NCBI GenBank assembly: GCA_027604005.1
Contig: JADGJT010000192.1
Location: 1 to 41,067, forward strand
Direction: 5' to 3'
Length of the DNA stretch: 41,067 nucleotides
Source of the DNA: Dinochytrium kinnereticum
Lineage: Eukaryota > Chytridiomycota > Chytridiomycetes > Chytridiales > Chytridiaceae
In this document: positions 1 to 41,067 of the stretch, one piece after another
Position numbering within the stretch: position 1 is the first letter of the stretch
Layout: every line of letters begins with the position of its first letter
Translations under genes and position numbers: made by a program
Notes under the pieces: model-generated
Told to the model about the DNA's origin: nothing
Database searches by the model: none
The model's input: the letters and a program-made list of their open reading frames with translations, nothing else

Positions 1-1663
1 GCCCCACTACCGGAAGGGTGGGAGTGGATGGGGAAGGGAGTCGTCCAGGGATCAAGGGACTCAGGGGGAGGAAAGAACTCACTCAGAACCGGCAACCTTG
101 CATTACTTTAAGGAGCAAAAAACCATCAGCTTTATTGTAATACTAAAATCATCCTTTTATACAGGAATCAATTAATAAAAAATATTGCAAAATAACATAA
201 AGGAACAACAAAAACATATATGAAGATCAGGACACGGGCCGGAGAAGGGTAAACAGGTGCCCCGCGCCATCGAACTGGAATAAAAGTGAACATTGCCGGT
301 GACTCTATTCCAGACCTGCGGGAAAGGCAGGCCTGCCGTAAAGGCGGCAACAATACCAAATAAAGAAAAGAAATGAGAAACGCAACAAAAGCTCGCCAAG
401 GACAGAAAAACCCTCTAAAGGAAAGAAAAAAGAAAAGCGTGGAAAAAACCGTCTTTTACGGAAAAACAACTTAAGTGAGGGAAAAGGTACACAGAGGACT
501 TAGTGTTTTAGGACGACTCGCCCCAGTGAACATGTGAGAAAGGCTAAATTCTAACATAATCTTTTCCCACATTGTTATCACCACGACTTACTTGCAAGTT
601 TCACCTTACCCTTCCCTTCTCCCCATCCTAAATTAGTTTTTCTTCTGAGGGATTTTAAAGAACTGTTGACCGCAACAGCTGCACCAGTAAGGAAGGACAG
701 TAGTTTCTCTTTATCCTTGTTTTTGTTCTAGGACAGTCTTTTTATTATCCATTGAGGCGATTGCCGCTAGAGAACATTCTTTCTTGTACCAGGTGCTTGA
801 TTAGCACGGTTCTGGAGGGTGGAGGTGATGTGTCTTTCTGGGGGCAAAGACACGAGCATGAGTACTTAAAGGAAAAGGAAGGGGTTCTGGGTATGTGAAA
901 ACTATCTACTTCTTAATAAACTTTCTTAAGAAAAACCTCCTCTCAGCCTTTTATCAACAACTAAGTCTAAATATTCCCAGCAGAAAGCATGGTTTTATTC
1001 ATGGTTAGATGCTTCTTCCGACCTCATCTCCCATACGTCCTCACTCACCTAAATATTCCCAGCAGAAAACATGGGAATATTCGGTGCGACCTTTTTACTT
1101 CTTATTCCCCATCCCACGGCTGATGACTAGACTCCCAAACAAAGTCTTTAGGGTAAGGGTTCTCCCCTCTACCCTGTCCGGGGGCATTTGCCCGCCATGA
1201 TTTCTCTATTTATTTTGGATGTTTGAGAGAAGTGCTACAACAAGCGCGGCACAATATCAAGGCTTCCTGCATCTCCCATGCCGCCCTCACTTTTCTACTA
1301 TGGACAATAATTCTTCATGCCTATCCTCAAAAATGATTTTTAGGTTTGCGAAAACTCTCTATGTTGACATGGGCGTGAGAGTCCCAGAATCGAGTGTTAA
1401 AGCTTGTGAATAGGCAGTTGTCTTTTGTTGGGATACTTTAAGCCTTAAAAGAATTGAAGCAGAAAAAATCTAGGAATGTTAACTTGATGCTGATTACTTT
1501 GATGCTGGGGATTTAATCATAATGAGGGATATCCTCAGTTTTCTATCTATTTCATAAATAAATGCTATAGTAAACTGCATGTATGCCGAGGAAAAACAAA
1601 AAAACTGTCAAAGCAGAGAATGCAACTAAAACCCCCCTCTTCCCCCCCCCCACACACATAAGG
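1..1663. other. AT-rich stretch without a supportable gene
   Basis: Six-frame reading gives only short open frames with no recognisable domain and no chain of exons that joins in phase. The stretch is richer in A and T than the genes to its right. It contains a repeated AATATTCCCA-centred element near 968-1081 (separate entry). On the minus strand near 75-110 a GTGAGT follows a short open frame and could be the end of an exon whose gene lies to the left, but one splice signal is not enough to call it. Confidence 0.5.
968..1081. repeat. Two copies of an AATATTCCCA element, one a perfect inverted repeat
   Basis: A roughly 22-bp unit starting CTAAATATTCCCAGCAGAAA occurs at about 968-989 and again at about 1050-1071. 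In the second copy the left arm (1052-1061) is followed after a 10-base spacer by its exact reverse complement (1072-1081). In the first copy the right arm has decayed and only TGG remains. The form suits a dimeric protein-binding site or a small hairpin. Nothing nearby says which. Confidence 0.7.
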
Positions 1664-3085
1664 TTAATGTCCACGAACCCAAGGATGCGCCAGCACCCCC
1701 TCCATATCCAATCTAACCCCAACATCCACCGCCGTCATCCTCATCAGAAGATCTAAACACTCCTCCCCAACATCCCGTCTAACCACACCAACCGGATACC
1801 ACGCACAGCCCTCAAAAGCAACACCAAGCGGTTCTCCCCTCCTGGCACTCTTCCCCACTTCAGCAGGCAAGCACCCAGGCCCATGCAGCAACGAGTAAAG
1901 CACCATCCCAAGCGCAAACACATCCGCCTGAAAAGGATCGGCGGTTAAAAGCACCGAAGACGAAGGATGAAGGTTGGGAAGGATCTCAGGAGGGGTCATC
2001 TCACGGGTGCCATAAGCAGTGAGACGGTACTGACGGGAGGCGGTGGTTGCGTGCCCAAAGTCACAGAGCTTGACGGACAAATCCAAAGGATCAACAAGGA
2101 CATTCTCCTCCTTGAGGTCACCATGCGTGATACCCATACCGTGCAGATGGTGAACGGCTTTTGCGAGGTTTGAGAAGAGGGTGCGACAAGATGACATGGG
2201 TGCGGGGTTGAGGGGGTATGTGACGGATGGGGTTGAGAAGGAAGGCGTGGCGGTGGAGGGATCGTATTCCCGACGCGACATGGCGAGATTCCATGACCAA
2301 AGATCCGATGAGCCTGATGAGATGGGGAGCGAGCAAGATTTTTTTTGGCGGTCATTCCAAAACGTCAAAGGAGGGGAGGAGACGGAGGAGAGGGAGAAAG
2401 CAGAGTGACCATGAAGCTCGGTTATGAGGTAGAAATGCCTGGCGTCCTCCCAATGCGAGACATGGGTGAGTATGTTGGGGTGCGGGTTCTGACTTGAGAT
2501 GAGGTCGAGCACTCGAATCTCTGCGGGAAGGTCACGTTTGTTCTTGCTGCTGCTGCTGCTGCAGTTGATCCGATATATGATCTTGATGGCGTGCGTTGGC
2601 TGACCACGAGAATGAGAAGGGTGATGATGGCGATCATCCTTCTCCCGCCTTTCGCCGCTCGCGACACTGGCAGAAAGGACAACCCCATTTGACCCAAACC
2701 CGATAATGCCGTGAACAGAGAATGCGTCCAAGAATATAGAGTTTCGAAGCGCATATCTGACTGCGATGCGGGCGTTGCGCTCATTGGGGTCTCTGGTTTC
2801 TGAGTGATCATTGATGCTATCCTGGTGAGAGTCTGTGAAAGCAGTGGTGGTGGTGGTTGATGCAGTGGTGTGAGAAAATCCCGAGTCGAGACGCAGGGGT
2901 GTCACTTTGGAGAGGAGGTGGCTGATGTGGGGTGGAGGAGGTGGGGGAGGCGGGGAAGGAGGCGGCGTGATGATTCCCAGGTTGACGGTGGTGTGTGATG
3001 CAGCTGATGAGGAGAATGAGCAGAAGGAGGTGTACCGCATGGAGGGTGAAGGCGGAGGGGAAGGGGGGAGTGGGTGTGCAGGCAT
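1664..3085 (-). CDS. Serine/threonine protein kinase, non-RD type, long disordered N terminus
   Basis: Single-exon gene of 473 residues from ATG 3085. The first ~120 residues are rich in Pro, Ser and Thr, including a run of nine prolines. The kinase fold follows: glycine loop GFGSNG near residue 130, ATP-binding Lys in HAIKII near 168, catalytic loop HGDLKEEN near 321, DFG near 342, and TPPEIL in place of the usual APE. The open frame extends further upstream without an ATG, so 3085 is the first usable start. The Arg before the catalytic Asp is Gly (HGD, not HRD), so this is a non-RD kinase and may not need activation-loop phosphorylation. About 75 residues (roughly 225-299) are inserted between the hinge and helix E. 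They are Ser-rich and could hide an in-frame intron. The general shape resembles fungal Sks1/Ran1-type kinases, but I would not assign an orthologue. Confidence 0.9.
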   Translation of the reverse strand: MPAHPLPPSPPPSPSMRYTSFCSFSSSAASHTTVNLGIITPPPSPPPPPPPPHISHLLSKVTPLRLDSGFSHTTASTTTTTAFTDSHQDSINDHSETRDPNERNARIAVRYALRNSIFLDAFSVHGIIGFGSNGVVLSASVASGERREKDDRHHHPSHSRGQPTHAIKIIYRINCSSSSSKNKRDLPAEIRVLDLISSQNPHPNILTHVSHWEDARHFYLITELHGHSAFSLSSVSSPPLTFWNDRQKKSCSLPISSGSSDLWSWNLAMSRREYDPSTATPSFSTPSVTYPLNPAPMSSCRTLFSNLAKAVHHLHGMGITHGDLKEENVLVDPLDLSVKLCDFGHATTASRQYRLTAYGTREMTPPEILPNLHPSSSVLLTADPFQADVFALGMVLYSLLHGPGCLPAEVGKSARRGEPLGVAFEGCAWYPVGVVRRDVGEECLDLLMRMTAVDVGVRLDMEGVLAHPWVRGH

Positions 3086-3721
3086 GGTTGTTTGATTGTT
3101 GCAGGTTGGTGAGCAAGAGTAAATGCAGCGCAAGTGGCTAGTAAAACACGAGCAGAGAGCCTTTATTTATACTGTTTTCAAGCCAGGAAGGAGTGCGTCA
3201 AGGACAGCGTGTGCTGAACAAGTCAGTCAGTCAGCCAGCCAGCCAGCCAGCGGAGAAGAAGAAAGTCCATTCGCATTGAGTCAGAACACTCTCGCTCCCT
3301 TCACAGAAAGTAAAATATTCCGAACACCCTTCATGAATATTTTCAAAAGAACATGTCAACATGTTCACACTTCCCCTTCAACTTTCAAACCCAGAAGAAG
3401 GTTCACAGATGCATCTTTGTGACTCAATCGCCTCTCACCTCAACCACATCCTCCACCACCCGCTGCTGAGCGAAGGGTGCTGTGCTTGCTTCTGTTGGCC
3501 TCAACGTCCATGCTGATGCGCACACAGCTCGCTCGTCGAGGATGCGTGTTCGGAGTCAGGCCAAGGCTGGTCTAGACCCCTTATCCGTCCCTTCGCAGCA
3601 ACGACAAAAGTTTGGCATTGGCATATACTCCTCAACCTATGACACTCCCTGGTTACCAAGCCGTTAGGTATCGAGAGTGCTCCTGTTGGTTCGTTCCTAT
3701 CGTTGTGTGCAGGCAAGGTGG
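3086..3721. other. Upstream region of the kinase gene
   Basis: No supportable gene. It should hold the kinase promoter and 5' leader. A tetranucleotide run, CAGT changing to CAGC, lies at about 3222-3251. The rest shows no repeats or recognised sites. Confidence 0.5.
3222..3251. repeat. CAGT/CAGC tetranucleotide microsatellite
   Basis: Three CAGT-type units run directly into about five CAGC-type units, in the upstream region of the kinase gene. A simple repeat with no evident role. Confidence 0.85.
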
Positions 3722-4140
3722 TCAGGAAAGCCTCTCTTTTGCCTTCTGCGCTCCAAGCTTCAAGTATCGTCTCCACCCAATTGATGCCCGCTCATTCGTC
3801 ATTCTCTTAATCCATGCATTCCTCTTCTCACTTTGGTCTGCACTCTGTTTGTTTCTGCCTGTTGAAGGGACGGTGGCTTTGCTGGGAGCAAAAGTATCGT
3901 TTTGGAACCTAGTTAACAAACCGCAACTCCCAGATTGAGGCCTGAAAACACAAGATGTGAACGTCGATAGGTAGAGGCATACCTGCTCCTGCAGTGCTTT
4001 TCGTTCTGCTGATTCCGCTGTGTAAATCGAAAGAGGAAACGTTTGGCCCAACGACTTTACGATGTTGGCTCTTGGAAATATGGCGCTGATGGGTCACTGC
4101 GTTTCGGCGATCCAGCTTTCCACGATTCCAGGGCTATCAT
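3722..4140 (-). CDS. Candidate small two-exon gene, product unknown (weak)
   Basis: A possible 99-residue protein. Exon 4061-4140 starts with ATG and reads MIALESWKAG, ending at a GTAAAG donor. Exon 3722-3941 follows a TTTTCAG acceptor and ends in TGA. The phases match, 80 plus 220 bases making 100 codons. The C-terminal third is basic and looks helical. I recognise no family. The proposed 119-bp intron contains a second plausible donor (GTATGC) and its own open frame, so other splice forms are possible, or the region may be non-coding. Its only support is the splice signals and the matching phase. Confidence 0.27.
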
Positions 4141-4865
4141 GACGGATGACGCCTTTGAAATCGGCTCACATCCTCCTTTTCTTATCAGCTTACTTTTTCC
4201 TCTTTTTTTCCTTTTTTTTTTCCCCCTCTCTTATGTATTTACTTGTTTTATGCGCTTCAAGTTTCACTTGGCACTGGGTCCGCGATGTCGTGCTGGGAAG
4301 GATGTGACTGACACTTGTTATCACTGCTACCAAATGTACGCTTGCATTCAGCATACAAATACCAATCCTAATGAACTCATCTTTTGGCTTTTCTACTCGT
4401 TTTTTTGCTTTTTCGAATCATTCCATCTGTTTCCTGTTTCTCGGCCTCAGTGTGCTGGCTGCCTTGGTCACTTGATTTCTTTGAAAATCAGAGGCATGCC
4501 ATACCTTTGGGACCAAGGTTTGGTGGAATCATATATCCCTATCAGCGCCGAACCAACTTGAGGTGGACAAAGTGACGCACTGGCGAAACTAAAATGAGAA
4601 AAACAAAAATACACTGCAAAAAGGGACATGAAGATGGGTTCCCTTACTCCCCCCAAAGTCTGCCCACAATGCTTTATTCAAAACTGCAAGAGCAACCACA
4701 ACGCGTCAACCACAATTTCTAACCACGGGACAAAATAAATTGAGGGCAACGATGGGAAAGCAATGAGCAAAGAAAGAAAAGCATATTACAAGGAGACCTC
4801 AGCAAACAAAGAAATCAACCAAATCAGGATAAGAATATACATCCCTAGTCGGTCAATATATTTGC
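4141..4865. other. Spacer downstream of eL8, no gene seen
   Basis: Holds the eL8 3' untranslated region on the minus strand and a pyrimidine-rich stretch near 4190-4250. The open frames here have no recognisable domain and no convincing splice partners. Confidence 0.5.
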
Positions 4866-6198
4866 TTACTTCTGACCAGCAGCAGCCTCACGGGCGAGAG
4901 CCTTGAGACGCTTGGAGGTGCGCGCAACAGACTTAGCGCCCATGATACCTCCACCCCACTGCCTGCGGGTCTCCTCAGCCTTCTCATTGTCTATAAAAAA
5001 GAGGGATTGAGTAAGTTCAAGTAAAAGGACCAGTAAGATAGATATAAACCAGGAAGAAAGAAAAACTCACAGTTGATCTTAACGGCAGACACAAGAGCAG
5101 CAAGCTCGCTCTTGTCCTCAGGGCGAACCTCAGTGATGGCAAGCGCGGTGGCAGTCTTCTTGTGCACAACAGTCCCAAGCCTGGACTTGGACTTGACAAT
5201 GGCGTAGGGCACACCCATCTTCCTGCAGAGGGCAGGGAGCCAGAGAACGATCTCAATGGGGTCGACATCGTGGGCAATCAAGACAAGCTGAGCCTTCTTG
5301 GCCTCAATAAGGGCAGCAATGTGGTTGATGCCGTACTTGACGACAACGGGCTTCTTACCCTGGTCGATCTTGCCACCAGCAGCAACCTTCTCGGCGGCAG
5401 CGGTGAGACGGGCCTTCTTCTCAACCTTGGTCTCGGGGCGGTACTTGGTGAGAAGCTTGAAGGCCTGGGTGGCTAAAGATTAAATTCATTAGCTCCCTGA
5501 TACGACATCCGCATGGACCAAACTGCAACTCAGTTGAAAGCTCACCAGTGTTCTTGTCCAGGGTCTTGGTGAACTGGTTGATCGCGGGGGGGACCTTCAA
5601 GCGCTGCTTGAGGATGGTCTTCTGCCTCTGAAGACGGACATACTCGGGCCACTTGACGAAACGAGTAAGGTCACGCTTGGGCTGAATGCTGGCACCTAAT
5701 TCATGGCAAAACGTTGAGTGTCAGAAGCTAATAACACCCAATATGAGACCAAGACAAAAACTCACCAATGGCGAACGAGCGGGAGTTCTTCTCGATCAAG
5801 GGGTTGGCGGGAGCCTTGGTGGCGGTCTTCTTGACTCCGAGAGGAGCGGCAGCAACCTTCTTCCCCTTAGCAGCGGCTTTAGGAGGCTGTTTGGTTTGGA
5901 CAGAGAGGACAGGCACGTCAATAAAAACGATAGAGCCTCGGTTTTGGTACAGTTGCCTCCCGATTCATGGTTTTCCAGAGTCCTGCTGTCACCCACGGCC
6001 TGCATGCAACACATCACCAGGCAACGTCCTCTCAACCATCCATCCATCCCATCCATCCATCCGGCCCATCCATCCGCATCCCAGACCGCCATCTCCTCTC
6101 CATATCCAATGAGCCATCCCTCGATCATCATCATCCTCAACCCCTCGATGACATCCTGCAAGTCGTCCAAGGTCCCGTCGTCGCCATCAACTCACCAT
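4866..6198 (-). CDS. RPL8: Ribosomal protein eL8 (L8/L7a), large subunit
   Basis: A protein of the 60S ribosomal subunit. Five exons: 6196-6198 (the ATG alone), 5766-5886, 5546-5695, 5071-5472 and 4866-4990, giving 266 residues, normal for fungal eL8. The start was decided by splicing. The long open frame over exon 2 has no ATG, but an AAACAG acceptor puts exon 2 at [10 protein letters not shown], and 309 bp upstream an ATG is followed directly by GTGAGT. Family signatures are plain: [19 protein letters not shown], the L7Ae-type core with [10 protein letters not shown] and HDVDPIE, and the C-terminal QWGGGIMG. The first intron contains a CATC tandem repeat. I looked there for a box C/D snoRNA, since animal RPL7A introns carry them, and found a C-box-like GATGATGA but no matching D box. 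It is divergent from TMEM18 with 96 bp between start codons. Confidence 0.96.
6036..6076. repeat. CATC tandem repeat inside eL8 intron 1
   Basis: About nine imperfect CATC units with a few interrupting bases, within the long first intron of the eL8 gene. Probably a simple-sequence expansion. Confidence 0.85.
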
Positions 6199-6294
6199 GT
6201 CTGTCCAATTATGAATGAAAAAGAGGGATCGTAAAATTCTCACCACCCATCCTTGACTCCTGCACCCGTCACACAATCCAGCAACCAAACCCCA
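6199..6294. promoter_or_regulatory. 96-bp divergent promoter of eL8 and TMEM18
   Basis: Only 96 bp separate the eL8 start codon (-) from the TMEM18 start codon (+), so both 5' leaders and core promoters must fit or overlap here. In the eL8 direction it contains TGTGACGG, one mismatch from the reverse of the fission-yeast HomolD box (CAGTCACA) of ribosomal-protein promoters. That resemblance may be chance. No TATA box stands out. Confidence 0.55.
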
Positions 6295-7228
6295 ATGGAG
6301 ACCATCCAACACAGCCTGGCGGACGCATGGGAGCGGGCGACGGCAGCCATGAACGAGGTGATGGCCTTCATCATGGACACCACGGCCACGGCGACATCTC
6401 CTGCGATGCAGGAACCCAGCCGTCGTGCTGGAGGCGAGAAACACACGTTCAAGTTTGGGGACAGCGAGAGCATGCAGAAGGCCCTTGACGAGTTCATACG
6501 AGACTCGAAGCATTTTTACACTGCGGTAAAGAATGCATTTGTTTTCAGCTCTCTATGGTGGGATGGATTCTTTTTTTTTGTCTTTTTCTAATGCTGGGGA
6601 GGACCCATGCCTCTAACTAATTGGTATATTTCTCTTGCCTTTACGCAGATTGATTGGAAGGAACCGTTCATCCTCTCGCTCATCGGATTTCACATATTGA
6701 CGTTGTTTTGGATAATTGCGGTCAGGAAGAGCCAGACTCTTCTTATGGGCACCATGACCCTACTCGGTGAGGCTTCTCCTCCTGTTGGACCTCTAAGTTT
6801 TTTCCCATTCTTGTTGAGCAGTGGAGTCTGACTATCTCGGTTGAAAAAAAAAAATGTATACATGTGTGTGCAGGATGCATAGTCTTCACCTCTGAACGCG
6901 CCAACGCATGGTTAAGCCAAAACCATCACGTAGTGACCGAAACCAACTATTTTGACAAAAGCGGGGCCTTCATGGCCATCATGTTATCGACGCCTATCGT
7001 CATCAACCTCACCCTAATTATGGTACCTCTCTTCATCATCTTCCCCTTTATTCATCTCCTGAACTTTTTTAACCACCCTTCTTCCCACTCAATGAATATT
7101 GACACAACCAGTTTTTCCTACTCCGAATCGTTCTCAACCTGATGTCAGTGCTCAAGTCGAACCAGATCAAGGCAAAGAGAGTGAATCAAATGAAAGCAGG
7201 GGCTTCCAAATCCAAAAAAAAGGAATGA
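6295..7228 (+). CDS. TMEM18: TMEM18-family membrane protein
   Basis: Four exons (6295-6525, 6649-6766, 6874-7022, 7112-7228) give 204 residues. Animal TMEM18 is about 140 residues; the extra length here is a polar N-terminal extension. From exon 2 the family pattern is clear: IDWKEPFIL before the first membrane helix, a second helix with GCIVF, then NYFDKSGAFMAIMLSTP and a third helix. The C terminus is strongly basic (KAKRVNQMKAG and a final SKSKKKE), matching the basic tail of animal TMEM18 that is linked to nuclear-envelope location and DNA binding. The last acceptor was chosen at 7111 because only that exon continues the hydrophobic helix (FFLLRIVLNL) and keeps frame. Its function in fungi is not known to me. 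Confidence 0.85.
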
Positions 7229-7326
7229 TTTGTTTCCTTTTTCTTTTGTTTTTCGAAATAACAGTGAAAGGGGGTAGGGCATTCTCGATATTATTTATTG
7301 GAGACATCAGTTGAAGATACATTTTT

Positions 7327-8589
7327 TCACGCTTGAAGCACTTGGGGTGTTGATAGAGCTGCTGAGGTGGTCTTATCTTTCTCTTTTGGGGGTGCGGTGG
7401 TGAAGATGTGGCCTTGGTGCATGAAGTGGATGATGAGGGATGTACAGAAATGATGTGAAATTGCCTGTTAAAGGGGGGAAAATAAGACATTAAACGAAAA
7501 CCCCTCCAGTAGGAGCCACTATCCAAAAGAAGAAACAATTAATGAATAATCCTTACTTGAACCACAGTGAATGGAATTAAGGTGAAGCTGATGTTGTTCA
7601 ATTTATGGAAATTATCCCTCCATAGCCATGGTTCCTTACAGCTCGCCGCCATCTCTGCAGGCACCGTGTCCATGTTCACCAACTTATTGTCGATGCAGCT
7701 GTCAAGCCCATTGTACGTGCTCCGTTCACAGCATCTGATCTGTATGAACGTGGCTTCGGTTTGAAGCACAAAGAAAACGACAGAGATCAGGAAAGTCCAA
7801 ACACCACTCAACAGAAGGTACTGATTGAAAACAAAAGGGTAATGTCAACTCATCATTATGATATAATTAGATGTTATCAAAGAGTGAAGTTTGCAAGAGG
7901 ATAGGAGGTGTAAGCTTACAAGCAGGTAGAGGAACGCGAGTTTCTTTGGATCTGGTTGCTTTTTTGGCATTATGGCGAGCCTGTAGATGAGGAATGCGAT
8001 ACTGCAACCGGCTTGTCCCATGCAGAAAAGAGATATGTACCATCTCTCATGATACGGATGTATCGCAATGAGTCCAATGGAGATGACCTGTTTCAAACAA
8101 ACGGGAACGAAATTTGATTCGAGCAAGATATCGTTAGAAAAGCTCATGTCACATTACAAGATAACAACAAAGGCGTCTTCGAGTAAGGAATATTTGACAA
8201 TATGAAGGATTACAGGCAACAGCAACAATAACAAAAACAAAAACAAAGCAAATAAAGGTCAAAACTCTTACAGCTTGAACTATTTGAAGATTCGTCTGAA
8301 TGCGAGGATTTATCTGAATGACCTCAAATATCCTTTTATATTTCTCAATAATACTGAGAAGGCTCTCCATCCGATTCAGCTGCACCGTGGGCTTTGTCAA
8401 TGCCGTCGCAGCCCTCGTAGCCCTCCGCTGCTGGTTGCTAGGATCCGCCGACATAATCCTCTGCATCTTTTCCAGCCGCACCGACGACTCCTCCATCTGC
8501 GATCGATTCTTCTGCTGCACCATCGGGAGTGCGCTCATCTGCTGCTGATCCAGCGTGCCCGCCGATGTGGGATTCCTGAACGACGACAT
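7327..8589 (-). CDS. Membrane protein with about four segments and a Cys-containing loop, family unknown
   Basis: Four exons (8272-8589, 7920-8087, 7557-7820, 7327-7464), all in phase 0, give 295 residues. Residues 1-106 are polar, with Gln- and Arg-rich helical stretches. Then come about four hydrophobic segments, starting at ISIGLIAI, CSIAFLIYRL, the run around WTFLISVVFFVLQ, and a last one around ISFTLIPFTVVQ. Between segments three and four lies a ~50-residue loop with RCCERS and two further cysteines, probably extracellular or lumenal and disulphide-bonded. The tail after segment four is short and polar. The CC pair recalls tetraspanins but the CCG motif and spacing are absent. The final exon could be read in another frame if the last acceptor is wrong; the chosen frame stops 98 bp from the TMEM18 stop with no overlap. 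I do not recognise the family. Confidence 0.6.
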
Positions 8590-8633
8590 GGTGATTTTTG
8601 TTGACAATCCCCCCTGACAATTCTCGGAAAAGG
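8590..8633. promoter_or_regulatory. 44-bp gap between divergent start codons
   Basis: The start codons of the membrane protein (-) and the hydrolase (+) are 44 bp apart. Both leaders cannot be contained in this gap unless they are extremely short, so the transcripts probably overlap at their 5' ends or start inside each other's first exon. No TATA-like element is visible. Confidence 0.55.
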
Positions 8634-10270
8634 ATGGGGTCAGGCGTCTCAACGACACTCAAGACCTCGTTCTGCTCCTGGTGCATGCGCGAGCTGAAAA
8701 CACCTCCGATGCCCACCGACGTTGCGAACGGCTACCACCGATGCTCTCTTGAAGATTGCGAGCGGTCACTCCACGCTTGCATGTTTCCAAGCTGCTCAAA
8801 CTGGGCCTGCGTGGATTCCTACGGCGCCGTCGACCCAGAGGAGGCCATGCTCGTCAAGACTCTGCAAGCTCAGGGAACCGTTCTTTCCAAAACCACGAAT
8901 CCTGCTAAACCTCAGCGGGTCGAACGATCCGACTGGCTCTGCCTCATGCACGGTGGTGGCGTGGCCGATTTCACAAAGAGTCATTGGAGGTCTCTTGATT
9001 CGCTTGAAAGCTACCGCTCCATCCACGCAAGCCCCATAAGCGATTTCTCCGACATTGTTAGAGGTATAGTCATCGGAACTGTCACGACCCTCGCCGTGGG
9101 TGCAGGTCGGATGACTTCCACATCCTCCGTGGCGTCGGCGGCGGCTGTTGCGGTCGTTTCGTTTGTGGAGGACGGACTGAAGAAGCTCATTGAGACCTTT
9201 TGGGCATCATTCTCTTCTGGGAACAGAGAGGATTGCTTTAAGGGAGTGGGGAGACCGCGATTTGGAGCAGCGGCGTGTGGTGCGAATGGGCTACCGTTGG
9301 GGACAAGCGCGAGCTCTGTCGTTGCATATGGCATCTACAAAGCCATGCCTGCTTTTCGGGAGCGTGGTTTCGTGCTTGGTAATGTTTGGTTTTGATATTT
9401 TTGGGGGGGTGTGAACTGATATGAAGGCTTTTGTGACGGACAGAACAACCTGGAAACGCAGATCTTCCTTTGGTTTTGACTATCGACGGATTCTTTCACA
9501 CTGGGAGCCACTCCAAGAACTGGTCAGGCATTGTAACCAAGCTCTTCCCTAACCACACATGGTACGTCGAACGTTGTTTTTTTCAAGTTTGTCAATGCCT
9601 AAAGAATGTTGATCCCCATAGGCTGAGTCTCCAATGGGACGCCAGTCCGTCATGGGGAGCCGAGGTAGCCGCGCAGTGGATAACATTATCATCCAGCGAT
9701 TTATGTAACATTGGCATTGCAAGCACCGCCGCCATCGTCGCCGCATACCGTGAAGCCCGACAAAACTGCTTGCTAACCTCCTTCCTCGTCGCCGACGCCA
9801 TCTCAAGACTAAAATCCCATCACAAGGTCATCCTTCTCGGACACTCTCTTGGAGCCACCATGATTCTCTCCACCCTAAAACTGATAGGAGAGTCCAACGC
9901 CGTTTTAGATCGCGCTGAATCCATCAAAAGCCCCAACACCGACCCAAGCCACCTCGGTGTCCGACCAGGAGTGCACATGGCCTTTCTCTTAGGATGTGCA
10001 AGCAGCGCTAAGAAAGAGGGAAGTGATTGGGATATCGCGTCGCGTGCCGTCGAGCATCGTATCTTCAACCTCTACTCCCCCCATGATCACGTGTTGCAGA
10101 CGTTGGGTTTGGTGTCGCGAAACGGGGGAAGGGCTGGCAATGAGCCTGTGTGGAGCCGGAGTGCTAAGCTTGTGAATCATGAGTGCAGCGAGGTGACGGG
10201 CCATGGGTTGTGGAAGGAAGCTTTGGATCTGGAGAAGTTTGCGGTGGTGATGGCGTCCCAGAGACCCTGA
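8634..10270 (+). CDS. DUF726/TMCO4-type alpha/beta hydrolase with a Cys-rich N-terminal module
   Basis: Three exons (8634-9378, 9444-9561, 9622-10270) give 503 residues. Residues ~12-60 hold CSWC followed by HRC, EDC, HAC, PSC and WAC, a zinc-finger-like cluster. The middle (roughly 140-240) has a hydrophobic and small-residue-rich stretch like the membrane region of TMCO4. The C-terminal half carries the hydrolase: LTIDGFF, a Trp-rich LQWDASPSW, the nucleophile elbow GHSLGA, an acid in YSPHDHVL and a His in TGHGLW, which together suit a Ser-Asp-His triad. The DUF726 family (yeast YFL034W, human TMCO4) is mostly uncharacterised, with lipase-like membrane proteins. The second intron is 60 bp and stop-free in frame, so retention would add 20 residues. 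The spliced form restores the expected W-x-x-L-x-W spacing and is preferred. Confidence 0.8.
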
Positions 10271-10309
10271 ACGATCGGACAAAATAAAAGGAAATTGTTG
10301 TCCCAAGAA

Positions 10310-11920
10310 ATGTTTCCGCGAGGCTCTCAACTGGACTCGCTCCACTACTTGGCCACTGAACTGTCGGATCCTCAGGTTGGGAAGACGTCCCCTTGCGACG
10401 GGGGAGATGCTAATATCATCTGGTGTTGTTGAAGGCATGCCTCACTCTCGCACAGGTGCTGTTGGCACTTCCTGATGGGCAGGGGAGAAGTGTTGAGCTG
10501 GCACTCCAGTTTTTTGAGGAGGCCGCACACATGGGTATGGTTGAGGGAGCGAGGTCAGCGGCAACCATCTACCATGAAGGTTCCGATGAGGTCCCAAGAA
10601 ACGGGAAGAAGGCAAGGCATTGGATGCGAATGGCTGCAGAGCTTGGATTTTACCAGGGGTGGGGGGTAGGTATTCACAGCGACATGCAAAACGGATTAGA
10701 GGGTAAATCCTTCATTCCAATCTTTTTAGATACTTGGAGACTGGTATTGGGGAGCAGCTGAGAACGACAAGGATGATGACGACAAGGAGTTTGACGTGGA
10801 CAGCTTGGACCTTCCTCAGTCTGGAGACTTGAACCGTCTGAGCATCGTCAAGGCAATCGCCTGCATGTACCAGCAGAAAGCGATTGAAGCGTGGAAGATG
10901 GGCGCACGCGAATACGAAGATGTGCACTGCATTAACCGCATCGCTGATCATTACGTCGCCGAGGATCGTATAGAGAAGGCGTCGGCATTGTGGGAACGAG
11001 CATCGGCCAAAGGCGATATTAAAGCGGCCAAGGCGTTAGTGAAAGTACATGCTATGAAGAAGGCCACTGGAGAGCTGGAAAAAGGTCAAAGGGCTGGAAA
11101 GAAAGCAATCTTGAAACCCATGATCTCTGCAACGGAATCTGACCCCTCTGATGACGAGGACACGGCGGCCTCTGATTCTCCTAGAACGATTGCACAAAAG
11201 TACATCAAGTATAGCGAGATTGCCGCCTCCGCCGGAGATCCATCCTACCTCTCTCAATTTGCGAGCTTGAACCACGAAGGTCTTTCAGCTGGTGCCGAAG
11301 AGCTTCTTCCGCGTAACCCACCCTTGGCTTTGGACCTTTACATCAAGGCCCACGAAGCTGGTGCCCCGTCAAGTCATTCTCTTCTATCGGCAGCATATAT
11401 TCTCATGGAAGGTGATGTTGGAATTCCTCAAGACAGGGTTCGGGCTTTGGAATTATTTGTTGAAGCTGCGAGAGAGGGATCCGTGGCTGGGCTGGTTGCT
11501 GTTGCAGATGCTTACATGGAAGGTGTTGATGGACCTCCTGATTATCAGCGATCGTTTGCATTGTACTCTGAGGCCGAGAAGCTTGGAGATGTGAGGGCTG
11601 CGTGGAAGCTTGGAGATTGTTATCGGTAATTGTACATCGTTTTCTGAAAAAAAATGATTTCATGGATTGCTTGAATGCCTCTCGTGTTGTCCTCTGGAAC
11701 TGACGGCTTTTCTTTGGTTTTGGTGGTTAGGGAGGGGTTTGGTTGTCTGAAGGATGACGTGGCTGCTTTTGAATTTTACAGAAAGGCCGCGGAAGCCCAT
11801 GATTCTGACGCTATACGGAGGCTTGCTCAGTGTTACTGGGATGGAGAGGGATGCGAACACGACCCAGTCAAAGCGGAGCGTTTGATGGCGTCGTTAAAAT
11901 CGGAGGAGGCTTTTTTTTAA
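10310..11920 (+). CDS. Sel1-like repeat (SLR) protein
   Basis: Four exons (10310-10375, 10435-10665, 10730-11625, 11731-11920) give 460 residues. At least six Sel1/TPR-like helical repeats are visible, for example ALQFFEEAAHMG, KARHWMRMAAELG, ALELFVEAAREGS, SFALYSEAEKLGD, AFEFYRKAAEAHD and ALDLYIKAHEAG, each followed by an A-x-x-x-L/I-G/A-x-x-Y half. An acidic low-complexity linker (SDPSDDEDTAAS) splits the array in the middle. SLR proteins act as adaptors: yeast Skt5/Chs4 activates chitin synthase and Hrd3 serves ER degradation. No signal peptide, membrane helix or CAAX box is seen, so neither role can be assigned. The first intron uses a GTTGGG donor, which is unusual, but phase and branch site (GCTAATATC) support it. 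Confidence 0.83.
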
Positions 11921-12257
11921 TTCTGCATTTACTAACCCAGGCTCTGTGGATTGTGTTTATCGACCGCCGCCTTTTCCTGTACTTTCCTATTTTCCTTTCT
12001 CTCGTTTTTTTTTCCCATTTCGTTTTTGCCTATAGCTACTTCGATCTCTCAATTTGGACTTGCACCTATCCTTTTTCTCACACCTCTCATCTTTTGCTCA
12101 AAGAAAGACCTGCTTTATCAGTTAAACGACTTGACATATCTTTGTACGCAGCCTGTTTAAATATTCATAACCGTCACTCAAGCCTTTCGTGTCGAGTCAA
12201 TTCTATCCACGCAACCCACTCAATAAAACTGGTTTTCTCAAAAACACCACCCCACCG
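11921..12257. other. Convergent 3' spacer
   Basis: Lies between the stop codons of the Sel1-repeat gene (+) and the AlkB-like gene (-). It is pyrimidine-rich on the plus strand near 11960-12100. No gene or RNA structure is recognised. Confidence 0.5.
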
Positions 12258-13397
12258 TCAACGCTCTCTAACATTAAAATTCAACCTCCCCTGCAAAACT
12301 CTCTTAACCTCATCAGGCGCCGACCCGTCAACCACCCTCTCAACCCCATGCACAATACCCCTAGCCTTCCCTCCAAACACCAAAACATCCCCACTCATCA
12401 ACTCAATCCGAGTGAGCAGCGCTCCCTTTTTCCAAGAATTCTTAAACACAAAAATGGCGGTATCGCCTATGGAAAGAGAGACAACACAGCCTCGGCTTCC
12501 CAGCTCGTCGTGAAGGGATAAACGGGTTGCCGAGGTTTTGGGGCGCTTGGAAGAGGGGGTTGTGGGGGGGAGTCGGGGGTAGTGAAGGACTACGCATTGG
12601 TGAGGTGCGTTGGTTGGGTGGACTTGGGTTAGGGTATTTGAGTGAGATCCTTTTCGTCAAGGTGAATGATGTGTTTTAGGACATAAAAGCGAGGTAGTTT
12701 CTTTAAAAATACCTAGTGAGGTAGCCAGCTCAACGATGGATGGTGGAAGGGGTCCCTTGTAAGTCGACAAAGTCATCTATCACGAACAACAACAACAACA
12801 AGCGTCATTAGAAACGCAAACAATGCAGCAAGCAATCGTTAGCAAAAGTGAATCCGACCAGAAAGCGCAACGAAATGCCCAACCATATGAATGCTTTTCG
12901 CCTTCTCGTTCTGACAAAGATACGAAGTACTGAACACCCCCAAGTCTTTCGCCAGCTTCACAAACTCAATCTGCTTCTCCAACGACAGAAAGTTCCGGTA
13001 CAAGACGATGCCTTTTTTTAAAACGGTGGCGGTGCATGTGTCGGGAAGGGTGAAAGTCGGTGTATCGCTGGAGGTAAGGGCTGGGACAGGGGATGGATCT
13101 TGTGATATTTCGACTTGTGGGGCACTGCATGGGATATGTGTGATGAACTACGGTTTAGAGAAGTATGATGATGAAGTTTAACGTTGCGACGAAAGGCTGA
13201 CCGTCTGCATGGAAAATCGCCAAACACCTGCCTAACCTGTGTAGTGAGGGCGATTCAACATCCTCAGCAGTGCTCTTGGATGCTGTTAAAGATTCAGCTG
13301 CAGGCGGAACTGACTCATCAGCAACGGCAGCAACATCATCATTTCTGAACGGTTCATTGTCGAGGAGGTCCACAGCTTTTCTCTTGTTGCCGGGCAT
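12258..13397 (-). CDS. AlkB-like 2-oxoglutarate/Fe(II) dioxygenase
   Basis: Four exons (13237-13397, 12884-13124, 12713-12776, 12258-12649) give 285 residues. Residues 1-90 are low-complexity, starting MPGNKRKAVDLL. The AlkB core then reads GIVLYRNFLS, a helix LEKQIEFVKLA, GPLPPSIVELA, the strand CVVLHYP, VVSLSIGDTAIF, SGDVLVFGGKARGIVHGV and the C-terminal GRLNFNVRER. The distal His of the iron site is in VHGV and the 2-oxoglutarate Arg in NFNVR. AlkB proteins remove alkyl or methyl groups from DNA, RNA or protein. The proximal iron motif is odd: where relatives have H-x-D, this reads SLHDELGS, with His directly followed by Asp and then Glu. Either Glu is the ligand (H-x-E) or a residue has been lost. 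Donors of introns 1 and 2 are GTTAGG and GTTGGG. Substrate cannot be told from sequence. Confidence 0.83.
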
Positions 13398-13803
13398 CAC
13401 TATTATTATTTTTCCAGAATTGTTGCGAAGACGATAAAGCTGCTGAATGCAGTCAAAGCGTACGTGTTGAGGGCATTTTGCGTGCAAGCAAGAAAAATAA
13501 ACAAAAGAAGAAGGGATAATACAGAATGCAGGAGGGGAGAAAAGAAAAAAGAAAAAAGAAAAAGAAGAAAAGCAAATGGTTCCTTTAAGAACAAAGGTCG
13601 GTCGAAGGGTGTTTTGACGATAACAAAAAGCGGCAAATATGCGACAACTAACAGGATCCTTTTCTATTCTGTTTGAACCCCCGCAATTAAAGTAGAATAA
13701 AAAGAGAAATGGCAAGTTTGCCCAAATAATAATATCGCCTTGAAAGAAACAGGGCTGAGAAGAAAGCAGCAAGCGCTTTTAACACAGAAAAAAGTGTGAC
13801 ATA
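13398..13803. other. Spacer between AlkB-like and RING genes
   Basis: Upstream of the AlkB-like gene and downstream of the RING gene, both on the minus strand. It contains a purine-rich tract on the plus strand at about 13495-13575, which is pyrimidine-rich in the transcribed direction. No gene is seen. Confidence 0.5.
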
Positions 13804-15573
13804 TCAAGGCAGTTGGGCTGCAGTATTAATGTCCTTTCCTTCCTCAGAGAAACGATGCTGGCACATCAATGACTGACTCCCCTCGGCCGCAGTGGTGTCA
13901 GGGCTGGGAGCTTTGATAAAGTCGGGAAAGGTTCCAGACCGTCGAGGCGCCATCGAAGATGAGGACGGACATCTATGCATCCCAATCACACCTGCGGCTG
14001 AACTTCCATAGATTCCAACCGGTCGAGGCATCTTCTGCCTTGTTGTTGACGACGACAAAGATGTCCTTGACGCCTCTTCAAAAGAAACTTTCAGCACAGA
14101 TGAAGAGTGCGGGGAGCGCCTCTCTCTAGACTTGGATGATCTCTCTCGTGACCCAGACCGACGGCGTCTGACCGCCTTCCGCACGCCAAGCACCGCATCT
14201 TGCTTGCAGATCGGGCACAAACGGTTTCCAGGTATTGACCGAGTGACGGGCCCTCCACCTTCACCCGGCGCAGTTCTCGGCTTTCCTAACAGCCAAGGAT
14301 CCACACATGACTTGTGGAATCGATGGCCGCAGGCGAGTTCTCGAATCAGGTCTCCAGCTGCATAAGACAAGATGCATATCGCGCATGTCGTATCGCTAGA
14401 GAGCTGCGAGCAAGCTTCGGAGGCAAAAGACCCACAAGAGGCTCCCGAAGTAATGGAAAGCCGCGCAGAAGCTGAGGACGGTGCTAGACGATCTGGGCCG
14501 AGCGTGATGGGGGATAGGTTGGTGGGACAGCCCAGACCTGGGGCCACTACTCGACGGGTCATGACTGTGCACAGCGGTTTTGGGGAGTCGATGACGGATG
14601 TGTTGCTTTTGGCTGATGCGACATCGATGGTATCCTTTGCAAGGGAGGGAGGGGAGGCAAGAGTGTCGGATGAGGGGATTAAGGGTGAAACTCTGGAACA
14701 CTCATTAGGGCTTTGGGAACGTCTTTGGGAAGAATCCCCTTTCCGTCGCGATTTGAAAGGAAAGAGCGGTAAAGAGTCAAGATCGGTTTTGGTGAGATGC
14801 TCCATTCGAGACGCCGTTGCAGTCATTGGCGGCTGGCCCTGCGGAAGATGAGAGACCCCAAACACCATCATCATTGGGAAAGCCATCAGGTCCCTCCTCA
14901 GCTGGCCCGTCCTGGAGTTGGCACGAGGATGCCGCTCGACTTCATTCCCATTGTCGTCTACCTCGGTTGGCACTTGCATCCAGTACGTGCCGCTGGAATA
15001 ATCCACCTCTCCATCCAGAAGCTTGATCCGCAAAAGTTTGATACCCATCAATATGGTAAGGAGCAGCCACATCAGTGGACCTGCAAGCACCTCTGCCAGG
15101 GCTACGTATAGCAAGGCATGAGGCTCGACACCCTCAGCGCGGTCCTTTATCAATGCCGTCACAAGACTCATGAGTCCCCACACCCAGACAAACAATCCCA
15201 GGTTGAACGTGACGTTCGCATACTTCAAAAACACGCCGCGCCATGAAGGCCTCTGAGTCCGTTCAGTTGAGCCTGCCGGCCCAGTTCCCAGCATGACCGC
15301 AATCTCACGCCTATCCAGTATGTACTGGAGAGGCTCCCTCGGAAGCCTTAGAATACACATGGCGGCCTCCAAAGTCATCCAAAAAGCCGCAACGTCCATC
15401 CATGGAGGAAAGCGGCAGTAAAGCGCTAGAAGAACAGTGTGGAGCACGAGGACGGTGATTTCTCTTGCCACGGAGAACATGACGGAGGAGAAGGAGGTTG
15501 TGCCGATGGTGTTGTGCCTGGAAGACTCCTGGGACCGCGCCAGGAACAGGACGCTCTCAAACATGCAACTCAT
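13804..15573 (-). CDS. Multi-pass membrane RING-H2 E3 ubiquitin ligase candidate
   Basis: Single exon; first in-frame ATG at 15573 gives 589 residues. The N-terminal ~200 residues hold three or four membrane segments (around VLVLHTVLLALY, the FWMTLEAAMCIL helix, LFVWVWGLMSLV and LMWLLLTILMGI). A Ser-rich, probably disordered stretch of about 200 residues follows. The RING-H2 finger lies near 420-485: CAIC, then CGHRFHKSC, VDPWLL, and CPIC. The gap between the sixth and seventh metal ligands is about 30 residues, longer than usual, but all eight ligands are present (C-C-C-H-H-C-C-C). The last ~100 residues are Arg- and Ser-rich. The layout, membrane anchor plus cytosolic RING-H2, suits an ER, Golgi or vacuolar E3 ligase; the target is unknown. 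A short upstream coding exon cannot be excluded, since the frame stays open to 15615 without an ATG. Confidence 0.85.
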   Translation of the reverse strand: MSCMFESVLFLARSQESSRHNTIGTTSFSSVMFSVAREITVLVLHTVLLALYCRFPPWMDVAAFWMTLEAAMCILRLPREPLQYILDRREIAVMLGTGPAGSTERTQRPSWRGVFLKYANVTFNLGLFVWVWGLMSLVTALIKDRAEGVEPHALLYVALAEVLAGPLMWLLLTILMGIKLLRIKLLDGEVDYSSGTYWMQVPTEVDDNGNEVERHPRANSRTGQLRRDLMAFPMMMVFGVSHLPQGQPPMTATASRMEHLTKTDLDSLPLFPFKSRRKGDSSQRRSQSPNECSRVSPLIPSSDTLASPPSLAKDTIDVASAKSNTSVIDSPKPLCTVMTRRVVAPGLGCPTNLSPITLGPDRLAPSSASARLSITSGASCGSFASEACSQLSSDTTCAICILSYAAGDLIRELACGHRFHKSCVDPWLLGKPRTAPGEGGGPVTRSIPGNRLCPICKQDAVLGVRKAVRRRRSGSRERSSKSRERRSPHSSSVLKVSFEEASRTSLSSSTTRQKMPRPVGIYGSSAAGVIGMHRCPSSSSMAPRRSGTFPDFIKAPSPDTTAAEGSQSLMCQHRFSEEGKDINTAAQLP

Positions 15574-16107
15574 GATGCCGTCGTCGTCGTCAGTGTGAGC
15601 GGTGGTGGAGAACAACTAACTGTCGATCCGGGGTGTATTTTTCGCGACCCCCTTGTCTCCCATTATTCTTAGACCCCTGTCGTTGACATGCCCTGCTGTA
15701 CAGAATTGTCACAGAGATTTGTCGGTGGCAGTTGGCGTTGAAAAAGTCCGCAAAAGGTCTAATAAAGAAAAACACCCGACTTTTGTTAACCTGGGTGCTT
15801 TTGTCTGAGGAAAACGATAAAAATATAAGCATCATTATATTATGGCTCTATTCATTTCATCTTTCGCTTGTCCTGCCACTGGCGCTTGTGGCTCTTGGCT
15901 TCAGCGTGTGTGTATGTTTAGAGCCTGAAAGCTCAAAGCTCAGCGCGCAGGATCGTTTCCCCCCTTTTTTTTCTTCACCTTGAATGCTCTTCGCGTCGTC
16001 CTGAAGCTCTATGCAGCTTGCTGGAGGGTTTCCTGTCTGTCTGCTCTCGAGACGAAGAAGGGATCGACTGAAAAATCAAAAGTGCCACAAGTGGTATTCT
16101 GTGAGCC
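15574..16107. promoter_or_regulatory. Divergent promoter region, RING gene and DUF962 gene
   Basis: A 534-bp gap between the RING start (-) and the DUF962 start (+). It must hold both promoters. No TATA box or known fungal element was recognised, and no coding exon was found. Confidence 0.45.
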
Positions 16108-16954
16108 ATGACGGCTCTTGTAAACGCATCCTACGACCCCGTCCCTGCGCCAGTGGGGAGAAAGTTCCAGAGCTTTACAGAGTTCTACCCTTACTATCTT
16201 GGTGCGTGAACGCTCATCATCTCTGCATTCGTGGCGTTTCTGCTTGGACCCCTTACCTGACTGCCACTCTTCATCTTCTCTTTCCATTGTGATCAGGGGA
16301 GCACCGCAATGTCACTTGCAGACGCCTGCATCTCGTCGGTATGTTGTATTTTCAATTGATGATTGCATTGATGCATTTGATCCTATTGGGAGGAAATGAG
16401 CTTGGTTCTTCTTTGCAATTGCATGGCCGCTTGATATCCCTTTGGCCATGTAGATCGGATGAATTGGGTTTGGTCCAGAACACTCAATTTATAAATCTTT
16501 CACCTCAGGTACGAGCCTTGTGGTCATTACGGCTGTCCGAGGAATCATCGAACGGTCTCTCTCGACTTTGCTCGTTGCCCCCCTTTTCGGATATGGATTC
16601 GCGTGGGTTGGACACTTTGCTTTTGGTGGGTAGCTTTTGTGTGCATCCATGAGCCTCTTCCCTATCTCTGTATTTTTTCCCCCTTCTTTGTCGTGTATTC
16701 GCTACGCACATCGGGCTTGCTTATTCGGCAGCTTGATGATTGACATAATTCTGGAAACTGGTGGTTATTGACCGCAACGTAAAGATCGCAAGGGGTCTTC
16801 ACATTTTTCTATCCTTTTATCACCCTGCTCATACACATTTTAATGTGGATCTACAGAGAAAAACAAGCCAGCAACGTTCACTTACCCTCGTTGGTCTCTC
16901 ATGGGCGACTTTAAGATGTTGTTTGAGGTGCTGACTTTCAAAAGGCCGTTTTAA
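16108..16954 (+). CDS. DUF962 / Mpo1-like membrane protein, short form
   Basis: Four exons (16108-16201, 16297-16338, 16509-16625, 16857-16954) give 116 residues, one exon being only 42 bp. The family signature is nearly complete: FTEFYPYYLGEH, CRRLHLVGTSL, a hydrophobic stretch, PLFGYGFAWVGHF, and EKNKPATFTYP followed by WSLMGDFKM. Yeast Mpo1 of this family is an ER-membrane iron-dependent dioxygenase that shortens 2-hydroxy fatty acids in phytosphingosine breakdown. The conserved His residues (GEH, RLH, GHF) fit metal binding. The compact length and the PATFTYP-x-WSLMGDF ending match the short form common in bacteria and plants more than the longer yeast Mpo1. Enzyme activity is inferred from family only. 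Confidence 0.88.
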
Positions 16955-17099
16955 GCTCAGAGAAAGGGACATCCTCGTATGGCCATCCACACGTTTCTGA
17001 CGCCTTCATCTTCTCGCTCTCTGCCATGGTCTTTCAGCTGAAGCAGCTATATGCAATAGAGCTTTGCCATGTACATGCCTACTTTTTTCATTGCCGCTA

Positions 17100-17770
17100 C
17101 CTCTTATCTCTTTACACTGCAGCATACCAGCATGATCTCCGAGGATTCCAAGAAGATGGACGAGATATTTGAAAGGAAGTTCCCTGATTTGCTAAAGTGC
17201 CATGAAGCCTTCCTTCAAAGGAATGGTTGGTATGGTCATTACATAGGCTCAAAAGTGGGGTCATACATTTTTCTAAGAGTTCTACGTGTCGTGTCGTGTC
17301 GATGTTGGAATGACTCTAAAGCAAATGCATCAATAGTCATTATTCAGGATCTGAGATATTGACATCATATCTTTTGCTTTCTTATTTTTCCATAGCTACT
17401 AAAGCATTTTTCTGCGGCTTACTGGATGCAAACAGACCTCCTCTTTGTTGATATGATCGCCTTCTTTCACATGGAACGTGTGAGTGAAATGGACAAGCCC
17501 AAACTGGAGGCTGCCTGCACCGACCTCCCGGCGTTCTCAAAACTCATTGACACCATCTCCACTGATACCGTGGTTAAGGCTTACACTGCGAGCAGGATGC
17601 CCTTATGTCTGGCATTAATGTTAATAATAATAGAATTCTGGTGGTTTTGCGGGTTTTCGGCCTCGAAGCCTCCCTTTAATGTTCTCTTGAGATGTAAACA
17701 CGTCTTGTAATAAATATATTGATGAACGTTTTGGACTATCTGACAGCCCACAATTTGAGCTTTGAACTTA
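17100..17770 (+). pseudogene. Truncated, degenerate tandem copy of the downstream GST gene
   Basis: Two blocks match the 3' half of the GST gene at 18044-19105. Block 1 (about 17126-17251) corresponds to the end of GST exon 3 (KFPDLLKCHEAFLQRNG, with KFPDMLKFHEAFLQKNG in the intact gene). Block 2 (about 17435-17625) corresponds to exon 4 (ERVSEMDKPK, then VVKAYTASRMP). Similarity continues past the stop into the 3' flank (about 17690-17745, including the shared GAACGTTTTGGACT). The glutathione-binding N-terminal domain is absent. The donor after block 1 reads GTGGGG in place of GTATTG, two extra bases sit at the start of block 2, and an extra A near the end destroys the original stop. The copy therefore looks dead, unless it is used as a spliced C-terminal exon of something else. 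Confidence 0.8.
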
Positions 17771-18043
17771 AAACCTTTTTCTACTTTTCGCAAAGCAGAA
17801 TCAGAAATGCGCAGGAAAACGCGGGGTGGTCCCTCAGCGGAATAACCTCTGCCATTCGACACCACTCGATATCGGCTCCTGTGCCAAGAAGTCACCAACT
17901 TCACACTGCTTCCCCCATTATTGCGGCCTCGTCGCAAGAATAATTCCGCAACCGACGCAGGGTGACAAATCAATAAAACCAACTTAAACGAACACGACCC
18001 AACACAGAAGAAATATTTCCATCGCATTCCTCTACCTTCGACC

Positions 18044-19105
18044 ATGACGACCACCTTCAAGCTCTACTACTTCCCTCTGCGCGGCGTCGCCGAGCTCACC
18101 CGCTTCCTGCTGGAGAAGAGCGGATGTGCCTGGACTGAGGAGAAGCCTGACTGGCCTACGGAGAAGATGAACCAGCCTTTTGGTCAGGTGGGCTTTGTGG
18201 TTGCATGCGTTCTATGTCTCCATCATTCTGGGATTTTCGCTCGTGGGGCTGACGAGACCTTTGAATACGGAACAGCGCGTCTATCGCTACCTATTCTTGC
18301 TGCGCTTGTTGCTTTTCTTTCTATTTTATTTTTTTTGTCAGGTTTTAATAACGCTTTCGATAGCTACCCGTGTTGATCGAGTATGTTGACGGGAAAGAGG
18401 TATTCCGTTTGGCTCAGTCTCGCGCCATTGAGAGGTATCTTGCGAAGAAGTTTGGTGAGTAATGAGTTGAAATTCGAGAGACGGGTTTTACTTGCTGCCT
18501 GTCAGCTGCTTGGTGCATGTATCGGAAGGGGAGCGATCATCGCATCTCTAACCATCGTCCCATCGTCCCTGTGCCTTTTTTTTAAATTGATCATTATCTG
18601 CCATAACTAATCTGTCTTTTCTACAGGTCTTTCTGGATCCACGGCTCACGAGCAAGCTGTCCTTGAGTCTATCTTTGAGTCTTGGATGGACTTTGTCGGT
18701 GCCTTCCGCACAGCTATGATGGCCGCAGAGGACGCAAAGCAGCAGGCTTTTGATGAACTCTTTGAGAAAAAGTTCCCTGATATGTTGAAGTTCCATGAAG
18801 CCTTCCTTCAGAAAAATGGCAACAACGGTCATTACTTGGGTACTGAGGTATTGCCACTTTTCCCTTGCTTGTTTCATAGTCTCTCAATTAAGTGTTAACC
18901 TTTTTCAATGATCCAATAGACATCCTATGTCGATATGGTCGCCTTCCTTTACATGGAGCGTGTGAGTGAAATGGACAAGCCCAAATTTGACGTCGCCCGC
19001 GCTGCTTTCCCGGCGGTCTCAAAGCTCTTTGACACCGTCTCCGCCGATGCCGTTGTCAAGGCTTACATTACCTCTGAGCGCAGGATGCCCGTGCGTTTGG
19101 CTTAA
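18044..19105 (+). CDS. Glutathione S-transferase, sigma-like
   Basis: Four exons (18044-18187, 18364-18454, 18627-18847, 18920-19105) give 213 residues, typical for a cytosolic GST. The thioredoxin-like domain opens with KLYYFPLRGVAELTR, where the Tyr in the YF-x-x-RG-x-AE context is the catalytic residue of sigma and related classes. Glutathione contacts follow: the Pro of LPVLIEY (cis-Pro loop) and the AQSRAIERYLA segment. The all-helical C-terminal domain contains KFPDMLKFHEAFL and VDMVAFLYMERV. It conjugates glutathione to electrophiles, or may act as a prostaglandin-type isomerase in the sigma class, in the cytosol. A degenerate 3' copy lies just upstream. Class assignment is from motif resemblance only. 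Confidence 0.94.
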
Positions 19106-19527
19106 AGATGGTTGTAGATAGAACACCTTCTGATCTGGACCTGGCGTTTCGCAAAGCCTTTAGTTTGATTTCTGGAGATATGAACACGTCTCATAATATA
19201 TTGACGAACGTTTTGGACTGTTTGTTAGTCAACTCTTTGAGCTGTAGCTTGTATGTTCCTGTTTGAGCCTTTTATAGTTTCTTTCTTGCCATAAAATCGA
19301 GAGCGCGAAGGGATCACGCGGGATCCTCTTCGCACTATCCCTCCTTCGCTTCACACGTATCCCTCAAGCTGATGTCTGATATCGCCGAACGGCCGTTGAA
19401 TGCGTCCGTCGCTGCCGAGACGAACTCCAGCCATCACTTGCTGTGTCTCCATTTTTTTTTCATGGTACGAAACACCAACAAGTGAAACAAGAGTTGAACC
19501 ACTCGCACTAGACCTTTTAGAAGCCAG
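19106..19527. other. GST 3' flank and upstream region of the next gene
   Basis: The first ~150 bp are the GST 3' untranslated region, shared in part with the upstream pseudogene copy. Close to the next gene an eight-codon open frame, ATG at 19462 to TGA at 19485, could be an upstream ORF in its leader. No other gene is seen. Confidence 0.5.
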
Positions 19528-21608
19528 ATGGTCAAGTGCAAGGCGTCGACACCGTCTTTATCGGGGTCGTCAGCAACTAGCAGCACTGATAGTAGCACGT
19601 CGAGCTCGGCGTTGACTGCGGAGAGGAGGAGATCTGCGAGGGCGAGATTGTCTGCGGCTCTGTCAGCTGTGAAGCCATGGTCGCCTTCATCCATAGAACC
19701 CAGGCCATCGCTGTCTCCGGGCTTGACGATGCAGCCCATGAGTCCGATGGGGATGGAGGAGAAGGAGGAGTCGATCGAGGATGAGCCGATGATCCCGTCG
19801 CCAGAAACGATTGCGAAGAAAACATATCAGATGGGGCACTTTAACGTTATCACCTCTTCATCTGGCTGGGATATTCGGCTGAAGGAGTTGGTGATGAAGG
19901 AGGCATCGGAGATTATCGAAGGAGAGGATCTTGAGAAAGAAGAGAGACGCATGAGGGAGGATGAGGAGAGAATACGAATGAGGCATCGGAGAGAGATGAA
20001 CCGGAATGCCTCTTCAAGGAGTCGATCACTTTCTTCCAATTTGAATCTGCTTCTCCTCACTCCTGACCGCCTGTCCACCGCACCACTCTCATCAACCGCT
20101 CCATCTTCATCCTCATCTTCTCCGTTACCTTCCTCTCCTTCACCTCCAAACGATTCTCAACAACCTCTTCAGCAAGGGCTGGCCCCTCAATCTTCATCTC
20201 CACCGCTCCTTCCTCGTCTAGCAATCCGTCGCTCCTCATCTTCCGTCAGAAATATACGCTCTCCCCGCATCACTACCCCATCCGAGCCCCTCTCAGCCTC
20301 CGTAAACCAAGATCAGGAGGGATACTTTCGCCGGTTCCCTTCCTCCCCGTCTAGAAGATCCTCCGCTCCTCACCCAATGAATGACATTGGCGTGTCAGAT
20401 CGCCTTTGCTTGCTCGAACAAGAACAAGAATCAACAGGATACTCTATGCAGTTCTCAAATATCGTAACGGCATATGATGATCGGCTTCGAGAGATTGTTG
20501 TGGAGGCTGCTCGACCTGCATATGAGAGGAACCGTGTCAGGAGGAGTACTGTGGCGCACTTGCAGGTTGGAAAAGAGGGATTGGGCGGGGAAGCCGGTGA
20601 ATCGTCACCTGGCTTGAGGATGGGGGGGCATTTTTCGCCAGTTTCTTCGCCGAGGGTTCGACAGAGGGGTTTCAGTGTGAGAATTCCTGCACATTCACCC
20701 CCTGCTTCTCTGCCTGTTATTGGGGATGTGGAGATGGAGGCGCTGGCGCCTGATGTGGATGAAATGGAGCCAGTCGTGGAGTCAGTTGATGATGTGGAGG
20801 CATCTCCTCCTTTGGCCGCGGCGGCCGAAGGGGAAAGTGAGGGGTATGTGGAGTTTGTGGACTCAAAAGCCATGGCATCGACAGCTGAGGAAAGTACCGG
20901 AGCGGTTGTTGAAACGTATTCTATAACCACAGTGATTGAAGAAAGTACTGGAGCTGTTGCAGAAGAGCACAATGCAACCACAATAGCTGAGGATAATTCA
21001 GCAGTAGTCGTGGATCTTATAAAAATACCAGCTTCAACCGCGATGCCTGAGGAAATAACTGGAGCGGTTGTGGATTATATTAAGGCACAAGCTTCAATCG
21101 CGAGCGCTCAGGAATTAAATGGAGCGGTTGTGGAGGTTGTGGATCATTTGGCATCACTTACTTTGCCGTCGTTAGTGACAGCTAAAGAAGACACTGGAGA
21201 CATGGTTGATAACCCATCGATTTTGGAAACAGATGAGCAGTCTGGTGAGTTTAATACTCTGGTCTTAAATACCTCAACTTGTTTCTTCAAAGTGTTTTGT
21301 CTCTCTTCAGTGGTGGCATTTACTGAAAAACGTATTTTTTTATATCCTTCTTATCATCCGACATAGACGATACCCCACCTTTGACTCCCCTATCAGACCC
21401 CATAACCAGCCCAGAAAGCATCACAACCTCCTCAAGACGTCGATCACTAGCATCTTCACACCCTACATCCTCTAGAGCACTTTCTCCTCCAGCGTCAGGA
21501 TCGGCAAAGGCCGCATCATACGCTGCCAGAAAAGCCAGTTTGATGCAAAAGCCAAAGCTTCCACCTTCTATGTCTTCACGGCGCCCATCAATAGCCACTC
21601 GTCAATAG
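19528..21608 (+). CDS. Large mostly disordered protein with duplicated motif and degenerate repeats, unknown family
   Basis: Two exons (19528-21244, 21367-21608) give 652 residues. Composition is dominated by Ser, Pro, Arg and Glu. Three features stand out. First, a ~25-residue motif occurs twice, near residues 101-125 (HFNVITSSSGWDIRLKELV) and 305-330 (QFSNIVTAYDDRLREIV), each with R-L-K/R-E-L/I-V and an EA after it. Second, an acidic helix with alternating E and R runs directly after the first motif (about 125-150). Third, residues ~447-545 hold four or five degenerate repeats built on EESTGAVV (EESTGAVVE, EESTGAVAE, EEITGAVVD, QELNGAVVE). The C terminus has many SRR and SP sites, likely phosphorylation targets. 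No signal peptide or membrane helix. I recognise no domain. The duplicated motif may be a short folded binding unit in a scaffold protein. Confidence 0.7.
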
Positions 21609-21704
21609 AGCATGTCAATCAATTCAGCAGTTGTCTGCCCCTCGTTTTTGCAATTGCAACTGTGAATACGCGACCGTTTATTACCAGGTTGATTTTTACA
21701 CTAG

Positions 21705-21743
21705 AGAAAAAGAAAAAGAAAAAAAGAGAGAGAGAGAGAGAAA
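21705..21743. repeat. GA-rich microsatellite in the leader of the methyltransferase gene
   Basis: An AAG/AAAAAG tract passes into about nine GA units just before the methyltransferase start codon. It lies in the 5' leader, where length changes could affect expression. Confidence 0.85.
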
Positions 21744-21752
21744 CCACGAGCA

Positions 21753-22625
21753 ATGTCCTTTTTCCGCCGTCTTCTCCAGCCCTCGAAGCTTCCCTACATC
21801 GCCAGCGGCTTTGTCGTCTACTGCTCCAGCACTTACTTGACATATCATGGCTACCGTATCTACCGCCTCCCAGATCCCCCAGCAGACATCGCCGACCCCA
21901 AAGCGCAAGGGAAGTTTGCTCAGGTCTACTCAAATCTGGCAAAAACCTACGACAAAAGCATTGAATGGGATGAATGGCTTCTCGGGCTTAAAAGCAAGCG
22001 CTCTTCATTACTGAAGCAGGCAAAGGTGGGTTAAACGAATGAGGAGGTTGCATGCATCGAATTGTTTGTTATTCATTGCGGACGTTTGTTGTTTGTTTGT
22101 TTTTTCCAGGGCGACGTGATCGAGCTAGCTGCTGGGACCGGTCGGAACGTCGAGCACTATCCTCCCAAAGTCCTCCTAAAATCCATCACCTTCACAGATG
22201 GGAATGAGCATATGTTAGAGCAAGCATTTCAAAAGTACGCTTCCCACCGTTCGTCCCTTCCCCCCACCACCTTCTCCATCCAAGACTCGAGCTCAATTCC
22301 CCATTCCGCCGCATCATTCGACACAGTGGTAGATACTTTTGGTCTATGCTCCTTCTCGGACCCAGTGGCGAGCTTGAAGGAGATGAAGAGGGTGTGTAGG
22401 GCGGATGGGAAAATACTGTTACTGGAACATGGTCGATCAACTTGGGGATGGCTGAACAGCGCATTGGATAAGAGCGCGATGGATCATGCGAAGGAGTGGG
22501 GATGCTGGTGGAATAGAGATATTGAGAAGATGGTGAAGGAGGCCGGTTTGAAGATTATCAGTTGTAAGCGATACCATCTTGGCACAACCTATTCGATCGT
22601 TGCGGTGCCAGAAGATGCACAATAG
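21753..22625 (+). CDS. OMS1-like mitochondrial class I methyltransferase
   Basis: Two exons (21753-22025, 22110-22625) give 262 residues. The N terminus (MSFFRRLLQPSK) is basic and amphipathic and is followed by a hydrophobic helix near residues 14-32, suggesting mitochondrial import and inner-membrane anchoring. The SAM-binding fold starts at the exon junction with motif I, ELAAGTGRN, then FTDGNEHML, SFDTVVDTFGLCSF and ILLLEHGRS. These match the Oms1/METTL7-like branch of the Methyltransf_11 group. Yeast Oms1 is an inner-membrane protein found as a suppressor of respiratory (oxa1) mutants; its substrate is not settled to my knowledge. This copy is shorter than yeast Oms1. It is convergent with the DUF1308 gene, 158 bp between stops. 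Confidence 0.83.
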
Positions 22626-22783
22626 CACTTTTATTTTTATTATACTCTTGATACCTTTCATGGCAACGACAGTTTTCTTTCCGACTCAAGGTTTTAACTG
22701 GGCCCAAATAAGTTATATTCATGTTTAATAGATGGTGGTTGCTCTCCAAACCCGTTCTCCATCGTTCCCTGCGTCATCCATCC

Positions 22784-24644
22784 TTACATTTTCTTCTTTC
22801 TCGTTTCTATCAAGCTCCGTGGTTCGTGGAGGTAAAGACTCAATCCAACAACCCCATTTTTGGTAAGCGATCTAACCAGGGCCCCATTTGCGGTGACGGT
22901 CGTGATCCGAAGGTGGTCAGAGGTCCCAAACACATCCGCATGGAGAGGGCTAATGGTAAATCTACCCTGTGATTGCTCATTCGACCCTTTCACAAACCCC
23001 AAAAAGCGATCACTTGGTGAGTTTTCGACGACTTTAAGCCGGCCTTCTAACGGAAGGATGGACTGAAACACCTCCTGATCCATATCACGCCATTCTTCAG
23101 GAGCATTAATGGCTTTAAACATCTCTGCGCGCAGTGTTTCAGAACAGAGGAGAAGCGTTCGAGCCTTTTCGCGAGGTCCTGCAATGAGTTTGGCGATTCC
23201 AATGTACTTTTCGAGGGCAGAACGTGTCACGACCAGTTCTTTTCCTTCCAGCGCCGGGACGAGAGACTGCCGTGACGGAGTGCCAGATTAGAAAAACAAA
23301 AGAAAAGAAAAGAAAAAAAGAAAAAAGAAAAAAGAGAAAAGAGAAAAAGAAAAAGAAAAGGAAAAAAACTTACATAAAGTATAGGCTCAACACTCTCCTG
23401 CTCATACTGCATGCGCAACGCATCATTACTAAACAACTCCTTCGGCACCTTTTTAAACTGATTCGAAATGTCAGACGCAAGAGTGATAACAGTCGTAACG
23501 TCCAGATTCGCCGTCGCCGTCCAAACGGTCTGCCAATCAGGCAACAAAAACTCCACCTCGTCAGCTATCTTACGATCACCCTCCGCAATCTGCGCAAGAA
23601 AATCCGAAGCGTCCATAGCCTGCACACCTTGCTGTCTAAGAACCTCCATGACGCGATGATGCTCAAGGTCTGGAACGTCACTTGATGGACGGGAGAAGAC
23701 CCAAACGATCTCTGGAGGCTTGTAGTGAACTGGATTTTGCTTTGCTGCCTCGAGCATTTCGGTGGCTTGTCGAAGAATGGGGATCATGTCGTGACCTGAC
23801 TCTGGTGCTGGTTTTGGAGAGCTGGTGCTTTTATTCGACGTGTCCGTTTCATCATCATCGTCTAACGCAAGTCAAGAGTCAAACTAATTTCCCGTCATGA
23901 TGGCGAGACGAAGAAGAAGAAAAAACCAACCTTCCTCGTCCGAGGACTCATTCTCTAATTCCAAAGCAACCCCATCCATCCTTCCAGCTTTAATCTTCAC
24001 CCCTTTGTTTCCAAGCAAAAATAGTAAAAGGGCCATCAAAACGACCACCCCAACAAAAAGTCAGTTGAAGAAATACCTTACATTTCATCCCTCCATTCAT
24101 CACGATGTCCACTCTTATGGTCCTTTTCAACGGCAGTTTCCTTCCAACAGGAACATAATGCACCGCCTTAAAAACCTCAGGAGCCCCATGCCGGTTCCTC
24201 GGGTTGGTGCTTTGAACGCCGATCACACTCATGATCGAAAAAACAGCCTCAAGGTAAGCAAGGTTGGAGCACTGTACGTGGCATGCGCGTATAGTGTCTG
24301 GATTTTCCAGTAGCTTTTTGTATCATTCAAGGAAATGAGTATACGTCCATGCACACACCCCCAGCTATTCATTCCGCAAGAACAAGGCAAAAAGATACAT
24401 GCAATTCAGGCTTTGGAAAGGGTACCTTTGAGATGAACCTCCTCTCAGCCTGAACAGTCGAGATGAACTTTGACACACCACCGGACCGGCTGGGCTTGGT
24501 TTTTCCCTGTGACGGGACATTTGCCGTCCCGGCTGGCTCAATATTCAGAGACATCAAGATATGATCACATCGGCGTAGTAGGTTCCCCGCAGCTTCAACG
24601 AGCCCTTCATCGTCAGGCCCGCCATCCACCTCCTCCCTCCCCAT
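22784..24644 (-). CDS. UPF0415 / DUF1308 protein (C7orf25 homologue)
   Basis: Five exons (24426-24644, 24082-24313, 23931-24002, 23374-23861, 22784-23266) give 497 residues. The match to the animal C7orf25 family runs the full length: an N-terminal helical region ending AERRFISK, then QCSNLAYLEAV, TIRVDIVMNGGMKW, an acidic linker (ESSDEEGDDDDETD), the signature NLDVTTVITLASDIS, LEGKELVVTRSAL, and the C-terminal RITTVTANGALVRSL followed by GLSLYLHEPRSL. The DUF1308 part has been compared with PIN-like nuclease folds, but the function is not established. The linker plus exon junctions explain the length difference from the ~420-residue animal protein. One donor is GTTGGT. The intron before the last exon is strongly pyrimidine-rich in the sense direction. 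Confidence 0.85.
23285..23370. repeat. A/G-rich simple sequence in an intron
   Basis: On the plus strand this is almost entirely A and G (AAAAG-type units). In the direction of the DUF1308 gene it is a long pyrimidine tract inside the intron 23267-23373, longer than splicing requires. Confidence 0.8.
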
Positions 24645-25122
24645 CTGACCTTTTTTTTTTTTTTTTCAAAAATGTTGTGGGCAAGCAGTTTTACGAGTTT
24701 TGCCCTCAGGTAAAGTGAAGAAACCGAACATCAATCAGACAGATTCACCGTTTCAAGACTCAATGAATATATAAAGATAAACGTATGAAACAAGCTCCAA
24801 TGTCAAAGAACAACAAAAGGCGCAAGGCAGATAGATTTCTGCACCAAGGAGTTAACAACAAAACAACAGGCGATTGAAAACAAACTAAGGAAAACAAGAG
24901 CCGACATATAAAAAAACAGGTTGAAAGAACACCAGAAACAAAAATTACAATAAACCCCTGCAACATGCGTAACAACTATATCTCCAAGCATATCGTCCAA
25001 TTCCAGGGCCAAAAATCAAACACAAGCAGACCAGAATACATCAGTTTGAAAAGATGGGCAGAAGAGAAGACGAAAAAAAAAAGGGGAAAAAGGAGATAAA
25101 AAAGGAAAAGAGAATAAACTCA
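24645..25122. other. Spacer between DUF1308 and Zn2Cys6 genes
   Basis: Promoter side of the DUF1308 gene and 3' side of the Zn2Cys6 gene, both on the minus strand. It holds a run of 16 T just upstream of the DUF1308 start (24651-24666) and is otherwise A-rich. No gene is seen. Confidence 0.5.
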
Positions 25123-28100
25123 CTACACCTCAACCCCACCACCCCCCAAAACAGCCCTCTCCACCGTCAAAAACAAATCCTGTAGCAACAAGCTCAACCT
25201 AGCCCCCTGCAACCAAAACCTCGAAAAGTTCCTCAGCGCCCTCAAATGCACCCTAACCCTTCGACAAGCATCCGTCACCTCCGCATCACCCCCAGGTTCA
25301 GTCTTCCCAAGAGTCTGAGCAGCAATCACATGAACAAGCGACGTCTGAAAGATACAAAACGCCACAAAAGGGGTGAACCAAAAAAAATTCGGGTTGGTCT
25401 CCATCACTTCTTCAAGCAGATCAGACGCTCTTCTGGCGGCCTCCAAACTAGCCACAAAGTTAGGGCAAGACATTGCATCAACAGGGGTTTGCGAGTTGGG
25501 TTCATGGCCATCACCGGCCGCACCACATCCGGCCGAGTCGTATGAAGTTGACCCTTGGCCCTGTCCTTGAAGGTAGGCCATCATAAGCGGTCGATTAAGG
25601 AGGACAACTGCAGCGCAGTGAAAGATATGAAGGTATGCAACCTCCCAAGAAGCTGGTGATAGTCCTCCCGAAACCGAATCCAAATTGCTCCAATTCGCAG
25701 CGAACCTTACCCTCTTCCCCGTGGGAGCAGGTGAAGCTTCACTGTCATCTCCCTCTACAGAGCAGGAGCGAAGATACATCAGTGGCTCCGGATCGGGAGA
25801 GAGGAACGGAGCAGATGAGTCGTGAAGGTGGGCGAGAAGTGAAGAGTGTCGAGAGGAACGGAGATGAGGCATGAAAGGAATGGCGGAAGAGAGGGGAACG
25901 GAAGGGGGATCCGCCATCCATAGCGGGAGAGATTCAAGCCAATCCTTTAAGTCGGATTCGATGGCCTTACGCTTTTGTTCAGGACCAGGGAGAGAGACGA
26001 GGACAGAACCGGGAATACCAGGAGAGGGTATCTTCAGCATGCCCGTATACCTTCATTTAAGAGATAGAGAGAGAAATGATTAGAAAGGTTAAGCAAGGCC
26101 AACAACAACCCAAAGCAAAAATAAACGTCAAAATAGAGAAAAAATGCAAGCAAAAGTGAGAAAACATAACTCACTCTACAACCCTCCCATAAATCCTCGA
26201 CAACGCAATATAATAATCAAACGCATTATCCCGAAACACATTCCCCCCACCCCCCCGCTTCCTCTCCCTCCCATCCCTATCCTCCCTCCTGCTCTCCCCC
26301 GCGACACCCGCCGACGCCAAAATGGTCAAATCCAAAGTACTGTGTCCTCCAGGCTCACCAGGGCCCGGTTCCGGGTCGGCAGCCCCCATAGAAAACCACA
26401 CCCGTTGAGGGACAGGGCAAAACACCCTCGCATCTCTCTCCAAAACCAGCATGGAGCGATCAGCAGCAGAGGCAGTGTAACGGTCCATAATAAAGCAGCA
26501 CCACCAAAGTCGTCGTCGGAGTTCCTTTTCGTACCAGGTGAGAGGGCCAAAGAGGTCGGTAACTTCAGGGAAGTCGGGATCAAGGTCGAGCTTAAGGGAT
26601 TGGGCCATGCGTATAGCCATACCAGAGTACATCCACGAGGCAGCAGCTGTTAGCGGGAACGTACGGGGAGGTGGTGATGATTGTTAAGAATACAATATAC
26701 GTTATCAAAACAGTAAAGAAGATTAAATGAATTAATGCCATAAATAAATCTACCTCTCCCGGAACCTGAGGCGTAAGTCACAAGCATAATCAAGGCGTAG
26801 ACAGTGTCGGTGGAAGGAACATCCATAGCCTTGCTAACGAGCACCCGTGCCTGGCTATAAAACACATCACCCTTATAATAAAAAGAAAACCAAATGTATA
26901 AAACCAGTAAGTCGCCAACAAAAACACCCCGTCAAATAAAATAAGATAAAATAAAATAAAGCAGCTAGCATGTTCCTCTTACCGCATTATACATATCCAC
27001 CTCCTCTCCTCCCCCAAGCGAAGTCGCAGCAGCTCTAGCAGCCGCCAATACAGCTGGATGCCTGGAAAACCTCGCGGCAAGCGCATACATACTAGCAAGC
27101 ACAAGCGGCGTCTGTCTCGCCAAATTCTCTCTAAACATTCTCTCATGGATACAGTGTCCCAAAATCGGGTTTGCGTAAATGAAGAACAAATCCAAAAGCT
27201 CATCCAAGGCGTCAGGAGGAACGTCCCACATGGATGTCGCGGCTGAAGTGGAAGGTGGGACTATGGTGGGCTGTGGTGATATCCCAAGTGGCCAGGGAGA
27301 AGTAGATACTGAGGTATTGCGAGAGGTCATACCACCTCCTGCAAAAGCTGAGTGAAAGTCTCCACCACCTTGTCCGGCATTTGGAGCGACGATAAAGGAG
27401 GGCGAAGATGCGTTGAACATAGGGTGAGTATTTGCGTTTGGTTGCGAATGCCGTTGTTGTTGGTGTTGATGATGATGCTGCATTTTACGGACGTGCGGAG
27501 CAAAAGCAGTGAGAGAAGTTGCGGTGGTGCCACCATTTGGAGAAGTTCCAATGACAAAAGCGTCGGTTTGGTCCTCGATAGGGGAAGGGTGAGGCTGGTA
27601 CTGTGAGGAAGAGGAAGATGATGTTGATGATGGAGGTACAAGAGGCTTCTGTGACGATTGTGGCTAATGATCGAAATGCGTTTACTGATTAGTTTCCAAG
27701 GAATAAAAAACATAAAAACATAAACATCACAAACCTGTGACTCAACCCCCACACCCTCAGCTCCCAGAACAGCGACAGCATCCAGCGCATCAAACATAAT
27801 CCCAAACGGATTGGTGATATCCGAAAGCGACATCATCCCTCCCTGCACGCCACTCCCCCCTTTCCCCCCATCACTCTCACTCTCCCTCCCTTCCGGAATC
27901 CCACCAGCAGCAGCCAGTCCAGGCTGCGGCGTCCCGCCTCCCATAAGCGAGTCAAAATCCCGATCAATCATTGTCCAAACATCGTCTGGTCCACCCCCAG
28001 TTGTCGAACCTGAAGACGCTGATGCGGCCTGAGGCGTAAACAAGTGAAGAGATTGGAAGGGAGGTTGAATGCGTTGTGCGAAGGGTTGAAAAGTCTGCGT

Positions 28101-28759
28101 AGGTGCGGGAGGAGGGGGTTGATTTAAAAAGGGTGGTATTGGAGGATCTTGATGGCCAGTCGAAGGAGGGGGGGGCAGCACTGCCACTTCCTTATTCTTT
28201 CGCCGTCTCTGTTTAGGCGGTGTCGCAGTTCCCGCAGTCTTATCAGCCTTCAGGAGCGGCTGTTGCGAATTCTGCAGGTGAATCAGGTGGTGTTTGGAAT
28301 CACGGGTATGAGCCTGCTCATCGTCCTCGTTTTCTATAACGGTTTCGGGGTCAACACCAGTGGATCCAAGGTATCCCTCCATCTTTTGAAGCCGAGATTC
28401 AAGGTCCCGAATGTGGCCTTGCTTTGGTCCTCGTTTTTTGGCTTCACGGCTGTACGTGCATTGAAGGTCATGAGAGGCGCATTGATGGCACGAGGGTTGA
28501 GCGCTGTCGCACTTGACTTTCCGCTATTATAACGAAGACGGAAGAAGAGGGCGGTGTAAGCAAGATCCCTCACAACGTCGGTATGTTTTCAACAAAGAAA
28601 GAAGAAAAGGTCAGGTCGAACCCTATTGCAAGTGTCGCAAGCTTTTGTTGTCCGCTTCCTCTTCATCCCAGAGGAAGCAGCCGATCCTGGAGATCCCATC
28701 GGTGTCGAATCATCATAAGAGACGTCCAGCGAAGAGGACGCGCTCTTCCCCGCAACCAT
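25123..28759 (-). CDS. Zn2Cys6 transcription factor with fungal-specific TF domain
   Basis: Six exons (28622-28759, 27735-28523, 26983-27663, 26754-26871, 26175-26646, 25123-26050) give 1041 residues. The binuclear zinc cluster is split by intron 1: KACDTCNR in exon 1 and RKVKCD..CHQC..C in exon 2 give C-x2-C-x6-C-x6-C-x2-C-x6-C at residues 41-68, a perfect match. A basic linker (REAKKRGPKQGHIRDLE) and a short coiled coil follow. Residues ~120-430 are Pro-, Gln- and Ser-rich. The fungal_trans domain begins near 445 (DLFFIYANPILGHCIHE), with WMYSGMAIRMAQSL and ELRRRLWWCCFIMDRY, the typical core. It should act in the nucleus, binding CGG-type sites as a dimer. The start is the first ATG after an in-frame stop. 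Introns 1 and 2 use GTTCGA and GTTTGT donors. The regulated pathway cannot be told from the neighbours. Confidence 0.9.
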
Positions 28760-29188
28760 CCCCTCCTCAAACGATTGCCACAGCGAACGATGGAGGCCAG
28801 AGCGTCACAGGTGGGTGTTTAACGAACGGCAACAGACCCAGCAGCCGATCAAAGAGTGCGATGCAGCCAGCGAAAGCTGAAGCGATGGGGATGCCGGACG
28901 GCAGTAGTCTGAGGTGGAGGAGGTGGAGGGGACTGGGCGGGCGGTTGGGCGCTTAAGGAGATGAGGAGGCGATCGCCGCTGCAAGGTTTCTGGGGTGAAT
29001 TGGCTGGCGGTCTAATTATTAATATTAAATTGTACATATTGATTTCACTTTAATTTCTCGTTTTTTCTCCTGTCTGAAACTGCGTCTACGCGGACCTGCG
29101 CCCGTCCCTTCCATCGCCCCCTGCGACAACGCACGCATGGCTGGACGCCCTCCCCTGACTGCAGAGGATGAGGGCTACGCATGCCTCC
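28760..29188. other. Spacer between Tubby 3' end and transcription factor start
   Basis: Promoter and leader of the Zn2Cys6 gene plus the 3' end of the Tubby gene, both on the minus strand. The plus-strand open frame across it is a shadow with no domain. No RNA gene is seen. Confidence 0.5.
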
Positions 29189-32100
29189 TCACGCGCTGTC
29201 GTACGCGTCAAAGGTCGTAAGCGCAATGGCAAATGCCTCCATAGGGGTCATGGGGTGACGAACATCAAGGGTGAAGTAATCCGGTCCACATCTCCCAAAC
29301 TGCATAACAATGTACGAGTCTGAATGGAAACAAAACCGCGCCAATGAATACCGCATATTTCAAAAGACAAGGACGCAACAAATAAAATAATAAATAAGAA
29401 CACGAAAGAAAGTAAGAAGGAGACCCACCATTTTTCCCAATAATCAGCTGGAAATTCTTAATACTTGGTTGAGTCACTCGACCGCCAAAGTTGAGGCAAT
29501 GGCTTTGGGTCGTCTCGTTCCATCTCGGTGGTTTATTTTGAAGGAACAGGAGTTTCTCAGTGTTTTGAGCTTTGATGTCCGCCATAATATCCGTCGAAAG
29601 ATTCTCCTAAACGTGGAAAATTAACTTCAGGAGTCTGAGAAAACAGAACAGAATACGTAATGTTGAAACTTACCAGATTCTCGGTGACATTAAGAGAGGG
29701 GATGACGACTTCCATTTCTCTGGGAAGAACCGTCTTGCTCTGGGTTGAAATAAGAATTATTTTTTCAAGACAGACCAGATATTCTTACGTAAGTGACAGC
29801 AGCGAGCTCTTTGAGGCCTTTATCTTTCAAGTTCTTGTTGTAATGCCGTGCATCGAAGAGGATAAAGTTTGTGCGTTGAAAGTTGGCCCTATGATATGAA
29901 GAAACCGTAGCCGTTCAGTCGATTTCCATGAAGGATGTTAGAGACGAGATTTTGTTTAATTATCCCAATGCCCGTTCTCACTAATATTAGAGGACCCTTT
30001 CTATCCCCTTTCATCGATTTCAAAATCAGGACGGAAACCCATACTTCCATTCATTCATAAAACCTCCCTTCCATTACCGACCGCCTATGCCACAGTCTTT
30101 TTGAAATCTCCCTCGACCTCTTCCCGTTTCTCATTATAAAAAAAACCAACAGAGACGTATAAAATAATGCAATCACCCACCTCAACTTTGCCACATAATG
30201 TGAAGACTCCTTGCTCAAATCCTCCTGACTCGTGGAGATGAGGTAATTCACGCTCTTGCTCTTCTTCCTTTTTCGCGCAGCCAACAAAAACTTATCATCG
30301 GCCTCGTTATAAAGGAAAAAGGAAGGGTGGGATTTATCAAGCATATTTTTCTTGCGATAGAGTTTGCATCGAAGGATGGATTCGAGAGGAACACGGCTAA
30401 AAGTTTCCATCAAAAAAAAAACAAACGAAATGAGGTTTGGTTTGGTGGGGTTGCAGTGAAAGGAAGACAAAGCAAGGAAGACATCACCCAACTTACAGAA
30501 ACACCTTTGGCGACACCAACTCCACCGGCTTCAAGTCCTTGTTAACCGCAAACGGCAACGTGTTCTCCTCCTCAGTTCCAATAGCGACCACAGCATCCTC
30601 CGCGGCAGGCACAACCGCCTCCTTCCCCTCCTCCCCACCATCACCAACAACAACCATCTCCGGTTCAAAAGGTTTCCTACTCGGGTCTTCAAGCGTCGTG
30701 GCCGAAGTCGACGCCCAAGTTAATGCCTGAGAAGGTGGTAGAGGTCTCGGAGACGTCACAGCGACTTCATCTCTCTTTGGCCCATCAATGGATGACGCGA
30801 AATCAGCGTCTTCGTCTTCGTTAAGGGAAGCTGAGAAAGCCCCTTTTCGGAGGACGGGCGGAGCGGTGATGGGGTTTGGTGAAGGAGATGCAAAGGCTGT
30901 GGACGAGGTAGGTGGCGGAACGTCATCCTCCTCTTCGTCTTCATTCGGATCATAAGGTTTTGCATAAGCCGAGAGATCAATCTTCTTAGGTGGTGACGGC
31001 ACAGCCAAATCCTGCCTCGACGCCGTGCTTCCAAAAACCCTCGTAACAGCCGGAGTGGCGGTCATAGCTGATGAGATTGGGGACGCAGTAAATGCGTTAG
31101 AAGGGGACGATGTGGTCATGCTTCCGAAAGGAGAGGACGGGACGAGAGTTTGGACACTTGATGAGAGGGGTGAAAAGGTTGACGAGGCAGCAGGCGTAGT
31201 TGCTTTGTCGGCGAGGAGGTTGCGATGTTGAATGAAATCTTGGAACTCGTTTCGGCCCTTATCCGCCATAAAAGGTTCTACGATAGGGCTATCCATAGAG
31301 TAGATGGCATTGCCAATGCTGAATGGTTTGACTGAAAGTGAAGGAAGAGATGCCGAGGAGTCGAGGAAGAGAACTCTTTAGCAAATAAAGAAACACGCAG
31401 CACGCTTATGCCGTTGCTGTCAAAGGGATAATAAAGAATAAAAAGGCACAAACCGGCAGTAGCCTCCGCAGCTCTTTGACTCCTCTCCCTCTCCAATTTT
31501 TGCATCTGTACAGCTTTTAAAGACTCATCGGTAGGGATCGGCCCCGCAGCTATTGTCGACTTTCTCAGCCTAAAGTTCTCAGGAAGTCCACCACCCGTTC
31601 CCCAAGGCCTACTCTTTTCAGCGCTCTCTTCGACAGCCTTAACAGAAGTAGAAGCATAAAGCGACTCTTTCGAAATATAATTTGCCTTTACAGAAGTAAC
31701 CCCAGCCTGTCTGTTAACCTGCTGAGGCGGAGGCGCCTCATCCATCCCCAATATATTACCACGGATATGATCATCTTCATAATTATTCCCCTTCCCAACA
31801 TTCACAGGACGAGGAGCAGGAGAAGCCAAAGTCGTCACTTTTGAAGGTTTGGGCCTGACAACCCTCGATTCGGGGGCCTGATCCTCATCTTCCTCCTCAA
31901 CTTCGTCTTCATCCTCTTCACCACGCTCCTTCCGTTGTCTTCTCTCCTTCTCACGCTTTCTGGCACGTCGATCACTGACATAGTCGTCATCTTCGGCTGC
32001 ACGAGCGCTTCCTGATCTACGTCGATCAGGGACAACGATGGCGACCTTTTCGACAGGTTTGATGGTTTTTTCGATGGAGGATGGTTTGGGGGGATCTTCT

Positions 32101-32420
32101 TCTGTGATAACTTTCTTCTTAGTAGAGGCGGAGGGGACATCGCGGCCTTCCACCACCGCCTTAAGTTTGGCATAGGATTTGTATCTGCGCGCTGACAAAA
32201 TGAAGAGGCAATGTTTGCTTAATGATGTTGCAGATGGTGATAATACAGAGAGATGGAATGTACCAATTTCCTTGTCTGAGGCAATGTCCTTTTTGTCAGG
32301 CTTCCTCCCCTCCCTTTGAAGGAAAGTGTGCTCCCACTCCTTGAGCTCCTTCTTGATGGCCTTGAGGTCGGCCTGCAAGTCTCCAGCACTCTTCCCTCCG
32401 GCAGCAGCGTCAGTGGGCAT
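29189..32420 (-). CDS. Tubby-like protein with an Sld2/RECQL4-like N-terminal segment
   Basis: Eight exons (32264-32420, 31454-32191, 30497-31331, 30181-30396, 29789-29888, 29674-29739, 29429-29606, 29189-29319) give 806 residues. The Tubby C-terminal domain fills residues ~565-806: [103 protein letters not shown] and the end [12 protein letters not shown]. The barrel with its central helix and the basic RKRKKSK patch that binds PI(4,5)P2 in animal Tubby are both present. Residues ~17-65 ([36 protein letters not shown]) match the pattern of the Sld2/Drc1 and RECQL4 N terminus, unexpected in a Tubby protein. The middle is disordered, with an Arg/Glu-rich charged helix near 130-170. In animals Tubby proteins link phosphoinositides, IFT-A and GPCR entry into cilia. 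Confidence 0.9.
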
Positions 32421-33160
32421 GTCGTTTGGATGCTCGGATGAGCAGGTATGTTGGGCAGGAGGCTGGACGTGAGATGGATGGATTATTGGACTTGAGCGAG
32501 CGTTGGTTGTGATCAGAATGTCAACAGGTGGTTTGTTTGCCAGTCGAGTGACAACTCAACCTGGAATTTTTGACAATCTGCGTTGTGCTGAAGAATATCG
32601 TCCTGCGTTTTTATGGCGTTCAAATTCCCCCCAAACGAGCGACGTTTCGCTGTCTGGCCAGGTGAGAACGAGGGAATCGAGCGCCTGAGGGGCTGATAGC
32701 GTGTCATGCAGCTTCAACGGCAGCCTATTCAGGGGAAGGTGGAGATGCAGGCACTTCAAACTGCACCTTGAACGCATGGTGAGCATGGGCCGTCTGTGGG
32801 TGTGTGGCAAAAAAAGAGGGTTGTGTGCGTGAATAAAGGCGTGAGCATGCATAGATACTCTTATTTTTATACCAGCCAAGGTATTGGATTGACGGCCGCG
32901 CTCACTCATTCCTCAGGGCCATGTTGCATCCTTCCTTTCACTCTGAACCCCGTTCAACACACAATATGTAATGTTGGTTTTGGAATGTCGCTTTTAATTG
33001 GATACTGGTCGGCTTTACTGCAACCGCTTTGACATGAGAGACAAATGGCTCGGAGTAACTAGCAGTATGCTGCAGGTTAGCAGTCTCATCTCCAGATCCT
33101 ATTTATTGCAAATACGGAGCAATGCGCATTGCTCAACGATGCAAAAGTGCTCTTGGCATC
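32421..33160. other. Upstream region of the Tubby gene
   Basis: 740 bp between the Tubby start (-) and the PI31 stop (-). It must hold the Tubby promoter and the PI31 3' region. Short open frames are present on both strands, none with a domain or convincing exon partners. Confidence 0.5.
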
Positions 33161-34620
33161 TTACAAAAACATGTTATCATATCCAGGTGGTGGCAGCTCA
33201 TCATTATCGGGTCCCATTCTAAAAAGAGCAAAAAACAAAAACAAAAACAAACCATTAGCAATGGAAAGAAAGAAAAAGGGCAACACCTCGTCTAGGATTT
33301 TTAAAACAAAACTCAAGCATACCTCCTTGGCGGCTGTCTCGGTCCACCGGCCCTAGGTCCCAAGGGACCACCTTCAAATCCCCCACGCCCAGGCCCCATC
33401 GGTCCAACCCCACCTCCAAAACCACCAGGTCGAGGTCCAAACGGCCCAATGGGGTCAAACCTTGCTCCAGGAGGAACAGCACCAGGAGGTAAAAAGCTGC
33501 CTCCACCAGGGTATCTCCCGGGCCCAGTAAATCCTCCTCCATACCCCCCTCCGCCTCCTCCAAACATGGGATGATCAGGGCCCACAATCATGCCCCCTCC
33601 AGGATGCATGCCGCCGCTGTGACATCAGATCAGGGTTCAGTGACGAGATTTCGGTCAGAAAAAACTTACCGAGGTGGAATGATTCCAGGAGCAGCGGCAA
33701 ATGGGTCCAGATCAACATCCCCGATTCCATATGGGCTTCTACCGGGGAAAAAGCTTGCTGGCCCACCTCCTCGTGGGGGCGGCACAAACGAAGGATCAAT
33801 CAATCCGCCCCCCTCATCATAATCACGGAATCTTCTTCCCCTCGACTCATCTCTCAAAGACGATGAAGACGAAGATGTCGCAGGCTCATAGCCCTCTTTT
33901 CCAAGATTGGGAGCGACCTTATCAACAATATCCTTCTTGAATTGAAAAATGAGATGGACGAGGGCGTTTGAAGAAGCAAAGAGGGTTGGGAGGGTTGTAG
34001 CAGTAGGGCTGAGCGGGAAGGTTGCGGATGAAGAGATGATGGTTGGCAGAGTTAATTCGATGGTTTGAAGGCGGTTATCCTGTATAAAAAAAGGAGTCAA
34101 CAACCTTCAAATTTCTTCTAGATAGGATTCACCTCAATGGCTAAGCAATGAATAACAAGACGATCTGCAATCTTCATCCCTTTTAACAAAAAAGTGAAGG
34201 ACGACCGAGGATGTGTATACCGAAACGCATACACATCTTGCGACGCATTCCAGGTGTCAGGAAGTTGGCCAAATTCCTCCCCTTTGGCTTCCCCTAAAAA
34301 AAAAAATAATAAAAAAAACAAACGCTCGCATTAGCCCAGCTTCACATACTCACAAAACAAACAAAAACAAAAAAAAATCGCGGACCTTCTGATCCTTCTT
34401 CACCCACCCCCCTAAACCTGAACCCCAAACTAACCATCACACTGTGCAGAGTGGCGAAGGTTAAATCTGCAGGGGAACGAAGAGACGGGGATGCAGTTTG
34501 GGATGGCAGCGAGTCTTTCAGGATGTTGAGGATAACCGGGGTGCTGAGAGGGGCTTGAGAGGCCTCAAGAGTGGTGGCCGTGCGCCGGCTCGCATCCTCG
34601 TCGTCTTGAGTGGAGGACAT
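33161..34620 (-). CDS. PSMF1: Proteasome regulator PI31
   Basis: Five exons (34386-34620, 34133-34293, 33670-34079, 33323-33616, 33161-33218) give 385 residues. The N-terminal FP domain (about 1-200) shows YAFRYTHPRSS, FLLKGMKIADRL and VIHCLAIEDNR. The Pro/Gly-rich C-terminal part carries DVDLDPFAA, GGMIVGPDHPMF and LPPGAVPPGARFDPIGP, the PI31 C-terminal signature. The last exon was found by family knowledge: reading on from the GTATGC donor gives a poor ending, but an acceptor at 33219-33220 gives DNDELPPPGYDNMFL, closely matching the ending of animal PI31. PI31 binds the 20S proteasome through its C terminus and an FP-domain partner (an F-box protein) and affects proteasome assembly or transport. 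One GG-rich stretch (about 295-310) is a simple expansion. Confidence 0.93.
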
Positions 34621-35371
34621 GTACGTACAGGGACTAAAATTTTTATTGAAGCTGTGCCAACCATCGCAGAGTGTTGGCCTGATGTCCACACGAGCTCACA
34701 TCCTCCTTTGCGCGTTCTTCACGCGTTGGCTTCAAGAGAAATCTCATTGGAATCGGCGGCTGTCCTAAACGTTGCACTTTGCCAATAAGTGTAGTTGGTT
34801 TGGTCATCAGGTGTTGCGATCATCATCCACTGCTTAAGAACCCCGCCAAAGCCCTCTGATTCGGCTCAAGCTTTTGGGGAAAGATAGAGAGATATGCTGA
34901 AAATAACAAACAAAGCTGTTAACATAAAGCGCTTCTTCAAGAAGCCTGAGGCATACAGGAGGCCTAGTTGGATATCCAAATCCCTTACTCACATCTATGG
35001 CGAAGCTTCTTTTTCGTTGGATTAGGGCTTTACATGCCGTACTCACCCTTCTCAATTCGCAACATTTCTGCAATCAGAAAAACTTAAGCCCGCCTTAATT
35101 ACTGTAATCTACTGGCGCGTTTTAAGTCATGTTGATTGTTAGTTCCTAATCATTATCAAATGTTCCGCCATTCTTCGTTTCATAAACCACAACCGCAACG
35201 TGCTTCTTAAACTTTTCTCCACAAGTTGTGGTTAAAGAAAATGGGAAGTTAAATGAAAATCCACAAGCACAGATCTGTTCACGTAGATTTCCAAAACTGA
35301 TACTTCATGCGTGGTTTCGTCGTTTACATGCCGGTTCAGCCTCTTTAACTTCGGGTCTTGAGTATAGAACT
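34621..35371. promoter_or_regulatory. Divergent region between PI31 and the receptor gene
   Basis: 751 bp between two divergent start codons. On the minus strand near 34870-35075 there are well-formed splice signals around very short open pieces: TTGCAG before an ATG-containing segment, a GTGAGT, a CCCTAATCC branch site with ATAG, another GTGAGT, and later TTTTCAG. They may belong to spliced 5' leader exons of PI31 or a small non-coding RNA. No coding product could be assembled. Confidence 0.4.
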
Positions 35372-38300
35372 ATGTCCAAAGCAAGGACGTGGGTGCTATG
35401 GTTTCTAATCGTTTCATATATCATTTTCGTGCAAGCAGGGTAAAGTCTACCTGAACTGACAGCACTAAAAACTCACGCTTAACAACCCCCCCTGAACAGA
35501 ACCAGGAAAACTGTCCGGTTTCTAACACTAGCCACCGCCTCCTTGCCCTCAATTAAGGCCGATCTAAAGTCCTACAGAAAAGTCATAGACTCCCTAAAGA
35601 CCCATCACGGTATCGACCTTCAGGTCACAGTCGCACCGACCTACTCTTCTTCTGACTATGCAGCACTTGTGGGAGCACTGATGAGACTGAATAGTAGCGA
35701 CTTTGATATTTATATGGTTGATGTGGTTTGGCCAGGAAGTTTCGCGGATGCGTTGCTTGATTTGGCGGGGTACTTTGGAGAGGATGTTGGCAACGAACAT
35801 TTGAAAGGTGTTTTCAAGGCAAATTTCATTGGGGGAAGGCAAGGTCCGTGAGCTTTTTTTTGTTGGTGTGTTTTGTTGATTTGTTTTTTGTTGGCTTTTG
35901 GATTGCTAGATTAGCGTAGGAATTTTGCTCTGCGTTTCTGTTATACTGTTTCCCCACATCCAATGAACCCTGTTTCATTAGTTTTTGTCGTAAATGTACA
36001 ATACTATTCTTGGTCACTTCGTCTTAGTCTCCTTGTCAATAATGCCTCTTTTTTTTTCCTTCTTTTTTTTTTTGCCCATCTGGCACATCTTATTTGTGAG
36101 GCAAGATACTTTCGCATTGCTCTTCTTCGTATCCCGCATTCCTTTTTCTTTATCCCATTATTCATTATTCCAAAGTTTTGGGATCCAATATTATTCTCAT
36201 CCTTTGCATGTATACATTCAACCTGCCACAATGTGTTTTATTCCTTAACTTTTCGTTCATTTCTACCTTTCTCAAACCTTTTCATTAACGCCTTACATGT
36301 TTCATGGCCATACTCCGCAATTTTCTAGTCGCAGTCCCATTCTCCGCGGATTATGGCGTCTTCTATTACCGCACCGACCTTCTCCATAAATACAACTTCA
36401 CGTCCCCTCCCGAAACCTGGGACGAAATGGAACACATGATGGAAACGATTTTACCGGCGGAACGGGTTGTGAATCCTCATCTTTATGGATATTCGGGGCA
36501 GTTTAACTGTTGAGTAATCTTTCCGTTTTCTCCAGATTTTTTCAAGGGGCTTTTTTATGGGGTTTAGTACGTGCTGGCCCTTGCTTTGCTGTGGGGTCGA
36601 GCTTTTCTATGAAATTGATCTGAGGGTCTTGTTTTTATTGTATTGATGAATGACTTCCGATCTTCTCTTTGTGAACTTGGCAATCCTTGAATTATAATCT
36701 TGATTCACTCTTATTAATATGCCCACTCCCTCTTTTTTGAAAAAAAAAACACAACAAACTAGCTTATGAGGGCCTCACGTGCAACTTTCTTGAGTGGGTT
36801 TCATCAGTCGGAGGTGGGAATATTATTGAAATGAACAAGACTGTGTCTATTCGAAATGACAAAGTGCAGAGGATGCTGGAGAGGATGAGAAGTTGGGTAA
36901 TAGAGAAGAACTATATAGGAAACTCGGCATTAACGTCTAACGAGAGGAGTTCAATGGAAAGCTGGTTGAACGGGTGAGCGCATTTGTCGAGGTTTTCCAC
37001 TTTACTTTCTTGCCTTTTATTGAAGGAAAGAATATTGCTACTTAAGTAGAATCATTTTGTGATTGAAGATAAACTTTGAAGGTTGATTGAGCCCTATCGA
37101 TAAATGATTCTTTACATATGTCTAACACCTCATCATACCCTTTAAGAAACGTTATCTTTCTCCGCAGCTGGCCCTACATACACACCATAACAATGCGTGA
37201 CCCAACCTTTCCACACTTGAATGGCAGTCCTGCCTTCAACATGACTCAAATTCCTGGGCTAGAGAAAGGCCAAAGTGCCTCAGCGTTGGGTGGATGGCAT
37301 CTGGCTGTGAATAAACATTCAAAGGATGTTCAGAGCGCTGTTATTGCGGTTGGACAACTGATGGGACGTGAGTTTCAGATTGATAGGGCAAAGTTATCGG
37401 GGGTTTTACCGACTATTAGAAGTATATATGAGGGTGAGTCTTTCGTGCTTTTTCTTTTCTGTTGAGAAGGGTAATAAGATTCGCTTTCATAGATCCAGAA
37501 TATTGCGTTTTCAATCCTCTATGCACTGTTTATGGATCCTTAAAGGTTGTTGCAAGGCCTTCTTCGGGGACGGCGCCATATTATCTAGAGGCTTCAGAGG
37601 CTATATATAGGCATGTGAACAGGATTCTACGGGGGGAGTTAGAGGTAGCTTCTGGACTTGCAACCATGTGAGTATTGTTACTGCCAAGTGGGTTTTAGTT
37701 TCGATTTGGGATGATGCGTAGGTTAAACGAATCTTCAACCAGGGAGGTCGAGATTCAAAAAGCTATGAAGACATATGTTGAGCCTCCTCGGGTCTATAAG
37801 TCACCAGGTAACGTTTCCAACACAGTAATATAAAGATGCTACCAAACTAATTCACGAATAAAAAACAACCGCCAACGCAGTCTACATATCCCACTTTGAA
37901 CCAATATCCCTGATCTTTCAAGCACTTGCCATCCTCTTCTCTCTCCTCTCTCTCGCTTTTTTCATCATCTCTTTAATAAATCGCGCCCACAAGATCTTCA
38001 GTATAACAACACCAACCTTTCTCCTCATATTGACGGCTGGAACGCTCATGGAGTATGTCAGCATGTTTGCTTACACTGGACTACCAACGACTCTAAAATG
38101 CGTAGCTCAACCTTGGCTTGTTGTGGTTGGCTTTTCAACGGTGTTCTCCGGAATGACTGTGATGGAGTGGAGGGTTTTTACAGTATTTAGGTATTCAACT
38201 ACCCATGTCTTCTCATTTTTGCCTTACCGCTTCGTTGTTTCCTGGATAACGCTGCATTTTATTCCGTTAACAACCGTACCCTTCCACAGGAACACGTATC

Positions 38301-39529
38301 AAATGAAAGCAAGACATTCCGACATGATCCTCCTAAAATGTTGTGCGGCCACCACATCCATCAATCTCCTCATCCTCACAACATGGACCCTCCTAGACCC
38401 TCCTCGCCCAGCCCTCAAATTCTGGACAGACGATACCCAATACTGGACTTGCTCTTCACTGACTGTGATGTCAGATTGGATGTTTAATGGGATTTTGGTG
38501 GGTTATAATGGTTTGGTGGTGGGGGGTTTGGCGGTTTTTTTGGCATTCAAGAGTAGAACTTTGAAGGTTGGGTTTGGGGAGGCGATGCATTTGAGATACT
38601 GCGTCTATTCGGTCACGCTTCTTTGCTCGATATTGGTGAGCCAACCTCAATTCTCACAAAAGCGATTGACAACCTCACCATTTTTATAGATCCCTCTTTC
38701 CTATATGAACAACCTGGGCCCTCGGTTTCGTTATGTCTTCCGATCGTCTTTGATCATAATGTCATCTTTATCTGTCTCCATCAACATATTTTTACCAAAG
38801 ATTCTGATGATGAGACGACCAGAGGCAACGGAGTATGGGGATTCAAGGGGAAAGTTGAGCGGTGAAGACGGGAAGCTTTTAGGGAGGAGGCTTTATGGGG
38901 GAGGGCAGGGATCTATTGGGAAGAGAGTGGATAGTGAGTTAAACGTGAGTGATATTTCTTTTAAAAAATTCACATTAGTATAATGTTTTGGTGAGAATAG
39001 ACCCTTTTCCATACTTTTTTTTTTTAATTTGGTCTGAAAATAGGCCGGATTACATGTGTTTTTTTTTTTGTGTCTAACACTGAAATGTTCAGATAATTGA
39101 AGGAAAGATACTTCTTCGACACGGAAAGTCAAAGGTCGCGCTAAATCTTATACCCTGGGACATCTACCTCGCCATCCTAATCCCATCATCTAAACTTCTC
39201 ATCCTCCATCCCGTCAACACTTCCAACGAGGTAAATCCCATTCTCCCCGCCCAAAAATAAGAATTCCCCCAATACTCACGTAAAAAACTGAAAATCAGAC
39301 CTCCTCAACGACAAGAGGCTCCTCGCACCTCATCCGAAAAATTGACATGGACGATCGAGACGAAACATCAGATCAAATAACTCTAAGGTTTACTATCAAC
39401 GAGATGGCACACCATCAGGTTCAATTCGCCTCTGCTGAGCAGAGAGAGGTCTGGATTGAAGTTTTGAGGAAGATTGTGGGCAGCGGAGAAAGCGAAGGGG
39501 TGATAACATCAACTCTGGACATGAGCTGA
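35372..39529 (+). CDS. Fusion receptor: secreted sugar-binding domain + class C (GABA-B-like) 7TM + PH-like domain
   Basis: Twelve exons (35372-35439, 35500-35843, 36329-36508, 36763-36973, 37147-37433, 37493-37667, 37722-37807, 37881-38190, 38290-38635, 38690-38944, 39093-39230, 39299-39529) give 876 residues. Residues 1-23 are a signal peptide (WVLWFLIVSYIIFVQA). Residues ~25-420 resemble family 1 ABC sugar-binding proteins of the ThuE/maltose-trehalose type: DIYMVDVVWPGSFAD, VAVPFSADYGVFYYRTDLL, PPETWDEM, YEGLTCNFLEWV, FLRSWPY, LGGWHLAVNK. Seven helices follow (about 455-715) with class C landmarks WRVFTVFRN, LRYCVYSVTLLCSIL and FLPKIL, closest to GABA-B receptors. Residues ~755-865 read as a PH domain (EGKILLRHGK, LAILIPSSKLLIL, QFASAEQREVWIEVL). 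Exon 5 was started at 37147 and not at 37168 because this keeps FLRSWPY; both are in frame. Likely a plasma- or ciliary-membrane sugar sensor signalling through G proteins. Confidence 0.88.
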
Positions 39530-39846
39530 AAATTGCAAAAAAGACTACAGGTGGGTCGTGGGTCTTGATACTTCAAGGGATCTCTTGATTTATTCAGCTG
39601 TATTTACAATAAAGATATATATAAAAAAAGGTAATGTTCACAACCACACAGCTCAACGGGGATGATAAAGAGATAAGAAACAAAATCAAAACACAAAGCA
39701 AAACTAAACAACGGCAAAAAAAACAAACAAAACAAAAACAAAACAACCCCAAAAAAGCCTCTCGTAAGTGCTTCTCGCAAAAAATGAATGAGGGAATGAC
39801 ATTAAAAAACAAAAACAAACCCGACCCACGCCCCCACCAAAACCAA
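39530..39846. other. Convergent 3' spacer
   Basis: Between the receptor stop (+) and the TBC gene stop (-). It is strongly A-rich on the plus strand (about 39660-39830). No gene is seen. Confidence 0.5.
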
Positions 39847-40831
39847 TCACTCAACCTTCTTCCCCTCTGTCACCCCCCCACCCCTAAGCCTCTCCTCTCC
39901 AACCCTAACCATCTCCACAACCTCCCCCAACCTAACCCTCTCCTCCTCCTCCCCCCTCGGAGTCCCAGGCGCCGAGACATAAATCGAGCTGGTCGAAGAA
40001 TCCGAGGAAGCTCGTCGTCGACGTCGCAAGTTCGAGACAGGTGAGGACCGAGAGATGGCTCCAACCGAGGCGGCGCGGACACGGAAACGGAGGTAAAGAA
40101 GCTCTGCAGCTTCCAGGGTTGGGTCGAGAGGGATTTTGGTGGAGAGGTCGTTGATGTACTGTTTAAAAAAAAAAAAAAAGGCGAGGGGGGAGGAGGGGGT
40201 TAGTTTTTTTTTCTCTTTCCTTCTTTAAAGGGGAGGTGGGGAGGGTTTCGTGTGGAGTGCTTCACTTTCGAATTCCCCAATCCGATGGGGGGGGGGTCCA
40301 TATTTTTCTTGATCAAACACGAAAGAAGTGGAAGACGAGGGTACTGTTACCCTTCACCATCCTAAACCCCAACAAAAAAAACAAAAAATACAAAAAAAAA
40401 ACAAACAAACAAAAAAATCAAAGCAAGGAACAAACAATAACAAAAATAAAAAAAGAATAAAAAAAACAAACAAGCAAGCAAAAGCAACCACCAACCCCCC
40501 CCCTCTCCATACACACCTTCAAAACCTCATCAAAATTCCTCAAACACCGAACAACAGCATCCCGATGCTCATCCAACACCGCCAACGCAACAAAATACTC
40601 AAACTCCTCTCCAGCCCATCCCGAAAAGATAACCTCCCAAAGCCTCAACGTGTCATTGAACGAAAACTCCCTCTTGAAAAGAACCAAAAACCATCGAAAG
40701 CAGCAGAACAGGTTACTCGCCCCCGTCAGCTCAAGGTGAAGGTGGAGGTGGGGGTCAGTGAGTTTCAGGAGGGAGTTGAGGGTTGTGAGGTGCGTTCGCA
40801 TGCCGAGACCGTCGTGGCGAAAGTTGGATTT
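39847..40831 (-). CDS. TBC-domain Rab GTPase-activating protein, C-terminal part (gene runs off the window)
   Basis: Two exons are visible: 40517-40831 and the last one 39847-40158, both phase 0. They encode the end of a TBC domain: SNFRHDGLGMRTHL, LFCCFRWFLVLFKREFSF, LRLWEVIFSGW, FVALAVLDEHRDAVVR and FDEVLKYINDLS, then a Ser/Arg-rich tail. The pattern is that of TBC1D15/17 and yeast Gyp7, Rab GAPs acting on Rab7/Ypt7-type GTPases at late endosomes and vacuoles. The catalytic Arg and Gln fingers lie further upstream, outside the window. From 40832 to the right edge there is only intron-like sequence (G/T-rich in the sense direction), so the next exon is at least 236 bp away. The intron between the two exons (358 bp) is long for this region. 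Confidence 0.86.
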
Positions 40832-41067
40832 CTGGGGTTGGGTTGGGATGGGACGGGGGGGGTTAGTTTAGTGAAGGGAGCGATGCGGTGCCCCGATCAA
40901 AGGTGAGAAATAGTTCAAAAAAACAACAACAAAGCAAACATGGTTGCAAAAAGCCACGTGGAGCGACTACGCCAGGATGAAGAAACCATAGTAAAAAAAA
41001 AACAACAACAAAAAAACAAACACCAACACCGCCCCAACCCCTACCCCGCCAACGCCCCCCACCCCGG
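40832..41067. other. Intron of the TBC gene up to the window edge
   Basis: On the minus strand this is T- and G-rich with no TBC coding match in any frame. It ends at a CCCCAG acceptor at the exon boundary. Confidence 0.6.

Follow-up and report, generated by a model that had tools for sequence, protein, structure and literature searches.

What kind of receptor arises when a class C 7TM core is joined, within one gene, to a bacterial-type sugar-binding domain at one end and a PH domain at the other? A gene with this layout was predicted in the chytrid Dinochytrium kinnereticum, in a stretch of 41,067 nucleotides of contig JADGJT010000192.1 (here called the window). We found that the three parts do lie in one spliced frame, in a corrected model of the window gene and in its relatives.

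Structure of the gene

The first model was built by hand, by direct reading and joining of exons at GT-AG sites. We checked it with a homology-guided spliced protein-to-DNA aligner, using three templates one at a time, all of them proteins of other fungi. Exons 3 to 9 were identical in all three template runs (coordinates in Table 1). Exons 10 and 11 were as in the hand model in two of the three runs; the run with relative P0012 as template gave a small extra intron in exon 10 and a shorter exon 11. Short pieces of doubtful value, terminal or intronic, occurred in every run. Exon 1 was reached by none of the three templates in spliced alignment. It is based on direct reading, on GT-AG sites, and on the similar N-terminus of relative P0013.

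The start, stop, strand and 12 exons in a single spliced frame were as originally predicted. The predicted length of 876 residues was not retained. The templates shift the start of exon 5 to 37147 and that of exon 7 to 37743, and the final model has 869 aa. We infer that the figure of 876 would come from combining 37147 with 37722.

The corrected model scored 60.9 bits with the Pfam profile SBP_bac_1, compared to 50.8 bits for the first hand model. With the spliced aligner we also recovered two paralogue proteins already deposited, one at 98.8% identity over 819 aa and the other at 100% over 554 aa. The deposited D. kinnereticum proteins P0025 and P0024 match models from contigs C103 and C537.

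An origin of the model in chance or in exon picking was considered and ruled out by the template-guided splicing, the higher SBP_bac_1 score of the corrected model, and the agreement with deposited paralogue models.

The signal peptide encoded by exon 1 is likely, and the topology given in Table 1 is predicted. There are five N-glycosylation sequons in the ectodomain and two in the C-tail.

Table 1. Coordinates of the receptor gene and its parts, as positions in the window.
Feature	Coordinates	Strand	Basis
Whole gene, start to stop, 12 exons, one open frame	35372..39529	+	
Exon 1: start codon and likely signal peptide (aa 1-22)	35372..35439	+	Direct reading; hydrophobic stretch aa 6-24; P0013 N-terminus alike
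Exons 2-7: Type II sugar-type solute-binding ectodomain, ~aa 27-440	35500..37807 (35500-35843, 36329-36508, 36763-36973, 37147-37433, 37493-37667, 37743-37807)	+	SBP_bac_1, PDB matches, template splice sites
Exons 8, 9 and first part of 10: class C 7TM, ~aa 444-703	37881..38812 (37881-38190, 38290-38635, 38690-38812)	+	7tm_3, GABA-B2 match, Cys pair, FLPK
Remainder of exon 10: putative cytosolic linker, ~aa 704-747	38813..38944	+	Corrected model coordinates; matching P0012 stretch of low pLDDT
Exons 11 and 12: PH domain, ~aa 748-852	39093..39475 (39093-39230, 39299-39475)	+	Family tail profile, Pfam on tails, AlphaFold/Foldseek/VIA on P0012 tail
End of exon 12: short C-terminus and stop codon	39476..39529	+	Hand and corrected models

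The ectodomain is of a bacterial sugar-binding type

We found that the ectodomain is related to solute-binding proteins, as had been predicted. The SBP_bac_1 match in the window protein (E 2.7e-16) is well over the Pfam cut-off of 26 bits. In the PDB the nearest solved proteins were those of the Thermus alpha-glycoside-binding protein (6j9w series, E 5e-62), followed by MalE3 (6dtq, 4e-43) and the trehalose/maltose-binding protein TMBP (1eu8, 5e-40). Judged by its sequence, the Venus flytrap is a solute-binding protein of the Type II sugar-binding type, not of the Type I (ANF) usual in animal class C receptors. The likeness to GABA-B is therefore restricted to the 7TM part.

The Thermus binding site is kept in part. 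We took its positions from the depositors' mutants named in PDB titles (D118A, W287A, W287F, R356A and R49A). In the alignment, three of the four residues are retained in the window copy (D118 as D145, W287 as W318 and R356 as R385), and R49 is replaced by Tyr76. Of the 98 columns without variation in seven bacterial rows, the window protein keeps 66. For other members with long ectodomains the figure is 60 to 68 of 94-98, and for the paralogue on contig C242 it is 45. Papers on ligands of the Thermus protein were not found among the matches listed. The likeness to these proteins points to alpha-linked disaccharides as a concrete candidate ligand class for chytrid receptors.

The available full-length structural model is that of P0012 rather than the window protein, was made with nine sequences, and is weak in the ectodomain (mean pLDDT 64, pTM 0.39). 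Foldseek with this model gave its top ten ranks to alpha-glycoside-binding chains, with class C receptors following; the superpositions on binding proteins were loose (rmsd ~12).

The ectodomain is not a free partner protein of an ABC permease, as it is fused to the 7TM core and PH domain in one frame. It probably derives from the free binding proteins of ABC importers. We found at least 597 bacterial relatives (597 of 598 matched stretches encode relatives) and kept 80 loci. Six of the 80 were picked before inspection, and the longest downstream frame was taken in each. These frames were permease-like at four loci (L046, L049, L102 and L112), TreT-like at L047 and GH65-like at L075. Profile scans of the frames at L046, L047, L112 and L075 gave well-supported matches (TreT, E 8e-137), yet all were below NCBIfam's own cut-offs; those at L049 and L102 were judged to be permeases by eye. 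In a tree with the 80 of the at least 597 bacterial relatives, the 11 fungal ectodomains fell on one side of a branch with support of 100/100, in a data set with long branches (P0016 and C242) and odd composition. This grouping would fit a single event in which a nutrient-import protein was captured to serve as a receptor domain.

The 7TM core is GABA-B-like

The prediction of a GABA-B-like 7TM core held. The profile 7tm_3 matched aa 450-699 with E 8.9e-35 (121 bits; cut-off 33.5), and GABA-B2 was the nearest solved receptor to the 7TM part alone (E 3e-18). Class C hallmarks are kept, namely the TM3-ECL2 cysteine pair (C517/C601) and the xPK motif at the end of TM7, present as FLPK (696-699). 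The class C cytosolic signature NE[SAT][KR] is retained in most relatives. Four G-alpha loci in the genome scored over the cut-off, and the receptor family probably couples to G proteins.

Two cytosolic basic residues differ in the window copy. The residue at 538 in TM3 is Met, compared to K/R in all 16 other readable family rows (P0004 is gapped). The residue at 646 in TM6 is also Met, compared to K/R in 16 of 17 others, the exception being Gln in C242. Because both residues are lost, the window copy may couple poorly.

These basic residues are a feature of coupling-competent members and not of the fold.

The tail is a PH domain

We found that the predicted PH domain is supported by the family to which the window tail belongs: by the family profile, the fold of a relative's tail, and conservation. 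Profile scans of the full-length window protein gave a mixed outcome. Two of the three predicted domains, SBP_bac_1 and 7tm_3, were over their cut-offs, but Pfam PH (PF00169, cut-off 25.1 bits) was not listed. The window tail alone scored 15.9 bits. Among 17 full-length members, Pfam PH was listed in three (P0012, 20.2 bits; P0024, 12.6; P0025, 12.7) and was over the cut-off in none. The tail of P0012, cut out, reached 25.8 bits, which is over the cut-off, and Pfam PH was listed for 8 of 10 family tails. The family tail profile had 26 matches in the PDB, which are PH proteins.

Structure prediction, which had been proposed as a check, upheld the PH fold for the P0012 tail. AlphaFold, Foldseek and VIA agreed on a seven-strand sandwich closed by a C-terminal helix. 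The Trp of this helix, W845 in the window protein, is invariant in a ten-sequence alignment (A4). The stretch of the P0012 model that matches the linker (698-728) has pLDDT under 50. No catalytic domain was listed by Pfam in full-length or tail scans.

The suggested tie to phosphoinositides is only a possibility. Two basic residues of the PH domain, R756 and K761, are basic in all 15 readable rows, and contact with an anion is therefore favoured. The canonical phosphoinositide motif of PH domains is KXn(K/R)XR in strands 1-2. In the PH tail this motif is absent, and R756 and K761 are the only two conserved basic positions; a protein partner is therefore equally open.

The three-part layout is conserved in chytrids

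The layout is not unique to the window gene and occurs in other chytrids. We found it in seven species of three orders, scoring ~8000 candidates per search. The species are Phlyctochytrium planicorne (order assigned by genus), Phlyctochytrium bullatum, Chytridium lagenaria and D. kinnereticum (Chytridiales), Lobulomyces angularis (Lobulomycetales), and Thoreauomyces humboldtii and Powellomyces hirtus (Spizellomycetales). The PH tail follows the 7TM core in 15 of 16 deposited relatives. It had no significant match in 13 animal mGlu proteins or in the metagenome protein P0044.

The D. kinnereticum genome has the layout on four contigs: C192 (the window), C103, C242 and C537, the last cut by the contig start. 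Two further D. kinnereticum relatives are P0027 and P0014. All four genes have a first PH exon of 138 nt, and exons of 180, 175, 65, 310 and 138 nt are common to the window gene and C103. SBP_bac_1 was listed for two of the four genes on genome contigs, below the cut-off, because each exon was scored alone.

We scanned the contigs with 7tm_3 matches (17 in total) for the tail, with 1.5 kb flanks, some ended by contig ends. The tail profile was over the inclusion threshold on four contigs (C192, C103, C242 and C537), which are those with an ectodomain like that of the window protein. The next match was C266 (E 0.55). A PH tail general to the class C receptors of D. kinnereticum is not supported by this count (4 of 17).

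Proposed mechanism and alternatives

Based on these results we think it probable that the gene encodes a chytrid class C GPCR with an alpha-glycoside flytrap, signalling driven by flytrap closure through a dimer and a G protein, and a PH domain as a membrane-side anchor or regulator. The Venus flytrap would come from a bacterial binding protein for alpha-glycosides of the trehalose, maltose or sucrose type. Binding of a sugar would close it. As other class C receptors do, the dimer would relay this closure to its 7TM core, and the core would act on a heterotrimeric G protein of the fungus. The PH domain comes soon after TM7 and presumably lies at the inner face of the membrane, where it would anchor or regulate the receptor, setting its position or tuning its coupling. 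The partner of the PH domain could be an acidic lipid, an inositol phosphate, or a protein of the signalling machinery, for example G-beta-gamma.

Several observations stand against this explanation. They are Met538 and Met646, Tyr76 at the position of R49, PH scores below the Pfam cut-off in full-length members, the absent phosphoinositide motif, and the weak ectodomain of the full-length P0012 model.

The window copy might also be a subunit that binds the ligand but can no longer couple by itself, and would act only in a heterodimer with a paralogue that couples, much as GABA-B1 depends on GABA-B2. We regard this as unlikely. It would account for the loss of both cytosolic basic residues. 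It also fits the contrast between two paralogues when P0012 is the reference: identity in the ectodomain and the 7TM core is 54% and 40% for the window protein and the reverse, 41% and 51%, for C242. Of the other members, 14 of 15 differ between the two parts by at most 6 points, and P0014, with a partial ectodomain, by 8. Identities to P0026 are similar (53/37 for the window protein, 42/52 for C242). Further, the window protein keeps 64 of 70 family-conserved ectodomain columns and C242 only 49, and residues of the DVVW, YEG and RSW motifs are lost in C242. However, with P0001 as reference the window protein has no contrast (41/39), and with P0026 both P0003 and P0028 have gaps similar to that of the window protein. 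The conserved 7TM columns kept by the window protein (42/56) are proportionally no worse than those of P0002 (49/65), P0003 (47/63) or P0016 (41/65); C242 keeps 43/56 and C103 52/53. In C242, the residues equivalent to D, W and R of the Thermus protein are still present, and the TM6 position is occupied by Gln. The evidence for a special relaxation of the window 7TM core beyond residues 538 and 646 is thus mixed.

A more elaborate version, unlikely in our estimation, has GABA-B-like sugar heterodimers in chytrids, formed by duplicated SBP-7TM-PH receptors with divided roles: copies of the window type would keep the pocket without G-protein contacts, partners would couple, and PH tails would read the lipid state of the membrane as a second input. 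If so, zoospores would answer a sugar only when the state of the membrane allows it.

We give little credence to a transceptor or sugar-capturing protein, with a 7TM core that does not signal and an ectodomain whose sugar binding would serve uptake or tethering. Similar SBP/PBP-7tm3 proteins of Plasmodiophora are termed novel transporters in the portion of the source available (PMC4815078), and the window copy is without the two basic cytosolic residues. On the other hand, the NE[SAT][KR] signature is kept in most relatives, and PH tails usually serve in signalling or targeting. Transport by class C 7TM bundles is not known.

It is similarly improbable that the gene is a decaying, non-functional paralogue. 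The lost basic residues and the PH domain unlisted by Pfam in the full-length protein could be read as decay, but the 12 exons have no stops or frameshifts, the ectodomain keeps the family-conserved columns counted above, and the class C cysteines, FLPK and the PH-helix Trp are all present. Finally, two adjacent genes or a wrong model, with the PH exons on a separate transcript, are very improbable: the linker is poorly conserved, but the tail follows the 7TM core in the deposited relatives (15 of 16) and in the four D. kinnereticum genes with their common 138-nt first PH exon, and this conservation of layout and exon size makes a separate PH gene unlikely.

Comparison with known systems

The class C GPCR with a sugar flytrap and PH tail that we favour shares parts with several known systems. 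The Thermus protein (6j9w series), TMBP (1eu8) and MalE3 (6dtq) are alike in ectodomain sequence, and the Thermus protein shares three of four site residues; these are free binding proteins of ABC importers and not receptors. GABA-B subunits include the nearest solved 7TM core, but have a Type I flytrap in place of the Type II sugar binder. They lack a cysteine-rich domain and have a coiled-coil tail. The window protein is likewise without a cysteine-rich domain, and has the PH domain in place of the coiled coil.

The closest described receptors are fungal. The available text of Krishnan et al. 2012 (PMC3251606) reports SBP_bac_1 on class C receptors in eight Allomyces proteins, and that of Seppala et al. 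2016 (PMC5168858) reports SBP Type II on about half of the class C receptors of anaerobic gut fungi, in a domain survey confined to the region before the first helix. Like the window gene, these have a sugar-type SBP on a class C 7TM core without the cysteine-rich NCD3G. Unlike the window gene, they are described without a PH tail: 'PH domain' has zero occurrences in the main texts of both papers, and likewise of PMC12716839 and PMC5784254. A description of the SBP-7TM-PH layout was not found among the matches listed (titles and abstract starts, open-licence PMC literature). The original prediction knew of no such layout. The PH tail does appear to be undescribed, but the pairing of SBP and 7TM was published in 2012 and 2016. 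We conclude that the gene belongs with the fungal SBP-type class C GPCRs and has in addition a PH tail that appears undescribed. Descriptions of class C receptors usually centre on the ectodomain. A cytosolic PH domain that is conserved would be a built-in regulatory module, one that is unmentioned in the class C literature searched and is spread over three chytrid orders.

Outside fungi, Plasmodiophora brassicae has seven SBP/PBP-7tm3 proteins, interpreted as transporters. They share the prokaryotic-type binding domain and 7tm_3, but belong to a protist, and the accessible part of that paper mentions no PH tail (PMC4815078). The oomycete GPCR-bigrams also join a 7TM core and a C-terminal signalling domain in one chain; according to the available parts of two papers (PMC6033456, PMC5784254), their C-terminal domains are catalytic (PIPK, INPP, AC, PDE and TKL), whereas the PH domain of the window protein is non-catalytic. 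In Dictyostelium, the flytrap of the class C receptor fAR1 recognises folate and LPS saccharides in chemotaxis, and the available part of the description of fAR1 mentions no PH tail or sugar-ABC-type ectodomain (PMC5969738). As a microbial class C flytrap that reads saccharides, fAR1 offers a precedent, by analogy, for the receptor behaviour proposed here.

The receptor gene's surroundings and related proteins

The seven neighbours of the receptor gene that had a family match are ordinary genes (see table). Three more frames in the window were scanned for families and gave no match. Class C receptors form a sizeable set in the assembly (G000), on 17 contigs.

We found an ectodomain-like piece (L043) beside the paralogous receptor of contig C537. 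The piece, 33 residues long, was 61% identical to the ectodomain and is perhaps the remnant of a tandem copy.

Features in the window and elsewhere in G000
Feature	Location	Strand	Description
Protein kinase	window 1667-3166	-	family scan
L7Ae-type ribosomal protein	window 4994-5479	-	family scan
Sel1 repeats	window 10730-11626	+	family scan
RING finger	window 13807-15615	-	family scan
Methyltransferase	window 22035-22622	+	family scan
Zn2Cys6 transcription factor	window 27330-28523	-	family scan
Sld2/Drc1	window 31281-32555	-	family scan
L043	C537:2334-2432		33-residue ectodomain-like piece, immediately 3' of the C537 receptor
L044	C213:24662-26233		SBP ectodomain, one transmembrane helix, short tail
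L045	C373, ~0.9-4.2 kb of contig	-	SBP protein of second kind

The deposited gene models of three relatives look wrong at the tail. That of P0002 (Lobulomyces angularis) continues into a Mog1 domain, and the first PH half is damaged in those of P0003 and P0004.

A metagenome protein of 997 aa (P0044) joins SBP_bac_8 to 7tm_3. Aligned with the window protein across 352 columns in and about the 7TM region, it showed 22% identity; a search of it for a PH tail gave no significant match. This protein suggests that SBP-7TM receptors also exist beyond chytrids.

Two other SBP proteins of the assembly have a single transmembrane helix. In L045, a second kind of SBP protein, this helix lies between a sugar-type SBP ectodomain and an SH3 domain in the cytosol; the SH3 match (PF14604, 30.5 bits for a cut-off of 30, E = 3e-7) was obtained on two exon pieces joined by eye. 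L044 is similar to the tethered SBPs reported from gut fungi, with its SBP ectodomain on a single transmembrane helix.
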